DNA of 64,000 nucleotides, from the NCBI GenBank assembly GCA_947178505.1, contig CAMWYR010000003.1:1-64000 (forward strand), in the 5' to 3' direction. Position 1 is the first letter of the stretch. Every line of letters begins with the position of its first letter. The stretch is from an uncultured Muribaculaceae bacterium (GTDB lineage: Bacteria > Bacteroidota > Bacteroidia > Bacteroidales > Muribaculaceae). Shown here in pieces: positions 1-64,000 of the stretch. Below the pieces are notes generated by a model. The model was not told the DNA's origin. It worked only from the letters and a program-made list of their open reading frames with translations, and ran no database searches. Made by a program: the position numbers and the translations under genes.

Positions 1-2
1 AC

Positions 3-65
3 AAGAACCGCGAGGATGCCATCATCGACCGGATAGCGACGCTCGTGGAGCAGGGAGCCCTTTAG
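3..65 (+). CDS. C-terminal tail of an unidentified gene cut by the window edge
   Basis: A plus-strand frame is open from the left edge and ends at a TAG at 63-65. The visible 20 residues (KNREDAIIDRIATLVEQGAL) look like a soluble helical C-terminus. It converges on the minus-strand HerA-like gene, whose stop codon is about 50 bases away. A short inverted repeat (AGTAAG/CTTACT, 102-116) lies between the two stops but has no T tract. The family cannot be recognised from this fragment, and the frame could be non-coding. Confidence 0.35.
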   Translation, partial: KNREDAIIDRIATLVEQGAL

Positions 66-115
66 ACCCCAACCCACAAGAAATGTAATAACTTTATAAC
101 AAGTAAGGAACTTAC

Positions 116-1696
116 TCATATCAGATGGGTTACGTTGATTTTCTTGTACTTGCTACCCATGCCGAGGGCGAAAGCCATCTGGTCTTTGATTATGAGTTCG
201 CCCTTCTGCAATCCTGCAATAGCGGTGCGAATGTCGTGGAGTTCCTGACCGCTTACCCCGAATAGGTCTTTGATAACCTTGTCGTCGATTGTCTGTTGCT
301 TCATGATCAATGGATACTGCGCATTGGCGTAGAAGTCAAAGCCTTTATTTTTGAAGTCAGCCATATTTTGCGTAGCGAGGATGATTGATAATCCCTTGTT
401 ACGTCCTACGGCAATAAGGTTGCGAAGCGGTCGATTATCAAAGCTCAGCATATAGTGAGCCTCGTCGATAATCGAGAAGTGGCGTATCTGAACAACATCG
501 TCATTGACGGCTTGTTTGTCAAGCTGTTCGTAGATGTTGTTTAGTTTCGACATAAGGAAGTACACGATAGCTTTCGCAATCGGGCCGTCCTTTGGGTAGC
601 CATCCATTTTGACGATAAAACTTTCTCCTACAAGGTCTGCTTTATCCTCGGTCTCAAAGATGTTTGCTCTTACAAGCTGTTTCAAAACCGATGAAATACT
701 ATCATCCTTATCAGGGTCTTTCATACGAGCCTGATAGTTTTTGAGCATGAGATCAAATGTTATCGGCTGTCCGTTAGTTGAGTTATATGCGTCTACTATA
801 GCCTCACTCAATCTGTTGCTCATATTTGAACTTGCCGTAACTCTATCAAGAGAACTTAAAGCGGAAGCCATTTCTGTTGAATAGAGATTAATCTCATTTT
901 GTGGTCTTCCGGTAAAGTTCTTGAACGGAGTAAACGGGAGGGGACGTTCTATGGGGTCAAGTATGCAAGAGCGGTTTACATCGAATAGTGACAACCAGTG
1001 ATTATTCTGAATGTCGCTGAACTCTCCCTTATAATCAAATAGAAGGAAGTTAACAGGATAACTACTCTCTGCCGAAATTGAACGTATCTGTTGCATCAGC
1101 ACAGCAAGAAGATTAGTCTTGCCTGAACCGGTTGCGCCGGCTATGATAATTTGAGCATTTGTTATAGCACGGCTATTGATATCAAGCGAAGCTTCCATTT
1201 CTGCATCTCCATAATTACCTACAAGCAGATTAAGAGCCGGAATATCCTTGGCAAGTACAGCTCGTCCTCCGGATGAGAAGAAGTAGTTTTCGAGATTATT
1301 GTCAGCCATCAAAGTATCACGACCGCGATACATTTCAGTACCAATAATTCGTGATAACACGTTATTGTTAGACAAATCAAGAGATGTATCTTTATAACGC
1401 ATTTTAATCAACGCTGAATAGAGAGGGGCTAACTCCTGATGGGTAAAGAAACTTGCCTGAAAACGACTGCCTTTCTGCAACTTAATAGCCTCTACTGTCT
1501 TCTCGTCTCGTTTGCCAGGAGTGGAAAGGCCAACAAGCAGACAAATACGCATCAGTTTATTGTTCAGTATCGAATATCTACGCTCATTACCGACAGAGCG
1601 TGAAAGATTGATTAGATTCTCAATCTTGTCTTTTAGCGGAGCAAACTCAGTATTGAAGTTTTCCGGAAAGTATATATCTCCAAATAGTAATGGCAT
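116..1696 (-). CDS. HerA/FtsK-type ATPase with DndE-like N-terminal region (defence operon, last gene)
   Basis: This 526-residue protein has a Walker A motif GATGSGKT at residues 187-194 and a Walker B-like IIDEAH near residue 410, the layout of HerA/DptH-type DNA translocase ATPases. Residues about 20-130 resemble the small DNA-binding protein DndE: a helical start, then LVGLSTPG, then an ALIKMRYKD...MYRG stretch. That match is by eye and less certain than the ATPase call. It begins 4 bases after the stop of the DndD-like gene, so it is the last gene of the mod-res-small-dndD-like operon. Dpt/Dnd restriction systems use a HerA-type ATPase (DptH), so a role as the DNA-translocating arm of the neighbouring restriction system is inferred. 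Confidence 0.75.
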   Translation of the reverse strand: MPLLFGDIYFPENFNTEFAPLKDKIENLINLSRSVGNERRYSILNNKLMRICLLVGLSTPGKRDEKTVEAIKLQKGSRFQASFFTHQELAPLYSALIKMRYKDTSLDLSNNNVLSRIIGTEMYRGRDTLMADNNLENYFFSSGGRAVLAKDIPALNLLVGNYGDAEMEASLDINSRAITNAQIIIAGATGSGKTNLLAVLMQQIRSISAESSYPVNFLLFDYKGEFSDIQNNHWLSLFDVNRSCILDPIERPLPFTPFKNFTGRPQNEINLYSTEMASALSSLDRVTASSNMSNRLSEAIVDAYNSTNGQPITFDLMLKNYQARMKDPDKDDSISSVLKQLVRANIFETEDKADLVGESFIVKMDGYPKDGPIAKAIVYFLMSKLNNIYEQLDKQAVNDDVVQIRHFSIIDEAHYMLSFDNRPLRNLIAVGRNKGLSIILATQNMADFKNKGFDFYANAQYPLIMKQQTIDDKVIKDLFGVSGQELHDIRTAIAGLQKGELIIKDQMAFALGMGSKYKKINVTHLI

Positions 1697-1700
1697 GATC

Positions 1701-3701
1701 TTACTGATTTAATTCGATTCCAAAATATCCGTCGCTAACAGTAGTCTTCTGTTCCTCTACGTCGCGATGGAGCGTAAATGTCTTTGAAATGAAAGCTTCG
1801 AGTTTCTTATAGTCGCTATCCGGGCGAACCTCCGATGTCGTACAAAGTAAAATAGTCTGCTCGGCAAGATTCGGGAAATACTCTTCAAATAGTATTTCAC
1901 GGCTCTCATTATCCAGCACGCCCATCACTGTATCAATCATTACAGGAGGATTATAGTCACCAAGATTACGAAGAACCTTCAGAAGTACCTGAATGAATAT
2001 CTGCTTCGATGCAGCGTTGAGCTGATTGAGGTAAATTTCATTCCCCTTTGTATGGAAAATCTTAATATTGAAATTCTCCATGCTATCGCTCAACTCTACT
2101 CGACCAATATGACCTTTATAAGACACAAGCAAGCGATTGAGTTGCTGCTGCATTTCACTCTCGATCTGAGCTTTTTTCTTTTTCAGAAGACTATCCGCAA
2201 CCTTCTCAAAGAATGGTTTGAGTTTAACAAGAGTATCGTATTTCAAATCAGGCTCTTGCTGAATCTGAACATCATAACGATGGATGCGGTTTTCGAGCTT
2301 CTGAATTTCCTGTTTCAACTGTCCTTCGTTGACCTTAGCCTTTTCAAGTTTTCGCTCACTTTCTTCATACGATGAAATAATAAACTCATTACCTCCAGCT
2401 CTTGTCTGTTCAAGATTTTTTTTCTCAGTACGCATTTCCTCTATCGTAGCCAACAGCACCTCAAGATCTTGACGCTGACGGTATAGAGAAACGAACTGAT
2501 TATTTGATGCTCTGTTCACAAGTGACTTTAATGCCGCTATCTCAGATGAGTCAAGGTAATCAAATGGATCTTGGCGATTAACAGTATTCTGAATCGCAAC
2601 CATGTGTTTTACAACATTCTCTTCATCGACCTCAGGCGAACACAAAGACAAATCTTTCAGATATTCAATGATCTTACTTGTGACATCACGAAGTGTTTCA
2701 AGAGGATATGCCCCGGTACTTGACTGTTGCAACTCATTCTTAATGCGAAGTATATTATTTATCTCAACGGATAAACTTGAAGCGATTTTGGGTAGGAAAA
2801 CGTTGATTTCAACATTCTCCATAAATCCTTTAATATCTTCTGCATACGATGCTGCCCGAGATATTATATCGTTTATCTTGGCTGAAATATCTGTGATACG
2901 CTTATTCAGACTTGCACTTTGTTGTGCGCCCTCCTTCGCTTTATGATATTCAGATTCCATCGATGTTAAATACTTGTAAAGAGAATCTTGTTCAGCAACA
3001 CAAGCATTTAGTTCGGCTGTCAGTTTATCCTTTTGGCCTACCAACTCATTATATTCTGCAGCCTCCTGTTCTGCCTGCAATCGAAGTTTTGCCCACTCCT
3101 GCTGAAGCTTTTCAGCGGCACGTTTCAGTTGCAGATATTTTTTGAAACCGAGTACATTTTCAAAATTATCTTTAATAGTTTGAGCGAACACATTCTTTTT
3201 CAGAAGTTCGCTTGACTGCATGGCATCAAATAAGAAATACTGGCTTAACTCCTGCGGAAGATTGGCCTTGATAATCTTGTTGACTTCTTGCTCGTTTTTA
3301 ATACGCTCCTTAGTGGCGGTCATAGTGCCATACACAAACATATTGCCGTTCATGTTAAGGCTGACACTCTCAAGCGGTTTCCCGGCAGGGTTGAGAACAT
3401 ACGTGCGTTTTAGGATATATTTCTGCTCCTGACCGAGTACCTTACCGCTGAATGTTATCTGCAAGGATATTTCAGGCTTGACCTGTCCGACGGCACCTTG
3501 ATTAACAAGCTCCATGAAATGGTCACGGTTCTCAATTTTAAGACCGTAAAGCGCACCGCTTATAGCCTCAAAAAGTGTTGTCTTACCACCACCATTTGAG
3601 CCACCTATAAGGATAATCGGGCGTTCCTCGTCAACGGTCAAATCAAGATCGAGGTCAAGGTATGTCTTATAATTGCTGACTTTGATTCTCTGGATTAACA
3701 T
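1701..3701 (-). CDS. DndD-like SMC/RecF-type ATPase
   Basis: This 666-residue protein has the split ABC/SMC ATPase layout. An N-terminal Walker A (GGSNGGGKTT, about residues 33-42) is followed by long coiled-coil-rich stretches (about 200-500). The C-terminal half holds an ABC-signature-like LNAASKQIF, a Walker B (PVMIDTVMGVLD) and a D-loop-like end. An FLFDAMQSSE segment after the head resembles the FFFDGE motif of DndD. DndD is the ATPase of DNA phosphorothioation systems, but no DndA, DndB or DndC partner is visible here. It lies between the 72-residue gene (12 bases away) and the HerA-like gene (4 bases away). Other RecF/SbcC-like annotations are possible; the DndD-like C-terminus is the best fit. 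Confidence 0.78.
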   Translation of the reverse strand: MLIQRIKVSNYKTYLDLDLDLTVDEERPIILIGGSNGGGKTTLFEAISGALYGLKIENRDHFMELVNQGAVGQVKPEISLQITFSGKVLGQEQKYILKRTYVLNPAGKPLESVSLNMNGNMFVYGTMTATKERIKNEQEVNKIIKANLPQELSQYFLFDAMQSSELLKKNVFAQTIKDNFENVLGFKKYLQLKRAAEKLQQEWAKLRLQAEQEAAEYNELVGQKDKLTAELNACVAEQDSLYKYLTSMESEYHKAKEGAQQSASLNKRITDISAKINDIISRAASYAEDIKGFMENVEINVFLPKIASSLSVEINNILRIKNELQQSSTGAYPLETLRDVTSKIIEYLKDLSLCSPEVDEENVVKHMVAIQNTVNRQDPFDYLDSSEIAALKSLVNRASNNQFVSLYRQRQDLEVLLATIEEMRTEKKNLEQTRAGGNEFIISSYEESERKLEKAKVNEGQLKQEIQKLENRIHRYDVQIQQEPDLKYDTLVKLKPFFEKVADSLLKKKKAQIESEMQQQLNRLLVSYKGHIGRVELSDSMENFNIKIFHTKGNEIYLNQLNAASKQIFIQVLLKVLRNLGDYNPPVMIDTVMGVLDNESREILFEEYFPNLAEQTILLCTTSEVRPDSDYKKLEAFISKTFTLHRDVEEQKTTVSDGYFGIELNQ

Positions 3702-3713
3702 GTTGAGAGAGTA

Positions 3714-3932
3714 TTATTGTTTGATTTTCTGAATGGCAGCGCGGATTATATCTTCCGTAGTTGCATCGTCAATCTCTATCGCATCCACCTTTTTGGCATG
3801 ATAGGCTTTAAGAATATCCTCACTCAGCCATTCAAAATCAATCCCCTCAGCATCGCAGATAGCTTCAATCATCGAGAGGTCATCCTTACGGATTCCGTAA
3901 TGTACGAATTTCTGGTCTATTCCTTTTGCCAT
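3714..3932 (-). CDS. Small conserved-looking protein of the modification/defence operon
   Basis: This 72-residue acidic protein has no cysteine cluster, signal peptide or membrane segment. It begins MAKGIDQKF and ends in a lysine-rich helix (IIRAAIQKIKQ). It sits 3 bases after the res stop and 12 bases before the DndD-like start, so it is translated within the operon. Middle residues predict mixed helices with a WLSEDILKAYHAKK segment. Small proteins in this slot could be adaptors or regulators of the larger enzymes, but nothing in the sequence assigns a biochemical role. Tight packing and lack of overlap argue that it is a real gene. Confidence 0.65.
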   Translation of the reverse strand: MAKGIDQKFVHYGIRKDDLSMIEAICDAEGIDFEWLSEDILKAYHAKKVDAIEIDDATTEDIIRAAIQKIKQ

Positions 3933-3935
3933 AGC

Positions 3936-6314
3936 TTACGAATTTTCTTGTTTAAAATCGAGATATGCCCAGCCTTCATGGTCTGTTGTATTCTCTATCT
4001 TATATCGCGACCACACCCAGTTCATTCCGTCTTTAACAATTACGCCTCCCACGAGATTTGCTCCTTTCGCATTTTCTTCAACGATGTAGTCGTTGAGTGC
4101 ATTATGCTTTAGGTGTGCAGTCAGAGGCTCGCTTCCGGCTGTCTTCGTATCAAAGAGCATAATCTTTCCATTCTTCAACCGGATAACAAAATCGACATAG
4201 AACGGCGCTTTGTTTCCGGATTCATTGGTATACTCTACAGCATAGTGCTGGCGGCCTTTGTCACCATTCTTATACCACCAATCAATATATTCGCTATTCT
4301 CTTCAAGGAAATTAGCAAATGCTTTTTCAGGTATCGATGCTGAATTAAGTTCGTAGAACGGCTGGAGAGCATGATTATCGGCAAGTTGAAGACGATGAGT
4401 CTCATCTTCATAGAGTCTTTCCTCCGGCACACTCCACTGAAATTCTTTCATTGCACGAGCAGATGCCTTCTGTTTCTTTACTTCGCGCATCTTTATATAC
4501 CGGTCTAATGCTATGCGTAGCAATCGGTCAAACTTCGGACGGTTATCGTGATACAGGAACACCTTCTTCGCATCCGTATCAAAGATACCGAAGAAGTCTG
4601 CTATTGTTTCGAGCAAATAGCTGGCAAGTTTGTCTGCCGGATTATTCTTACTCTCAAAAGAAGACACATATTTTGAAATTTCGCTTATAAATACGCGGTC
4701 AATCTCCGCCGCGGTTCTCGCAAATTTTACATTTTGATTATCGACATTAATAGTCTGTATCTCATTCTGAAAATGAATATCCTTTGGAATCGGAATATTC
4801 ACATTCGGGACATTGAGACGCAATATGTTTTCTACCTTCCTGCGATTTTCATTTATCTGTTCATCGTCTGTGTCGGGCAATGATTTAGGAGCATAATCTT
4901 CACCTCGCATGGCTGCAAGTTCAGCAAGACTAAACAATCCGGCGGACGCTTGCTCTATATTCCAGAACTTTTCACTTTCAGCGTATAAAATTCTACGAAA
5001 ATCCGGACCGAAGTAGTTTCGGGTATCGTTAGGGCGATCAGCATATACTGATTTCAACTCTACATTATTGAGTTCAGGACGGCATACTGCCACCAGAGCA
5101 TATTTCTTGATGTAGTCAGCATCCGTGGTGACTATGTTGATCTTTTCTTTGGCAATGTCGGTATATACATATCCAATGTTCAGACGGTCATCTGTATAGT
5201 GATGTTGCTCAGGCATTCGGAGTATACGTCCGACGGTCTGTATGGTGAACTGGTCGCTTGACAATTTACGGAAAATAAGAAGTACGGCAGCGCGGGGGCA
5301 GTCCCATCCAAGAGCAATCGCTTCCTTGAATAGAAGAACCTGTACCATATTGTCGGGATTTTCAAGACCTTCAAGGTTTTTCTTCTCACCTGAAAGCCAT
5401 ATTGCAAGTCGTCCGTTATCGACAGTTATATCTCGCATTGTATCGAGATATTGCTTAACGAAATTAGCAATTTCGTTATCCTCTGCCGTCATGGTTTCCT
5501 TCTGGTCATTAGGAAGTTGGATAAGCAGCAAAGGATTAATGTTTACTCCAAGTTTCTTATATGTTTCTGCAAGCTGATCTCGCTTATCAAGGGCAAGTTT
5601 CATCAGGTGATTATTGAGAGTAGTCTCATCTGTTATACCGCTATCAAGCTCAGGATTGAGAACCACCTCGCGTTTGATCATTTCAGCATTGATAACCTTG
5701 TCGCGTCCGATACGTACCTTTTCATCAAAGCGTACTGTCTTGGGAGTAGCGGAAATTCTTATTTCAACAGCAGGATTGATTTTATCAAGTACCGCACAGG
5801 ATTTATCCGCTGTCTTTGACCAGAACATATGTTCTTCGTCGATGATAGCAACTATCGGCAATCCGTTTTGCTCTTGGGTTTTACGACAAATTTCATATAG
5901 CGATGCACTTGATTCACTATCACGCACCATAAGGTTCTTCTCTTTATTGACGCTCTCCCAGTTAACAAAGAGTATTTCGCCGGGTTGAATACCTTCGCTC
6001 TGCTCAAGGTCATCAAACATTACAGGACGGAGTTCACGACCATCGGCAAATGCCCCCTTCAGTTTCATATAGCTCTGGAGATGGAGTTTACGGGGCGCAA
6101 ACCATATAAAGGCAACCTCTTCATACCGATTAGTACCGTCTGATTTTAGCGTTTCAACTATGTTTACAAGTGTCTGACAAGCCATAACAGTTTTACCTGA
6201 TCCTGTTGGAGCTTCAAATACGACTTTCCGACGTGAACCACCTTCATTAAGCAGTCGTACGACCTTATTAGTTAATTCTTTTACTGCATCCTGCTGATAT
6301 GCAAAATCTTTCAT
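3936..6314 (-). CDS. res: Type III restriction enzyme Res subunit (DEAD/DEAH helicase-nuclease)
   Basis: This 792-residue protein opens with a Q-like region and a Walker A (APTGSGKT, residues 35-42), then a DEEH Walker B (159-162) and SF2 helicase motifs, including a motif VI-like QTVGRILRMP. The C-terminal region has a PD-(D/E)XK-like core (VDFVIRLKNGK...FDTK), the expected place for the endonuclease of type III Res proteins. It is somewhat shorter than the usual 900-1000 residues. Its start overlaps the mod stop (ATGA at 6311-6314), indicating translational coupling. In type III systems Res cleaves DNA only in complex with Mod, so the present mod-OFF allele should leave it inactive; that is inferred from family knowledge. 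Confidence 0.88.
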   Translation of the reverse strand: MKDFAYQQDAVKELTNKVVRLLNEGGSRRKVVFEAPTGSGKTVMACQTLVNIVETLKSDGTNRYEEVAFIWFAPRKLHLQSYMKLKGAFADGRELRPVMFDDLEQSEGIQPGEILFVNWESVNKEKNLMVRDSESSASLYEICRKTQEQNGLPIVAIIDEEHMFWSKTADKSCAVLDKINPAVEIRISATPKTVRFDEKVRIGRDKVINAEMIKREVVLNPELDSGITDETTLNNHLMKLALDKRDQLAETYKKLGVNINPLLLIQLPNDQKETMTAEDNEIANFVKQYLDTMRDITVDNGRLAIWLSGEKKNLEGLENPDNMVQVLLFKEAIALGWDCPRAAVLLIFRKLSSDQFTIQTVGRILRMPEQHHYTDDRLNIGYVYTDIAKEKINIVTTDADYIKKYALVAVCRPELNNVELKSVYADRPNDTRNYFGPDFRRILYAESEKFWNIEQASAGLFSLAELAAMRGEDYAPKSLPDTDDEQINENRRKVENILRLNVPNVNIPIPKDIHFQNEIQTINVDNQNVKFARTAAEIDRVFISEISKYVSSFESKNNPADKLASYLLETIADFFGIFDTDAKKVFLYHDNRPKFDRLLRIALDRYIKMREVKKQKASARAMKEFQWSVPEERLYEDETHRLQLADNHALQPFYELNSASIPEKAFANFLEENSEYIDWWYKNGDKGRQHYAVEYTNESGNKAPFYVDFVIRLKNGKIMLFDTKTAGSEPLTAHLKHNALNDYIVEENAKGANLVGGVIVKDGMNWVWSRYKIENTTDHEGWAYLDFKQENS

Positions 6315-8132
6315 TCGTCGCCTCCTTCCTCTTCAAAGTCAAACAAGTTTTCAGCCGCACGCTCCTCTTTATCCTTATTCTCAGGATTGAGTAATATGTT
6401 TTTAGGTTTCGGAAGTACACGTTTGTAAGCATTATATATAGCTGCCGGAAGAGCTGTCAGACGAACTTTCTCGCTGACACTCTCAAACTCCACATTCCAT
6501 GCGTCATTTCCCGGCGAGAACACATATACGATTATAGGATTTTCTACATCCATAACCTCTATTGCATCAATCAAGTCATAGATGGCTTCTTCGTTATAAA
6601 CAATGAGCATTTGCTTCTTTCCGTCGGCAAAGTAACGGAAACCATTTTCCAACGTCGGCATTTCTCCAAACATATCATGCTCAGTATAAAGATTCTCTTT
6701 TATGCAAAGCATATCTGAAGATAGCAACATCAATCGACGCATATTCTGAGGAGTACGGCGACGACCCACGAAGTCAGTACGATAATAGCGTAGATTATTA
6801 TTGTGTAATCCTTCGACATACTCCCCATTTGGCTTTGTATAGCCCTCAATCACACGCTTATTACGCTCGTAGGTAACATTCTCGCAAATACCGTTTTCGT
6901 TATTTGTGCAGAGAATACACTGACGTTTGCCTCCATCCTCGGCATTCAACTGCATCACGGCGTGAAGCGTTGTACCTGAACCTGCAAAGAAATCAAGAAC
7001 TGTGGCGTTTTCCTCTCCAAACTTCAATAAAAATGAAATTAACTCTAACGGCTTCGGATTATCAAATAATCTGGTAACATTAAATAGATTCTTTAAAGCC
7101 TCAGCTCCCGAAGAAGTTGTTCCAACCTCAGTCATAATGGAACGAGGTTTATAACCTTCAGGTTGGCGTTGTTTAAAATGAACAGTCCATTTTCCTTTAA
7201 CTTTTACTATACGAGCTTCACCTTGAGAAAGGTCGGATAGAAAACGAGGTTTTGACCGTAGCCAGCTTATTGGTTCTCCATTTTCTTCAAATTCCAGAAC
7301 TGTACCGTCTGGACATTCTATTGGATAATATTGTTTGCCGGACTTCCTTTTAAAAGTATCCCAAAAGAATCTTCCAATTTCATCTCTTTCTTTATAACGT
7401 GAAAGATATTCTTCTCCATACGGAATAAATATATTTGGCAACTCCGCTACATTCTTAGCATATACTAAAACATATTCATGTTCTGTGGCAACGAATTTGG
7501 AATCATTACCTCCACCTTTTTTCTTTTGCCATATCAATTGGGCTATAAAGTTAGATTCACCAAATAATCCACAATCTTTATCATCACATAGAAGTTTTAG
7601 ATTGGAAACCTCATTATCATCTATGGAGATAAATATTACTCCGCGGTCAGAAAGGAGTTTTTTTGCTATACGCAAACGACGCGACATAAATGACAGCCAC
7701 TTTGAGTGACGGTAGCTATCCTCTGAGTCTACAAAAGAGTCATTGTAGATAAAGTCTTTGTTGCCGGTATTGTAAGGTGGATCTATATAGATTACGTCGA
7801 TTTTGCCTTCGTGAGTGTAAGTAAGGGTTGTGAGAGCCTCGAGATTATCCCCCTCAATCAGAATATGATTAGGATAACTATTTGATTTACACTCACTTAC
7901 CCCCCCCCGAATCAGCTGAAACGGGAGCGATAATGGCGCGACTCTTAACCTCTTTAAGAACCGGTAGCTCAGTGCACAGACGTTCCTCGACTTCTTCTGG
8001 TTTATCTTCCCACACAAGACCATAAGTTTTAGTCTCATTGAGAAGTCCGAGAAGCGCAGAGCGTTCATCATCAGTCAAGCCCTCCAAGGTCTTGATCCGG
8101 TCAATCAATTTATTTTTCTCAGTCGCCTTCAT
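6311..8132 (-). CDS. mod: Type III DNA adenine methyltransferase Mod, phase-variable, OFF in this sequence (frameshift at G9 tract)
   Basis: Reading starts at ATG 8130-8132. It gives a typical Mod N-terminus (YGLVWEDKPEEVEE, then LPVLKEVKSRA) and runs into a G9 tract (plus-strand C at 7900-7908), after which the frame closes within two codons (79 residues). The downstream frame carries the rest of the enzyme: IEGDN, DPPYNTG (motif IV, about residue 117 of the restored protein) and FAGSGTT (motif I, about 382). The DPPY-before-FxGxG order marks a beta-class N6-adenine methyltransferase with the target-recognition domain between. Removing one G makes a continuous 606-residue ORF, and G11 would also be in frame. 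No usable downstream start precedes DPPY, so the OFF form should be null. The span is given as one gene with a reversible frameshift. Confidence 0.88.
7900..7908 (-). repeat. G9 homopolymer (phase-variation tract) inside mod
   Basis: Nine consecutive C on the plus strand read as G9 in mod about 75 codons from its start. Frame arithmetic across the tract: n = 8 or 11 joins the two Mod halves; n = 9 (here) gives SGGGK-stop; n = 10 gives an immediate TAA. Slipped-strand mispairing at G tracts of this length is the established switch of phase-variable mod genes. An assembly error in the tract is the alternative explanation. Confidence 0.85.
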
Positions 8133-8137
8133 TATGG

Positions 8138-8145
8138 CAAATTTA
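8138..8145 (-). promoter_or_regulatory. Possible -7 box of the mod operon
   Basis: TAAATTTG on the minus strand fits the Bacteroidota -7 consensus TAnnTTTG and ends 5 bases before the mod ATG, which would give an almost leaderless mRNA. A second match (TATCTTTG, 8297-8304) lies 165 bases upstream. Neither has a well-spaced TTTG -33 element, so both are tentative. Confidence 0.3.
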
Positions 8146-8576
8146 ATCTTTCATAAAAACAAGAAACATCCGAGTAGCATCTGAAGGCCGACCAAAGCCT
8201 GTAACGACTACAAGGATGTTTCAAAAGTTTTCGGCTCTCGCCGTATATCTCTGTATTCTAATTGGTCATTTTCCAGATTTATGTTACTTTCAATTGCAAA
8301 GATAAGAAATTTTTTCGAGTTTAATGGGTAGGCAAACTGGAAATATTATACTTTATAATGGTAAATATAATATACCTTAGTTGATGAAGCAAAGGGTAGG
8401 GTATAAAAAAGCAATGCTCCCCGACTAAGTGGTTAGATTAAGGCCCCGTCTCATAAAAAATCAGAATCTAACTTTTTCTGATAATATAGAACTTTATCCG
8501 GCGGTTATTGTATATAATATATGAGCTTTCGGGCTCACACTTATCAACTGCTTATAAACACAATATTAGAATAATT
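8146..8576. other. AT-rich intergenic region between the divergent mod operon and the OmpA-like gene
   Basis: No ORF is credible here. It holds an inverted repeat GAAACATCC (8163-8171) / GGATGTTTC (8214-8222), a second -7-like box for mod (8297-8304, minus), and a small stem ATCAGAA/TTCTGAT (8460-8482). GTTAGATT (8432-8439) pairs with AATCTAAC (8465-8472) just before a T5 run. It must contain the promoters of both divergent units; no clear TAnnTTTG box was found for the OmpA-like gene. Confidence 0.5.
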
Positions 8577-9281
8577 ATGAAGGCTTTTAAATCAGTATGC
8601 GCTGTCGTGCTTTGCGGCAGTATGCTTTTCGGCACGACATCGTGCAACATGAGTAATACGGGCAAAGGCGCTCTCATCGGCGGTGGCGGCGGTGCAGGCG
8701 TAGGTGCCGGAATCGGCGCAATCTTCGGTGGTGGCAAGGGTGCTGCAATCGGTTCGGGCGTGGGTGCTGCAATCGGTGCAGGTGTAGGCGCGCTTATCGG
8801 TAACCATATGGACAAGCAGAAGAAGGAACTTGAGAAGGAACTCGCCAACACCGCAAAGGTTGAGGAGACTCAGGACCCGGCAACCGGCCTGAAGGCAATC
8901 CGCGTCACTTTCGAGGGCGGTATCCTCTTCGCTACCGGAAAGTCTACTATCTCAGAGCAGGCCAAGGCCAACCTCGCTAAGTTCGCAGCCAACCTCAAGG
9001 AGAATCCCAACACTGACATCCAGATTCTCGGGTTCACCGACAACACAGGGTCGTTCGCAGCCAATGAGCGTGTATCGACCGACCGCGCGGCAGCCGTGCT
9101 CAGCTTCCTCGCCAACCAGGGTGTATCTCCCCTCCGTATGACGTCGAAGGGCATCCCCATGGCCGACTACGTCGCATCAAACGACACTCCCGAAGGCCGT
9201 GCCGAGAACCGTCGCGTGGAGATCTTCATCACCGCCAACGACCAGATGATCAAGGATGCTCAGCAGCAGGTGAACAGCTGA
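8577..9281 (+). CDS. OmpA-family outer-membrane lipoprotein with glycine zipper
   Basis: The start chosen is the ATG at 8577, giving 234 residues and an immediate lipoprotein signal peptide with lipobox GTTSC. An upstream in-frame start would bury the signal. A glycine-rich zipper segment (about residues 27-75) follows, then a helical KKELEKEL linker. The OmpA C-terminal domain (about 100-225) carries the peptidoglycan-binding GFTDNTGS and RAENRRVEI motifs. It probably sits in the outer membrane facing the periplasm and tethers the wall. It is monocistronic, ends at a strong terminator, and is much richer in G+C than the genes on either side. Confidence 0.88.
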   Translation: MKAFKSVCAVVLCGSMLFGTTSCNMSNTGKGALIGGGGGAGVGAGIGAIFGGGKGAAIGSGVGAAIGAGVGALIGNHMDKQKKELEKELANTAKVEETQDPATGLKAIRVTFEGGILFATGKSTISEQAKANLAKFAANLKENPNTDIQILGFTDNTGSFAANERVSTDRAAAVLSFLANQGVSPLRMTSKGIPMADYVASNDTPEGRAENRRVEIFITANDQMIKDAQQQVNS

Positions 9282-9313
9282 TCCCCCTTCATAAAATAAC
9301 ACAACTCCATAAA

Positions 9314-9350
9314 AAGCAGGATGCGCCCCGCCCCGGGTCGCATCCTGCTT
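9314..9350 (+). terminator. Rho-independent terminator of the OmpA-like gene
   Basis: A perfect 12-bp stem (AAGCAGGATGCG, 9314-9325, pairing with 9339-9350) encloses a 13-base GC-rich loop and is followed by CTTCT. It lies 33 bases after the stop codon. The T tract is short. Confidence 0.75.
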
Positions 9351-9384
9351 CTTCTATATCTCTCAAAAGTGTGGAGGAATGCGT

Positions 9385-9810
9385 CTATGTATTTGTTTCT
9401 GAAATATTGATTACGAGATCTTCTTTAAGGATAGTTGTGAGGTCGATGGGGGGTAAAATAAAATTCCTGAATTCAGAATCTTCAGTTTTAGCAAACATTA
9501 TTCCTCTGGCCACCCCGATGGTCTGATTTGCAAAGAACCCGAGATCATCTTTGGAAATTATGAGCACTTTATCTTTAATCAGGTTATCCCAATCTTCAGA
9601 AAAGATATCAAATTCGCAGTTGATTCCAAGTTTTAAAATGGTTCTTTCATCGTGTAGGAATTCCACAGAAACTTTGCAGGCAATTCGTTTGGCATTGCGT
9701 GCCGCTTTGAAGCCCAGATTGACTTTAAACGATAACCCTTCCGATGGGGCTTTATCGTTTAAAATTGCAAATTGCTCTATGTTTATTTTGGCCATTCTAA
9801 AACGTATCAT
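9385..9810 (-). CDS. SecB-like chaperone of a probable toxin-antitoxin-chaperone module
   Basis: This protein of 141 residues starts at ATG 9810, which overlaps the antitoxin stop as ATGA. An alternative ATG at 9795 begins MAKINIEQF. It has the beta-rich pattern of SecB-like proteins: an N-terminal strand region with NLGFKA, a middle FDIFSEDW, then a helix with the VGVARG-like TIGVARGIMFAK, and a C-terminal FILPPIDL that matches the proline-rich C-terminal signature of SecB-like proteins. In TAC systems (such as mycobacterial HigBA-SecB-TA) this third gene protects the antitoxin from proteolysis. Identification rests on these features and on gene order; no search was possible. Confidence 0.6.
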   Translation of the reverse strand: MIRFRMAKINIEQFAILNDKAPSEGLSFKVNLGFKAARNAKRIACKVSVEFLHDERTILKLGINCEFDIFSEDWDNLIKDKVLIISKDDLGFFANQTIGVARGIMFAKTEDSEFRNFILPPIDLTTILKEDLVINISETNT

Positions 9811-10211
9811 GCAGCTTTTGTTTTTAATTCAACTGGAATAAACTCAAAACTATCGCAACTGGAGGTTTGTGTAAACTCGTTGAAGATACCCGGCATATAT
9901 TCCACATTTAAATCTGCATCAGGAATCTTATATTCTTTAGCATCATCAGCTATGACCTCCTTAATAGGTCTGAATTCAATTTTTGGAACGTAACCGAAAG
10001 CAAGTGCCAATTCAAAAAATTTGGAAAGTTTATGGTCATAATCTCCGTTTAGTAATTGAGATACGTACCCCTTGCTGACACCGAGATGATTTGCCAGTTG
10101 CACACGGTTAAACTTATGAGTCTCCATGAAATTTTCTGCACAATTATACAGGTTAATTTGTGTTTTGGCTATCCAATATTCCGGAGAACTTAATATAGTT
10201 TTCCTTTCCAT
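9807..10211 (-). CDS. HTH (XRE-type) antitoxin of the TAC module
   Basis: This 134-residue protein has a helix-turn-helix at about residues 36-60 (VQLANHLGVSKGYVSQLLNG), the HigA/XRE signature of DNA-binding antitoxins. A C-terminal extension of about 60 residues follows, ending near EFIPVELKTKAA. In TAC systems such an extension is the chaperone-addiction (ChAD) segment that SecB-like partners bind; its presence here fits but is inferred. The gene starts 8 bases after the toxin stop and overlaps the chaperone start by 4 bases. It probably represses the shared promoter through the palindrome upstream of the toxin. Confidence 0.75.
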   Translation of the reverse strand: MERKTILSSPEYWIAKTQINLYNCAENFMETHKFNRVQLANHLGVSKGYVSQLLNGDYDHKLSKFFELALAFGYVPKIEFRPIKEVIADDAKEYKIPDADLNVEYMPGIFNEFTQTSSCDSFEFIPVELKTKAA

Positions 10212-10219
10212 GTCTTTTC

Positions 10220-10597
10220 CTATTTGGTGAAATCCTTTATAAGGCTCTTTAATTTTTTAATATCCTTCTTTTGTGTGCCTTTATATCCGGCAATTACGAT
10301 GAAGAAGTTGGGTTTCTGCTTAATTACATATACCCTGAGACGATCTTTCTTGAATTCGAATAGATCAGAACGGTCCTTATCTTCAATATGGTTGAATTTC
10401 GTTTTAGGGAAGCGATTCTGATCTGTAAGATTATCCATGTAAGATATTATGTAATTAAACAGTTTTTTATCGGAGGCATTATGACTAATTTTTTGTAGAA
10501 ATTCGTCAAAGTAACACACTCCGTCAATAAACAGTTTATGGAACGTATATTGAGGATTGTTTACATCTGTGTATAATTCTGTTTTATATTCCGGCAT
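10220..10597 (-). CDS. RelE/HigB-type toxin of the TAC module
   Basis: The ATG at 10597 (MPEYKTELY) gives a 125-residue protein. A longer reading from a TTG at 10633 is disfavoured because the predicted -7 box (10631-10638) would overlap it. The C-terminal half (DRLRVYVIKQKPNFFIVIAGYKG followed by a lysine-rich helix) resembles the beta-sheet core and basic tail of RelE/HigB mRNA interferases. It is the first gene of a three-gene unit with the antitoxin and SecB-like genes and is much richer in A+T than the housekeeping genes to the right. The exact toxin family and RNA-cleaving activity are inferred. Confidence 0.68.
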   Translation of the reverse strand: MPEYKTELYTDVNNPQYTFHKLFIDGVCYFDEFLQKISHNASDKKLFNYIISYMDNLTDQNRFPKTKFNHIEDKDRSDLFEFKKDRLRVYVIKQKPNFFIVIAGYKGTQKKDIKKLKSLIKDFTK

Positions 10598-10630
10598 TTT
10601 ACCGAGTGTTAAACTGATTATTTGAGGATG

Positions 10631-10662
10631 CAAAAATAATCTTTTTCTACTTCTTTTACAAA
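10631..10662 (-). promoter_or_regulatory. Consensus Bacteroidota promoter of the TAC operon
   Basis: On the minus strand the -33 element TTTG (10659-10662) is followed after exactly 20 bases by the -7 element TATTTTTG (10631-10638). Transcription should start near 10624, leaving a leader of about 25 bases before the toxin ATG at 10597. Both boxes match the consensus perfectly. Confidence 0.75.
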
Positions 10663-10709
10663 TTTCAAGAGGAAAAGTTTAGTTGCAACTAAACTTTTCC
10701 TCTTGAAAT
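10662..10709. repeat. Perfect 48-bp palindrome, candidate operator of the TAC operon
   Basis: Two 24-base arms (10662-10685 and 10686-10709) are exact reverse complements with no spacer, centred on TTG|CAA. The left edge shares its first base with the TTTG -33 element, so a protein bound here would block RNA polymerase. No T run follows on either strand, which argues against an intrinsic terminator. The natural candidate ligand is the HTH antitoxin; this is inference. Confidence 0.65.
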
Positions 10710-10809
10710 GCGCCACAAAATTGAGTTTTAGGAATGATATTAATCAGTTTCCCTAGAATGATACGAGGTATTCAACTTAGTGGATGGAGCCTAAATAAAC
10801 ATGGGAGAC

Positions 10810-11799
10810 TCAAAGGGTCATGATTTTGTTGAGGAGGGGGCGGGGAAGGAGAAGCCAGGCGAGGGCGCCGACGCGGTTCTTGAGGCGGACGCGGGGATTG
10901 ATGAGTTCTTCTTTGGCGTGGGCCGTGAGATAGGCGCTGATGCTGTCAAGCCGGGAAGCATATTCGTCATGGCTTTCTCCGCGTGCGATTGCGCGAGTGA
11001 TCTCGCAGAGCATATTGTAGTTGGCGGAGAAGCGACGGTCGGTGGCAGCGGGGAGATACCCGGGTGCCTCGGCGCGGATATGCTCCTCTATACGGCGCGT
11101 TACCTCGAGCACAATCAGGCGGTCGCGGTTGAAGGTGCGGATCAGACTGCCGCCGCGCAGCCGGTAGAGATAGACCGGGGCCATCGTGAAAGCGACCCGC
11201 TTCATTCTCATCACAAGACGGTGGAAGCAGTCGAGGTCCTCATAGAGCTCGCCTGCCCGGAAAGACACGCCGTCGAATGCCTCGCGCCTGAATAATTTGC
11301 TCCACATCGACGAATTGACGCGATCCTGGTAGAGACTATCCTCCACGGCCTCCGGGCCACTCAGAACGCCCCATTCAGGCTCAGAAGCGAGTTTTTTATC
11401 GGCCTCGGCGAATGCCTTCGACATTCCTGTCGGCGTATCCTTGAAACTCAGGAACGTGCCCGTGGCCATCTCGGCGCCGGTGGCCTGCAATCCCTGCACC
11501 ATCCTCTCCAGGCTCCGGCGGGGCCAGAGATCATCGGAATCAATGAAGGCTATCATCTCACCGCGTGCGAACCCTATCCCTCGGTTGCGCACCTGTGCCA
11601 GGCCGCCGTGCGGGATATCCTCCACCCGTATGCGGCTGTCGCGCGTCGCATAGGCGCGGGCGATTTCGGCTGAGGAGTCGGTGCTGGCGTCGTTGACCAC
11701 GATTGCCTCCCAGTCGGTGTAGGTCTGCACCACGATGGAGTCAAGGGTCTCCCCTATCCAGGCCTCGCAGTTATAGCACGGGATGATGATGCTTACCAT
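10810..11799 (-). CDS. Family 2 glycosyltransferase
   Basis: This 329-residue GT-A protein starts with VSIIIPCYNCEAWI and has the nucleotide-binding DASTDSSAEIA region. It carries the metal-binding DxD as IDSDD (about residue 90) and a basic C-terminal helix. It probably transfers a sugar to a surface glycan on the cytoplasmic face. Neighbours do not indicate the pathway: it stands alone between the TAC module and the oxidoreductase operon. Its high G+C contrasts with the AT-rich module 5' of it on the map. Confidence 0.85.
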   Translation of the reverse strand: MVSIIIPCYNCEAWIGETLDSIVVQTYTDWEAIVVNDASTDSSAEIARAYATRDSRIRVEDIPHGGLAQVRNRGIGFARGEMIAFIDSDDLWPRRSLERMVQGLQATGAEMATGTFLSFKDTPTGMSKAFAEADKKLASEPEWGVLSGPEAVEDSLYQDRVNSSMWSKLFRREAFDGVSFRAGELYEDLDCFHRLVMRMKRVAFTMAPVYLYRLRGGSLIRTFNRDRLIVLEVTRRIEEHIRAEAPGYLPAATDRRFSANYNMLCEITRAIARGESHDEYASRLDSISAYLTAHAKEELINPRVRLKNRVGALAWLLLPRPLLNKIMTL

Positions 11800-11835
11800 T
11801 ATTCTCGGAATTGGCCGGAATTATCCGGAATTGAA

Positions 11836-11866
11836 AAAGAAACGAGGGTGTGAGCCCACACCCTCG
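11836..11866 (-). terminator. Terminator of the 2-oxoacid oxidoreductase operon
   Basis: A 10-bp stem (11843-11852 with 11857-11866) has a 4-base loop. On the minus strand it is followed by TTTCTTTTTC (down to about 11833). It lies 23 bases beyond the stop of the gamma-subunit gene. Confidence 0.75.
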
Positions 11867-11888
11867 CCTTATTTGATTTCTATATGGT

Positions 11889-12425
11889 TCAGATTAGTGA
11901 GCCACCTTTCTCAATGGCCTGCTCATTAAGGGGGATGAGCTTGTGATGACGCTCGGGGAGCGACTTCTTGAGGCCCTTGATGACATTCTCCATAGGCAGC
12001 TTATAATCCATAGCCTTGAGGAGCGCACCCATCACTACCATATTGTATGCCTTGGAATTACCGAGTTCGAGGGTTGCCTCCATTGCATCAATGGGATAGA
12101 TCTTGATGTCGTCGCGGGTCGGACGCTTGTGGATACCGTTGGTGTCGTAGATAAGCGTGCCGCCGGGCTTCACCTTGGGGGCGAACTTATCGAGGCTCTG
12201 CTGATTGAGGGCCACGACGATATCATACTTGTCGAGCACCGGAGATGATATCTTCGAGTCGGCGAGGATAACGGTCACGTTGGCCGTGCCGCCACGCTGC
12301 TCGGGGCCGTACGACGGCATCCAGGTCACCTCCTTATCGTCCATCAGTCCCGAATAGGCGAGAATCTTTCCCATCGAGAGGACACCTTGTCCGCCGAAAC
12401 CGGCGATGATGATTTCTTCTTTCAT
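11889..12425 (-). CDS. 2-oxoacid:ferredoxin oxidoreductase gamma subunit (KorC/VorC family)
   Basis: This 178-residue protein begins EEIIIAGFGGQGVLSMG, the hallmark of the gamma (pyruvate/ketoisovalerate oxidoreductase catalytic) subunit. SYGPEQRGGTANVTV follows, and a HKRPTRDDI segment lies in the middle. Together with the alpha, beta and ferredoxin-like subunits upstream it forms a cytoplasmic TPP/FeS enzyme. That enzyme oxidatively decarboxylates a 2-oxoacid to acyl-CoA while reducing ferredoxin, or runs in reverse for synthesis. It is the last gene of the operon and ends before a clear terminator. Confidence 0.9.
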   Translation of the reverse strand: MKEEIIIAGFGGQGVLSMGKILAYSGLMDDKEVTWMPSYGPEQRGGTANVTVILADSKISSPVLDKYDIVVALNQQSLDKFAPKVKPGGTLIYDTNGIHKRPTRDDIKIYPIDAMEATLELGNSKAYNMVVMGALLKAMDYKLPMENVIKGLKKSLPERHHKLIPLNEQAIEKGGSLI

Positions 12426-12443
12426 CTCTTTAATATTATCGGG

Positions 12444-13205
12444 TTACTGATTCTTAAGATCTCCAAGCGGATATTGGGGGAACATATTCTGCTCCATCCA
12501 CTCATTGGCCTTCTCGGGAGTGAGTTTCCAGCCGCTGTTGCAGGTCGACACGACCTCCACTACCGAAGTGCCGCGCTTTGCGATCGCATTCTCAAAGGCC
12601 TTCTTGATTGCGGCCTTTGTCTTGCGGACGGCGGCGGGAGTATGCACGGCCTGGCGGGTCACGTAGCAAGTGCCGTCGAGGATCGCCATAAGGTTGGTGA
12701 TTTCAAGCGGATGTCCGTTGAGGTCGACGCGACGGCCGTAAGGAGTAGTGGCCGTCTTCTGCCCTACGAGCGTGGTCGGAGCCATCTGGCCGCCGGTCAT
12801 ACCGTAGATAGCGTTATTGACGAAAATCATGACGATATTCTCACCGCGGTTGGCTGCATGGATTGATTCAGCCGTACCGATAGCCGACATATCGCCGTCG
12901 CCCTGGTAAGTGAACACCACATTCTCGGGCCAGAGGCGAGAAGCTGCCGTGGCCACTGCGGGGGCACGGCCGTGAGCGGCCTCGATCCAGTCGACATCAA
13001 TATAATTATATGCGAATACGGCGCAACCTACGGGCGATACGCCCACGGTCTTGTCGGTGATGCCCATTTCGGCAATGACCTCGGCTATAAGTTTATGGAT
13101 CACGCCATGCGAACAGCCGGGGCAATAGTGCATGTGCACTTCCTCAAGAAGCTCAGGCTTGCAGTAGACCTTGTTCTCTTCCCGGATAATGTCTTCGATA
13201 TTCAT
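12444..13205 (-). CDS. 2-oxoacid:ferredoxin oxidoreductase beta subunit, TPP-binding (KorB/VorA family)
   Basis: This 253-residue protein has the TPP/Mg motif GDGDMSAIG about residue 98 with NNAIYGMTGGQ downstream, and a cysteine motif HYCPGCSHG near residue 30. These mark the beta subunit of four-subunit 2-oxoacid:ferredoxin oxidoreductases. Starts and stops in the operon are 14-18 bases apart. The substrate (2-oxoglutarate versus branched-chain 2-oxoacids) cannot be settled from this subunit. Confidence 0.92.
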   Translation of the reverse strand: MNIEDIIREENKVYCKPELLEEVHMHYCPGCSHGVIHKLIAEVIAEMGITDKTVGVSPVGCAVFAYNYIDVDWIEAAHGRAPAVATAASRLWPENVVFTYQGDGDMSAIGTAESIHAANRGENIVMIFVNNAIYGMTGGQMAPTTLVGQKTATTPYGRRVDLNGHPLEITNLMAILDGTCYVTRQAVHTPAAVRKTKAAIKKAFENAIAKRGTSVVEVVSTCNSGWKLTPEKANEWMEQNMFPQYPLGDLKNQ

Positions 13206-13219
13206 AGTGTCTTGCCTGA

Positions 13220-14302
13220 TTACTTGTTAATGATTTTGTCCTTGAGAGCCTTCACAACTTCTTCGGGGCTGGGGATAATACCGCCGAGGCGACCGAAATG
13301 CTCGACGGGAAGCGCATCATGGACTGCGAGGCGCACGTCTTCAATCATCTGGCCGGCGTTCAGCTCGACCACGAGGATACCCTTCTTGCCTTCGGCAGCC
13401 TTACGCACGGCTTCCGTCGGATAGGGCCAGAGGGTGATGGGGCGGATGATGCCCACCTTGATGCCCTCTTCTGCGGCGATCTCGCGGGCCTTGTCGCAGA
13501 TGCGGGCCACGGTTCCGAACGACACGATGAGATAGTCGGCATCCTCGACGCCGATTTCCTCCCAGCGGGTCTCATTCTTCTCGATTTCGCGGTAACGGGC
13601 CTGAAGCTGCTCGTTGATCACCTCCATCTTGGCCGATTCAAGCTCAAGCGAAGTGATGACGTTGCGCTTGCGGCCATCCTTGCGGCCGTCGGCCGCCCAG
13701 GGGCACTGCTTGCGGATTTCCTCCTCAGTGCGGCGCGGACGCTGCTCGGGGAGCACCACCTTCTCCATCATCTGGCCCACGATACCGTCGGCGAGAATCA
13801 TGCAGGGGTTGGTGTATTTGAATGCGAGATCGAAGCCGAGGCCTACGAAGTCGACCATTTCCTGCACGGTTGAGGGAGCGAGCACGATGAGATGATAATC
13901 GCCGTGGCCGCCGCCCTTGACAGCCTGGAAATAGTCGGCCTGCGAGGGCTGGATCGTGCCCAGACCGGGGCCGCCGCGCATTACGTTAAGGATCAGGGCC
14001 GGCAGCGATGCCGCGGCGATGTAGGAGATACCCTCCTGCTTGAGGCTGACGCCGGGGGATGACGATGATGTCATTACTGCCTTTCCGGTGGCGGCGCCGC
14101 CATACACCATGTTTATCGCAGCCACTTCAGATTCTGCCTGAAGCACCACCATGCCTGTCGTTTCCCAGGGCATGAGTTCCTCAAGAGTCTCGAGCACTTC
14201 CGACTGCGGGGTGATAGGGTATCCGAAATAGCCGTCGCATCCGTAGCGGATTGCCGCGTGGGCGATGGCTTCGTTGCCCTTCATTAATCTTACCTCTTCC
14301 AT
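13220..14302 (-). CDS. vorB: 2-oxoacid:ferredoxin oxidoreductase alpha subunit (VorB/KorA family)
   Basis: This 360-residue subunit carries the pyrimidine-binding domain (KGNEAIAHAAI, GYFGYPITPQSE) and the SSSSPGVSLKQEG loop. A C-terminal domain II (DYLIVSFGTVARI) follows. The overall sequence pattern resembles the subunit often named VorB (3-methyl-2-oxobutanoate oxidoreductase) in Bacteroidales, but KorA (2-oxoglutarate) is a close relative, so the substrate is not certain. It lies 106 bases after the ferredoxin-like gene and 14 bases before the beta subunit. Confidence 0.88.
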   Translation of the reverse strand: MEEVRLMKGNEAIAHAAIRYGCDGYFGYPITPQSEVLETLEELMPWETTGMVVLQAESEVAAINMVYGGAATGKAVMTSSSSPGVSLKQEGISYIAAASLPALILNVMRGGPGLGTIQPSQADYFQAVKGGGHGDYHLIVLAPSTVQEMVDFVGLGFDLAFKYTNPCMILADGIVGQMMEKVVLPEQRPRRTEEEIRKQCPWAADGRKDGRKRNVITSLELESAKMEVINEQLQARYREIEKNETRWEEIGVEDADYLIVSFGTVARICDKAREIAAEEGIKVGIIRPITLWPYPTEAVRKAAEGKKGILVVELNAGQMIEDVRLAVHDALPVEHFGRLGGIIPSPEEVVKALKDKIINK

Positions 14303-14408
14303 AAAATTTTTGTGTTTCTGTTTCGGGCCCTGCTGTGCGGAGGATTTCCCGCCGGGGCCTGATGGTGATTAGTTAGGTTAGCGATTAGATGCCGGCGATA
14401 AGCCTGTT

Positions 14409-14639
14409 TTACTTCTCTACCTTACGGTAGACTTCGATACAGGCATCGGGACACACAAGCGCACAAGCGCAACAGCCGATGCAATTGGCGGGTTGCTCCA
14501 TGTAGGCATAGTGATAACCGCGGTCGTTGACCTCGTTGGGCTGGAGCGCAAGCGTGTCGGTCGGACAAGCTACCACACACAGGTTGCAGCCCTTGCAGCG
14601 GTCAATATTCACCACCACCGCTCCTTTTACTTTTGCCAT
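14409..14639 (-). CDS. 2[4Fe-4S] ferredoxin-like delta subunit of the oxidoreductase
   Basis: This 76-residue protein has two complete cluster motifs, CKGCNLCVVACP (about residues 16-27) and CIGCCACALVCP, the ferredoxin-type delta subunit of KOR/VOR enzymes. It is the first gene of the operon and passes electrons from the TPP active site to soluble ferredoxin. The D-A-B-C order matches four-subunit enzymes in anaerobes. Confidence 0.9.
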   Translation of the reverse strand: MAKVKGAVVVNIDRCKGCNLCVVACPTDTLALQPNEVNDRGYHYAYMEQPANCIGCCACALVCPDACIEVYRKVEK

Positions 14640-14744
14640 GATACTGCGTTTTGCTATTATAATTTAAGGTTATCTGGAAGTAGCCGGGGCGATGACGGGC
14701 ACCGCCCGGCCACATGCTTATTCTGCGGGATGTGGGCCGCCGGA

Positions 14745-15302
14745 TCAGACGGTGAGGATTTCCTTTTCCTTCTCGGCGAAGAGGGAGTCAATCTGCTTCA
14801 TGAATTTGTCGTGAAGTTTCTGCACCTTTCCCTCTGCATCTTTCTCGAGGTCTTCGCTGAGACCATTCTTGATTTCTTTCTTCAGGCCTTCGATGGCTTC
14901 GCGGCGGGCATTGCGCACCGATACCTTCGCTGTCTCTGCCTCACCCTTGCTTTGCTTCACGAGCTGCTTGCGGCGGTCTTCGGTGAGCGGCGGAATAGCG
15001 AGGCGTATCACCTCTCCATTGTTCTCGGGCATAATGCCGAGCTCGGAGTTGATGATAGCTTTCTCTATTTCCTTGAACATCGACTTCTCCCAGGGCGTGA
15101 TGGCGATCGTGCGCGCATCGGGCACGGAGACGTTGGCCACATTCGAGATCGGAGCTGCCGAACCGTAATAGTCCACGCGGATTCCGTCGAGCAGACGGGC
15201 CGAAGCCTTGCCGGCACGGATGTGTGAGAGCGTATCGTCGAGATATTCCACGGCAAGCTGCATCGAGTCTTCCGCGTTCTGGAGATATTCTTTTACTTCC
15301 AT
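14745..15302 (-). CDS. frr: Ribosome recycling factor
   Basis: This 185-residue protein has the RRF helical hairpin. It starts with helix 1 ([27 protein letters not shown]), passes the central domain with IGAAEP-type hinge residues, and ends with the long basic helices [16 protein letters not shown]. With EF-G it splits post-termination ribosomes. It follows pyrH by 87 bases; frr and pyrH are commonly adjacent across bacteria. Length is normal for the family. Confidence 0.96.
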
Positions 15303-15389
15303 ATATTATTTTAATTTAATCGGGGGGATGATTCGCCCGACGGCCTTAGCGCCGGAGCCGGGCGGAGATTAATCCGGAGACTGCGTCTC

Positions 15390-16097
15390 TCAGGCCTTCA
15401 CGTAGGTGCCTACAGGCTCACCGCGGAGGGCTTTGCCAAGATTGCCGGGCACATCCATGTTAAACACGTAGATGGGCATGGCATTCTCCTTGCAGAGTGC
15501 CGTTGCGGTGAGATCCATCACCTTCAGGCCGCGCTGCATCACCTCGTCGTAGGTGATTTCCTCGAAGCGTGTCGCAGTGGGGTCTTTCTCGGGGTCGGCC
15601 GTATAGACGCCGTCGACGCGCGTGCCCTTAAGCATTGCCTCAGCCTCGATCTCGATGGCGCGGAGAGCCGAACCGGTATCGGTAGTGAAGTAGGGATTTC
15701 CGGTGCCGCACGAAATGATCGCTACTCCTCCGGCCTTCATCACGTCGATTGCGCGCCACTTGGAATACTGCTCCCCTATCGGGAACATATTGATGGCGGT
15801 GAGCACCTTTGCGGGCTGGCCGATTGCCTCGAGGGCCGAACTGAGCGCGAGCGAGTTGATCACCGTGGCGAGCATACCCATCTGGTCGCCCTTCACACGA
15901 TCGAATCCCTTGGAGGCGCCGCTGAGGCCACGGAAGATGTTGCCGCCGCCGATGACTATGCCGATTTCCACTCCGGCATCGACCATTTCCTTGATCTGCG
16001 CCGCATATTGGTTGAGGCGTTCAGTGTCGATGCCGTGGCCTTTACCGCCGGCAAGCGACTCACCCGAAAGCTTGAGAAGTACGCGTTTGAATCTCAT
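15390..16097 (-). CDS. pyrH: UMP kinase
   Basis: This 235-residue amino-acid-kinase-fold enzyme phosphorylates UMP to UDP. It carries the N-terminal KLSGESLAGGKG, GGGNIFRG, and a D-box GTGNPYFTTDT. YTADPEKDPTATRF follows as the acceptor-binding segment. Length matches the family. It lies upstream of frr in the same unit and has a probable promoter directly before its ATG. Confidence 0.97.
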   Translation of the reverse strand: MRFKRVLLKLSGESLAGGKGHGIDTERLNQYAAQIKEMVDAGVEIGIVIGGGNIFRGLSGASKGFDRVKGDQMGMLATVINSLALSSALEAIGQPAKVLTAINMFPIGEQYSKWRAIDVMKAGGVAIISCGTGNPYFTTDTGSALRAIEIEAEAMLKGTRVDGVYTADPEKDPTATRFEEITYDEVMQRGLKVMDLTATALCKENAMPIYVFNMDVPGNLGKALRGEPVGTYVKA

Positions 16098-16111
16098 TTC
16101 TGTCTTTTTTT

Positions 16112-16119
16112 CAAAGTTA
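16112..16119 (-). promoter_or_regulatory. -7 box for pyrH-frr
   Basis: TAACTTTG on the minus strand matches TAnnTTTG and ends 14 bases upstream of the pyrH ATG, giving a leader of about 10 bases. No TTTG is seen at the expected -33 position; that region is a long A/T run (16120-16146). Confidence 0.45.
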
Positions 16120-16214
16120 AATTTTTTTTTTGAAAAAAAGAAATTTTACCCTTGATATTTTGTCATTTTTCTACGCCTTCCGCCACGCCTCTCACCGCCC
16201 CCCTTTCAGATTGC

Positions 16215-16910
16215 TCACTTGGCAAGAAGATGCGCAAGAGTGGCGACCCCCTTGGTGGCCGGTTCGCGGATTACGGTCACACCGGGAATGCCGGCTGTGC
16301 TGGCCGGATTCGGGTCAATATAGTAAATGGGCACGCCGGGGCGGACGAACTGCAGGAGGCCTGCGGCGGGATAGACCACAAGCGACGTGCCTATCACGGC
16401 GAATACATCTGCACGGCGCACGAGCTCGATCGCAGGCTCGATGTTGGGCACCGGTTCCTGGAAAAACACGATGTGCGGGCGCATCAGATGGCCGTTGCGG
16501 CCGCGTGTGGCCGGGGTGGTCTCAAGATGGTCTATGTCGAGGCTCTCCACGTAATCGGGATCGCTGACGGAACGGATCTTCATCAGTTCGCCGTGAAGAT
16601 GAAGCACGTGGCTCGAGCCTGCGCGCTCGTGAAGGTCGTCGACATTCTGGGTGATGACGTAGACGTCGTAATCCTTCTCAAGCTCCACAAGCCCGCGGTG
16701 TGCAGCATTAGGCTCGGCCCGGAGGAGCTGCTTGCGGCGTTCGTTGTAGAATTTATGCACGAGCTCCGGATCCTTACGGAAACCGTCGGCCGACGCCACT
16801 TGCATCACCGGATAATTTTCCCATAGTCCGTCGGCATCACGGAATGTCTTTATGCCTGATTCTGCCGAAATTCCGGCCCCCGTTGAAATGACAAGAATTG
16901 GTTTACGCAT
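16215..16910 (-). CDS. NAD-dependent protein deacylase, sirtuin family, lacking zinc cysteines
   Basis: This 231-residue sirtuin has GAGISAESGIKTF (NAD binding), QNVDDLHERAG, and the catalytic histidine in HLHGEL. The usual CxxC...CxxC zinc site after HLHGEL is replaced by a cysteine-free loop (IRSVSDPDYVESL). It should remove acyl groups from lysines using NAD+, in the cytoplasm. Zinc-less sirtuins of this form occur in Bacteroidota, to my knowledge. It starts 26 bases before the queG stop on the map and shares the minus-strand run. Confidence 0.9.
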   Translation of the reverse strand: MRKPILVISTGAGISAESGIKTFRDADGLWENYPVMQVASADGFRKDPELVHKFYNERRKQLLRAEPNAAHRGLVELEKDYDVYVITQNVDDLHERAGSSHVLHLHGELMKIRSVSDPDYVESLDIDHLETTPATRGRNGHLMRPHIVFFQEPVPNIEPAIELVRRADVFAVIGTSLVVYPAAGLLQFVRPGVPIYYIDPNPASTAGIPGVTVIREPATKGVATLAHLLAK

Positions 16911-16936
16911 GATTATTCTGCTTTTATAAGGTTGAT

Positions 16937-17887
16937 TTATATAATATTTCCTGATTTATTCAGTATATTGATTGCATTTCGCATCAGACCGTCGAATTTG
17001 GCGCGCTTCACGGGCATTCCGCGGAAGCGTGCGGAGAATTGCCCGCTGGTCATTCCGGCTATTTCTCCGGCGGTCAGGCGGCGCATTGATTCATGCGGAG
17101 GCACGCCTGTGTTGCATTCAGGATTATTATGCGGACATACGCGCATGCACCGGTCGCAACCGAAGAGAGTTTCTGTCCCGCCCGGCGATGACATTGCCTC
17201 TTCATGGCGCCGGTCGGTCCAGGGGCCGCGGTGCTCGATGGTGAGATAGCTCAGACAGCGGTTGCAGTCGGTGGCGCCGTCGGCGTTGGCTTTCGTCGGG
17301 CATGCGCTCCGGCATCGGCCACATCGGCCGCAGTCACCTTCAAGGGGCTCGTCGGGGTCCAGTTCCAGCGTCGTGATAATTTCGGCCAGAAGCACTTCGC
17401 TTCCGACGCCCGGCACGACTATGCCGCCATGCTCCCCAATCCTGCCCACACCGGCCTTGCGGGCCCAGTAGCGTTCGTGAATCGGCGCAGAGTCGATGCA
17501 GAGGCGCCAGTCTTTTATTTCCTCGCCAAGCAAGGTGGGAATGCGGCTTTCTCTTATGCGCCTGCGAATTGTGTCGTGGTAGTCGGGAGAGAGTGCATAT
17601 TCGGCCACGCCTGCAGGGCGCTCATCGCCCGCACAACGGTAGCTGAAGGCCATGCTGACAATCGTGCGTGCCCCGGCGAGAAGAAGCCTCGGGTCGCGGC
17701 GCACATCGGCGTGACGGAGCATATAGTCCATTCCGGCATATTTTCCGGCGGCAAGCCACGCCTCAAAACGGCGCGTCTCCGCATCCTCCACCGGCCCTGC
17801 CTGCGCATAGCCAACGCGAAGCGCACCGGCCTCCCTGAGGGCCGCGGTCAGTGTTTCCTTCCGAAGTCGGCCGGAATCTCTCCCCAT
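16937..17887 (-). CDS. queG: Epoxyqueuosine reductase
   Basis: The N-terminus RLRKETLTAALREAGALRVGYA is followed by the corrinoid-reductase core. Two 4Fe-4S motifs appear (CGRCGRCRSACP and CDRCMRVCPHNN), as expected for QueG, which reduces epoxyqueuosine to queuosine in tRNA. The start is uncertain: in-frame ATGs lie at 17887, 17902 and 17941, and all overlap the end of the RNase H gene. The 17887 start (after GGAGACGGAGAG) minimises the overlap. Protein length from there is 316 residues. Confidence 0.9.
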   Translation of the reverse strand: MGRDSGRLRKETLTAALREAGALRVGYAQAGPVEDAETRRFEAWLAAGKYAGMDYMLRHADVRRDPRLLLAGARTIVSMAFSYRCAGDERPAGVAEYALSPDYHDTIRRRIRESRIPTLLGEEIKDWRLCIDSAPIHERYWARKAGVGRIGEHGGIVVPGVGSEVLLAEIITTLELDPDEPLEGDCGRCGRCRSACPTKANADGATDCNRCLSYLTIEHRGPWTDRRHEEAMSSPGGTETLFGCDRCMRVCPHNNPECNTGVPPHESMRRLTAGEIAGMTSGQFSARFRGMPVKRAKFDGLMRNAINILNKSGNII

Positions 17888-18504
17888 CTCTCCGTCTCCC
17901 ATTTCCTTATCTTTACGTCGACAGCATGCGAGTTGAGCCATGAAATGGCGCGCTCCATAAGTTGGAAACTCTTCTCGGTGCGGGGATTACGCTCAAGCTG
18001 AGTCTTGACCTTACGGTTACGCACCCATGCCATTCCGGTCTTGGAATCTGAATATATAGTGTGCCGTTCGCCACGGCTGAACATGAGCGAGAGCGCGTGC
18101 ACTATGGCGAGAAACTCTCCGATGTTGTTGGTCGACTGCTCAAAGGGTCCGACACGGAAAAGTTCGCGCCCGGTCATAAGTTCTACACCGCGATATTCCA
18201 TCTTTCCCGGATTGCCTGCGCATGCCGCATCGACTGCCCAACCGTCGAGGTCAATTTCAGGAAACTGCATATAGTCGGGCTTGCCGGTCTCGGGAATATT
18301 ATTCCGCTGCGCACCAAGCAACAGGCTCCCCAACTCGCGGCTTTCCTCACGGCTCACACCCTGACGGTAGGCCATAGCCGCTTCTTCAGAACTGCCGAAG
18401 CTCTTGAACGATGCGCCTGGATAGTCGTCGACCTGTTCGAGGGCATCTTCCAGATTATCATATATTCCGGGCTTACGGCCCTTCCAGACTACATAATACT
18501 TCAT
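17848..18504 (-). CDS. Ribonuclease HI with N-terminal viroplasmin domain
   Basis: This 218-residue protein begins KYYVVWKGRKPGIY, the caulimovirus viroplasmin/RNase H1 hybrid-binding domain. The RNase H fold follows from about residue 85 with the acidic positions DAAC, E (NIGEFLA) and D (IYSDSKTG). It removes RNA from RNA-DNA hybrids. It overlaps the start of queG by about 40 bases and follows pdxB by 30 bases. Confidence 0.9.
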   Translation of the reverse strand: MKYYVVWKGRKPGIYDNLEDALEQVDDYPGASFKSFGSSEEAAMAYRQGVSREESRELGSLLLGAQRNNIPETGKPDYMQFPEIDLDGWAVDAACAGNPGKMEYRGVELMTGRELFRVGPFEQSTNNIGEFLAIVHALSLMFSRGERHTIYSDSKTGMAWVRNRKVKTQLERNPRTEKSFQLMERAISWLNSHAVDVKIRKWETERWGEIPADFGRKH

Positions 18505-18534
18505 TGACGGCTTTCTTTTTTACTTTTGCGCTTA

Positions 18535-19530
18535 TCAGCTTACTTCCTCACGGTAGACATATTCGTTACGGAGCCGGTCGAATTCTCCGGGTGCACCCCG
18601 GAGCATATCGGTATCCACCTGAGGATCATAAGAGGCGGTGATGACTTCCGCGCTGAGATGCTCGGGCTCATTATAGTCGGGTGCAAGTCCGTCGGTATCG
18701 ACAGGGATTCCAAGGCCCTCCTTGAGGGCTTCGAGAGCCATGCGCGTGGCGCGCTCCTTCCCCTGACGCGAGTAGCCGGCGATATGGTATGTGCCGTATT
18801 TCACGGCGTCAAGAAGTTCGGTGTCGAGTTCGGGTTCAAATTCCCAGGTGTCGATAATGGCATTTATACGGCCCCCGACCACTTCCTTCTTCAGGGCATC
18901 GAAGTCGACTACGGGACCGCGTGCGGCATTGACGAGTGTAGCTCCGTCGCGCAAGAGGGAGAGCTCCCTCTCTCCTATCAGGTGATGAGTAGCGTGCGGG
19001 CAGGAATGTGTGAGCGGTGTGTGGAGCGTCACCGCATCGCTACGGCGGAGCAATTCGTCGAGAGGGGTATAGTCATCGCTGATACCGTCTTCCTGCCGTG
19101 GAGGGTCGGACACGAGCACGCGGGCGCCGAGGCGTTCGCCCCATTCGCGCACGATACGGCCGACGTTGCCGCAACCGACGATTCCGAGTGTATGGCGCGA
19201 CGGATCGAAACCGGTGCGCAGCAGGGCCGACCATACATACTGCGCCACGCCGGGCGCGTTGCAGCCGGGTGCGTTACGCACGGTGATGCCTTCCTTCTCA
19301 CACCAGTCCTTATCTATTTGGTCGGTACCGATGGTAGCCGTTGCCACCATCCTCACCTTCGATCCGCCGAGCAGCGCTTCGTTGCAGCGCGTGCGGGTGC
19401 GTATCAGCAGTGCATCGGCATCCCTCACAAGTTCGGGCGTGAAGCCCCACTGGTCGACAAACACTACTTCCGTGTCGGGCGCGAAGCGACCTTCGAGATA
19501 TGGAATATTTCTATCAGCGATTATTTTCAT
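18535..19530 (-). CDS. pdxB: 4-phosphoerythronate dehydrogenase
   Basis: The ATG at 19530, overlapping the stop of the previous gene as ATGA, gives a 331-residue D-2-hydroxyacid dehydrogenase beginning KIIADRNIPY. It has the NAD Rossmann GIVGCGNVGRIV and an ATIGTDQID segment. The PdxB-like features are GCNAPGVAQYV and a C-terminal extension (GLAPDYNEPEHLSAEVI). It acts in vitamin B6 synthesis. A longer reading to 19605 exists but would overlap the neighbour. Confidence 0.88.
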   Translation of the reverse strand: MKIIADRNIPYLEGRFAPDTEVVFVDQWGFTPELVRDADALLIRTRTRCNEALLGGSKVRMVATATIGTDQIDKDWCEKEGITVRNAPGCNAPGVAQYVWSALLRTGFDPSRHTLGIVGCGNVGRIVREWGERLGARVLVSDPPRQEDGISDDYTPLDELLRRSDAVTLHTPLTHSCPHATHHLIGERELSLLRDGATLVNAARGPVVDFDALKKEVVGGRINAIIDTWEFEPELDTELLDAVKYGTYHIAGYSRQGKERATRMALEALKEGLGIPVDTDGLAPDYNEPEHLSAEVITASYDPQVDTDMLRGAPGEFDRLRNEYVYREEVS

Positions 19531-20495
19531 AACATAAGCATAAAGCCGGCCACGTAAAGTGCACTCAGGGCTATTAGCCAGATGGGACCTCGGTTGATAT
19601 CCCACAGTGCGAAGAGATTGCCGAGCTGGATGGCGGCCACCACGTAGAGAGAGCTGACGTAGACAAGGAGATTATTGAAATCTATCAACATGCACATCAC
19701 CGTGACGATACCCCAAAGGTTGATGACCATATTGTACTTGCTCCGCTGCGTGTTGCCCGCATATAGCTTCACCATATTGTTGAGCGCAAGCAGTAGGGCG
19801 ATAAGGAATGTGACTGCCACGTTCACCAGCACGATGAAGAAATCGCCGTGAGTGGTATAATGGTAGAAGAAATTCGTAAGTGTCGGCATCCTGAAGGAGT
19901 CGGGGGATATAATTCCGAAGCCCAGGCCTATCCAATAAGGGGCGACGAGACCCACAAGCATCGCAAGGAAGCCCTTGAAGCTAAAGCATTTCAATATCAT
20001 CGCCCCAATTATGTAGACCGGGAGCATGAACAGGAACGCATACTGAATCATACTTCCGATCGCCAGAACCGTGGCGATTACGAAGAGCTCCTGCGTGGCA
20101 TTCTGCCGCCGGTAGCATCCGAAAAGGATGATCATGCAGAGGATGTTGCCCAGTGCCATTATCTCTGACGTTGTCAGCGACCGTGAGAGCCAGACGTTGG
20201 AGGCGGACATGACGAGGAACATTCCGATAATCACCGTGTCGTTACCGAGCACGAATCCGAATTTCTTGTTCCAGAGCCACAACGCGATGCTGATAGCCGC
20301 AACGAGGCCGAGGCTTGCTAAGAAGCTTTCCAACTGTGACAGCCCCCACTGGCCCGGCGAGAAGAAGCATATGCCCATCCCGGTTTCGCGCAACGGGTCG
20401 GCACCGAAGAAATATGCACCGGCGAACATGACAAGGGAGGCAATGATCGCAGTCACCAGGCCATCCCTGCCCATCACTTGGTGGCGCCTTATCAT
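19527..20495 (-). CDS. Multi-pass integral membrane protein, function unknown
   Basis: This 322-residue protein has about eight to ten hydrophobic segments, starting at about residue 15 (GLVTAIIASLVMFAGAYFF) and spread to the C-terminus, with few charged loops (KKFGFVLGND; NTQRSKYN). No catalytic motif is evident. It is translationally coupled to pdxB (ATGA overlap) and starts overlapping the end of the RlmL-like gene by 4 bases. It looks like a conserved Bacteroidota membrane protein of unassigned function. Confidence 0.7.
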   Translation of the reverse strand: MIRRHQVMGRDGLVTAIIASLVMFAGAYFFGADPLRETGMGICFFSPGQWGLSQLESFLASLGLVAAISIALWLWNKKFGFVLGNDTVIIGMFLVMSASNVWLSRSLTTSEIMALGNILCMIILFGCYRRQNATQELFVIATVLAIGSMIQYAFLFMLPVYIIGAMILKCFSFKGFLAMLVGLVAPYWIGLGFGIISPDSFRMPTLTNFFYHYTTHGDFFIVLVNVAVTFLIALLLALNNMVKLYAGNTQRSKYNMVINLWGIVTVMCMLIDFNNLLVYVSSLYVVAAIQLGNLFALWDINRGPIWLIALSALYVAGFMLML

Positions 20496-22105
20496 TTTTC
20501 CTTACGCTTACGGAAACGCACGGGATTTATCACCTGCGTATTCTCTTCGGGAATTCTTGGGCCCTGGAAAGGCACTTCCTTGGCATCACGGCGGAACTTG
20601 GGAGCGCCCGGACGCGCCGGGCGGCGGTCATCGCGCTTCGCTCCGCGGAAATCTTCCTTACGCGCCGGGCGGTTAGCGTCACGTCCGGGCCCGCGGAAGT
20701 CATCTCTGCGCTCCGGGCGGTTGCTGCGGAAATTATCACGGTCACCTCCGCGGAAGTCATCGCGACGGTCGGATTTATTACCGCGGAAGTCATCGCGGCG
20801 ATCGGATTTGCGCGACTGCTTATGGTCGTGCTGTCCGAATTTACGCGTCTCGCGCTTCCATTCATCGTCGGAAAGGCGTTTCATCTTGCGCGGGCCCTTC
20901 GAAGCGCCATCCTCATCAGAGTCGCCAAATGAGAAATTCTTCACATGGCCCCCATCCTGACGGAAGTCGCTGTAACTGCCGCTGAAGAGCACATACTCGC
21001 GCAACATGCACTCCAGACTGCCGTTGAGCAACGGAATCTTCATCGAGGGCTTGAGGCCGATATTATCGAAGTCGGGGCTGTCGAGGCCTATGATCCATGC
21101 GTGCCAGCCCGCGAAATTGCGCTTGAGCGTGGTGCCGATGCCACGGTAGAGTTCCTCTATATCATCCGGCTTGAGACGGCGTCCGTAAGGGGGATTTGTG
21201 ACGAGTACACCCTCCTCGCTGTTCTCAGTCCATTCGCTGAAGGGCTTGCAGGTGATCTCAATCATATCGTCAACCTGGGCTGACTTGATGTTGCGGCGGG
21301 CGATCATAACAGCCTCCGGATCGATGTCGCCACCATAGATCTTATATTTGAACTCGCACTCGGCGCTATCGTCATTGTAGAGTTCTTCAAAGAGCTCCTT
21401 ATCGAAATCGGGCCACTTCTCGAAAGCGAAGCCCTTGCGGTATATACCGGGATTGATGTTTGCTGCGATGAGGGCAGCCTCGATGAGGAACGTGCCCGAG
21501 CCGCACATCGGGTCGGCGAAATCGCAGTCGCCGCGCCAGCCGGTCTTCATGATGATGCCGGCTGCCAGCGCCTCGTTGATTGGAGCCTCTGTCTGTTCAT
21601 CGCGATATCCTCGCTTGGAAAGTGGCTCACCGCTGGAGTCGAGAGAAATAGTGACGCGGTCTTCATCGATATGCACATTGAAAAGGAGATCCGCACCCTC
21701 CACGCGCACCGACGGACGCTCGCCGTTCTTGTCGCGGAAGTGGTCGACGATCGCATCCTTCACACGATACGTCACAAAGCGAGAGTGGGTGAATACACCA
21801 CTGTTAACTGTAGCCTCTATTGCAAAAGTAGTCTTCGGAGTCATATACCGGCTCCAGTCGATCTCACGCACGATGTCATAGAGCTCATCAGAATCACGGG
21901 CCGTGAATTTCTCGATGGGCACGAGGATGCGCAAAGCCGTGCGGCAACATAAGTTGGCCTTGTACATAAGTTCAAGGTCGCCTTCGAAACTCACCATTCG
22001 CCGGCCGATTTCAACGTTTTCAGCACCGAGCGATATCAGCTCGTCGCGCAACACGTCTTCGAGGCCCTGGAATGTCTTGGCCACCATTGAAAAAACTTTC
22101 TCCAT
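20492..22105 (-). CDS. rlmL: RlmL-like 23S rRNA methyltransferase (THUMP + SAM methyltransferase) with an RDDFRG-repeat tail
   Basis: This 537-residue protein has a ferredoxin-like/THUMP N-terminus (VAKTFQGLEDVLRDEL, LFNVHIDEDRVTISLD) and a class I methyltransferase with DPMCGSGTFLIEAAL. The catalytic NPPYG motif sits near residue 307. It should make m2G in 23S rRNA (RlmL family), although it lacks the fused RlmK half of E. coli RlmKL. The last 110 residues are an unusual low-complexity tail with several RRDDFRG-like repeats, rich in Arg and Asp, then RKRKEK. The tail is probably disordered and RNA-binding. Confidence 0.82.
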   Translation of the reverse strand: MEKVFSMVAKTFQGLEDVLRDELISLGAENVEIGRRMVSFEGDLELMYKANLCCRTALRILVPIEKFTARDSDELYDIVREIDWSRYMTPKTTFAIEATVNSGVFTHSRFVTYRVKDAIVDHFRDKNGERPSVRVEGADLLFNVHIDEDRVTISLDSSGEPLSKRGYRDEQTEAPINEALAAGIIMKTGWRGDCDFADPMCGSGTFLIEAALIAANINPGIYRKGFAFEKWPDFDKELFEELYNDDSAECEFKYKIYGGDIDPEAVMIARRNIKSAQVDDMIEITCKPFSEWTENSEEGVLVTNPPYGRRLKPDDIEELYRGIGTTLKRNFAGWHAWIIGLDSPDFDNIGLKPSMKIPLLNGSLECMLREYVLFSGSYSDFRQDGGHVKNFSFGDSDEDGASKGPRKMKRLSDDEWKRETRKFGQHDHKQSRKSDRRDDFRGNKSDRRDDFRGGDRDNFRSNRPERRDDFRGPGRDANRPARKEDFRGAKRDDRRPARPGAPKFRRDAKEVPFQGPRIPEENTQVINPVRFRKRKEK

Positions 22106-22158
22106 TTCGGATTATATTCTTAATTATCAGATGATTGTATTCCTTAAATATTTGCTTT

Positions 22159-23526
22159 TCAGGAAGCGCCGAACGTAATTTCATTTCCGCTGCGGCCACC
22201 CTGCACCGCGGGGCGCGACTGCTCGGCAGCCGACTGACGGTGGACCGCCTTGTTATCGCCGATGCGGCTGAGTTCCTCCTTGATGAACTGCGGACGATTA
22301 TAGGCCGGCGTGCGTTCGAGCAACGCGATGACCTCATGGTCGTCGAACTGCGAAGGCTTGAGCACGGCAAATTTCAGGCGCGCGGCATCGCGTTCCTGCT
22401 CCTTGAGACGGTCTTTGCCGTATACCTCCTCTATCTGCTTCTTCTCCTCGCGCTCCTGCTTGGTAGGCTCCCTGTGACCCTCGGCCTCATCGGGACGGAA
22501 CACGAGCTTATCGCCATCATCGGAGATGGTGACGTCGAAGCCGGATGCGAGCACGGTGATCTTTACCTTATCGCCCAGACTTTCATCAGCACCGATACCC
22601 CACTTCACGTCGATGCTCGACGGGAGCTTTGATGTGAAGTTGGTGATTTCAGCAATCTCCTCGGCGCGGATGGCATGCTTGTCGTCGCTTGAGCAGACAA
22701 ACTTGAAAAGAAGGCGCTTGGAGGTCTTGACATCATGCTGCTTGAGCAGAGGGGAATGAAGGGCATTCTGTATGGCGTTGGTGACGCGATGTTCCCCTTC
22801 GCCCTCGGCCGTGGCGATGATTGCCGACCCCGACTCCTTGAGCGTAGTCTTGACGTCCTGGAAGTCGACGTTGATGTAGCAGGGCTCGGAGATAATCTCC
22901 GAGATGCTTCGCGCGGCGTTGGCAAGGGTGTCGTCGGCCTTGCTGAACGCATTGAAGAAATTGAAGTCGGGATAGAGTTCGATGATATTCTCGTTGTTGA
23001 TGATGAGCAGCGAATCGACATACTTCCGCATCTCCTGCGCGCCCGCAAGGGCCTTGATGATCTTCTTCTTACCCTCGAACATGAATGGCACCGTGACGAT
23101 GCCGATCGTCAGCATACCGGCTTCCTTGGCCTCGCGGGCCACGACCGGAGCGGCACCCGTGCCGGTGCCTCCGCCCATACCGGCGGTGATGAACACCATC
23201 TCCGTCTCATCGGTGAAGAGTGAGCGGATATCCTCCAGGCTCGCCTCGGCGCACTGACGGCCCACTTCGGGCACGTTGCCGGCTCCGCGGCCGCGCGTGA
23301 TTTGAGGCCCGAGAAGCACCTGATTAGGCACGGGCGACTTATCAAGCGCCTGCTTATCCGTGTTGCATACCACGAACTTAATCAGCGGTATGTTCTGTTT
23401 AAACATATAATTGACAGCATTTCCGCCACCGCCCCCGACGCCTATAACCTTGATGATGGCGCTGTCGGTGTCGTCGATTGAATATGCTGATGTATCCATT
23501 ATTTCAGGATGTCTGTATTCTTCCAT
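22159..23526 (-). CDS. ftsZ: Cell division protein FtsZ
   Basis: This 455-residue tubulin homolog has GVGGGGGNAVNYM near residue 30 and the GTP signature GGGTGTG at 118-124. A long charged C-terminal linker follows (EREEKKQIEEVYGKDRLKEQ). The C-terminal tail includes TPAYNR, a plausible form of the DxPxFxR-like peptide that binds FtsA. It polymerises into the Z ring. It lies 43 bases after ftsA at the end of the dcw cluster. Confidence 0.97.
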   Translation of the reverse strand: MEEYRHPEIMDTSAYSIDDTDSAIIKVIGVGGGGGNAVNYMFKQNIPLIKFVVCNTDKQALDKSPVPNQVLLGPQITRGRGAGNVPEVGRQCAEASLEDIRSLFTDETEMVFITAGMGGGTGTGAAPVVAREAKEAGMLTIGIVTVPFMFEGKKKIIKALAGAQEMRKYVDSLLIINNENIIELYPDFNFFNAFSKADDTLANAARSISEIISEPCYINVDFQDVKTTLKESGSAIIATAEGEGEHRVTNAIQNALHSPLLKQHDVKTSKRLLFKFVCSSDDKHAIRAEEIAEITNFTSKLPSSIDVKWGIGADESLGDKVKITVLASGFDVTISDDGDKLVFRPDEAEGHREPTKQEREEKKQIEEVYGKDRLKEQERDAARLKFAVLKPSQFDDHEVIALLERTPAYNRPQFIKEELSRIGDNKAVHRQSAAEQSRPAVQGGRSGNEITFGAS

Positions 23527-23569
23527 GTGATTGGGATAAATTGGAGTGTGAGATTAAGGAAGTTTACGC

Positions 23570-24901
23570 TTATTCGATTATATCCGAATCATCTTCTGCG
23601 GGATTAGAGAATATTTCAGATATACGGTCCTGGAATTTCGACCAGAGGCCGCCACTTTTCTTCTGACGGTGCGGCCTGACGCGCTGGATTTCGTCGTCGT
23701 CGGCCTCCTCTTCGTTGCCTTCGCCCGTGACCGGAAGATCTTCGGCTCCGGGCATTTCAAGGCATTCCTCTTTCGTATCGGCGGCTCCGGAATAGAGCAC
23801 GCTGGCCACCTCCACCATCTCGGCCGTGGCGGGACGCGCCTCGTCGATGTGGATATATGTCGGCAGCATACCACGGCGCACCGGGGAATCTATCTGACGC
23901 CCGAGCAGGTCGAGCATTCCGTTAAGCTTCGTGCCTCCGCCGATGCAGATGATTCCGGCCGGAAGATCCTTATCCTTCAGTCCGGCATATTTAAGCTGCT
24001 CGATTATATTGGCAACTATCTCCTCGGAGCGTGCCGAGATGAGATTTCCCACCTCAGCCATTGAGATTCCGTTGACGTTGAGCGTAGTTGGAGTCTCGCG
24101 GGCGATGGCGTTGCCTGAAGTGATCTTTATTTCCTCCGCCTGCTCCTCAAGGAGGCTCAGGCTGGTGAGGTCGCGCGTGAGGTTACGGCCCCCCATCGGC
24201 AGGGTCGCGAAGTAACGGAGGCCCCCATCCTTGTAGATCGATACGGTCGTTGTCTCCGCTCCCATATCGACGAGCATGCAGCCGAGACGCTTCTCCTCCG
24301 AGGTGAGGATCACCTGAGCCGTGGAAAGGGCGGTAACGACGAAACCGGCCACTTCAATTCCGATTTTATCCACGAGCGTGCGTGTAAGATTGCGGCGCAG
24401 CTCCGGACGGCACACGATGAGGTCGAACACGGCCTTGATATAATTGCCCACCGCACCCTTGGGCGAGCGGGTCTCCGACTTTCCGACGAAGTAGACGCGG
24501 GGAATCGCATCCACCACTTCGAGCGACGAGTCAATAGCCGTGGCGAGAGCCTGCTGACGCAGGCGGACGATGATTTCCTCGGTGATCTCCGTGTCGTCGG
24601 GGAGCACAAGCTCCACATCCGTGCGGATGCTTCGCAGCGAGCGCCCGGAGAGCCCTACGAAGACCTTGCTGATGATCTTCGGAGCCACGCTCGGCTTGAG
24701 CTGCAGACGCTCCAGCACGCGTGTGACGCGCATCGAGGTCTCCTCGAGATTCTGGATGATACCGTATCTGACGCTCTCGATGCCACGCTCCTGCTCGGTG
24801 GCGATGATATCGAGACGCCCGTCGGAATGCATCTTTCCGACACTTGCTATTATCTTTGAGCTGCTTATTTCAATGGCAGCGACATATCTTTCGTCGTTCA
24901 T
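23570..24901 (-). CDS. ftsA: Cell division protein FtsA
   Basis: This 443-residue actin-fold ATPase opens with YVAAIEISSSKIIASVGK, has phosphate-binding GCMLVDMGAETTTVSIY, and a second GGGTKLNGM. The 1C subdomain is present between the first two motifs. A C-terminal tail rich in charged residues (about 390-430) leads to a membrane-targeting-like helix (WSKFQDRISEIFS). It tethers FtsZ to the membrane and recruits later division proteins. It sits 10 bases after ftsQ. Confidence 0.96.
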   Translation of the reverse strand: MNDERYVAAIEISSSKIIASVGKMHSDGRLDIIATEQERGIESVRYGIIQNLEETSMRVTRVLERLQLKPSVAPKIISKVFVGLSGRSLRSIRTDVELVLPDDTEITEEIIVRLRQQALATAIDSSLEVVDAIPRVYFVGKSETRSPKGAVGNYIKAVFDLIVCRPELRRNLTRTLVDKIGIEVAGFVVTALSTAQVILTSEEKRLGCMLVDMGAETTTVSIYKDGGLRYFATLPMGGRNLTRDLTSLSLLEEQAEEIKITSGNAIARETPTTLNVNGISMAEVGNLISARSEEIVANIIEQLKYAGLKDKDLPAGIICIGGGTKLNGMLDLLGRQIDSPVRRGMLPTYIHIDEARPATAEMVEVASVLYSGAADTKEECLEMPGAEDLPVTGEGNEEEADDDEIQRVRPHRQKKSGGLWSKFQDRISEIFSNPAEDDSDIIE

Positions 24902-24911
24902 ATTATCTGGC

Positions 24912-25823
24912 TCAGCCGTTCGGCTGCTTTTGGATGGGGTTTTCTATCGAATCGGTGTTATTGGCCTGCGTGGCCTTCGGGGCCTGAGCGGATTGTGCGT
25001 CACGGGGTGACACTTCCGGAAGCGTACCCTCCTCAAGGTCAATATCTTCTATGTATTGCTCGGCATGGTTCAGCCGGGTTTTGTCGCGGCGTGTCGCCAC
25101 AATCTGCCCGCGGAATTTCACCGAGATAGTGTCATATTCCTCCCAACCCTTATAGGGGAGCACCTGACGGTAGAAGAGCGCCAGGGCCCGTTTTTTTTCC
25201 TCCAGGCGCGTGGTGTCGCCGAAATTGATGACATGGCCACGGATACGGGGCACGAGAATAAGGTTCTTGGCATCTATGGCATCGACCATGCTCACAAGTT
25301 CGCTGAGCAGGGCATCTTTCCTTACGAAGTTCACGAGCGGAAGCACCGACTTGGGAGTAAAGTTGCGGTTAAAGCGTCCGCTCACTACGGGCACATCGCT
25401 GAAGAACTCTGCCGTCGATCTCACGTGGCGCCCGTCCTTGTTGATGTAGTAGGAGTTATCACCGAAAAAGACGCGCATCACCGGGATGAGCGGCACTATG
25501 CGCACGATAAGCTTGCCGCGCGAGGTCACCATGCAGTTCACGCTCTCGAAGTTGCTGTGGCGTGAGATATAGCGTTCGAGGTCGGAAGTGTTCACCTCAT
25601 GGATCGGCGTCCCGACGATGCGGCGCGGATAGCGGTAGAGCTCTTCGCTGACACCGCGGCGTATCACGGAGTCCATGGCGTCAGTGCCCTGCACCTGGAT
25701 TTCTATACCGATGCACACGTGGTCGGCCGCCTGACGATGAGCCCACACGCTCATCACGGCAGTATAGGCCAGCAGGCTGCAGAGGATGCTCCAGGTCACT
25801 ATTTTCCGCGTCTTATCTGTCAT
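24912..25823 (-). CDS. ftsQ: Cell division protein FtsQ
   Basis: This 303-residue bitopic membrane protein has one N-terminal transmembrane helix (about residues 9-28), then a POTRA-like domain and the beta domain. The beta-domain segments include YYINKDGRHV and YDTISVKFRGQIVATRR. It ends in a proline/asparagine-rich low-complexity tail. Placement between murC and ftsA and the topology identify it. It bridges early and late divisome proteins in the periplasm. Confidence 0.9.
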   Translation of the reverse strand: MTDKTRKIVTWSILCSLLAYTAVMSVWAHRQAADHVCIGIEIQVQGTDAMDSVIRRGVSEELYRYPRRIVGTPIHEVNTSDLERYISRHSNFESVNCMVTSRGKLIVRIVPLIPVMRVFFGDNSYYINKDGRHVRSTAEFFSDVPVVSGRFNRNFTPKSVLPLVNFVRKDALLSELVSMVDAIDAKNLILVPRIRGHVINFGDTTRLEEKKRALALFYRQVLPYKGWEEYDTISVKFRGQIVATRRDKTRLNHAEQYIEDIDLEEGTLPEVSPRDAQSAQAPKATQANNTDSIENPIQKQPNG

Positions 25824-25869
25824 TATCCTTGAACTGCCCCCGGCTTGGGGCCGGGAGCTATCGGGGTGA

Positions 25870-27246
25870 TTATACGGGTTGTGCGCTCAGAATTTCCTTC
25901 ATTTCCGGCAACAGTCGGTCAATGTCGGCAGCCCCAAGCGTCATAAGAAGTTCAAAATTACTATTTTTTATCAGATTCAGCAAATCTTTTCTCTCACAGA
26001 GCAATTTTTCACCACAATTAACATTCCGCAAGATGATTTCAGAGGTCACACCCGGAATCGGAAGCTCACGCGCCGGATAAATCTCGGGCATAATCACACG
26101 GTCGGCCGCGCTGAGAGCTTCTGCGAATTCAGGAGCGAAATCACGGGTGCGCGTGTAGAGATGCGGCTGGAAGATTACTGTGAGCCGTCGCCCCGGATAG
26201 AGCTTCCTGACCGACTCGATGGAGGCCCTCACCTCGTTGGGCGAGTGAGCGTAGTCGTCGATGAGCACCGGGCCGCAGGGGCGTTCTGTTCCGTCGAGCC
26301 AGACCTCAAAGCGCCGCTTGGCACCCTTGAAGGTGGAGAGTCCGCGACGCACGTCGTCGGGAGTGGCTCCTGCGGTCAGAGCGGCCGCAGCGGCGGCTAC
26401 AGCATTGTCGATATTGATTTCCACCGGCACTCCGGGGCTCAGATTCTCAATTCTCAGGCCGTTAGGGCCTACGAGCGTGAACGATATGCAGCCTTCGCCG
26501 TAAGCGATATTCTCGGCATGCCAGTCGCCTTCGCCTATGCCGTAGGTCTGCACGGTGACGCCTGCCTGCACGTCGGGATGCATCTTTAGGCCGGTGTGCA
26601 TGATGAGCGTGCCGCCGGGGCGGACAAGCGACGTGAAGTGGCTGAATGCCTCCAGATAATGAGCCTCATCGCCGTAGATGTCAAGATGATCAGGGTCGGT
26701 GGAGGTGATTACGGCGATATGGGGAGTCAGATGATGGAACGAACGGTCATATTCATCCGCCTCGATCACGCTAACGCGCGATTGCTCGTTGAGCACGAGA
26801 TTTGAGTCGATATTGCGGAGGATCCCGCCGAGAAAGGCTGTGCATCCGACGGCAGACTCGCGCAGGATATTAGCCACCATAGAGGAGGTAGTGGTCTTTC
26901 CGTGACTTCCGGCCACGCAGATTGCCTCCGTGTCGCGGGTGATGCGGCCGAGCAGGGCAGCGCGCTTAATCACCTCGAAGCCATTGTCGCGGAAGTAGGA
27001 AAGTATCTTATTGTCGGCAGGCACGGCGGGCGTATATACCACGAGCGTTTCCTCCGGATTGCGGAAGTCGTCGGGAATCTCGTCGACCGAATCAGTATAC
27101 GTCATCAGGGCGCCCTCTTCGGCAAGGCGGTCGGTAAGGTTGGACTCCGTGCGGTCATAACCGGCGATCTGCGCACCGTGGCGCAGGAAATATCTTACAA
27201 GATTGGCCATGCCTATTCCGCCGGCCCCTACAAAATAGAGTTTCAT
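25870..27246 (-). CDS. murC: UDP-N-acetylmuramate--L-alanine ligase
   Basis: This 458-residue Mur ligase has GAGGIGMANL at the N-terminus and the ATP motif GSHGKTTTSSM. DDYAHSPNEVRA lies in the C-terminal part. It adds L-alanine to UDP-MurNAc, the first step of stem-peptide synthesis. Its start overlaps the murG stop by 4 bases (ATGA), so the two are coupled. Confidence 0.96.
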   Translation of the reverse strand: MKLYFVGAGGIGMANLVRYFLRHGAQIAGYDRTESNLTDRLAEEGALMTYTDSVDEIPDDFRNPEETLVVYTPAVPADNKILSYFRDNGFEVIKRAALLGRITRDTEAICVAGSHGKTTTSSMVANILRESAVGCTAFLGGILRNIDSNLVLNEQSRVSVIEADEYDRSFHHLTPHIAVITSTDPDHLDIYGDEAHYLEAFSHFTSLVRPGGTLIMHTGLKMHPDVQAGVTVQTYGIGEGDWHAENIAYGEGCISFTLVGPNGLRIENLSPGVPVEINIDNAVAAAAAALTAGATPDDVRRGLSTFKGAKRRFEVWLDGTERPCGPVLIDDYAHSPNEVRASIESVRKLYPGRRLTVIFQPHLYTRTRDFAPEFAEALSAADRVIMPEIYPARELPIPGVTSEIILRNVNCGEKLLCERKDLLNLIKNSNFELLMTLGAADIDRLLPEMKEILSAQPV

Positions 27247-28343
27247 TTGCTTCCTATAATTTTTTCCACTTCATCCACAATGAGTTCGTCGCTGTCGCGC
27301 ATGGCGAGTGCGGCGATATTGCGTTTCATCTCTTCGCGGGCCTTTTTATCCTGCATGAGGCTGATTGCGGCATCCACAAGTTTGTCGGTAGCTTCCGCAT
27401 CGGGAATCAGGATTGCGGCGCCGCGGTCGGAAAGTGCGCGGGCATTCTTGGTCTGATGATCTTCCGACACGTTGGGCGAAGGCACGAGAATGCAGGGCTT
27501 GGCGAGAATCTCGAGTTCGGAGATTGCGCCTGCGCCTGCGCGGCTCACCACGACGTCGGCAGCGGCGTAAGCCGAGGCCATGTCGGTGATGAAGGGAGTC
27601 ACGACCGTACCCTTGAGCCCTTTGGCGGCCTTCTGGCCGCGGTCGCCGAAGTTCTTGCCCGTCTGCCATATCACCTGGATTCCGGCGTCGGTGAGACGTC
27701 TGATATCGCGCTCAAGGCTCTCGTTGAGGGTGCGCGCTCCCAGCGAACCGCCGACAATCAGCAGGGTAGGGCGCTCGGCTGCCAGCCCGAAGCTCTCACG
27801 TGCCTTTCCGGCGTCAAGATCACTGCGTGTCAGGTCCTTACGCACCGGATTGCCGGTCTTTATGATGCTTTCGGCCGGAAAGAAGCGCTCCATATCATCG
27901 TAAGCCACGCATATCCTGCGGGCTTTCTTGGCGAGAAGCTTGTTGGTGACTCCGGCGTAGGAATTCTGTTCCTGAATCAGCGTGGGCACCCCGGCCTTCT
28001 GGGCGGCCTTGAGGGTCGGCCCCGAACAATATCCGCCGACGCCGATAGCGATGTCGGGCTTGAATTCCTTCACGATATCGCGGGCCATGGTCATGCTCTT
28101 ACGCAGCTTGAGCAGCACGCCGAGATTGCGCCAGAGGCGCTTACGGTCGAACCCGGCTACCGGGAGCCCCTTGATGGGGTAGCCGGCCGCCGGTACCTTT
28201 TCCATCTCCATGCGGTTTTCGGCTCCGACGAATAGTATATCCGCGTCGAGGCGCCGCTTTATGGCGTTGGCTATCGAGAGAGCGGGGAAGATGTGGCCTC
28301 CGGTGCCACCTCCGCTGATCAGAATCTTATATTTCTTTGCCAT
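27243..28343 (-). CDS. murG: UDP-GlcNAc:MurNAc-(pentapeptide)-PP-undecaprenol transferase
   Basis: This 366-residue GT-B enzyme starts KILISGGGTGGHIFPAL and has GVGGYCSGPT, IQEQNSYAGV, VGGSLGARTLNE and the UDP-binding SRAGAGAISELE. It makes lipid II at the inner face of the membrane. It overlaps murC by 4 bases and lies 66 bases from ftsW. Confidence 0.97.
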   Translation of the reverse strand: MAKKYKILISGGGTGGHIFPALSIANAIKRRLDADILFVGAENRMEMEKVPAAGYPIKGLPVAGFDRKRLWRNLGVLLKLRKSMTMARDIVKEFKPDIAIGVGGYCSGPTLKAAQKAGVPTLIQEQNSYAGVTNKLLAKKARRICVAYDDMERFFPAESIIKTGNPVRKDLTRSDLDAGKARESFGLAAERPTLLIVGGSLGARTLNESLERDIRRLTDAGIQVIWQTGKNFGDRGQKAAKGLKGTVVTPFITDMASAYAAADVVVSRAGAGAISELEILAKPCILVPSPNVSEDHQTKNARALSDRGAAILIPDAEATDKLVDAAISLMQDKKAREEMKRNIAALAMRDSDELIVDEVEKIIGSK

Positions 28344-28409
28344 TGTCGTGTGAAGGATTATCTGATTGAAATTAACTTAGCAAGCCCGGATTCCCGCCGG
28401 GATAAGGGT

Positions 28410-29885
28410 TTATTTACCGGCGGAATAGTTGGCTGCCTGCATATCTTCGGGGAGGGCATTCTTCTCGGCGTTGATATGCGAGCGGTCACCCGAGGTGGCG
28501 GCGAAGCGGGCCACTGAGAGCATGATGCCGAGGGCGGCCGACATGACTATCACCGATGTGCCTCCCTTGGAGATGAAGGGGAGCGGCTGGCCCGACACGG
28601 GGAAGAGACCTGTGACGATGGCCATGTGCACGAGCGCCTGGAACACAATCATCACCGCACACCCGAGAATCAGGAAGGCCGGGAAAGCGCGCGAGCATTT
28701 ATAGGCTATTCGCCCGGCGCGGGCCACGAGCAGAAGGAAAAGCACCAGCACAATGGCGCCGCCTACGAACCCCGTATCCTCCACAATAATCGAATAGATA
28801 TAGTCGGAGAAGGCGAGAGGCAGACGCGCACTCTCGCGGGAGTTGCCGGGCCCTTGGCCGAAAAGGCCTCCGTTGGCCTGGGAGAACTTGGCGAACATCA
28901 CCTGACGGTTCAAGTCGTCGATAGGATCGGAGGGCTTGACGCCACGCAGGAAGCGCTTCACACGGTTACCCTGCGTGCCGGTTCGGTCGATTTGCTTTGA
29001 TCCGCGGTTAACCACGCCTCTCCCGCCTGCCTGAACCATAAGTTCCTGACGCTCCACGACATCATCATATTCCGTGGCGCTCGGAGTCATGTATTTCACC
29101 ACAAACAGTCCTCCGGCGGCTACTGCATACACCACCATTACCGTAATGAACTTCTTCATCTGAATGCCTCCTATCAGCATCATGCAGATGCTCACGCCCA
29201 TGAGGAGCAATGTGTTGGTCAGACCATTTTTCCAGAGACAAGCGCTGAACACTACGACCACTATGGCCGCCGTGATGATACCTGTGTTCGTTACGCCTCC
29301 GCGGGTCTGATTCTTACCCAATATGGAGGCGAGCAGACACACCACCGTGAGCTTCACCATCTCAGCGGGCTGGATTGTGATTCCGGCGAATACGAGCGCG
29401 CGCTGCGCTCCGTTATATTCGACGCCGAACAGACTTGACGCCACCAGCAGCCCGAGCGACAGGATGGCGAATAGCCAGGCGAACTTATTGAACAGCGTAT
29501 AGGGCGTCTTCTGAAGCCAGAGCACGATTCCGAAGCCGATGAGCAGGAAGATGCCGTGGCGGATCAGCGGACCATACACATTATTGCCGGCCACTTCCGT
29601 GGAAGAGGCACTGAAAAGCTCCACCACGCTGATGATGAGCAAGAATATGTAGATGCCCCAGATGTAGGGATCAGGGCGACCCTTCTTCTTGTTGAGAGCC
29701 GCCACCTTGGCGCTCTCGCTCTTAGCGGAGGATCCGGCACCCGCCGCCGCAGTGGCCTTCGCATTAACATTCTCGGAGATGCCGGGGCGGTTCTTACCCG
29801 GAGGCTCCTGACGCACCGGGGGCTCTACCGGCACACCATCGATGGTCTCGCGGATTTCAAGATCTTCAAGCAGTTCGTTATCCAT
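28410..29885 (-). CDS. ftsW: FtsW/RodA-type SEDS peptidoglycan polymerase
   Basis: This 491-residue protein has a soluble N-terminal tail of about 70 residues rich in Ala and Pro. About ten transmembrane helices follow, with SEDS motifs (QPAEMVKLTVV; GQGPGNSRESARLPLAFSDYIYS; SGQPLPFISKGGTS). It polymerises lipid II and works with FtsI in the septum. Position in the dcw cluster supports FtsW over RodA. The long soluble N-terminus is more extended than in E. coli FtsW. Confidence 0.94.
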   Translation of the reverse strand: MDNELLEDLEIRETIDGVPVEPPVRQEPPGKNRPGISENVNAKATAAAGAGSSAKSESAKVAALNKKKGRPDPYIWGIYIFLLIISVVELFSASSTEVAGNNVYGPLIRHGIFLLIGFGIVLWLQKTPYTLFNKFAWLFAILSLGLLVASSLFGVEYNGAQRALVFAGITIQPAEMVKLTVVCLLASILGKNQTRGGVTNTGIITAAIVVVVFSACLWKNGLTNTLLLMGVSICMMLIGGIQMKKFITVMVVYAVAAGGLFVVKYMTPSATEYDDVVERQELMVQAGGRGVVNRGSKQIDRTGTQGNRVKRFLRGVKPSDPIDDLNRQVMFAKFSQANGGLFGQGPGNSRESARLPLAFSDYIYSIIVEDTGFVGGAIVLVLFLLLVARAGRIAYKCSRAFPAFLILGCAVMIVFQALVHMAIVTGLFPVSGQPLPFISKGGTSVIVMSAALGIMLSVARFAATSGDRSHINAEKNALPEDMQAANYSAGK

Positions 29886-29946
29886 TGATTGTCAGATTGT
29901 AAGCTTATATAAAGATTATTTACGGATAAATAGAGGGGCAGGAGAA

Positions 29947-31302
29947 TTATTTAAGTTTGCGCACGGCCTCCTTGAAACGGTCGCCGCGGTCTTCATAACT
30001 CGTGAACAGGTCAAAACTTGCGCAACAGGGAGAGAGGAGCACGGTGTCGCCTTCGGCTGCCAGTTCTGCACATGCAGTCACGGCCTCCTCGAGTGAATGA
30101 GTATCACGGATTTCGGGCACCTTGCCGGAGAAGAAGTCGAGCAGCTTGGCATTATCCTTGCCCATGCAGACGATCGCCTTCACCTTCTCGCTGACGAGGG
30201 CCTCGATTTCAGAGTAGTCATTACCCTTATCCTTGCCTCCGAGTATGAGCACGGTAGGCGTAGTCATACTCTCGAGAGCATACCATGTGGAATTGACGTT
30301 GGTGGCCTTGGAGTCGTTGATCCAGCGCACGCCGTTGATGGTGTCGACCAACTCAAGACGATGCTCTACGGCCTCGAAATCCTCCAGAGCGTGGCGGATG
30401 GTGTCTTTCTTAATGTTGAGGATGCTGGCGGAGAGTCCGGCAGCCATGGAGTTGTAGAGATTGTGCAGGCCGGTAAGCGAAAGGCGGTCGCGGGGAATAT
30501 CCCACACTTCCATGGGAGTCTCGAAGCGCACGATGCCATCCTCCACGTAAGCCTTCGTGTCTTCCTGACGGAATTCACTGAAAGGCATTCGGATAGCCTC
30601 GATCTGCATCTGCTTTATCTGCTCGCGCACCACGGGATCATCCTGCCAGTAGATGAAATAGTCTTCCGGACCCTGATTCTGGAGGATACGGAACTTCGCT
30701 GCCACATAGTTCTCCATCTTATGGTCGTAGCGATCCATATGGTCGGGAGTGATGTTGGTGATGACAGCGATACCGGCCTTGAAATCATACATGTTCTCGA
30801 GCTGGAAACTTGAAAGCTCAATGACGTAGACGTCATGATGCTCGCGCGCCACCTGCAGGGCCATGCTCTTACCCACATTTCCGGCCAGACCGACGTTGAG
30901 TCCCGCCTCCTTTAGGATATGATAGGTCAGCAGAGTAGTGGTGGTCTTACCGTTGCTTCCGGTGATGCAGATCATCTTGGCGTCGGTATAGCGTCCGGCG
31001 AACTCTATTTCCGAGAGGATAGGGGTGCCCCTCTCGGCAAATTTTCTCACGAGCGGCGCCGTCGGAGGGATGCCGGGGCTCTTTATCACGATATCGGCAT
31101 TGAGAAGGCGCTCCTCCGAGTGGCCTCCTTCCTCGTAAGGAATTCCTTCTTCCTCAAGCATTTCCTTATAGCGAGGCTTTATCTCGCCCATATCGCTGAG
31201 GAACACTTCCATTCCTTTAGTCTTCCCCAGGATGGCTGCACCGACACCGCTTTCGCCACCACCCAGTATCACAAGTTTATCTCTTTTATTTTCGGTCATC
31301 AT
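29947..31302 (-). CDS. murD: UDP-N-acetylmuramoyl-L-alanine--D-glutamate ligase
   Basis: This 451-residue Mur ligase has an N-terminal GGGESGVGAAILG Rossmann segment, the ATP motif GSNGKTTTTLL, and NDSKATNVNSTWYAL. GGKDKGNDYSE lies in the C-terminal domain. It adds D-glutamate. The start shares one base with the mraY stop and the gene is 61 bases from ftsW. Confidence 0.97.
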   Translation of the reverse strand: MMTENKRDKLVILGGGESGVGAAILGKTKGMEVFLSDMGEIKPRYKEMLEEEGIPYEEGGHSEERLLNADIVIKSPGIPPTAPLVRKFAERGTPILSEIEFAGRYTDAKMICITGSNGKTTTTLLTYHILKEAGLNVGLAGNVGKSMALQVAREHHDVYVIELSSFQLENMYDFKAGIAVITNITPDHMDRYDHKMENYVAAKFRILQNQGPEDYFIYWQDDPVVREQIKQMQIEAIRMPFSEFRQEDTKAYVEDGIVRFETPMEVWDIPRDRLSLTGLHNLYNSMAAGLSASILNIKKDTIRHALEDFEAVEHRLELVDTINGVRWINDSKATNVNSTWYALESMTTPTVLILGGKDKGNDYSEIEALVSEKVKAIVCMGKDNAKLLDFFSGKVPEIRDTHSLEEAVTACAELAAEGDTVLLSPCCASFDLFTSYEDRGDRFKEAVRKLK

Positions 31303-32576
31303 TATCTAATCTTGAGCGTTACGAACGTAAGGGCAGCGAGAAGCATGCCGACAATCCAGAAACGAGTCACTATCTTATTCTCGGGCATTGCCTGAGAAGG
31401 GAAATTCCATTTCACCATCGCGCCGGGTTCGGCGGCCTTCTGGAAATGATGGTGGAGGGGAGTCATCTTGAAGATACGGCGTCCGGCGCCATACTTCTTC
31501 TTAGTATACTTGAAATAGCTCACCTGCATAACCACCGATAGATCTTCGAGGAAGAATATGAGGCAGAGGAGCGGAATGAGCAACTCCTTGCGTATCAGGA
31601 TGGCAAACACGGCGATAACGCCCCCGAGCGTAAGCGAGCCGGTGTCGCCCATGAACACCTGTGCCGGGTAGGCATTGTACCAGAGGAAGCCCACGAGCGC
31701 GCCGATAAACGAAGCGGCATAGACCACCAGTTCGGCTGAGCCGGGGATATACATGATATTCAGATAGCTCGAGTAAATCACGTTACCGCCCAGATAAGCC
31801 ATAATCAGCAGGGCGACGCCTATGATGGCCGAGGTGCCTGCGCAGAGGCCGTCGACACCATCGGTGAGATTGGCGCCGTTGCTGACTGCCGTGACCACGA
31901 TGACGACCACCAACACAAATACGAGCCAGCCGAGAGTCTCGGCTGCCTGGCGATCTTTTATCCACGACGTGAGCCACTGATAATTGAAGTTATTGTTCTT
32001 CACGAAGGGAATCGTGGTCTGAGGAGCCTTTATCTCATCCTTCGACACGGTGATTTCCGTAACCGTCTCATTATCATGGATTATCTCACGCTCGAAATTC
32101 TCGCTCATGGTAATCGAGGGTGAGAGCCACATCGTGATACCCACCAGCAGACCGAGACCTACCTGACCAGTGACCTTATATTTTCCCTGAAGGCCGTCTT
32201 TGTTGTGGAACTTGAGCTTGCGGTAGTCGTCGAGAAAACCAATAGCGCCCATCCATAGCGTGGCCACAATCATAAGTATCAGGTAGATATTGGAGAGATT
32301 GCCGATAAGCAGGCAGGGCACCAACGTGGAGAGAATGATTATGATACCTCCCATTGTGGGAGTGCCCTTCTTCGACATCTGCCCCTCGAGTCCGAGATTT
32401 CTCACATCCTCGCCGATCTGCATACGCTGAAGGCGGCGGATGATATGATGACCGAACACGAGCGCGATCACCAGCGCGATTGCAAACGAGATGCCGGCGC
32501 GAAAAGTAATATAGTTCATCAGGTTGTGACCCGGCCAATGCCAGCCTTCAACCACGTCTATCAGCCAATATATCAT
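31302..32576 (-). CDS. mraY: Phospho-MurNAc-pentapeptide transferase
   Basis: This 424-residue protein has about ten transmembrane helices. The MraY signatures are KKGTPTMGG, FLDDYRKLK, NLTDGVDGLC and MGDTGSLTLGG, plus the periplasmic-side FKMTPLHHHF. An insertion between helices (about residues 150-210) is typical of Bacteroidota forms and explains the length. It makes lipid I. It lies 53 bases after murE. Confidence 0.96.
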   Translation of the reverse strand: MIYWLIDVVEGWHWPGHNLMNYITFRAGISFAIALVIALVFGHHIIRRLQRMQIGEDVRNLGLEGQMSKKGTPTMGGIIIILSTLVPCLLIGNLSNIYLILMIVATLWMGAIGFLDDYRKLKFHNKDGLQGKYKVTGQVGLGLLVGITMWLSPSITMSENFEREIIHDNETVTEITVSKDEIKAPQTTIPFVKNNNFNYQWLTSWIKDRQAAETLGWLVFVLVVVIVVTAVSNGANLTDGVDGLCAGTSAIIGVALLIMAYLGGNVIYSSYLNIMYIPGSAELVVYAASFIGALVGFLWYNAYPAQVFMGDTGSLTLGGVIAVFAILIRKELLIPLLCLIFFLEDLSVVMQVSYFKYTKKKYGAGRRIFKMTPLHHHFQKAAEPGAMVKWNFPSQAMPENKIVTRFWIVGMLLAALTFVTLKIR

Positions 32577-32629
32577 TGCTGCTTAACTCTTTGAAGTTAT
32601 AATGATTAGAAATGATATTGGAACTGCCG

Positions 32630-34093
32630 TCACTTTCTGGCGTCAAGCTCACGACTCACTTCCTCACGGTCGTCGAAATGATGGCGCACGCCATTGACTT
32701 CCTGATAAGGCTCATGGCCCTTACCTGCCACGAGCACTACCGAACCGGGGGTTGCCATGCGGATGGCCGTGTTGATTGCCTCGCGGCGGTCGGTGATGCA
32801 GATTGTGCGGCGGAGCTCATCTTCAGTAAGCCCTGCGCGCATTGCCTCGATGATATCCTCGGGGCGCTCGGTGCGCGGATTGTCGCTCGTAAGAATAAGC
32901 AGATCGGAACGACAGGCTGCCTCGCGAGCCATAATCGGACGCTTGCCATGGTCGCGGTCGCCGCCGGCACCGACAACGGTCGTGATCTTACCCTCATTAC
33001 CAACAACTTCGCGTATAGTGTCAAGCACATTCACCAGTGCGTCAGGCGTGTGCGCATAGTCAACGATCGCAGTTACGCCATCGGCTGAGCGGAAGGTCTG
33101 GAAGCGTCCGGCCACAGGCACGAGACGGCTCATATTTACCGCTACCTCCTCTTCGGGGAAACCGGTAAGGATCGAGGCGCCATAGACGGCCGTGAGGTTA
33201 TAGGCATTGAAGCGGCCTGTGAAGTTCACCTCAATGTCGCGGCCGTTGAGCTGCAGGAGCGTGCCGTCGAGGCGAGTCTCAAGAATCTTGCAACGGAAAT
33301 CGGCTTCCGAACGCAGCGAGTAGGTGTAGACCTTGGCGCGCGTGTTCTGCACCATGTATGCGCTCGCTTTGTCGTCGGCATTGACGAGTGCGAAGGCATC
33401 GGCGGGGAGGGAGTCGAAGAAGATTTTCTTGGCGTTCATATAATTCTCCACCGTGCCGTGATAATCGAGATGGTCGCGGGTAAGGTTGGAGAAGACGGCA
33501 CCTGCGAAGCGGAGGCCGGAGATACGGTGCTGCTGGGCGGCATGGCTCGACACTTCCATAAACGCATAGTCACATCCGGCCTCAACCATCTCAGCGAGCA
33601 AAGAGTTGAGTGTCAGCGGGTCGGGAGTGGTGTGTGTGGTGGGAATCGCACGACCTTCGATGTAGTTGCATACAGTTGAGAGAAGTCCGGCCTTATAGCC
33701 TTCGAGGCGTGCCATCTCGTAAAGGAGGGTGGCTGTAGTGGTCTTACCGTTAGTGCCTGTCACTCCGACGAGTTTCAGATGAGTGGAGGGATATCCATAC
33801 CATGCGGAAGCCAGGAGGCCGAGAGCCTCTGCGGAGTCGGCCACACGGATATAGGTGATGCCCTGCTCGAGAGCCGCCGGGAGCTCCTCGCATACGATTG
33901 CCCCGACGTGAGTGCTGGCAACTACGGGAATATATTTATGTCCGTCGGTGGTCACACCGCGAACCGCAACGAAAAGCGAGTCTTTCTCTACCTTGCGCGA
34001 ATCGCTGTGAACGCCGATGATGTTCTTGTCAGTTTCTCCGATCACTTCAAGAGGTCTGATGTCCTCGATGAGCTTTGATAGTTTGATCGTCAT
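32630..34093 (-). CDS. murE: UDP-MurNAc-L-Ala-D-Glu ligase, meso-diaminopimelate type
   Basis: This 487-residue Mur ligase has the ATP motif GTNGKTTTATL (about residue 114), HTTPDPLTLN, YAHTPDALVNV and, near residue 404, SDNPRTE. The DNPR tetrad is the known meso-DAP specificity loop of MurE, so the wall should be of the DAP type. It lies 51 bases after ftsI and upstream of mraY. Confidence 0.96.
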   Translation of the reverse strand: MTIKLSKLIEDIRPLEVIGETDKNIIGVHSDSRKVEKDSLFVAVRGVTTDGHKYIPVVASTHVGAIVCEELPAALEQGITYIRVADSAEALGLLASAWYGYPSTHLKLVGVTGTNGKTTTATLLYEMARLEGYKAGLLSTVCNYIEGRAIPTTHTTPDPLTLNSLLAEMVEAGCDYAFMEVSSHAAQQHRISGLRFAGAVFSNLTRDHLDYHGTVENYMNAKKIFFDSLPADAFALVNADDKASAYMVQNTRAKVYTYSLRSEADFRCKILETRLDGTLLQLNGRDIEVNFTGRFNAYNLTAVYGASILTGFPEEEVAVNMSRLVPVAGRFQTFRSADGVTAIVDYAHTPDALVNVLDTIREVVGNEGKITTVVGAGGDRDHGKRPIMAREAACRSDLLILTSDNPRTERPEDIIEAMRAGLTEDELRRTICITDRREAINTAIRMATPGSVVLVAGKGHEPYQEVNGVRHHFDDREEVSRELDARK

Positions 34094-34143
34094 GGGATTA
34101 TCCGTTTTTATAGTTGTTCGGTTGCTTTAATTCAGAAGTAAAA

Positions 34144-36273
34144 TCAATTGCGAAGAGTTAGGGTTATGTCATCACCGCGCTTGAAGACGGTGCCCGCGGG
34201 GCGCGACTGAGCCACCACGTGGCCGGCACCCGATGTGCGCACGTTGAGTCCCGACGACTCCAGCACCTTGAGAGCCGAGGGAATATCGAGCCCGATAACG
34301 TCGGGCACGCCGCCGTTTGACACTTCAGCAGGACTCTTGAGGCTCTTAAGTTTGTTTATGCCGAGAGCCGACGCCAGTTTATTGAAACTATGGCCGACGG
34401 CTGCCGCCAGCACCGGAGTCGACTCCTTGCGTTCTGCCGTGAAGGTAGAGGCGTTACGGAGCAGGCCGCGCGAATACATCTTGATGGCCATATTCTTCAC
34501 CACCTGCCCCGACGTGCGGTTGGCCGAACTGCCTGCGCCCGACATAACGAGAGCCATGCAGGAATACTGAGGCTCCTCATAGGGGAAGAACCCGGCGAAC
34601 GCATAGCGGCGCTTGGCAGTGTTATATACGCCTTTCTCAACGGGATAGGCCGTGCCGGTCTTGCCGACCACGCATACGCGGTCGTCGCGCACGAGACGCG
34701 CCGTGCCGTGTTCGCCCCACACGACTTCACGGATGCATTCGCGCACCTTGCGCGCCGTGGCGGGCGAGCAGATGCTGTCGCGGATATATTCTATCTTGAG
34801 CACCGAGTCGCGTCCATCCTCATCAATGAGACTCTTTACAAGGTGCGGACGCACGTACTTGCCATCGTTGGCGATGGCATTGTAGACGGAGAGTGTGAAG
34901 AGGGGAGGGAGCTCGGTATTGTAGCCGTAGGCCTGACGCGCCAGGTCAAGATGGCGTGCCGTCATGGTGATGTTGTTGCCACGGCTATCCTTGTCGACGA
35001 GGCGGCGGATACGCGGCGTGCACTCCCCTGCGATGCCCGAACGTATGGGCTCGAAGAAGCCGAGTCCGGCGAGCCGCTCATACCATTTCTCCGGATTCTG
35101 CGAATATCCGCGGAAGATAACGCGCGATATTCCGGTGTTTGACGATTGCTCGATCACCTGCTTCATATTCTTCATGCCGCCGCCATGCGGGTCGGACGTC
35201 TTCATGAACGGGCTGCAGTCGACCAGATCATTGACCGACTTCACAAGGCCATCTTCGAATGCGATCATCAGAGAAATAGGCTTCATCACAGAGCCCGGTT
35301 CGTATGGAAGCACGGCGCGGTTGAGCGCCTCGCCGTAGGTGCCGTTATCAAGCAGTTCGATATTGGAAATCGCTTTTATCTCGCCCGTCTTCACTTCCAT
35401 CAGGATTGCCGTGCCCCACTCGGCGTGGGCCTCGGCGCAAATCTTATGGAGTTCTTCCTCGAGCATATCCTGCAAGTCGATATCGATTGTGGTGCGGATA
35501 TCGAAACCACGGCGGGGAGGAGTCGTAACCCAGTTGGTAATACCCTGAGTGAGAGCCACTTTCTTAGCAAATCCCGGATGGCCGTATAGGAGCGAGTCGA
35601 GGTCTTTCTCAAGCCCTGAGTATCCGTGAATCTGTCCGGTCTCACGGTTTTCGTTCACACGTCCGACACTTCTGTAGGCCATTTTACCGAAAGGATAGAT
35701 ACGCACGTTGCGCCCCTCCTTATAGAGCGGGAGGCGCGAGCCCTTCCCCGGCATGTCCTTGATGAAGGGGAAATTGCGGATGCGGTCGAAGTCGTAAAGC
35801 GTCTTCTTCTGGGCCAGACGCAGCGAGCGGGTGCGCACTGTGTCGGCCTTCTCAAATTCCTTTTTCAGGCGCGTGTGCCAGGAATACTTGGCAATCGTGT
35901 CGCGGGGCTGGCTCATCAGGTTGCTGATGCGCGGATAATAGTGATCGAGAGAATCGGCGAGCGAGTCGATCGAACTCCAGGGAATCACCTTCATCTTCTT
36001 GATCTTATCGTGACGGAGGTCGAGCTTGATATCGTAGACGCGGAGATTGCATGCAAGTATATTGCCGTTGTCGGCGAGTATGTTTCCGCGTTCGGGGCTA
36101 ATCGTATCGATACGCGAGAGCTCGGCGCGCGCACGACTGTTCCAGGCGTTGGCCTCGATCACCGTCGTATTGAAAAGTTTGATGAGCACGAGCACGCCGA
36201 AAAATACGAACACAATCGAGAGGAGTCCGTATCGGAATAATATATGCGTCTTATTATTCTTCTTAGCTGCCAT
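34144..36273 (-). CDS. ftsI: FtsI-type class B penicillin-binding protein with a C-terminal PASTA domain
   Basis: This 709-residue protein has one N-terminal membrane anchor (about residues 13-35), a dimerisation/pedestal region and a transpeptidase domain. The catalytic motifs are SVMK (SxxK), SSN and KTG (VGKTGTAYPV). One PASTA domain ends the protein (PDVIGLDIPSALKVLESSGL to the C-terminus). It crosslinks septal peptidoglycan together with FtsW. PASTA is usual in some Bacteroidota FtsI proteins but not in E. coli FtsI. The gene lies 92 bases after ftsL, with a GC-rich intergenic stretch between them. Confidence 0.95.
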   Translation of the reverse strand: MAAKKNNKTHILFRYGLLSIVFVFFGVLVLIKLFNTTVIEANAWNSRARAELSRIDTISPERGNILADNGNILACNLRVYDIKLDLRHDKIKKMKVIPWSSIDSLADSLDHYYPRISNLMSQPRDTIAKYSWHTRLKKEFEKADTVRTRSLRLAQKKTLYDFDRIRNFPFIKDMPGKGSRLPLYKEGRNVRIYPFGKMAYRSVGRVNENRETGQIHGYSGLEKDLDSLLYGHPGFAKKVALTQGITNWVTTPPRRGFDIRTTIDIDLQDMLEEELHKICAEAHAEWGTAILMEVKTGEIKAISNIELLDNGTYGEALNRAVLPYEPGSVMKPISLMIAFEDGLVKSVNDLVDCSPFMKTSDPHGGGMKNMKQVIEQSSNTGISRVIFRGYSQNPEKWYERLAGLGFFEPIRSGIAGECTPRIRRLVDKDSRGNNITMTARHLDLARQAYGYNTELPPLFTLSVYNAIANDGKYVRPHLVKSLIDEDGRDSVLKIEYIRDSICSPATARKVRECIREVVWGEHGTARLVRDDRVCVVGKTGTAYPVEKGVYNTAKRRYAFAGFFPYEEPQYSCMALVMSGAGSSANRTSGQVVKNMAIKMYSRGLLRNASTFTAERKESTPVLAAAVGHSFNKLASALGINKLKSLKSPAEVSNGGVPDVIGLDIPSALKVLESSGLNVRTSGAGHVVAQSRPAGTVFKRGDDITLTLRN

Positions 36274-36365
36274 TTAAGTTTTCCCTTTATCCCTGTGGGG
36301 TAGCGTTAAATATTGATGCGGTTAGTGTAGGTGGTTCATGCGGGCCTACCCGGGGCCCGGGGGGG

Positions 36366-36734
36366 TTATTCGTCGATAATCTCGTAGGGCGGTTGCTCCT
36401 GAAATTCAAGCGGCAGCCCCCGCTCGCGCACCATGCGGCGCATCTCCGTCTCGCGGATGAGCGACATATAGGCCGACTTTTCCTGAAGTTTCAGGCTTTC
36501 TGCTCGCGTAAGCTCCGTATTAAGCTTCTTGATCTCAGCCATCTTGGTCTTTGTCTTGTAGCGGAGACCGATAAGCGCGATCACTGCCACGACGATAATG
36601 ATCAGAAGCCAGGCATTGTTCTTGAAGAACTCCACGGAAATTGAGCGGCCATATCTCAGCTCGTTGAGGAAAGAATAGCCCTTTTTCTCAGCGGGCTTAT
36701 TCTCGGCTGATTTCTTCTTCTTTCTCGCTGTCAT
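36366..36734 (-). CDS. ftsL: FtsL-like division protein
   Basis: This 122-residue bitopic protein has a lysine-rich cytoplasmic N-terminus, one transmembrane helix (about residues 42-58, WLLIIIVVAVIALIGL), then a coiled coil (about 60-100). The short acidic tail follows. Size, topology and position between rsmH and ftsI identify it as the FtsL equivalent, although FtsL proteins share little sequence. It begins 12 bases after the rsmH stop. Confidence 0.82.
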   Translation of the reverse strand: MTARKKKKSAENKPAEKKGYSFLNELRYGRSISVEFFKNNAWLLIIIVVAVIALIGLRYKTKTKMAEIKKLNTELTRAESLKLQEKSAYMSLIRETEMRRMVRERGLPLEFQEQPPYEIIDE

Positions 36735-36746
36735 CTTAATCTGCGT

Positions 36747-37655
36747 TTAAAGTTTTTCAGCGATTCTTAGTTTGGCGCTTCTCGATCTGGGGTTGGCTTC
36801 GATCTCAGCCTCGTCGGGAACTATGGGGGAGCGTGTGACGGCCTTCCAGGGTGTGGATACGCGTCCGTATATGTCCTGATCTATGTTCCCCTCTACGTTT
36901 CCGCTGCGGATAAAATTCTTCACCATTCTGTCTTCAATGGAGTGGTAGGTGATGATTGCGAGGCGCCCGCCGGGGCGGAGAGTCCTGAGCGACTGCTGCA
37001 GGAGACGGCGGAGGGAATCCATCTCACCGTTGACCTCAATACGGATGGCCTGGAACACCTGCGCAAGATCCTTCTTCTCCGACTTCGGATTGATCACGGG
37101 CCTTACGGCCTCTACGAGGCGGAAAGTAGTATCCACCGGCTGCTGAGCACGGGCCTTGACGATAGCGGCGGCAATCTGGCCGGGACGCTTCAGATCGGTG
37201 TAGGTGCGGAAAAGTCCTTCAAGTTCCTCCTTTGAATATTCTGCAAGTATATCGGCTGCTGTCTTTCCACCCTTTCGGTTCATCCTCATGTCGAGAGGCG
37301 CATCAGAGCGGAAAGAGAATCCGCGCTCCGGATCATCGAAGTGATGGAACGACACGCCGAGATCGGCGAGGATGCCGTCGATCGAGTCATGGCCGTGGTA
37401 GCGAAGGAAGTTGGATATATATCTGAAATCTGAATGCACGAAAGTGAAGCGTGTATCGTCCGGAGCGTTGGCGAGGGCGTCGGCGTCACGGTCGAAGCCG
37501 AAGAGATGACCGGCCTCATCGAGACGCGCGAGAATCGCGCGCGAGTGGCCTCCGCCGCCGAACGTGACATCTGCGTAGATGCCACCCGGCCGAATGTCGA
37601 GGGCTTCGATGGAGGCGTTGAGAAGTGCGGGAATATGATATGTGGATGAATCCAT
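36747..37655 (-). CDS. rsmH: 16S rRNA (cytosine(1402)-N4)-methyltransferase
   Basis: This 302-residue protein starts HIPALLNASIEAL and has YADVTFGGGGHS, then GILADLGVSFHHFDDPERGFSF and the C-terminal YHSIEDRMVKNF. It methylates N4 of C1402 in 16S rRNA. It is the first gene of the dcw cluster here. The usual mraZ is not present upstream, where an unrelated LPS-kinase gene lies 161 bases away. Confidence 0.97.
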   Translation of the reverse strand: MDSSTYHIPALLNASIEALDIRPGGIYADVTFGGGGHSRAILARLDEAGHLFGFDRDADALANAPDDTRFTFVHSDFRYISNFLRYHGHDSIDGILADLGVSFHHFDDPERGFSFRSDAPLDMRMNRKGGKTAADILAEYSKEELEGLFRTYTDLKRPGQIAAAIVKARAQQPVDTTFRLVEAVRPVINPKSEKKDLAQVFQAIRIEVNGEMDSLRRLLQQSLRTLRPGGRLAIITYHSIEDRMVKNFIRSGNVEGNIDQDIYGRVSTPWKAVTRSPIVPDEAEIEANPRSRSAKLRIAEKL

Positions 37656-37816
37656 CTCTGAGTTGCTGTCTTAGGTTTTTCGCCGGTTTTGAGACGCATC
37701 TGATTCCGATGCGAGTCTACTTCGGCAAATTGTCGGTAAAGTTAGTAAAAAATTTTTGACTTTCCATACTTCTTTGCGACAATAACCTAATTTAACAAAA
37801 CAGAGGGTCGGAGAGG

Positions 37817-38515
37817 CTATTTTTTCTCGTGGCGCTCCTTAGCACGGATGAGGTCGCTGACGGCACTTTCGGGAAACCCTGCTGCCTCAGCGTAGGAGCG
37901 GGCGAAGTCGGTGAATTCCGGGGTGAGATAGGAGAAACGCACGAGATTGGCATAGGCCTTGCTCCCGGAGATACCCCCGGGATAGAAATTCATTCTGTTG
38001 AGGTCGATAAGGCTGAATACCGGGCGCCCGCTGCCTGCGGCATTCACGCGGACATTGGTGGAGTTAAGATCCTTATGGAGCACTCCCTTGCGATGGAGCA
38101 GAGCGGCGAACCGACCGAACTCACGCCAGGCTTCCGGCCCGCTCTCCAGATAGTCGCGGAGATCGGTGGCCTCCTCATAACGACACAGGTACACCGAATC
38201 CTGAAGCGTGTTTAAGAAGCCACGCCGCTCGGCGTAGGCGAGAGGCGCGGGAGTATGTATGCCGAGGCGCGTGAGCTCTATGGCATAGAGATAACTACGC
38301 TCCGCCTTAGAGGAGAAGATAGAGTAGATAAGGCGGTTTTTCAGACTGTGCGAAAAGAATTTCACAGCCACGTCGATTCCGTCGGCCTGCAGTCTGAGAA
38401 TCCGGTTGCGTCCGGAATATATCTCTGACGCATCGGCCGGAATCTTGCCTTCGAGCAGGCGCGCCGCGAGCACTTCCCATTCGGGCGCGATGCCCGCTGC
38501 TTTTATTCGGATCAT
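37817..38515 (-). CDS. Lipopolysaccharide (Kdo/heptose-type) kinase, WaaP/InaA family
   Basis: This 232-residue kinase-fold protein has a lysine segment (GIDVAVKFF), the catalytic loop HKDLNSTNV and a DFG-like IDLNRM. These match small LPS-core kinases. It starts 4 bases within the neighbouring glycosyltransferase end (ATGA overlap) and shares its unit with it. It should phosphorylate LPS core sugars at the inner membrane. The exact sugar is unknown. Confidence 0.82.
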   Translation of the reverse strand: MIRIKAAGIAPEWEVLAARLLEGKIPADASEIYSGRNRILRLQADGIDVAVKFFSHSLKNRLIYSIFSSKAERSYLYAIELTRLGIHTPAPLAYAERRGFLNTLQDSVYLCRYEEATDLRDYLESGPEAWREFGRFAALLHRKGVLHKDLNSTNVRVNAAGSGRPVFSLIDLNRMNFYPGGISGSKAYANLVRFSYLTPEFTDFARSYAEAAGFPESAVSDLIRAKERHEKK

Positions 38516-39279
38516 TTGCTTCGGTCTTTTTCGTTGAGTTGCGCCTCTGTCACTTTCGACATGAGCATCACTTTATATATCATTGCCGTATAAGCGTTTA
38601 TAAGGCCACGCCGCCCGTCGCGCCACGCACCGCGCAGAAGCCATACGCTCAGGAATGCCCACAGAGGCTTGAAAAGAAGCTTGAGCGTACCGAATTTCTT
38701 ATTTATCCGCCGGGGCACCTCATAGTCGCTGTAGCGGTTAAGTTTGTCGTAACGTTGGCGGAGGGTGGGATTATCAAGGTGAATCAGCGAGAGTCGGTGG
38801 CCGGTGGCGGGAATATCGACGACAGGCCCGGCTGTGGCGGGACGCGCGTGGATCACCGGCGGCCACGTCGCCTTGCTCTGCCGGAAAAAGCGCAGCTGAC
38901 GGTCGGGGCTTCCGTGGGCCGCACGGCTCATGAACTGATTCAGACGCGGCACGGCCATCGCGCCCTCAAAGCCGGAATTTATTTTCGCGTAAAGATACTC
39001 GCGGAGCGCGTCGGGCACCTTCTCGTCGGCATCGACAACGAGCACCCAGTCGTTTGAGGCCGAATGAATTGCCGTGTCGCGCGCAGGCTCGCATATCTTA
39101 TGGTCGCCTTTAGGGAATATCACTATCTTGGCGCCATATTCGGCAGCTATCTCGCGCGTGCGATCGGTGCTCTCCATATCGCACACTACTATCTCATCAA
39201 ACTCCTTCACACTCTCCAGCACCTCGCGGAGATGCTCCTCGGCGTTATATGTGTTTAAGACTACAGATATCTTCTCCAT
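38512..39279 (-). CDS. Family 2 glycosyltransferase, LPS-core type (WaaE/KdtX-like)
   Basis: This 255-residue enzyme starts KISVVLNTYNAEEHLREVLESV with a DMESTDRT segment and a VVDADEKVPDAL acceptor/metal site. The C-terminal part has two hydrophobic segments (LLFKPLWAFLSVWLL) that should peripherally anchor it. The short architecture and coupling to an LPS kinase suggest LPS inner-core glycosylation, as with WaaE/KdtX relatives. Confidence 0.85.
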   Translation of the reverse strand: MEKISVVLNTYNAEEHLREVLESVKEFDEIVVCDMESTDRTREIAAEYGAKIVIFPKGDHKICEPARDTAIHSASNDWVLVVDADEKVPDALREYLYAKINSGFEGAMAVPRLNQFMSRAAHGSPDRQLRFFRQSKATWPPVIHARPATAGPVVDIPATGHRLSLIHLDNPTLRQRYDKLNRYSDYEVPRRINKKFGTLKLLFKPLWAFLSVWLLRGAWRDGRRGLINAYTAMIYKVMLMSKVTEAQLNEKDRSK

Positions 39280-39347
39280 ACTTTAGAAACACGTTATCAA
39301 CCTTATCTTATTATAAAAGACTGAAAATCTTAATTTGGGCTGCTGCA

Positions 39348-41216
39348 TCAGAGACCGTTGGAGATTTTCATATCGCTTACGCGACGCGCCTGCCTGATGT
39401 TTTTCATCGCATCGGGGCTGATGCGGGCCGTGTCGCCCTCAACCGTGCCGGTCATTGACGAAATAGCCACAGCCGCACGGGGCTGCGCCAGAATGTTCTG
39501 GCCCATTCCCTTCCACGAATATTCCTCCAGACCGAGGATTGAGAGTAGGGTAGGGTAGACGTCGATCTGGCCCATCACCTCATCGATACGGCCCCCGACA
39601 GGGGAATTGAGAAGAATGAAAGGCGTGTGCTGACCGGCGTCAACAAGCTGCGCTCCCTTCTTATCTTTCCTCACGTCGTCGCGATAGGAAGCAAGCCCCT
39701 CGTGATCGCCGGTGATAAGCACTACGGTCTCGGCAGCGTCCGGGCGGCTCTGGATATAGTCGATGAGTGTATGCAGTTGCGAATCAGTATAATGCGCCAT
39801 CTGAATATAGTCGGAGAGCACCTCGGGCATTTCCTTCACCGCATCCTTAAGGCGTGGATCCTTGAAATTCTCAGGCAGCCGGAAAGGATTGTGACCCGAG
39901 TATGTGACGAAGGTCATTATGAAGGGTTCGTCACCATGCAACACAGATCCGGCTTTCAGCTTCTCCACGCACTGGCGGAGAAATGATCCGTCGCTCAGTT
40001 TTGCGGGATTTCCTATGAGTTCATCCATCTTCCATGAGTCACGGAACAGGAGAGAGTCGTAACCCATTGCGTGCCCGATGACCGACTGATTCCACGTAAT
40101 CGGTTTGTCGCAGGTGAAGAGCACCGAACGGCCTCCCTTAAGCTGCTTCATAGCTTTCATCAGCGAGGGGTAATCGTAGTCAGGCGCCTTCATACTGTAG
40201 ACGGAATTGAGCATCGGCAACATGCCGCATCCGAGCAGCAACTGCGCGTCGATTGACCGTCCTGCCCCTACCTGCGTCAGCATGCGCGGAGCATAAAGCG
40301 TCGAAGGTCGCGCCAGCAGACTATTTATATAAGGGGTTATCTCCACCTCCCCATCCCCGGTCGGCAGGGTCGCTCCGAGCGGCCATGATTCAAAGGATTC
40401 GAGAAGAAGAATAACAAGATTCTTGCGCCGTGCTACCGTGTCAGATAACGCGACAAATGGCCTTGAATACTCTTTTTGCAACTCCCATTCCAACACTTTC
40501 TTTTTACATAAATTTATATCTGTTTTTGAAGTAGTCATATTATTATATGCAAGATGACCAACAACTGTGTAGGTTGGTAAACCGCACGTACTGTAGTAAC
40601 AGGATTGTGCAAATTTATCATAGCTTGCATAGAAGCCTCCGCGACATAGCAGACCGATCCAGACCACTACGGCCATCGCCGCAGTGAGTGCGACGACAAG
40701 CCATCGCCCGGGCCATTTTCGCGAGGCCGGTGTGAGATAAGCCCAGGCGCCCGTAATCATAGTGACAAGCGGAAGGGCTATGTCTTCCCAGCGCATAGCG
40801 TCGCGGACACTCGCCGTGAAATCGAGCAGGTTAGTCACCATGAAATAACTTTCCCACGGGATACCGGTGAAGTAGGTGCGGCAATACATGATGTTGGCAA
40901 TCCAGACGATGTCCACCAGCACCATCATCACCAGCTGCACCCAGACGCGCCTGCACAGAATTGCCGGGAGCGACAGAATGAGCGCGGCCAGAAGATTGTC
41001 GGCGTAGAGCATCCAGTCGCTCATCGCGCGGAAGGTGGTGGACGCACACCAGATCACGACTCCCGTAATCAGCGTGACAAACATTCCGATCAGGCAGATC
41101 CAGCCGCGGCTCAGTCCGCCGCCCTCTCCATTGCGCGGACTGAAAGCACGGCCGCGACCCGTATGCCGATGATGACTCGTGAGCACATTATTCAGATATT
41201 TGGTTGATGGAGCCAT
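39348..41216 (-). CDS. LTA-synthase-family sulfatase-fold membrane enzyme
   Basis: This 622-residue protein has about five N-terminal membrane helices (about 30-205) followed by a large extracytoplasmic alkaline-phosphatase-superfamily domain. That domain has NLVILLLESFES, GAGRSIDAQ (the nucleophile region, Ser rather than the Thr of LtaS) and VLITGDHEG. Such enzymes transfer phosphoglycerol or phosphoethanolamine to glycolipids or glycans. The neighbouring LPS genes suggest that an envelope glycan is modified, but the donor cannot be read from the sequence. It has its own unit, separated by 68 bases from the glycosyltransferase. Confidence 0.85.
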   Translation of the reverse strand: MAPSTKYLNNVLTSHHRHTGRGRAFSPRNGEGGGLSRGWICLIGMFVTLITGVVIWCASTTFRAMSDWMLYADNLLAALILSLPAILCRRVWVQLVMMVLVDIVWIANIMYCRTYFTGIPWESYFMVTNLLDFTASVRDAMRWEDIALPLVTMITGAWAYLTPASRKWPGRWLVVALTAAMAVVVWIGLLCRGGFYASYDKFAQSCYYSTCGLPTYTVVGHLAYNNMTTSKTDINLCKKKVLEWELQKEYSRPFVALSDTVARRKNLVILLLESFESWPLGATLPTGDGEVEITPYINSLLARPSTLYAPRMLTQVGAGRSIDAQLLLGCGMLPMLNSVYSMKAPDYDYPSLMKAMKQLKGGRSVLFTCDKPITWNQSVIGHAMGYDSLLFRDSWKMDELIGNPAKLSDGSFLRQCVEKLKAGSVLHGDEPFIMTFVTYSGHNPFRLPENFKDPRLKDAVKEMPEVLSDYIQMAHYTDSQLHTLIDYIQSRPDAAETVVLITGDHEGLASYRDDVRKDKKGAQLVDAGQHTPFILLNSPVGGRIDEVMGQIDVYPTLLSILGLEEYSWKGMGQNILAQPRAAVAISSMTGTVEGDTARISPDAMKNIRQARRVSDMKISNGL

Positions 41217-41472
41217 TTTTATTTTCGTTTTTTATTTTTTCAATCTTTAATCGCGACTTCCGTTTGATCGCGCCTACAATTCAATAGCCTCAAAAAAATT
41301 TTATAGCTCATTCCGCAGGCGCCCAGACGTAGTGTCTCTCAGCTATTATTCTTCAATAGAAAGGCGGAACCCATGTCAGTGATTCCGCCACTATAACTTC
41401 TTGATATCTGATCTACAAGCTACTATATCCAGGTTTATATCTTCTATACCTATACGTTATCGGGCATCATCC

Positions 41473-41935
41473 TTACTTAACTTCACGCGTAAATCCCGGA
41501 CTGAAGATAGGGGTAAGAGCGTAGCCTTTGATATGTGATATGAAGCCGTCATCACATCCCATCTTTATCAGGTTGGTAGCCGTAAATATTTTTCCTCTTC
41601 CCGGCCTTTCTCCATACCCTTTTCAATACCCTGCAACAATGCCTGCTCAGCCACATAATCTATACGAGCCCGCATTGAGTTCAGCCGCTCCAGCGACTGG
41701 CTGTAGAGCACCATATCCTCAGCTACGAGATTCTCGCTTTCCGTAGCCTCAAATATCTCGCGGTAATTACCCTCCGGATAGGGTTTCGAATTTTTATTGA
41801 GCTTGTGCATATTCTTTATCAGATATAATAGCCGTTCCACCTCAGTCTTACAGTTATCCCACTCGGCGGGTACCAGCCACAAACCGAGCTCAGATTTATG
41901 AACGTTGTGATGTCAGAATCTTTTTCTTTATCCAT
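41473..41935 (-). pseudogene. Degenerate Rpn-family (PD-(D/E)XK nuclease/putative transposase) remnant
   Basis: The minus strand begins with a normal Rpn-like start (MDKEKDSDITTFINL, ATG at 41933-41935). It then shifts frame and jumps directly to the C-terminal part CKTEVERLLYLIKNM (41568-41882), so most of the nuclease domain is deleted. A second frame break lies in an A5 run near 41590: one more A would continue EEEK into KIFTATNLIKMG and on to a stop at 41473. Two frameshifts and a missing core make it non-functional. The repeat-like EKGMEKGREE end is typical of the family. Confidence 0.7.
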
Positions 41936-42341
41936 AACAGACCGGTCTGGTAGTCGAAAGCAAATATAAAGATTCTTTCTCATTTTTCCAAATCAACCTG
42001 CTCAAACTTTTCATTACCCATAGGAAACCACTCTCATACTCTAATTTTCTTTCAGAAATTCCCTTATAAATTCCCGAACAATTTAAAATATTAAAACCTC
42101 AGAGCCTTAAGTTTAGCTTAAAATTAATGTATTTATATATCATATAAGCATTTACGTCAATTATCAACACTACGACATTCTATATCATTAAAAAGGGCAC
42201 TATGTTTCACTTTCGCTAACTTCGCGTTGATTTTATTATTTTAAGATGAAAGAATGTGTGCGAAAGCGACCGCTTCCGGGATCGCTCAGGCCTACTGGTG
42301 AATTTTATAATAATTAACTTTTTAATCTACTTCTGATTTAG
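41936..42341. other. AT-rich intergenic region between the Rpn remnant and ybeY
   Basis: About 400 bases with no credible ORF and no strong hairpin. It separates the minus-strand envelope genes from the plus-strand ybeY-mnmG unit and contains the ybeY promoter at its right end. Confidence 0.5.
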
Positions 42342-42349
42342 TATATTTG
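42342..42349 (+). promoter_or_regulatory. -7 box just upstream of ybeY
   Basis: TATATTTG matches TAnnTTTG and ends 6 bases before the ybeY ATG at 42356, so a transcript starting the usual few bases downstream would be leaderless or nearly so. No TTTG is seen at -33. Confidence 0.4.
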
Positions 42350-42355
42350 TAAGTT

Positions 42356-42823
42356 ATGACTACAATTACCTTCAATTGCGAGAACACCACGCTGCCGGAG
42401 CTCGATTACCCGCTGGTGAGAGAATGGATAGGGGAGGTGGCTGCCGAACACGACTTTCAGGTTGGCCGCATCTCTTATCTCTTTTGCGATGATGAATTCA
42501 TCTTGCGTGCAAACCGCGAATTCATCGATCACGATTATTACACAGACATCATCACATTCGATTATACGCGGCGCGACATCATCGGGGGAGACATCATGAT
42601 TTCGCTCGACACAGTCGGCTCCAACGCGCAGCTCGTCGCCACTTCCTTCAGCAACGAGCTACTGCGCGTCATCATTCATGGCGTGCTCCACCTTTGCGGC
42701 ATTAACGATAAAGGGCCGGGTGAACGCGAGAATATGGAAGCTCACGAAAACCGCGCCCTTGAAATATGGTATCAGCTTAACAGGAATGACGCACGTAAAG
42801 CTGACGCCGATAAAAGCAACTGA
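42356..42823 (+). CDS. ybeY: rRNA maturation endoribonuclease YbeY
   Basis: This 155-residue metalloprotein has the zinc site HGVLHLCGIND (the usual HGxLHLxGxDH with the third His position changed) and the acceptor part DHDYYTDIITFDY. It acts in 16S rRNA 3'-end maturation and ribosome quality control. The gene is the first of a plus-strand run and ends 26 bases before mnmG. Confidence 0.93.
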   Translation: MTTITFNCENTTLPELDYPLVREWIGEVAAEHDFQVGRISYLFCDDEFILRANREFIDHDYYTDIITFDYTRRDIIGGDIMISLDTVGSNAQLVATSFSNELLRVIIHGVLHLCGINDKGPGERENMEAHENRALEIWYQLNRNDARKADADKSN

Positions 42824-42849
42824 ACCACCTGACAGCATAAACATCAGAT

Positions 42850-44781
42850 ATGAAATTTGATTTTGACGTCATAGTGATAGGAGGGGGCCACGCAGGATGC
42901 GAGGCTTCAGTAGCCGCCGCCAAACTCGGTGCGTCGACCCTGCTCATCACCAAAGACATGAACCGCATCGCACAGATGTCGTGTAATCCCGCCGTCGGCG
43001 GGATCGCAAAAGGTCAGATCGTGCGTGAAATCGATGCCCTCGGCGGTATGATGGGTATCGTAGCCGATACAACTGCCATCCAGTTCAGGATGCTAAACCG
43101 CTCCAAAGGGCCCGCCGTATGGTCGCCCCGCGTGCAGTCTGACCGAGCCAAATATATCGACGAATGGCGAAGAATAATCGATGACACGCCTAACCTATAC
43201 ATGTTTCAGGACACGGTGGACCAATTGATAATCGACAAATCAGAAAGCGCAGGAGATACCGACGCGACCGCGTCTACAGAACCTCATTTCAGGGTCGCCG
43301 GAGTGCGCACAGCCCTCGGTTTCGAATTCCGGGCAAGCAGTGTCATCCTCACTGCAGGCACGTTCCTCAACGGACTCATGCACTTCGGAGCCACCAAGAT
43401 CGAAGGTGGGAGAATAGCCGAAGACAGCGCAAAAGGTCTTACGGAACAGCTGGTAGAACTCGGATTCAGGGCCGACCGCATGAAGACCGGTACGCCGGCA
43501 CGTATCGACGGGCGCACCATCGACTTCTCTAAAGCCGAGCGCCAGGAAGGCGATATGCGGCCATACGAGAAATTCTCCTATCTTCCCGAGATAAAGCGCA
43601 CACTACGTCAACGTCCATGCTGGATCGTACATACCAATCCCGCCGTGCACGAAGCAATGACATCACACCTCGATGAATCCCCGCTCTACAACGGCCAGAT
43701 TCAGAGTATCGGCCCCCGATACTGCCCGAGCATCGAGACAAAGCTCGTAACATTCGCAGACAAGGACAGTCACCAGCTTTTTCTCGAACCGGAAGGGGAG
43801 ACCACCGAAGAATACTACATTAATGGTTTCTCAAGTTCGATGCCCTGGCCGGTGCAGGTTGAAGCCCTGCAGCATGTGCCCGCACTGCGCGACGTGCAGT
43901 TCTACCGCCCGGGGTACGCAATAGAATACGACTTCTTCGACCCCACGCAACTCACACACGATCTGCAGACCAAACTCGTGAAGGGTCTCTATTTCGCAGG
44001 ACAGGTCAACGGCACCACAGGCTATGAAGAAGCCGCAGCCCAAGGGCTTATGGCAGGTATTAATGCGGCTCGCGCCGTCAGAGGAGAAACTCCCGTAATT
44101 CTCGGGCGCGACCAAGCCTATATCGGTGTGCTAATTGACGACCTCGTGACAAAAGGAGTCGACGAACCATACCGTATGTTCACATCGCGCGCAGAATACC
44201 GCATTCTGCTCCGTCAGGACGACGCCGATCTCCGGCTCACTCCAATCGGACATGAAATAGGTCTTGCCGATGACCATCGCTACCGGCAAATGCAATCGAA
44301 ATATGCAGAGCGCGACAGCCTGATAGAATGGGCCGGAAAATTCACCGTCAGGATGACTCCGGAATTCAATGCGTGGCTCACCGAGCGCGGCACAGCTCCG
44401 TTGTCTGCCTCCACACGACTTATAGAACTCCTCAAGCGTCCGCAGCTCGACTTCGCTTCCCTCAGCGAAAGCATTCCCGCACTCCGTAGACGCCTCTCCC
44501 GGATTGAGGAAGAGCGCCGTGAGGAGATTACTGAGTCGGCCGAGATCCTCATAAAGTATGACGGTTATATCCGCCGAGAACGCGACCTCGCCGATCGGCA
44601 GACGAAACTCGAACGCGTGCACATTCCCGAAGGATTTGACTTCCTTTCCGTAAACGCCATCTCAATTGAGGCCCGCCAGAAACTCGACCGCATACGCCCG
44701 GCCACAATTGGCCAGGCTTCGCGCATCCCGGGAGTCTCGCCGGCCGATATCAATGTGCTCCAGCTTCTAATCGGGAAGTAG
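42850..44781 (+). CDS. mnmG: tRNA uridine-5-carboxymethylaminomethyl modification enzyme MnmG (GidA)
   Basis: This 643-residue FAD enzyme begins FDFDVIVIGGGHAGCEAS (dinucleotide fold), has SCNPAVGGIAKGQIVREIDALGG, and a GLYFAGQVNGTTGYEEAAAQG segment. A C-terminal helical domain (ending PGVSPADINVLQLLIGK) follows. With MnmE it makes cmnm5U34 in tRNA. Length is normal. mnmG is often close to oriC, consistent with the parS site just downstream. Confidence 0.97.
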   Translation: MKFDFDVIVIGGGHAGCEASVAAAKLGASTLLITKDMNRIAQMSCNPAVGGIAKGQIVREIDALGGMMGIVADTTAIQFRMLNRSKGPAVWSPRVQSDRAKYIDEWRRIIDDTPNLYMFQDTVDQLIIDKSESAGDTDATASTEPHFRVAGVRTALGFEFRASSVILTAGTFLNGLMHFGATKIEGGRIAEDSAKGLTEQLVELGFRADRMKTGTPARIDGRTIDFSKAERQEGDMRPYEKFSYLPEIKRTLRQRPCWIVHTNPAVHEAMTSHLDESPLYNGQIQSIGPRYCPSIETKLVTFADKDSHQLFLEPEGETTEEYYINGFSSSMPWPVQVEALQHVPALRDVQFYRPGYAIEYDFFDPTQLTHDLQTKLVKGLYFAGQVNGTTGYEEAAAQGLMAGINAARAVRGETPVILGRDQAYIGVLIDDLVTKGVDEPYRMFTSRAEYRILLRQDDADLRLTPIGHEIGLADDHRYRQMQSKYAERDSLIEWAGKFTVRMTPEFNAWLTERGTAPLSASTRLIELLKRPQLDFASLSESIPALRRRLSRIEEERREEITESAEILIKYDGYIRRERDLADRQTKLERVHIPEGFDFLSVNAISIEARQKLDRIRPATIGQASRIPGVSPADINVLQLLIGK

Positions 44782-44847
44782 GAGAGAGGACCCTACTTAT
44801 TTTTCCACCAACCGGGAATCATGTCTGTGACACACCGAGACAAAGTG

Positions 44848-44863
44848 TGTTCCACGTGGAACA
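44848..44863. promoter_or_regulatory. parS centromere-like site
   Basis: TGTTCCACGTGGAACA is a perfect 16-bp palindrome matching the ParB-binding consensus (TGTTNCACGTGNAACA). It is the only site of this form noticed in the window, in the non-coding gap between mnmG and apt. Such sites cluster near the replication origin and are bound by ParB for chromosome segregation. Confidence 0.75.
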
Positions 44864-44968
44864 AATCCATCCTAATCCCCACTGATAAGTAAGGTTTATA
44901 ACCGCACAGCCTACGCACCTCGCTCTATACAGAATCAATTTTAATAACAACACAAACAGAATCTAAAA

Positions 44969-45493
44969 ATGGAAATCAACGACCTCAGTCTTAAGATCAG
45001 AGAAATTCCTGATTTCCCCTCCAAGGGGATAATTTTCCGCGACCTCACGACACTCCTGAAGGACGCGGAGGCCCTTCGCGTAATGAGCGACGCGCTCGTG
45101 AATATCTACCGCGACAGGGGCGTGACAAAAGTTGTCGGCATTGAATCGCGCGGTTTCATCGGTGGTTCGATAATGGCATACGCCCTCGGAGCCGGTTTTG
45201 TTCCGGCTCGCAAACCGGGAAAGCTTCCGGCCGTTACAGTGAAGAAGTCATACGCGAAGGAGTATGGCGTCGACACGATTGAACTCCATAGTGATGCAAT
45301 CAACGAAGACGATATTGTCGTGCTTCACGATGATTTACTTGCGACAGGCGGCACAATGATGGCTGCTTATGAGCTGGTGAAATCGATGAATCCGAAAAAA
45401 ATCTACATCAACTTCGTTGTGGAATTAACCGCACTAAAGGGACGCGACGTATTGCCCTCCGACTGCGAGGTGACGTCGTTGCTGAAATACTAA
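44969..45493 (+). CDS. apt: Adenine phosphoribosyltransferase
   Basis: This 174-residue protein has the N-terminal IREIPDFPSKGIIFRDLTTLL, GIESRGFIGGS, and KPGKLPAVTVKKSY (the hood loop). The PRPP motif VVLHDDLLATGGT also appears. It salvages adenine to AMP in the cytoplasm. The gene lies 18 bases upstream of the secreted-protein gene and 188 bases after mnmG, downstream of the parS site. Confidence 0.97.
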   Translation: MEINDLSLKIREIPDFPSKGIIFRDLTTLLKDAEALRVMSDALVNIYRDRGVTKVVGIESRGFIGGSIMAYALGAGFVPARKPGKLPAVTVKKSYAKEYGVDTIELHSDAINEDDIVVLHDDLLATGGTMMAAYELVKSMNPKKIYINFVVELTALKGRDVLPSDCEVTSLLKY

Positions 45494-45511
45494 TCACCAT
45501 AAACTGACTAT

Positions 45512-47899
45512 ATGAAAATAAATCTTCTGATCTATGCCGGCGCTTTGACGGCACTGACAGCCACGACTGCTCTGCCTCTTCCTGCTGCCGAGAAGGGTAT
45601 GGCCGTGAAGCCCCAAATGATTCAGGCAAAGAATGCCCATGCAGTTTCAGAAAATAAACTGCAGCTCGCCCCCGGAGTGAGCATATCGGTTGTCAACGGA
45701 CACAAGCAGTTGCACGCGCACAGTCTGGATGCCATTAATCGTCTCTCACAGTCAACGCTGCGTGCGCCTCGAAAGGAGACAGCTTCAATGCCGGAAGGAT
45801 ACGTGCTCTACGAAAGTTTTGAAAACTGGGACGGCGAAAATGCAACCTGGGTACCCGACGGCTGGACACTTGAGCATCACGGCGACGCACCAACCGACGA
45901 GACCTGGCAACCGATGGCACCGGGATATTACCTTCCGCAGGCTCCCGACGGCCAGTACTTCCTTGCAATCAATTATGGTGAGGATCAGGATGAATGGTAT
46001 ATGTCGCCCTTCGTGACCGTGCCCGAGGATATGAATCTGTCTTACTGGCTCTGGCTCGAGCCTCTGTGGCTGATGAAGGTTGATGACAACGTCGACTGGG
46101 ACGCACTCGAGTGGATAGACACCCCCGAGGTAGCAGCCGACCTTCAGATATGGGTGCAGGAAGAAGGAGGGGAGTGGACGATGCTCCGCTCTTATTTCGA
46201 CCTCTACAAAGACTACTCTTTCAACGAGGTGGCGTCGATTCCGGGCGAGTTCAAAAAGAACACCATCAGCCTGGCCGACTACTACGGGAAGAGCATCCGC
46301 GTAGCCTTCCGATATGTCGGCACAGACGGCAACATGATGATGATCGATGCCATCGGAATCGGATACCCTTCGATCAATAATCTGGCATATTACGGGCCGT
46401 TCGATATGCAGTACTGGGGCCTTATCCGCGACCCGAATATGGTGGCCATCAATTCGCCCGTAGCCATATATCCGGTAGAGACCCCGGTTGTCTGGACCAC
46501 TCTCGAAGTCGAGGATAACGTGACTTACACCTGGACCTATGCCGACCCGGAGACCGGAGCAGACACAACTTCCGATGATCCCGACGAACTGAGCTTAACA
46601 TATCATCCTGACTACTCTACGGAGAACACTTCACGCTGTAATCTGCAGCCGGCTCCCGTGCTGCACGCTGAGGCTCCGAAGATGATTCCTTCAGAATATT
46701 CAGCGCCATATACTGCAGTACAGTTCGGCGGCACACCGGTTGAGGTCGCATACGCGGAAGATGACGAAGAAGAACCTGCTCTCTACCCCCTTACGGTGAT
46801 GCCTTTCTGCCTCCAGGACCGTGGACTCGGCATCCTGACGGTAGATGATGAGAGAATCGGCGACCTGTCGATTCCGGTTTTCGGCTATAATGTCAATACC
46901 GACCAGTACTGGCTCAACTATTCACTCCGCGACACCGATGGTGACGAGTCGACTTACTCCCATCTCATAGCAATTGCCAACCTTATCTTCCCCACAAGTG
47001 AGGCACCTCTCGTGGTAAACGGCGGTAACGTCTATGGTTATGGAGAGGTGGCCGACGACGCTCAGTTTACGATGACAATCCGTGGCATCAGTGCCGAAAC
47101 GGGAAGCACCGCTTACGATGAAATGGACATTATCGCCTCCAAGACTATCACCGGCGCCGACATCCTGAGGCAGGATCCGCAGAAGAGCTATATGTGCCTT
47201 CCCTTTGATTTTGATGCTCCGGTAGTGCTTCAGGCCGATGACAAATATATCGCATTCTTCGTAATGTTCGAGGGCTTCAATTCCGACAAGGTGACATACT
47301 TCGCACCGCTCCAGACAGCGACCAATGATCCCTTCGGTTTCTGCCAGGGTTACATAGTTAACCACATCGACCTTGAAGCCGTGTCGGGACGTCCGGCCTA
47401 TTACTCCACCAAGACCATGCGCTATCTCGAGAATGGTGAGGATATTGATATCGCAGGAGCCTTCGCCATCGGTCTGAATGCCGAATATCCCTGGCTCACA
47501 TGCGACGTTGAGTCGGTCGAACTCCCTTACGGAGGTGACGCCGTTGAAGTGGCTCTCGGCAGCTATTACGACGGCAGCAGCCTCACCGTAGATGCCCCCG
47601 CCGGGGTAGAGGCGTCAGTAAGCGGACGCTACGGCAACTGCGTGCTCACGCTTAAGCACGATCAGACAGAAGTCGAAGTCGAAGGTGACGTCGTAGTTAA
47701 GGGCCCGGGCGTTGAGGTGAAGATCGGGGTGACCGCGAAATCTTCAGGCATCGGGGCCATAAGCGCGGAAGGCTTGGAAGTAGCTGCAGTCTACGATCTC
47801 CTCGGCCGCCGTGTCAGCGCCAAGGAAGCAGCCGCAAAGCCGGGTGTCTATGTCGTGAAATATATTGACGGTAAATCAGGAAAGGTGGTCGTAAAATAA
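45512..47899 (+). CDS. Secreted protein with a choice-of-anchor J domain and a T9SS-type C-terminal domain
   Basis: This 795-residue protein has a signal peptide (MKINLLIYAGALTALTATTALPLPAA). A cleaved-adhesin/choice-of-anchor-J-like domain follows (about residues 98-290; YESFENWDG...GWTLEHHGD). Long beta-rich repeats come next. The last 40 residues (AVYDLLGRRVSAKEAAAKPGVYVVKY) form the typical type IX secretion C-terminal signal. It is probably a surface-attached or secreted adhesin or binding protein. Its substrate is unknown. Confidence 0.82.
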   Translation: MKINLLIYAGALTALTATTALPLPAAEKGMAVKPQMIQAKNAHAVSENKLQLAPGVSISVVNGHKQLHAHSLDAINRLSQSTLRAPRKETASMPEGYVLYESFENWDGENATWVPDGWTLEHHGDAPTDETWQPMAPGYYLPQAPDGQYFLAINYGEDQDEWYMSPFVTVPEDMNLSYWLWLEPLWLMKVDDNVDWDALEWIDTPEVAADLQIWVQEEGGEWTMLRSYFDLYKDYSFNEVASIPGEFKKNTISLADYYGKSIRVAFRYVGTDGNMMMIDAIGIGYPSINNLAYYGPFDMQYWGLIRDPNMVAINSPVAIYPVETPVVWTTLEVEDNVTYTWTYADPETGADTTSDDPDELSLTYHPDYSTENTSRCNLQPAPVLHAEAPKMIPSEYSAPYTAVQFGGTPVEVAYAEDDEEEPALYPLTVMPFCLQDRGLGILTVDDERIGDLSIPVFGYNVNTDQYWLNYSLRDTDGDESTYSHLIAIANLIFPTSEAPLVVNGGNVYGYGEVADDAQFTMTIRGISAETGSTAYDEMDIIASKTITGADILRQDPQKSYMCLPFDFDAPVVLQADDKYIAFFVMFEGFNSDKVTYFAPLQTATNDPFGFCQGYIVNHIDLEAVSGRPAYYSTKTMRYLENGEDIDIAGAFAIGLNAEYPWLTCDVESVELPYGGDAVEVALGSYYDGSSLTVDAPAGVEASVSGRYGNCVLTLKHDQTEVEVEGDVVVKGPGVEVKIGVTAKSSGIGAISAEGLEVAAVYDLLGRRVSAKEAAAKPGVYVVKYIDGKSGKVVVK

Positions 47900-47925
47900 G
47901 CGACACACATCTTTCGTTTGTTAAT

Positions 47926-47965
47926 AAGGAGGCAGCCGACCGCGACGGTCACTGCCTCCTTTTGC
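47926..47965 (+). terminator. Terminator after the secreted-protein gene
   Basis: A 10-bp perfect stem (AAGGAGGCAG, 47926-47935, with 47952-47961), loop of 16 bases, followed by TTTGC. It lies 27 bases after the stop codon and separates the unit from uvrC. Confidence 0.75.
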
Positions 47966-48045
47966 ATTAGCTTCAGAACGACGCATAAGACGGAAATAGA
48001 GTAAGAATAAATAGAGTAAGAATATAAGATAGATTAAGAGCAAGA

Positions 48046-50022
48046 ATGGATTTGGATATTAAGAAGGATACGGACCCGACGGAAGAGATCCGGTCTGAGC
48101 AGGCGGCTGAGCCCGGAGTGGTGCTTGCCGGCAGCGGGCGCCAGATAGATGAGGAAGGCGGATTCGAACTGGAGATAAAGCCCGACCGCACGCGCGACGA
48201 CCTTCTGCACAATCGCCCGGGCAAACAGTTGCGGGCAAAGATACTGAATCTACCCGAATCGCCGGGCGTGTATATGTACCTCGACCGGAAGGGCCGTGTG
48301 ATATATGTTGGAAAGGCCAAGAGGCTCAAGCGACGCGTGTCGAGTTATTTCAACCGCCAGCATGACACGACGCGTACCAACCTGCTCGTGCGTAATATCG
48401 TCGACATGCGCTTTATCGTGGTAGCCACGGAAGAGGATGCGCTTCATCTTGAGAATGCGATGATCAAGCGTTATCAGCCCCACTATAATGTGCTTCTAAA
48501 AGACGACAAGTCATATCCCTGGATAGTGGTGACGAAGGAATTATACCCGCGTGTATTCATGACGCGCGAAAAGGATGTGGAGGGTCGTTATTACGGCCCT
48601 TATAGCAACGTGATGGCGGCGAAGATGGTGCTCAACCTTATCCGCGATACTTATCCGCTGCGTTCGTGCCGCCACGCGCTTGATGAGAAAAGCATTGCAC
48701 ACAACAAGTATTCACTCTGCCTCGACTATCATCTCAAGAAATGCGGAGGTCCGTGCCGCGGGCTGATGAGTCCGGAAGAATATGGGGAGTATATCAGAAG
48801 AGTGCGTCAGATCCTCAACGGTGAGACAGTCGAGCTTGAGAAGCATCTTCTGGAAGAAATGAATAACCTTAGCGAGAATTGGAAATTTGAGGAAGCGCAG
48901 GAGGTCAAGGAAAAATATGAGATCGTCAGGAAGTATAACGCTAAGAGTATCGTAGGGGAGACAGCGCGCCCTGACGCTGATCTTTTCGGTTATGTGGAGA
49001 ATGACGACAGGGCCTTCGTGAATTTCATGCACGTGCATCACGGAGCTGTGACGCAAAGTCTGAATCTTGAATACGTGAAGCGCAGCAACGAGTCGACCCG
49101 CGAGGAGATACTCTCAATGGCAGTGGCCGAAGTGATGAACCGCTTCGATCGCACGTTCGAGGAAGTGCTGGTGCCATTTATGCCGGATGTGGAATTCAGT
49201 AAGATTCGGTTCGTTGTGCCTCAGCGGGGCGATAAGCGCCGCGGGCTTGACGTGGCGATAAAGAATGCCACTCAGTATATGACCGACCGGGAAAAGGAGC
49301 AGGAGGCACTGAATCCCGACCGCGCCACAGATAAACTTATGGAGCGGATGAAGTCTGATTTCCGGCTCGCAACGGAGCCCCGGCATATTGAGTGTTTCGA
49401 TAACTCGAACATCCAGGGCACGAATCCGGTGGCGAGTTGCGTAGTGTTCCGCAACGGCAAACCGGCGAAGCGCGATTACCGCCATTTCAATATCAAGACG
49501 GTAGTAGGAGCGAACGACTTTGCATCAATGAAGGAGGTGCTTCACAGGCGCTACACGCGGATGATGGCTGAGGGGCAACCGCTGCCGCAGCTTGTAGTGG
49601 TCGATGGTGGTAAGGGGCAGCTGAGCGCGGCCGTCGAAGCATTCGATGAGATGGGCATCCGCGGAGAGGTGGCGCTTGTCGGCATTGCTAAGCGCCTTGA
49701 GGAAATATATTTCCCGGGTGATTCGCTGCCGCTGTATCTCGACAAGAAATCGCCGTCGCTGAGGGTGATTCAGGCGCTACGAGATGAAGCTCACCGCTTC
49801 GGCATCACGTTCCACCGGGCGCAGCGGAGCCGCGGACAAGTACGCTCCGAACTCGATTCGATTCCTGGAGTTGGGCCTAAGACGGCAGCGCTTCTGATGA
49901 AGGAATTCAAGAGCCTGAAGCGCCTGCGGGAGGCCCCCTTCGAAGACATCGAGCGTATTGCCGGGAAGGCCCGCGCCGCCTCTATCGAAGCATGGCGCAC
50001 GCAGTCAAAGAAACCCGACTGA
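48046..50022 (+). CDS. uvrC: Excinuclease ABC subunit C
   Basis: This 658-residue protein has a GIY-YIG nuclease domain (SPGVYMYLDRKGRVIYVGKAKRLKRR, about residue 70). A UvrB-binding (UVR) segment (NLSENWKFEEAQEVKEKYE) and the RNase H-like second nuclease core (HIECFDNSN, VDGGKGQL) follow. It ends in a helix-hairpin-helix (LDSIPGVGPKTAALL). It makes both incisions of nucleotide excision repair with UvrAB. The first 60 residues, an acidic extension, are unusual for the family; a later start is possible but no good alternative was seen. Confidence 0.95.
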   Translation: MDLDIKKDTDPTEEIRSEQAAEPGVVLAGSGRQIDEEGGFELEIKPDRTRDDLLHNRPGKQLRAKILNLPESPGVYMYLDRKGRVIYVGKAKRLKRRVSSYFNRQHDTTRTNLLVRNIVDMRFIVVATEEDALHLENAMIKRYQPHYNVLLKDDKSYPWIVVTKELYPRVFMTREKDVEGRYYGPYSNVMAAKMVLNLIRDTYPLRSCRHALDEKSIAHNKYSLCLDYHLKKCGGPCRGLMSPEEYGEYIRRVRQILNGETVELEKHLLEEMNNLSENWKFEEAQEVKEKYEIVRKYNAKSIVGETARPDADLFGYVENDDRAFVNFMHVHHGAVTQSLNLEYVKRSNESTREEILSMAVAEVMNRFDRTFEEVLVPFMPDVEFSKIRFVVPQRGDKRRGLDVAIKNATQYMTDREKEQEALNPDRATDKLMERMKSDFRLATEPRHIECFDNSNIQGTNPVASCVVFRNGKPAKRDYRHFNIKTVVGANDFASMKEVLHRRYTRMMAEGQPLPQLVVVDGGKGQLSAAVEAFDEMGIRGEVALVGIAKRLEEIYFPGDSLPLYLDKKSPSLRVIQALRDEAHRFGITFHRAQRSRGQVRSELDSIPGVGPKTAALLMKEFKSLKRLREAPFEDIERIAGKARAASIEAWRTQSKKPD

Positions 50023-50334
50023 CCACTCGCCCCCAATTTCAAAAGATGCAAATAAAATTATAATATTATACTTATAACCACCAGAATAGGCAAATTCGCA
50101 TAATGAAACGAAATATGGCAATTACATCTTCTTGCTAAGCAGACGCCAAACGCAGAATCAACATTATCATCTCCGCAAGTTGTAAAAATTCAATCAAGCC
50201 AACAATGACCTGAGAGAATAATTATTGGGCGTCAACAACTGCCGATTCACACATAAATAATCTCTCGGGAGAGGGAATTAAAAAAGATTTAGGGGAATAT
50301 GAGCCAAAGAGGGGTGAATTTGCAGAATTTTTGT
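50023..50334. other. Intergenic region between uvrC and the polyprenyl synthetase gene
   Basis: About 310 AT-rich bases without a credible ORF or a clear terminator. The minus-strand ORF overlapping it is not convincing. The right end carries the downstream gene's -7 box. Confidence 0.5.
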
Positions 50335-50342
50335 TAATTTTG
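50335..50342 (+). promoter_or_regulatory. -7 box of the polyprenyl synthetase gene
   Basis: TAATTTTG matches TAnnTTTG and ends 9 bases before the ATG at 50352. It overlaps the alternative in-frame start at 50331, which supports 50352 as the true start. No correctly spaced TTTG -33 was found. Confidence 0.4.
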
Positions 50343-50351
50343 CTAATTCTT

Positions 50352-51326
50352 ATGAACCCGATGAAAAAAATAGTGGATCGACTTGGTCCGGAACTCGAAG
50401 AGATGAACCGCATCATCGCCGCCTCGTTGCACACGCGCAACGTGATGATGAATGATATAGTGACCCGCTACCTGCAGATCAAAGGAAAGCAGATCAGGCC
50501 GCTTCTGGTCATACTCAGTGCAAGGATGTTCGGCTCCGTCACCCGGGAAGTACTCTTCGCCGGGGCTGCCCTTGAGATGCTGCATAATGCCTCGCTGATT
50601 CACGACGACATAGTCGACGAAACCGAACTCCGCCGGGGAGTGCAGACCATAAACGCGCGCATGGGCAACCATATCGCCGTGCTGGTCGGCGACTTCTTTG
50701 TGTCGAATGCCCTCGCCGCCGGTATAAAGACAGGCGATATCCGCGTGATTTCAGCCCTCTCCGCTCTCGGAAAAGAACTCAGTCTCGGAGAAATTGACCA
50801 GATCTGCAACGCACGCGAACACTCTCTCGAAGAGGCGAGCTACATCTCCATGATCCGCCAGAAGACTGCCTCGCTCTTCATGAACTGCGTGCGCATGGGC
50901 GCCGAACTGGGAGGCGCCGATGAGGCCCGGCAACAACGGATGGTCGACTTCGCGGAACTCCTCGGCCTCTGCTTCCAGATAAAAGACGACATCTTCGACT
51001 ACTATAACGACACTGAAATCGGGAAACCGACCGGCAACGACCTGCGCGAGGGAAAAGTGACCCTTCCACTCCTTCATGCACTCTCATCAGGCCCCCGCGA
51101 CGAGGCGGCCGAAATGCGCGCCCTCCTGCAGCGCGGCAACCTCTCCACCGATGAGATAAACCGGCTCATCGAATTCGCCAGGGCCAACGGAGGAATTGAC
51201 TATGCCTACGACCGCATGCGCGACATGCAACGCCGTGCCGCAGAGATAATCAACGAATTCCCCGAATCCGATTCCCGCGAGGCATTCATTGAGATTTTTG
51301 ATTATATCATCGAGCGCAAGAAATAA
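50352..51326 (+). CDS. Polyprenyl diphosphate synthase (IspA/IspB/HepT family)
   Basis: Starting at ATG 50352 the protein has 324 residues. It has the first aspartate-rich motif LIHDDIVDETELRRG and the second LCFQIKDDIFDYYND, with GKVTLPLLHAL. This is the all-trans prenyl synthase family that builds the side chain of menaquinone or related lipids. Chain length cannot be read with confidence. The gene is followed after 50 bases by rnhB. Confidence 0.92.
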   Translation: MNPMKKIVDRLGPELEEMNRIIAASLHTRNVMMNDIVTRYLQIKGKQIRPLLVILSARMFGSVTREVLFAGAALEMLHNASLIHDDIVDETELRRGVQTINARMGNHIAVLVGDFFVSNALAAGIKTGDIRVISALSALGKELSLGEIDQICNAREHSLEEASYISMIRQKTASLFMNCVRMGAELGGADEARQQRMVDFAELLGLCFQIKDDIFDYYNDTEIGKPTGNDLREGKVTLPLLHALSSGPRDEAAEMRALLQRGNLSTDEINRLIEFARANGGIDYAYDRMRDMQRRAAEIINEFPESDSREAFIEIFDYIIERKK

Positions 51327-51376
51327 GAGAGAACCACGCACAGCGCCGCCCTAAGCAAAAACAAGCCGCCAAAACC

Positions 51377-52027
51377 ATGTGCGCCAAAGCCATCAGATCC
51401 ATCTCCCACACCGGCTCTGCCCTGCTGTCATTCATGATTCCCGACATCATCGAAGCCGGGTGCGACGAGGCCGGAAGAGGCTGTCTGTGCGGCCCCGTAA
51501 GCTGCGCTGCCGTGATATTGCCTCCCGACTGGGACCATCCCCTTCTCAACGACTCAAAGAAGCTCAGCGCCGCCGCACGGGCGAAGTTACGTACCGTAAT
51601 CGAAGCCGACGCCATCGCTTGGGCCGTGGTAATGGTGGAAGCAGAAGAAATCGACAGAATAAACATCCTTAACGCCTCAATCACCGGGATGCAGCGCGCC
51701 CTCGACGCGCTCACCGTGCGTCCGCAACATATACTCGTCGACGGCAATCGGTTCAGGCCATATCTCGACCCCGTGAATGGAATTGACGTGCCGCATCACA
51801 CAGTAGTAAAAGGAGATGCCACATACCGCTCAATCGCCGCGGCCTCCATACTGGCCAAGACTCATCGCGACGAGCTTATGGAGCGCCTCGACAAGGAATA
51901 TCCCGGCTACGGTTGGGCCGACAACATGGGCTATCCCACGGCCGCACACTATGATGCCATCGAACGCCTCGGCATCACATCCCTTCACCGCCGCTCATTC
52001 AAACTCCACAAACTCCAGAAAGAATAG
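51377..52027 (+). CDS. rnhB: Ribonuclease HII
   Basis: This 216-residue protein has DEAGRGCLCGPV (the first acidic pair), DSKKLSAAARAKL, and a conserved ILVDGNRF. The VKGDATYRSIAAASILAKTHRDELM segment follows. It removes single ribonucleotides and RNA from RNA-DNA hybrids. Alternative start MIPDIIEAGCDEAG at 51434 would give the more usual short N-terminus. It converges on the flippase gene with stops 2 bases apart. Confidence 0.93.
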   Translation: MCAKAIRSISHTGSALLSFMIPDIIEAGCDEAGRGCLCGPVSCAAVILPPDWDHPLLNDSKKLSAAARAKLRTVIEADAIAWAVVMVEAEEIDRINILNASITGMQRALDALTVRPQHILVDGNRFRPYLDPVNGIDVPHHTVVKGDATYRSIAAASILAKTHRDELMERLDKEYPGYGWADNMGYPTAAHYDAIERLGITSLHRRSFKLHKLQKE

Positions 52028-52029
52028 CG

Positions 52030-53574
52030 TCAGCGACGGCGCAGACGGCGAAGCAACGGAGAGATCCGGGGCACTTCCTCGAACGTGCAGACCACTCCGA
52101 AATAGACCACAAGCAACAGCACACGCGTAGCGTAGATGAGCGCCGTCGACCACGGCGTGGTCAGGAAAATACTGTAAAAATCATCACCCCACACGCCTGC
52201 GGCCCATAACACAACCGCTAAAAGCGTATAGAGCCCCATACGCCCCATTTCATACGGAAGCGGATAGTAGTGTCGTCCGACAAAGTAGGAGAGCACCATA
52301 ACCGCAAAATAGGCTCCTAAGGCGGCCCATGCCGAGCCCATATAGCCGTCGGGAATACCGATCATAGGCACAAGCCAGAGGTTGAGCCCCAGCATCACCA
52401 CGAAGCATATCAGCGACATGTACATCCCCCATTGCGTACGGTCGGTCAGTTTATACCACAACGAGAGATTGAAGAACACGCCGAAACAGAGTTCGGCAGC
52501 CATCATCACCGGAACGACACGAAGCCCCGACCAATAGCCGGGAGCTACGAAATGCTTGAGCACCGGCAGGAAATACATCACGCCTAAGAAAATGAAGAGT
52601 CCGAATATCACGAAAAACTTCATCGCATCGCAATAGGCCTGTTTCTTTGTCTCACCGTCGCCCTTCGCCTGCGCGAAGATAAAGGGTTCGTAGGCATAGC
52701 GGAAGGCCTGCGTGAACATCACCATCACGATGGCAATCTTTATATTGGCACCATAGATACCCACCATCGAACGGGCCTCCTCCTCGTGGCCCGAAAATAT
52801 ATAGGGAATGATCATCTGGCCCATATTCTGCGAGAGCACCCCGGCAACCCCCAGGATGAGCAGAGGCCAGCTGTAGGCCAGCATCTTCCTCAGCAGCGCC
52901 ATATCAAACCTATAACGACGCCCGGTGAGTTCGGGAAGCAGGCAGAGCAGCACCATGGCCGATGAAATGATATTGGCCACGAATATCCAGCCGATACCGA
53001 ACGCATCTCCGCCGAGCGGCGCATAAAACCAGTTGATCACTCCCGGCGCGACGCGCTCGAGCGCCGGACAACCAAGCAGAAAAAGCAGATTGAGACCGAT
53101 ATTAAGCCCGACGTTCAGCAGCTTTATTCCCGCGAAGCGGAATGCCCGCTTCTTAAATCTCAGATAGGCGAACGGCAGATTCGAGAACGCATCGATCGCC
53201 ACCGTCACACCCAGCAGCCAGACGTAGGTCTTATGTCCGGGCAGGAGTATGGCCCCCGACACCGGGCCGATAAGCAACGTCAGAAGCACTATGAAGAGCA
53301 CCGATGTAAAGCCCACAGATATGAGCGACGTAGTGTACACCTGCTCAGGATCCGACTCCTTGTTGGCAAATCGGAAGAAGCCCGTCTCCATTCCGTAATT
53401 CAGGATCACGAGCGCGACGGCCGTGAAACTATACAGATAACTCACAATTCCATATTCCTGCGTAGGGAAGAGATAGACGTAGAGCGGAACGAGACACCAG
53501 TTTAGGAAGCGGCCCACAATACTGCTGAGACCATATACGGCTGTCTCTTTTGCGAGAGCTTTTATTCCTGCCAT
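52030..53574 (-). CDS. MATE/Wzx-type polysaccharide flippase
   Basis: The start at 53574 (MAGIKALAKETAVYGLSSIVG) gives 514 residues. A longer reading to 53634 would overlap the ruvB stop. About 12-14 transmembrane segments and the N-terminal LVPLYVYLFPTQEYG (an oligosaccharide-flippase signature) are visible. It should flip a lipid-linked glycan across the inner membrane. It follows ruvB by 16 bases in the same unit. Confidence 0.85.
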   Translation of the reverse strand: MAGIKALAKETAVYGLSSIVGRFLNWCLVPLYVYLFPTQEYGIVSYLYSFTAVALVILNYGMETGFFRFANKESDPEQVYTTSLISVGFTSVLFIVLLTLLIGPVSGAILLPGHKTYVWLLGVTVAIDAFSNLPFAYLRFKKRAFRFAGIKLLNVGLNIGLNLLFLLGCPALERVAPGVINWFYAPLGGDAFGIGWIFVANIISSAMVLLCLLPELTGRRYRFDMALLRKMLAYSWPLLILGVAGVLSQNMGQMIIPYIFSGHEEEARSMVGIYGANIKIAIVMVMFTQAFRYAYEPFIFAQAKGDGETKKQAYCDAMKFFVIFGLFIFLGVMYFLPVLKHFVAPGYWSGLRVVPVMMAAELCFGVFFNLSLWYKLTDRTQWGMYMSLICFVVMLGLNLWLVPMIGIPDGYMGSAWAALGAYFAVMVLSYFVGRHYYPLPYEMGRMGLYTLLAVVLWAAGVWGDDFYSIFLTTPWSTALIYATRVLLLVVYFGVVCTFEEVPRISPLLRRLRRR

Positions 53575-53590
53575 AAGAGAGTGGATGAGA

Positions 53591-54634
53591 TTAGATGTCG
53601 AATAGATTGGGTTGTGCCGAGGCGGGAGCTTCACCGAGACGCCCGAGATGACGGTAAGCGAGTTCGGTCACCTCGCGGCCGCGCGGAGTGCGTTTAAGGA
53701 AGCCCTCCTTGATGAGGAAAGGCTCGTAGACTTCCTCGATCGTACCGGGATCCTCACCGATGGCCGTGCCGATCGTGCTCAGACCTACGGGCCCACCCTT
53801 GAACTTATCGATGATCGTAAGCAGGATGCGGTTGTCGATCCGGTCGAGACCATAGCGGTCGATATTGAGGGCTTCAAGGGCAGTGCGGGCTATTTCAAGG
53901 TCGATATAACCGGAGCCGCGCACCATAGCGAAATCGCGCACGCGACGGAGCAAAGAATTGGCCACACGAGGCGTGCCGCGGCTTCGGAGCGCTATCTCCA
54001 TCGCCGCCTGCTCATCAATGCCTATACGCAGAAGCGACGCCGAGCGTTTCACAATCGAACTCAGCAATTTATGGTCGTAATATTCCAGATGACACTGGAT
54101 GCCGAAGCGGGCACGCAGCGGGGCTGTCAGGCTACCCGACCGGGTGGTGGCACCGACCAGCGTAAAGGGGGATATCGTGAGCTGCACCGACTTGGCTCCG
54201 GGGCCTTTGTCGAGAAGGATGTCTATCCGGAAGTCCTCCATAGCCGAATAGAGATATTCCTCCACCACAGGATGCAGACGGTGGATCTCATCAATAAAGA
54301 GGAGATCGTGCGGTTCGAGCGACATCAGGATACCGGCCAGGTCGCCCGGTTTGTCAAGCACGGGCCCCGACGTAGTCTTGAATCCCACGCCGAGCTCATT
54401 GGCGATAATGTTGGAGAGTGTGGTCTTGCCAAGTCCCGGAGGGCCATGCAGGAGCGTATGATCGAGGGCCTCTCCGCGCATCCGGGCCGCCTTGACAAAT
54501 ACACTCAGATTGTCGATTATCTTATCCTGACCCGTGAAATCAGCGAAAGACAGGGGGCGGAGGGCTTTCTCTATATCCTTCTCAGCCCCCTGGGGTGAAT
54601 CCTGATTACGACGTATATCAAAATCTTCTGCCAT
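53591..54634 (-). CDS. ruvB: Holliday junction branch migration DNA helicase RuvB
   Basis: This 347-residue AAA+ protein has [12 protein letters not shown], the Walker [10 protein letters not shown], Walker [11 protein letters not shown] and [18 protein letters not shown]. The C-terminal winged-helix domain ([24 protein letters not shown]) follows. It drives branch migration with RuvA. The gene begins 57 bases after the phosphatase stop. Confidence 0.97.
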
Positions 54635-54690
54635 TCAGATTGCTTGCTAAATAATAAGTAGTTGGTTAGCAGCCGGGGAAAGCTGCGGAA

Positions 54691-55974
54691 TCAGCGTGTG
54701 CCGTCGGCGCCATACGACTCCATCAGTTCAAGCCAGTAGGAGCGCAGGGTTGACCAGGCCACATTTTCCGGACCGTTGACCATAGGGGATATCTTACAGC
54801 CGTTCAACTGCATCGACACGTATGGTGTGTCAGATGGCCCACGACTGACGATCATAAGCAGATTTGCTCCCAAGGGAGTTATATCCTGAACCCTCCAGGT
54901 ATTGCTCAGCGAGTCGTAGTCGTGCGGGAAAGCAAAGCATCCCGGGAGCCTGATGAGCGAGAAGAGAGGGAGCAGGGTCTCGGCATGGCCGAAATAGGCA
55001 TTCATCACCGGGCTCTGCGACGGGAATGTGAGGGCATGGTCGGTGGCCTCTATGATCTCATTCACGAGCGGAGCGGCCGTGCGTGCGGCGAGATTCGAGA
55101 GGGGAGTGATGGCATTACGCAGGTAATGATTCAGATTGGAGGCCTCCCAGCAGCCGCGATATTCATCCACCGACATCCAGCGCGTAGTCGGGGCATTATA
55201 ACCCATCGAGCGGTTAGCCTGGAGCACGCCGTACATATCCATCGTCAGGTTGCGCAACTCCACATCCGACAAGCCGGTCTTCGAGAAGAGGCTGCGCGCC
55301 GGCCTGACAGAAACGTGGCGGGCAACGAAGTCATCATAGACCCCCTTCCAGTCGCCACTCTTACGGTATTCATCAACCTGCTTATTCTCAGCAAAACCAC
55401 GCAGAAGATGATCGTAGCGCGGTCCTTCCGCCGTTGCGACCTCAACGTGATGATTCTCCCAGGCAAACTGATAGAGAAGCTGATACATAGTCATTACGCA
55501 TCGGGGCACGTAGGTCGATACAGCCTCTACCTTCACATTCCTGTGCATCAGCCGCGGAAATGCCCTCAGGAGGCGCGTTCCCATCATTTTCTGCTCCATC
55601 TCACCGACCGGAGAAAGGGCGCCCCAATTGGAGGCATTTAAGGCGCGCACGCTCTTGAGATATGATAGGAAAGCCTTGCCATGCTCGGAAAGAGTATGAC
55701 TTTTCTCTGCCTCGTCAAGTGCCTTCTGCAAAGCCGCGATTTTCTTCGGGCCCGAAAGATAGCGGGCGCCGTGACGCGAAATATAGACGGCATACACCGG
55801 ATGCAACGTGTCGGGCAATTCATACGGAGCCGTGAATGTCGCGAAATCAATAGGCATCATCGAACCGTCGTATTCGGTCGGGAGAGGCTCATATTTCTCC
55901 TCCGCCTTCAGCGGAGTCGCCGGAACGACTCCCAGCAGGCAGATTATCAGGGATAGGAAAAGGGGGTTGCGCAT
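54691..55974 (-). CDS. Secreted histidine-type phosphatase, MINPP/phytase-like
   Basis: This 427-residue protein has a signal peptide (MRNPLFLSLIICLLGVVPATPLKA) and the branch 2 histidine acid phosphatase active-site motif SRHGARY (about residue 70). The HAE motif YFGHAETLLPL near residue 320 serves as the proton-donor region, as in multiple inositol polyphosphate phosphatases. It could release phosphate from phytate or other phosphomonoesters in the periplasm or outside. Other histidine phosphatase substrates are possible. Its start is 20 bases from the MITE-like element. Confidence 0.82.
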   Translation of the reverse strand: MRNPLFLSLIICLLGVVPATPLKAEEKYEPLPTEYDGSMMPIDFATFTAPYELPDTLHPVYAVYISRHGARYLSGPKKIAALQKALDEAEKSHTLSEHGKAFLSYLKSVRALNASNWGALSPVGEMEQKMMGTRLLRAFPRLMHRNVKVEAVSTYVPRCVMTMYQLLYQFAWENHHVEVATAEGPRYDHLLRGFAENKQVDEYRKSGDWKGVYDDFVARHVSVRPARSLFSKTGLSDVELRNLTMDMYGVLQANRSMGYNAPTTRWMSVDEYRGCWEASNLNHYLRNAITPLSNLAARTAAPLVNEIIEATDHALTFPSQSPVMNAYFGHAETLLPLFSLIRLPGCFAFPHDYDSLSNTWRVQDITPLGANLLMIVSRGPSDTPYVSMQLNGCKISPMVNGPENVAWSTLRSYWLELMESYGADGTR

Positions 55975-55997
55975 AGAGATCGGTTAGGTAAAACTTA

Positions 55998-56330
55998 GAC
56001 TCCATCCAATAAAAAATATTAAATGCAGGGCGGGCTCTTTTTGAGCTAAAATCTTGAATCTCTGAGGGAGCAGCCTTCGAGCTGTGACCGAAGAGATTCG
56101 AGATTTAAGCCAAAAAGAGGCCGGACGCAGGTAACTTTATTTTATTAGTACGAGCCATTATATTTAAATTGATTAAAATTAAAGTTTTTAAATTACTCCA
56201 TTCATCGCATCTCAGGGGCACATATCGCCTTTTGCCTCAGTCACATAGCACGCTATGCTCCTTCGTCTGCAAGACGATATCTGCTCCCTGAGATGCGACC
56301 CTGCATTAATATTTTTTATTGGATGGAGTC
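55998..56330. mobile_element. MITE-like non-coding element with long terminal inverted repeats
   Basis: The ends are inverted repeats of about 32 bases (55998-56030 and 56299-56330) starting GACTCCATCCAATAAAAA, with one indel. A direct TTA flanks both ends (55995-55997, 56331-56333), consistent with a 3-bp target duplication. Inside, there are two large imperfect hairpins (56033-56122; 56206-56297, the latter with a 12-bp perfect base CGCATCTCAGGG and an apical CATAGC/GCTATG stem). No ORF is present. It sits between the lipoprotein stop and the phosphatase start. Confidence 0.7.
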
Positions 56331-56759
56331 TTAATACTTACGGCAGGTTATGACCGCGATGGGAGAGCGGAGCACCATCCTCGACGATGACACATGCTCA
56401 ATATCGAGGATGCAATATTTAGTGCCGGGGGCTGAAGAAGCGTCAGCTACGAAGCCATATTGCGCCAACTGCGCGTCTGTAGGATTATAACGGAAATCTG
56501 CCCCTATCTGTGCGTCACCCTTATGATAATTGAGCACTGCCGTTAGCTCCGGACCGGGACTTCCCATGTTGAGTTGAAGCAGTTCGAGCTGGATGCCTAT
56601 GTAGCGGTTAGGGGGATTCACAACGGAATTATCTGTTGTGTAACGGATTTCGGTGATTTTCCAGAAACCGTCGATTTTACCGTTGTCGGAGGCACGCCGG
56701 CATGCCGGAGCGGCAATAAACAACAGGGAAAGCAGCAATATAGCGATGTATTTTTTCAT
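56331..56759 (-). CDS. Hypothetical lipoprotein
   Basis: This 142-residue protein has a lipoprotein signal peptide with lipobox IAAPAC at about residues 15-20. A small beta-rich domain follows (FWKITEIRYTT; YIGIQLELLQLNM) and then a C-terminal strand region. A lipocalin-like fold is possible, but not claimed. It starts 22 bases after the Wzi-family stop and ends exactly at the MITE-like element; its TAA is the TTA duplication read on the minus strand. Confidence 0.7.
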   Translation of the reverse strand: MKKYIAILLLSLLFIAAPACRRASDNGKIDGFWKITEIRYTTDNSVVNPPNRYIGIQLELLQLNMGSPGPELTAVLNYHKGDAQIGADFRYNPTDAQLAQYGFVADASSAPGTKYCILDIEHVSSSRMVLRSPIAVITCRKY

Positions 56760-56781
56760 TTTTCAATAATTAGATGGAGAG

Positions 56782-58269
56782 TTATTTAATCCAGCCGGTC
56801 TTAGAGATAGCGAGCTGCACGCCGAAAGAGTTGCCGAGGAGCTTACCGTGGTCCATGCCGAGCGACACCGAGGCATTCCAGCCGGGAAGCGACTGTGGAT
56901 GCCAGTTCACCTGAGCCAGCCAGCTGAAATTCTCTTCCGGATGGGGGAGAGGCAATGTATAGGAACCCCAGCTTCGCATCCACGTCACAAGCAGGCGGTA
57001 GTCGGTCTGGCGCGAGGGAGTGCCCTTTATGCCGAAATGATGAGAGATCAGACGGTTATGAAGGAAGTGCAGCCTGTGATTGTCATTATAGACAGGAGAG
57101 ATGAATAGGGGTGAGCCAATAGCCTGGCCCCAGTTCTGCCAGCCGTTATAGATGTAATGATTGTAATAGGAATCGCGGGCTGAGATCTGATAGTCAATCA
57201 CGGAAGTATGGTCCCAGTAGCAGGGTCCGGCCTGATCTTTCGAATAGAAGAATTCATAGAGGATATCCGAGACGAACGGATTTGCCGGGAGCTTTCCCTG
57301 CACGCCGTAGAGGCCATCCTTCCAGGGATAATCAAAGAAGAGCATCGAGTGATCTTCAAAGAAGTGCTGATAATAGAGGCGCACCATCCAGCCCGAGGGG
57401 TCCTGCCATTTAAGGCTCATGCTCCAGTTGCCGAGGAAGTTGCCTTCTACATTTGTCTGCTCTCCGGGAGCGGTGTCGGTGCCTCCGGCAGTCGGGATGA
57501 AGGCCTTGGCCCAGGCTTTCAGATAGGTAGGATGCTTTTCCCAATAACCTTCTCTGTTGCCCTCAGCCGGAATCCACGTCTTACCGCCGAACTGCGTATC
57601 CATCACGAGGCCCAGTTCTCCTTCAAGCGGAAATTTCTTCGCGTTACCGCCGCGGAAATATATCGCACGCGAGCAATAGAGCGTGTTGAGCGAATAGCGA
57701 TAATCGGGATTTGCCCAGCGGTTTAGCCACCAGTTGTCGTCAAACATACCATATGCGATATGGCCCTTGACGGCGAACATCTCCTTACAACCCCACACGT
57801 CGGCATAATCAAAAATGCCGATGCGCACCTGCGGAAGAGGACGGGCATTCCATCCCTGTGTGAGCGAACCGGAGGAAAGCGACTGATCAAGGAAACCGTC
57901 GGAGAGTTCCTTCGCGCCGATCATAGCGTCGAGACAACGGTAACGCACCTCGGCATAAAGCTGCTGCGGAATGAAAGTTGACTGCATGCGGTGAGCCACA
58001 CCGAGATCTACTCCGGCGCCCCAGGAGAAACGGGGCGCTTCATCAATATGCTTGAACGCTCCGACACGAAGCCAGAGATTATTGCGCTCAAGCCCGGAGA
58101 AGCCGTATTTATTAGACTGAAGCCAGAAAGGAGTGTGCGCGCCGCCCGAAAGCGTAGTGCCCACCTCTGCTTTATACTCAATGGAGTCGTGCCATTCATA
58201 AGCACGTGCCTCCACAAACGGAAGAAGGCAAGCCAAAGCAGCAACACAGGCGAATTTGCGAATGCTCAT
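56782..58269 (-). CDS. Wzi-family capsule assembly outer-membrane protein
   Basis: This 495-residue protein has a signal peptide (MSIRKFACVAALACLLPFVEARA) and the Wzi-like start YKAEVGTTLSGGAHTPFWLQSNKYG. Repeated aromatic beta-strand segments follow over the whole length, as for an 18-strand barrel. Such proteins attach or assemble capsule at the cell surface. A probable promoter lies directly upstream, and the lipoprotein gene follows 22 bases downstream. Confidence 0.82.
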   Translation of the reverse strand: MSIRKFACVAALACLLPFVEARAYEWHDSIEYKAEVGTTLSGGAHTPFWLQSNKYGFSGLERNNLWLRVGAFKHIDEAPRFSWGAGVDLGVAHRMQSTFIPQQLYAEVRYRCLDAMIGAKELSDGFLDQSLSSGSLTQGWNARPLPQVRIGIFDYADVWGCKEMFAVKGHIAYGMFDDNWWLNRWANPDYRYSLNTLYCSRAIYFRGGNAKKFPLEGELGLVMDTQFGGKTWIPAEGNREGYWEKHPTYLKAWAKAFIPTAGGTDTAPGEQTNVEGNFLGNWSMSLKWQDPSGWMVRLYYQHFFEDHSMLFFDYPWKDGLYGVQGKLPANPFVSDILYEFFYSKDQAGPCYWDHTSVIDYQISARDSYYNHYIYNGWQNWGQAIGSPLFISPVYNDNHRLHFLHNRLISHHFGIKGTPSRQTDYRLLVTWMRSWGSYTLPLPHPEENFSWLAQVNWHPQSLPGWNASVSLGMDHGKLLGNSFGVQLAISKTGWIK

Positions 58270-58317
58270 AATCTTAATATAGGTAAAATTTTAGTGAAAA
58301 GTGTGAAATACGCAGTG

Positions 58318-58347
58318 CAAATTTACAAATAAAACCTCAAAAATCAA
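58318..58347 (-). promoter_or_regulatory. Promoter of the wzi-like gene
   Basis: On the minus strand a -7 box TAAATTTG (58318-58325) is preceded 19 bases upstream by ATTG (58344-58347), close to the TTTG -33 consensus. Transcription would start near 58311, about 40 bases before the ATG at 58269. Confidence 0.5.
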
Positions 58348-58363
58348 TAAAATTCAGAAATGA

Positions 58364-58395
58364 TTTGGTTGAAAAGAAAAAAATTACTATTTTTG
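58364..58395 (+). promoter_or_regulatory. Consensus promoter of the tRNA-Glu/rpsT unit
   Basis: TTTG (58364-58367) and TATTTTTG (58388-58395) are separated by exactly 20 bases, an ideal Bacteroidota promoter. Transcription should start near 58400, about 48 bases before the first tRNA-Glu. Confidence 0.75.
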
Positions 58396-58447
58396 CAGTC
58401 GCAAAGCGCACGAAACGCGAATCAGCGATTCGGCGCCGGCTTGAGTA

Positions 58448-58522
58448 GGCCCATTCGTCTATCGGTTAGGACGCAAGATTTTCATTCTTGAAAGAGGAGT
58501 TCGATTCTCCTATGGGCTACCA
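58448..58522 (+). tRNA. tRNA-Glu (anticodon UUC), copy 1
   Basis: The acceptor stem GGCCCAT (58448-58454) pairs with ATGGGCT (58512-58518, one G-U pair). The anticodon stem CAAGA/TCTTG encloses TTTTCAT with anticodon TTC. The T arm GAGGAGTTCGATTCTCC is canonical. The CCA end is encoded (58520-58522). Confidence 0.95.
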
Positions 58523-58551
58523 AATATCAATCGAAAAAGAAATTTTTAAAG

Positions 58552-58806
58552 ATGGCAAATCATAAATCGTCATTAAAAAGAATTCGCCAGGCGGAAAAGC
58601 GCAGACTTGAGAACCGTTACTGGGCAAAAACAGCAAGAAATGCAGTGCGTCGCATACGCAAGATGACCGACAAGGCTGAAGCTGAGGCAGCTTACAACAA
58701 GGTTAGCTCTCTCCTCCAGCGTCTTGGTCGCAAGAACATCATTTCTAAGAATAAGGCTGCCAATCTCTGCAGTGGTCTCGCTAACCACATCAACAAGCTT
58801 GGCTAA
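58552..58806 (+). CDS. rpsT: 30S ribosomal protein S20
   Basis: This 84-residue basic protein begins [18 protein letters not shown] and has the three-helix, lysine/arginine-rich pattern of S20, ending [18 protein letters not shown]. It binds 16S rRNA in the 30S subunit. It lies between two identical tRNA-Glu genes, 29 bases after the first, and should be co-transcribed from the promoter upstream of it. Confidence 0.96.
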
Positions 58807-58856
58807 AAAATATTAGGCAGTTTCACGGTCGTCACGCGTCCGGAAGCAGTCAGGCC

Positions 58857-58928
58857 GGCCCATTCGTCTATCGGTTAGGACGCAAGATTTTCATTCTTGA
58901 AAGAGGAGTTCGATTCTCCTATGGGCTA
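58857..58928 (+). tRNA. tRNA-Glu (anticodon UUC), copy 2
   Basis: The 72-base body is identical to copy 1 (58448-58519). Here CCC follows the discriminator A, so the CCA end is not encoded and must be added. It lies 50 bases after the rpsT stop. Confidence 0.95.
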
Positions 58929-58949
58929 CCCAAATCCATCCTACCCCGT

Positions 58950-58988
58950 GAGGCTGGTGTCGCTGATGACACCGGCCTCTCTTTTTTT
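58950..58988 (+). terminator. Terminator of the tRNA-Glu/rpsT unit
   Basis: A 12-bp stem with one G-U pair (GAGGCTGGTGTC, 58950-58961, with 58968-58979) and a 6-base loop GCTGAT. It is followed by TCTTTTTTT. It also lies beyond the stop of the convergent minus-strand glycosyltransferase gene. Confidence 0.85.
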
Positions 58989-58989
58989 C

Positions 58990-60285
58990 CTAAAGCAGCA
59001 ATGAATCCAGATCTACGGCCGTGGCGTCAGCGAGAGCCGCAGCATTAAAACTATCCTCCCAGCGACGGCGGGCAGCTTCACCCTTCATCTGCCGGCCGCA
59101 TTCATCTGCCGCCACACAGACTATCATACGCGCATATTCATGCGGAGTCAGCCCCGGAGGAAGAAGCAGAGCAGAATCCTCACCGGTGAGTTCTGACACA
59201 TCGCCTACATCCGTGGATATCACCGGAATACCATGCGACATCGCCTCGCCCATGCTGACCGGCATCCCTTCTGTACGGCTCATAAGTATGAACCAGTCAC
59301 TCCCCTCTTCACTATAGTAACGATGCACATCCGCATTGCTAAGCGCTCCGCAGAAATCCACAGTAAACGAGGGCACTCGCCGACTCAATTCCTCAGCCTG
59401 TCGATGCAGCATATCCATGCACTCTCCGTCGCCTATCAGTGTCCACATTATGCGTTTTTCGCCAAGCAGGAGTGTAAGCTCAGCCAGAGTCTCCATTATC
59501 AGAGAGAGCTGCTTCACCGGATCCAGACGTGCTACCGTGACAAATCGCACTTCTTCGCTCCGATCGCTGCCGGCGGCGCCTGAGCTGTTGGCGCGACTCT
59601 CCTTGCCCGTGAGGACATCCGGCCCTGATGAACCTAAATGACGCGCAGAAATGCGTGCGGACGCCGAAGGATAACGATTTTTCAGATATTGCGCTCCCTT
59701 ATCCGAGATACAGATCACCCGGCGGATACCATCAAGCATACGTGCGCGAAGCCGTCGCGACCTGAACTCCTGACGCTCGTCATATAAATCTGACGTATGG
59801 GCGCGCGTGGCCACTTTCCAGCCTTGCTGAAGCGCAAGACGCGCCATGGCCGTAGCTGTGTCGGCAAACCACATACTATAGAACACAGTGTTAGCGGGAG
59901 TCATGCCGTTGCGCGCCGCTAATCTCTTTAAAAGATAGCCTATACGCACGCTATTTACGGCCTGATAGAAGCCTTTCAGCCATTGCCGCACACCACGGGC
60001 CTCACCACGCATCATCACAAGCGCACGCCATACGAAAGGATGCAGGATATAGACCGCTTTGAGCAGCCGTGAGTGAAACACAGTGTCGTCGGCTAACGAC
60101 CAGTCGACCGTCACCCCCTCCGGCAACGCATCGGCATAACCGGACTCCCGAGGAAATCTGTCGGTAGGAAAGAGGATAATCCGGTCAAACTTATCTCTGA
60201 GAGCCTTTATCTCCGGCTCGATAAATGCTTTTTCAGAATAAAGATCGCCCGGAAAACCGAGTGTAGAGAATAGCAACTGTCTCAT
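58990..60285 (-). CDS. GT4-type (GT-B) glycosyltransferase
   Basis: The ATG at 60285, overlapping the stop of the previous gene as ATGA, gives 431 residues. It has an N-terminal SQRQLLFSTLGFPG-like Rossmann start and a C-terminal UDP/sugar-binding half with FVTVARLDPVKQL and SRTEGMPVSMGEAMSHG. This matches family 4 retaining glycosyltransferases. It probably builds surface glycans with the neighbouring GT2 gene. A longer reading to 60324 exists. Confidence 0.87.
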   Translation of the reverse strand: MRQLLFSTLGFPGDLYSEKAFIEPEIKALRDKFDRIILFPTDRFPRESGYADALPEGVTVDWSLADDTVFHSRLLKAVYILHPFVWRALVMMRGEARGVRQWLKGFYQAVNSVRIGYLLKRLAARNGMTPANTVFYSMWFADTATAMARLALQQGWKVATRAHTSDLYDERQEFRSRRLRARMLDGIRRVICISDKGAQYLKNRYPSASARISARHLGSSGPDVLTGKESRANSSGAAGSDRSEEVRFVTVARLDPVKQLSLIMETLAELTLLLGEKRIMWTLIGDGECMDMLHRQAEELSRRVPSFTVDFCGALSNADVHRYYSEEGSDWFILMSRTEGMPVSMGEAMSHGIPVISTDVGDVSELTGEDSALLLPPGLTPHEYARMIVCVAADECGRQMKGEAARRRWEDSFNAAALADATAVDLDSLLL

Positions 60286-61271
60286 TTCCGGAGTCGATTT
60301 ACAATCCCCCATAATGCGGGACAACGCATGACCGCCATATATAGGCGCGCCTTAAGCGGGAGTGGAAGTTGAAACTGCCTTATCAGAGCCTTCAGACGCG
60401 AAATGCGACGTTCTGACGGCTCCGCCTCATTGTCCGGGCCCGATCTCAAGGCCATGGCGGAAAGGTGATTCACGCGCCTCGCCGCAGCCTTGTCGAGCGC
60501 CGCGCCTGCCACATCGAAATGGCGCTGGAGCAACATGGTCTGCCGGAGCGCACGGAGGGAATATCTGAATTTGCGGGCATAGTCGGCGGGGTGCGACACC
60601 GAGTCATGCCCTACCGAGTAATGAAGCGTCACTTCCGGAAGCACAACAATATCCCCCGCTTCAGCCATTGCGAGGAGAATCTGCTGATCCTCACACGAAT
60701 ACTCACTGTCGACATATATATCAGGATTTTTATCGACGGCGTCGGTGATGATATCGCGGCGGTATAGGGCGGTGCAGAGATGAATGATACGCTCCCCGGC
60801 CAGCAGGGGGAACGTGAGAGTTCCTGCGGCGAAGCGTAGCGGCGTGGTTGCGGAGGGATTGGCCGGATGACGTGACAGCTCGCCCGAATCTGAATCCCGG
60901 CAGAGCCAATCGGTGGCCACAAGACTCACGCGCGGGTCAGAGTCAAGCAGTTCCACCTGCCGGCGGAGCTTACCCGGATCGACCCAATAATCATCTCCGG
61001 CGCAGTCAGCAAGGTATTCGCCGCGCGCGCGGCGTATGCAGTCGAAATAATTCGCCGTCACGCCGAGGTTCCGTTCCCGCCGGAGATAGACTATCCGGTC
61101 GGGATACTGCGCGGCATAACTTCTGCATATGCGCTCCGTGCCGTCGGTCGACGCATCGTCGCCGATCACAATCTCATAATCGGCCCTCAGATCCTGCGCG
61201 AGAATCGAATCGAGCGTGCGCCCGATCGTGTGCTCCTGATTGTAGGTGACTACAATTACAGAGACTTTCAT
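60282..61271 (-). CDS. Family 2 glycosyltransferase
   Basis: This 329-residue enzyme begins KVSVIVVTYNQEHTIGRTLDSIL. It has DDASTDGTERI and the acceptor ECLADCAGDDYWVDP-like segment, seen here as EYLADCAGDDYW. It is coupled to both neighbours by ATGA overlaps (with the C1 peptidase at 61268-61271 and with the GT4 gene at 60282-60285). It may add a sugar during capsule or O-antigen synthesis. Confidence 0.87.
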   Translation of the reverse strand: MKVSVIVVTYNQEHTIGRTLDSILAQDLRADYEIVIGDDASTDGTERICRSYAAQYPDRIVYLRRERNLGVTANYFDCIRRARGEYLADCAGDDYWVDPGKLRRQVELLDSDPRVSLVATDWLCRDSDSGELSRHPANPSATTPLRFAAGTLTFPLLAGERIIHLCTALYRRDIITDAVDKNPDIYVDSEYSCEDQQILLAMAEAGDIVVLPEVTLHYSVGHDSVSHPADYARKFRYSLRALRQTMLLQRHFDVAGAALDKAAARRVNHLSAMALRSGPDNEAEPSERRISRLKALIRQFQLPLPLKARLYMAVMRCPALWGIVNRLRK

Positions 61272-62494
61272 TTAAACTTTTTACGGATGTCAGAAGGCAC
61301 GGCATCCTTATGAACGCCTACACCGAGAGTCTTCTCAAGGAAGAAGGGCATCGACACGTAGAGATAGCCGTCGTAAAGCTGGTTGGTGTCCCAGGAATTC
61401 TTGACCTTGTAGTATCGGTTACCCTCCTGGTCGGTGGCGGTGCCGACGATGACCATACCATGGTCGTCGGTAGTCTCAAAATTATCGAATGTAGTCTGAC
61501 GGCTCTCCTGCGTAACGCTCTTCTCCTTCACCGGGCCCTTGATATCAAACTTGGAGTTCTCGCGGTCCTTATCGGAGAGTTTCACCCAACGGCTGAGCTC
61601 AGTGTCGGTCATGTCTTTCTCCTCCTTATCTTCGGGAAGCACGGCATAGCCCTTATTCCATTTGAATCCACCCTCCGACACATCAGCGGCCCACATAACC
61701 GTCCATCCCTTCTCGAGGGCATTGTCGACGATCTTCTGCATCTCTTCCATAGGCACGTTCATGCTCTGAGTCCATGCCCAGTTGTCGGGGATTTCGAGGA
61801 TAAAGTTCTGATAATAGGGATGATGCGTATAGCTGGTGACGTTGATGAAGTTCTCGGGTTCGAGACCCATCTCCTTAGCCCACTGCTGAGGGGTGTATGT
61901 CTTGCCGTTATACTGGAAAGATGCGGGCACGGGGCCGAGATACGCATCGAGAATAGCCTCGAAGCCGGGGAGCCACGCAGTGGTCAGCTTCTTGTTTTTA
62001 GTTCCGCGGTTGAGCACGGCGCGGAGATAAGCCTCGAGAGCTTCGGCGAGCTCGTAATGCGAATGCTTCTTCTCGCCGTAGTTGAGGCCGGGATAAGCCT
62101 CCTCGGGCACAGCTCCGTAAGCCTCAGTCATATTGAGCACGTCGCCCCATGAACCGCCCTGAGCGAAGTTGATGGTGCCGTTCATGCGCATGAATTTCTT
62201 TGCCTTGTCGATATAGGCGTTGCGCACGATATACATTTCAGAGATATCGAGTTCGGGACCACCCTTCCGCATGACGTTATCCTCGAGCGTAGAGACGCCG
62301 GAAAATGCCCAGCACGTGCCCGACTTATTCTGATCTTTCACGGAGCCGGTGCGGTTGATCTTACCGTCGGTAAACTTAAACCCGGTAGAATCGGGCACCT
62401 CAATGACCGGTTCAGTGGCCGGGGCGATAAAATCAGTGGCGAACGCCGGGGCCGTCATGACGGCCAGCACGGAGAGGGCAAATATCTTTTTCAT
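61268..62494 (-). CDS. Secreted C1-family cysteine peptidase (bleomycin hydrolase/PepC-like)
   Basis: This 408-residue protein has a signal peptide (MKKIFALSVLAVMTAPAFA), the catalytic cysteine in NKSGTCWAFSGVSTLE, and the His/Asn pair in DDHGMVIVGT...KVKNSWDT. The overall order matches bleomycin hydrolase-like aminopeptidases, but the signal peptide puts it outside the cytoplasm. It is first in the unit with the two glycosyltransferases, and a probable promoter lies just upstream. Confidence 0.88.
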   Translation of the reverse strand: MKKIFALSVLAVMTAPAFATDFIAPATEPVIEVPDSTGFKFTDGKINRTGSVKDQNKSGTCWAFSGVSTLEDNVMRKGGPELDISEMYIVRNAYIDKAKKFMRMNGTINFAQGGSWGDVLNMTEAYGAVPEEAYPGLNYGEKKHSHYELAEALEAYLRAVLNRGTKNKKLTTAWLPGFEAILDAYLGPVPASFQYNGKTYTPQQWAKEMGLEPENFINVTSYTHHPYYQNFILEIPDNWAWTQSMNVPMEEMQKIVDNALEKGWTVMWAADVSEGGFKWNKGYAVLPEDKEEKDMTDTELSRWVKLSDKDRENSKFDIKGPVKEKSVTQESRQTTFDNFETTDDHGMVIVGTATDQEGNRYYKVKNSWDTNQLYDGYLYVSMPFFLEKTLGVGVHKDAVPSDIRKKFK

Positions 62495-62513
62495 AATGCT
62501 GTCAGATTTGATT

Positions 62514-62521
62514 CAAAGTTA
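62514..62521 (-). promoter_or_regulatory. -7 box of the C1 peptidase unit
   Basis: TAACTTTG on the minus strand matches TAnnTTTG. A TTG lies 22 bases upstream (62544-62546), slightly outside the usual 19-21 spacing. The start would be near 62506, about 12 bases before the ATG. Confidence 0.4.
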
Positions 62522-62596
62522 AGCAAATATTCAGACGCTCGCGCAACGCTCATCTGAGCGGCGGAGGGCTCCTTGACTGCAATATTAATAAAAAAA

Positions 62597-62635
62597 ACTT
62601 ACATCTGCAAGCCTGCCGCAAATTATTGCGGCAGG
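62597..62635 (-). terminator. Terminator overlapping the end of the TupA-like gene
   Basis: A perfect 10-bp stem (CCTGCCGCAA, 62612-62621, with 62626-62635) has a 4-base loop containing the stop codon. On the minus strand a T8 run follows about 15 bases downstream (near 62590-62597). Confidence 0.65.
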
Positions 62636-63528
62636 GAGATTAGGGAGCCGAGGGAGGCGAGTGCAGAGGGAGTGAAGTAGCGGATGCGGGCTGACCCCAT
62701 GGTAAAGGTGAGTTCGCCGAAGTAGATGCGTGCGCCTATGCAGTAGAGGTCGACCCTCACTATGGGGAATCCCTGTGAGAGCGTCTCCGCGATGTGAATC
62801 ATTTCTTCGAGTTTATCGGGACGGGGAGGCACATTGACGGGCCGGTATGACTCCACGACGGCCTCGCGCCATTCTTCCCAAGCGGGGAGCCGAAAGAGCG
62901 ATAGCGATGTGCGGAATGTCTTTTCATCTCTCTCACTGCATACGAGGCAGTAGAGCGGACGGCCGTCAAAGCAGAAGAACTTATAGTCGGTGGCCATGAC
63001 GGGGCTTCCGGCTTCATCAGACAACGGGAGCATTTCCTCGGCCATTATCCGCGGACGTATACGCGTGTAATGAGGTTCGGCTCCTGCAAATCCGAAACGT
63101 CGCCCCAGCCATTGCGAGAGCCTCCGGCGCACCCGGGTTTGATCCAGGCTCCTACGGTCGCGCACAAGGATGGTCTGCATAGTGCCGTGGGTCGATTTGA
63201 TGGCGAACTTATCTGGCAGCTGACTGAAATCCACAGCCTCGGCATCCTCCCAGATGCCATAGGTGGCCGGCACGATCTCCGGAAACCCTGCATCGGCCAC
63301 AAATTTCTTCACCTCATATTTATCAGCAAGCCGCGACCACAAGGTGGTGTCGGTGTTGAATTCGAGCCACAGTATCTTCTCGTTGAGGTCGGTGGGATTT
63401 TTGATATCAGCACGTCTGCGCGTTTCGATGCGATGCAGCAGCAATGCTGCGCGCCGCGGCGATATCATCTGCCATTCGGCCAGCTGACGCACCATGCGCC
63501 GGACCACACTGAAAAGAGGATTCGTCAT
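62623..63528 (-). CDS. TupA-like ATP-grasp protein (polysaccharide-associated)
   Basis: This 301-residue protein has NPTDLNEKILWLEFN and DKFAIKSTHGTMQTILV (ATP-grasp lysine). IRPRIMAEEML and the acidic site VRVDLYCIGARIYFGELTF follow. This is the TupA-like ATP-grasp family, found in exopolysaccharide and teichuronopeptide-type loci. Substrate is unknown. The start codon overlaps the stop of the MgtC-family gene, and a terminator follows its own stop. Confidence 0.8.
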   Translation of the reverse strand: MTNPLFSVVRRMVRQLAEWQMISPRRAALLLHRIETRRRADIKNPTDLNEKILWLEFNTDTTLWSRLADKYEVKKFVADAGFPEIVPATYGIWEDAEAVDFSQLPDKFAIKSTHGTMQTILVRDRRSLDQTRVRRRLSQWLGRRFGFAGAEPHYTRIRPRIMAEEMLPLSDEAGSPVMATDYKFFCFDGRPLYCLVCSERDEKTFRTSLSLFRLPAWEEWREAVVESYRPVNVPPRPDKLEEMIHIAETLSQGFPIVRVDLYCIGARIYFGELTFTMGSARIRYFTPSALASLGSLISLPQ

Positions 63529-64000
63529 CAGATGTCAAGTTGCGAGGAGAGGGTGAGTTTCAGCGTTTTAGAGACGGCGCCGATCTCCTGAAGCACAGGC
63601 ATCAGATCGGCATAGGCGTGCGCGAGCACCACGAAGTTGAGTTCCGTCACGTCGCGCTCATAGTCATATTCTACGAAAAAGGTAGAGAGATGGATTCCGT
63701 TTTTATCAAACACCTTTCTGTAGGCCTCGATATCGGGGAGGATGCCGGAGACCTTTAGATTAATCACCTTCGACACCTGACCGACTCCGCGGCTCTTCTC
63801 ATAATGCTCGAATGCTACGAGCGTAAGCAGGATCAGCACTGTCGCGCTGATTGAGATCAGGTACATACCAATTCCGACGGCCATGCCGATGATGGCGGTC
63901 ATCCAGATGCCTGCTGCCGTTGTGAGGCCACGCACGGCTCCCTTCATGTGAATCATCGCGCCGCCGCCTATGAAGCCGATGCCGGTGATCACCTGCGCGG
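63528..64000 (-). CDS. MgtC/SapB-family membrane protein, 5' part cut off by the window edge
   Basis: The visible 157 residues carry the family signature (AQVITGIGFIGGGAM), then hydrophobic segments (IWMTAIIGMAVGIGMYLI; ATVLILLTLVAFE). A cytoplasmic ACT-like domain follows to the end. The N-terminal helices lie beyond 64000. MgtC-type proteins regulate the ATP synthase or Mg homeostasis in some bacteria, but function differs by subfamily. The stop overlaps the start of the TupA-like gene. Confidence 0.82.
   Translation of the reverse strand, partial: AQVITGIGFIGGGAMIHMKGAVRGLTTAAGIWMTAIIGMAVGIGMYLISISATVLILLTLVAFEHYEKSRGVGQVSKVINLKVSGILPDIEAYRKVFDKNGIHLSTFFVEYDYERDVTELNFVVLAHAYADLMPVLQEIGAVSKTLKLTLSSQLDI

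What the first reader, a model, noticed from the sequence alone, without database searches (positions are those of the whole stretch)
55995..56333. 333-bp MITE-like element with 32-bp inverted ends, TTA duplication and nested hairpins
The ends are near-perfect inverted repeats starting GACTCCATCC, direct TTA copies flank it, and the inside folds into two large stem-loops with no ORF. The right TTA doubles as the stop codon of the lipoprotein, so insertion kept the gene intact. The conserved secondary structure is more elaborate than a passive MITE needs and may act as an RNA element or terminator.
Basis: seen in the sequence. Interest (0 to 1): 0.6.

Follow-up and report, generated by a model that had tools for sequence, protein, structure and literature searches.

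The report
Hairpin-ended IS5-derived miniature transposon
The 333-base element is a real mobile miniature transposon, the gene-less offspring of an IS5-family insertion sequence, and evolution has kept a large folded hairpin at each of its two ends by matching base changes, so the fold itself does a job that is not yet known.

Summary
Window 55998-56330 is a 333-bp MITE with 26-bp perfect inverted ends, TTA on both sides and two giant hairpins. It has three more near-identical copies in its genome. Six relatives keep the surrounding genes, and the two read closely (L190, L191) lack the insert. The insertion sits on the lipoprotein's stop codon and regenerates it.

I found the parent: ~1.26-1.28 kb IS5-family elements (L063, L064; 263-codon transposase frame, NF033580) in the same genus. 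They carry the same ends and the same two hairpins, and 410-897-bp deletion forms link IS to MITE.

The unusual part is the hairpins. Across 44 ends of each type, 97.7% and 96.2% of pair cells pair, and 19/32 and 20/26 pairs carry double compensatory changes, far above controls. At both ends only the inward-reading strand is favoured: G-U exceeds A-C about 12:1 and 5:1 in a strand-blind, cluster-weighted count. The tips share a motif, GGAG-stem-loop-stem-YGAC. A structure model finds the type-A hairpin in 76 of 111 same-genus genomes. Rfam has no match.

Gene-less MITEs keep the hairpins, so regulating their own transposase cannot be the whole function. I favour a cis-acting RNA fold formed by transcripts entering from either flank; single-stranded DNA in transposition is the main rival.

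The parts
55998..56330 (.). 333-bp non-autonomous IS5-type element (MITE)
   Evidence: three further copies at 98-100% in the genome; same ends and hairpins as 1259/1281-bp autonomous elements L063, L064
55995..55997 (.). left copy of target triplet TTA
   Evidence: TNA on both sides in many other copies
56331..56333 (.). right copy of target triplet TTA; reverse complement TAA is the stop codon of the lipoprotein gene
   Evidence: relatives without the insert
55998..56022 (+). left terminal inverted repeat (B end)
   Evidence: perfect complement of the right end; homologous to GACCCCATCCCACAAAAAATGTTAA of the parent IS
56306..56330 (-). right terminal inverted repeat (A end)
56031..56123 (+). 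B-type hairpin, favoured fold on the strand that reads inward from the left end
   Evidence: alignment A2: 20 of 26 pairs with double compensatory change, 96.2% of cells paired
56067..56088 (+). tip motif GGAGC-stem-loop-stem-GTGAC of the B hairpin
   Evidence: near-invariant columns in alignment A2
56205..56298 (-). A-type hairpin, favoured fold on the strand that reads inward from the right end
   Evidence: alignment A1: 19 of 32 pairs with double compensatory change, 97.7% of cells paired; covariance model hit 56196-56306 (-), E 5e-23
56240..56261 (-). tip motif GGAGC-ATAG-CGTG-CTAT-GTGAC of the A hairpin
56130..56137 (+). inner sequence GGTAACTT that follows the B hairpin; a similar GGTAAYTT/GGAGTAATT follows the A hairpin
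   Evidence: read from the sequences; not tested separately
56331..56759 (-). host gene: lipoprotein with lipocalin-like domain (PF16585), insertion at its stop codon
54691..55974 (-). host gene downstream: histidine phosphatase superfamily branch 2 (PF00328); the element ends 23 bp before its start codon

Best explanation
Identity (shown): a non-autonomous deletion derivative of an IS5-family insertion sequence. It inserted into a TNA triplet at the stop codon of the lipoprotein gene, between two genes of an operon, and duplicated the triplet so that the stop codon survived. It can only be moved in trans by an IS5-type transposase (inferred). Mechanism (inferred, about 0.4 on its own): each end carries, inside the inverted repeat, a hairpin kept by selection on the strand that reads inward from that end. 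Any transcript that runs into the element from a flanking gene, in either orientation, therefore meets one correctly oriented folded hairpin first. The fold most likely acts as a cis RNA element that ends, processes or caps the incoming host transcript. That insulates the element and makes insertions just behind genes tolerable.
For: Multi-copy, 98-100% identical. Parent IS with transposase NF033580 at 142.5 bits against a 110 cut-off and PF01609, same ends and hairpins. Deletion series 410-897 bp, with transposase remnants in several. Orthologous genes without the insert. Covariation: paired cells 97.7% vs 84.5 +/- 0.6 shuffled and at most 49% slid; covariation score 0.416 vs 0.173 +/- 0.009; B hairpin 96.2% vs 75.2 and 0.623 vs 0.241. 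Strand bias: inward strand folds better in 44/44 and 43/43 ends; strand-blind, cluster-weighted G-U:A-C 34.8:2.9 and 21.2:4.0; 9 of 9 sequence clusters at each end. Unpaired inward-strand bases are about 79% and 77% purine. Most loops read YNNG by eye. MITEs with no gene keep both hairpins, with a few compensatory changes inside one MITE lineage. Insertions lie exactly on a gene's stop codon in 9 of 48 cases vs 5.5% of intergenic TAA/TTA sites in the window, P = 0.001. In co-directional contexts the A end faces incoming transcription 20 to 8.
Against: No transcript data. No intrinsic terminator signature. G-T wobble is also tolerated in single-stranded DNA, so the strand bias does not by itself prove RNA; a C-to-T mutational bias on one strand is not excluded. 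An IS5 element of the same family in genome G249 shows no tip-motif hairpins, so such hairpins are not needed for IS5 transposition in general. Stop-codon enrichment is modest and its null comes from one 64-kb window. Target triplets on the two sides differ in their middle base in 12 of the 37 copies with T[A/T]A on both sides.
Confidence: 0.5

Rival explanations
1. The hairpins work as DNA: during replication or strand exchange the strand whose 5' end is the element end folds, and the transposase (or a host factor) recognises tip motif plus inverted repeat plus the inner GGTAACTT at each end.
For: Same arrangement, inward, at both ends in every well-formed two-ended element; retained in MITEs, which need only cis signals for mobility; total MITE length held at 329-335 bp in most of 33 aligned copies although interiors are only 35-60% alike between groups.
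Against: A cruciform would need both strands, yet only one is favoured. DDE transposases of the IS5 type are not known to need hairpins (general knowledge), and an IS5 element in G249 shows none.
Confidence: 0.3
2. The hairpins control transposase expression, by blocking read-through into the gene or as antisense/5' UTR structures, and the MITE merely inherited them.
For: The A hairpin lies upstream of the transposase gene in the sense strand in L063 and L064; precedents ISPpu9 (PMC8450116) and IS200 (cited in PMC3196728).
Against: The favoured strand of the B hairpin is antisense to the transposase; MITEs without a gene still show 97-99% paired cells within one lineage and a few compensatory changes.
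Confidence: 0.15
3. Passive MITE whose hairpins are only a leftover of an ancestral perfect inverted repeat.
For: Ordinary MITEs also fold strongly (PMC10969869).
Against: Compensatory double changes far above shuffles and a one-strand wobble excess do not arise from decay of a palindrome.
Confidence: 0.05

Closest known systems
IS5-family insertion sequences (TNA-type target, as in the IS1031 group)
   Same: Parent transposase passes NF033580; inverted ends; 3-bp TNA target triplet.
   Different: Parent carries a ~95-nt covarying hairpin inside each inverted repeat; no such feature is known to me for IS5.
Porphyromonas gingivalis MITEs (MITE239, MITE464, BrickBuilt; PMC4596501)
   Same: IS5-type inverted ends, MITEs in Bacteroidales.
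   Different: BrickBuilt contains a 23-nt tandem array and TIR GAGACCTTCGCA; the window element has neither.
Correia (NEMIS) and ERIC elements (reviewed in PMC10969869)
   Same: Short inverted-repeat elements whose transcripts fold; RNase processing of transcripts with Correia or ERIC elements has been reported.
   Different: Not derived from this IS; there the fold is largely the inverted repeat itself (own knowledge), here two separate structured hairpins with a shared tip motif.
REP/REPIN palindromes (GTAG and CGTC super-families, PMC3733652)
   Same: Dispersed hairpins, possibly active as single strands.
   Different: REPs are 20-40 bp with an unpaired tag, and GTAG types are linked to tyrosine transposases; here 333 bp, inverted ends and a DDE transposase parent.
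IS200 and ISPpu9 regulatory hairpins
   Same: IS-encoded RNA structures that act on incoming or transposase transcripts.
   Different: Different transposase types; as far as I know not mirrored at both ends nor kept in gene-less derivatives.

Membership tests
MITE (IS-derived non-autonomous element) | short, no transposase ORF | tested here: met
   333 bp, no ORF of 80 aa or more inside it
MITE (IS-derived non-autonomous element) | inverted ends shared with an autonomous IS | tested here: met
   L063, L064
MITE (IS-derived non-autonomous element) | target-site duplication and empty site | tested here: met
   TTA/TTA; operon without insert in L190, L191
MITE (IS-derived non-autonomous element) | several copies in the genome | tested here: met
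   4 near-identical copies including this one, plus diverged cousins
MITE (IS-derived non-autonomous element) | mobilised in trans by the parent transposase | not testable with these tools
   no intact parent found in the own assembly, only remnants
IS5 family (parent element) | transposase family | tested here: met
   NF033580 142.5 bits, cut-off 110; PF01609
IS5 family (parent element) | 3-bp TNA target duplication (IS1031 group) | tested here: inconclusive
   TTA/TTA in L063, TGA/TGA in L064; identical on both sides in 26 of 52, T[A/T]A with different middle base in 12
IS5 family (parent element) | assignment to a subgroup by comparison with reference IS sequences | not tested
   no ISfinder library at hand
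Known structured RNA family (Rfam 15) | covariance-model match at gathering score | tested here: not met
Intrinsic terminator | GC stem followed by T run | tested here: not met
   0 sites in 55800-56800
BrickBuilt MITE | 23-nt tandem repeat core | tested here: not met
   no direct repeats
REP/REPIN | 20-40 bp palindrome with unpaired GTAG/CGTC tag | tested here: not met
   333-bp element with inverted ends and IS5 parent
Correia/NEMIS-type RNA-processed element | RNase III cleavage of the transcript | not testable with these tools
   needs RNA experiments

The most novel reading that the evidence does not exclude
A class of structured RNA that is part of a DDE transposon: two related hairpins with a common GGAG/YGAC tip, mirrored at the two ends and kept through changes of inverted-repeat sequence in several Bacteroidales genera. 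Transcripts entering from either side form it, a protein recognises it, and so the transposon carries its own portable gene end or mobility signal, needed in cis even by gene-less derivatives.
Probability: 0.3. Interest if true: 0.75.

Novelty: new variant of a known kind. Interest (0 to 1): 0.55.

Why it matters
MITEs are usually treated as passive leftovers. Here the leftover and its parent share a two-ended structure under clear selection, with a strand preference that makes a precise prediction (inward RNA or inward single-stranded DNA). The type-A hairpin is found in 76 of 111 genomes of the genus, so it is a common, so far unlisted feature of these bacteria and a ready test case for whether RNA structure serves DNA transposition or host tolerance. 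It also gives a ready covariance model for annotating such elements.

Tried and rejected
Intrinsic terminator (none). Known RNA family (only sub-threshold microRNA-like chance hits). Chance palindrome. Single-copy conserved locus (refuted). Strict tip pattern across the phylum (own genome and one other; the phylum draw held few members of the order). Concatenated empty-site query: only two candidates per genome were scored, so it settled just the L064 site, and the exact junction there is too diverged to read base by base. Public genome scan with the L063 transposase found only its own source, a MAG named 'uncultured Bacteroidales bacterium RUG14134'. Viral contig pattern scan gave 24 hits that were not followed. 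Literature searches found no description of this element in the papers held.

Full report
Observation. The element occupies window 55998-56330 (333 bp) with TTA on each side. Its ends are perfect inverted repeats over 26 bp and about 33 bp at 97% with one gap. The whole folds at -155.7 kcal/mol against -77.5 +/- 5.4 for shuffled sequence, through two internal hairpins. No ORF of 80 aa or more lies inside. The right TTA is the TAA stop codon of a 142-aa lipocalin-like lipoprotein. The left end stops 23 bp before the start codon of a histidine phosphatase gene.

It is mobile. The own genome (2.27 Mb, 80 contigs) has three more copies at 98-100% identity, and diverged cousins on C2, C50 and C58. 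In the genus, 42 of 111 genomes have sequence matches at E <= 1e-6. The phosphatase search gave six relatives that keep the gene order with the lipoprotein upstream. In the two read closely, L190 and L191, the lipoprotein stop codon is followed within a few dozen bases by the phosphatase start, with no insert. The insertion therefore hit the stop codon and duplicated it. For the parent element L064, a related locus without the insert was found in G105.

Parent. Several cousins keep pieces of a DDE transposase. Two intact elements were then found: L063 (1259 bp, TTA/TTA) and L064 (1281 bp, TGA/TGA), each with a 263-codon transposase frame. The L063 protein scores 142.5 bits to NF033580, an IS5 family transposase (cut-off 110), and matches PF01609. 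Their ends (GACCCCATCCCACAAAAAATGTTAACGCAGGGG) are homologous to the MITE ends, and they carry the same two hairpins. Intermediates of 410-897 bp, several with transposase remnants, connect the two forms. No intact transposase of this type was found in the own assembly. What moves the MITE there now is unknown, and collapsed repeats in a draft assembly are a possible reason.

Anatomy. Of 52 elements with both ends collected, those with well-formed ends have one A-type end (upstream of the transposase in the IS) and one B-type end. Reading inward from either end: the inverted repeat, then GCAGGG or similar, a hairpin of about 95 nt, then GGTAAYTT. Both hairpins end in the same kind of tip: GGAG, a 5-6 bp stem, a short loop that mostly reads YNNG, the stem again, and YGAC. 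GGAG/YGAC would form a tandem G-A internal loop. The stem letters differ between subfamilies and between the two ends of one element. One element, L029, is a 159-bp palindrome with a single hairpin. A transposon in G345, a different genus of the family, has wholly different inverted repeats (GAGCTTGTTTAATAATAAATG) but the same two inward hairpins. In G487, transposase remnants lie between the two inward hairpins.

Selection on structure. In alignment A1 (44 A ends), 19 of 32 pairs have double compensatory changes; in A2 (44 B ends), 20 of 26. With controls, paired cells are 97.7% against 84.5 +/- 0.6 in shuffles and at most 49% when slid; covariation score 0.416 against 0.173 +/- 0.009. For B: 96.2% against 75.2, and 0.623 against 0.241. 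The shuffle control does not correct for relatedness; the slid control does, but favours a structure derived from these sequences. Both agree by a wide margin.

Strand. A palindrome has two strands that can fold. G-U pairs on one strand are C-A mismatches on the other, so their ratio tells which strand is favoured. The inward strand folds better in 44 of 44 A ends and 43 of 43 B ends. With pairs chosen by Watson-Crick matching only, which treats both strands alike, and with clusters weighted equally, G-U to A-C is 34.8 to 2.9 (A) and 21.2 to 4.0 (B). All 9 clusters at each end agree, although that count used pairs predicted on the inward strand. Unpaired inward bases are about 79% and 77% purine, as is common in structured RNA. 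The working strand is thus inward at both ends: sense to the transposase at A, antisense at B.

What this says about function. The MITEs have no gene, yet keep both hairpins almost fully paired within one lineage, with a few compensatory changes. Regulation of the element's own transposase cannot be the only reason. Left are cis functions: a fold in transcripts that enter from outside (RNA), or a fold in single-stranded DNA used for mobility. I prefer RNA: the element often sits right behind genes, exactly on a stop codon in 9 of 48 cases where 5.5% is expected. All four TNA triplets are stop codons on one strand or the other, so such insertions keep the gene. The loops and purine bias also fit RNA. 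Against it, there is no transcript evidence, no intrinsic terminator, and G-T wobbles are tolerated in DNA too. The near-constant length of 329-335 bp in most of 33 aligned MITEs, despite unlike interiors, is a point for a DNA-level constraint.

Distribution. The A-hairpin covariance model hits 76 of 111 genomes of the genus at E <= 1e-5, with up to 32 matches per genome, and 11 of 393 genomes drawn from the order. The order hits include strong ones in two other genera of the family and weak ones in other families. Several of the weak hits sit in single-hairpin elements of about 190-200 bp with other inverted repeats; these weak hits were not validated further. An IS5 element in G249 shows no tip-motif hairpins.

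Open points. The triplets on the two sides differ in their middle base in 12 of the 37 copies with T[A/T]A on both sides, so the 3-bp duplication is well supported for this locus and for L063 and L064, but is statistically weak across the set. Mechanism is inferred throughout.

Noticed in passing
L116, L118, L119, L255-L304 (genomes G012, G030, G071, G014; one copy in G000 C49:11720): A ~45-bp repeat (AATTGAAAATCGACGAGTTTCC-n-ATGACGAGTCAA; 24 copies in G012, 18 in G030) sits in the arms of GGAG/YGAC hairpins of several families: strict tip motif nearby in 21 of 52 copies vs 10 of 2000 random windows. It looks like a tiny repeat that targets these hairpins.
   Followed up: partly
L029 1502-1660: 159-bp element with perfect inverted ends that is a single giant palindrome holding one A-type hairpin; seemingly a minimal version.
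   Followed up: no
L164, L173, L166, L163, L161: About 190-200-bp single-hairpin inverted-repeat elements with other ends (e.g. GAATCTGTTTAAATTTTATT) in other Bacteroidales genomes, with a similar tip around CGGG.
   Followed up: partly
L168 around 1501-1660: Two GGCGC/GGAGC-type hairpin tips close together, possibly an array of such hairpins.
   Followed up: no
window 58448-58930: Two tRNA-Glu(ttc) genes flank an 84-aa ORF that looks like ribosomal protein S20 (product name from own knowledge).
   Followed up: no
L226-L249: 24 viral contigs carry an exact match to the tip pattern; not examined.
   Followed up: no
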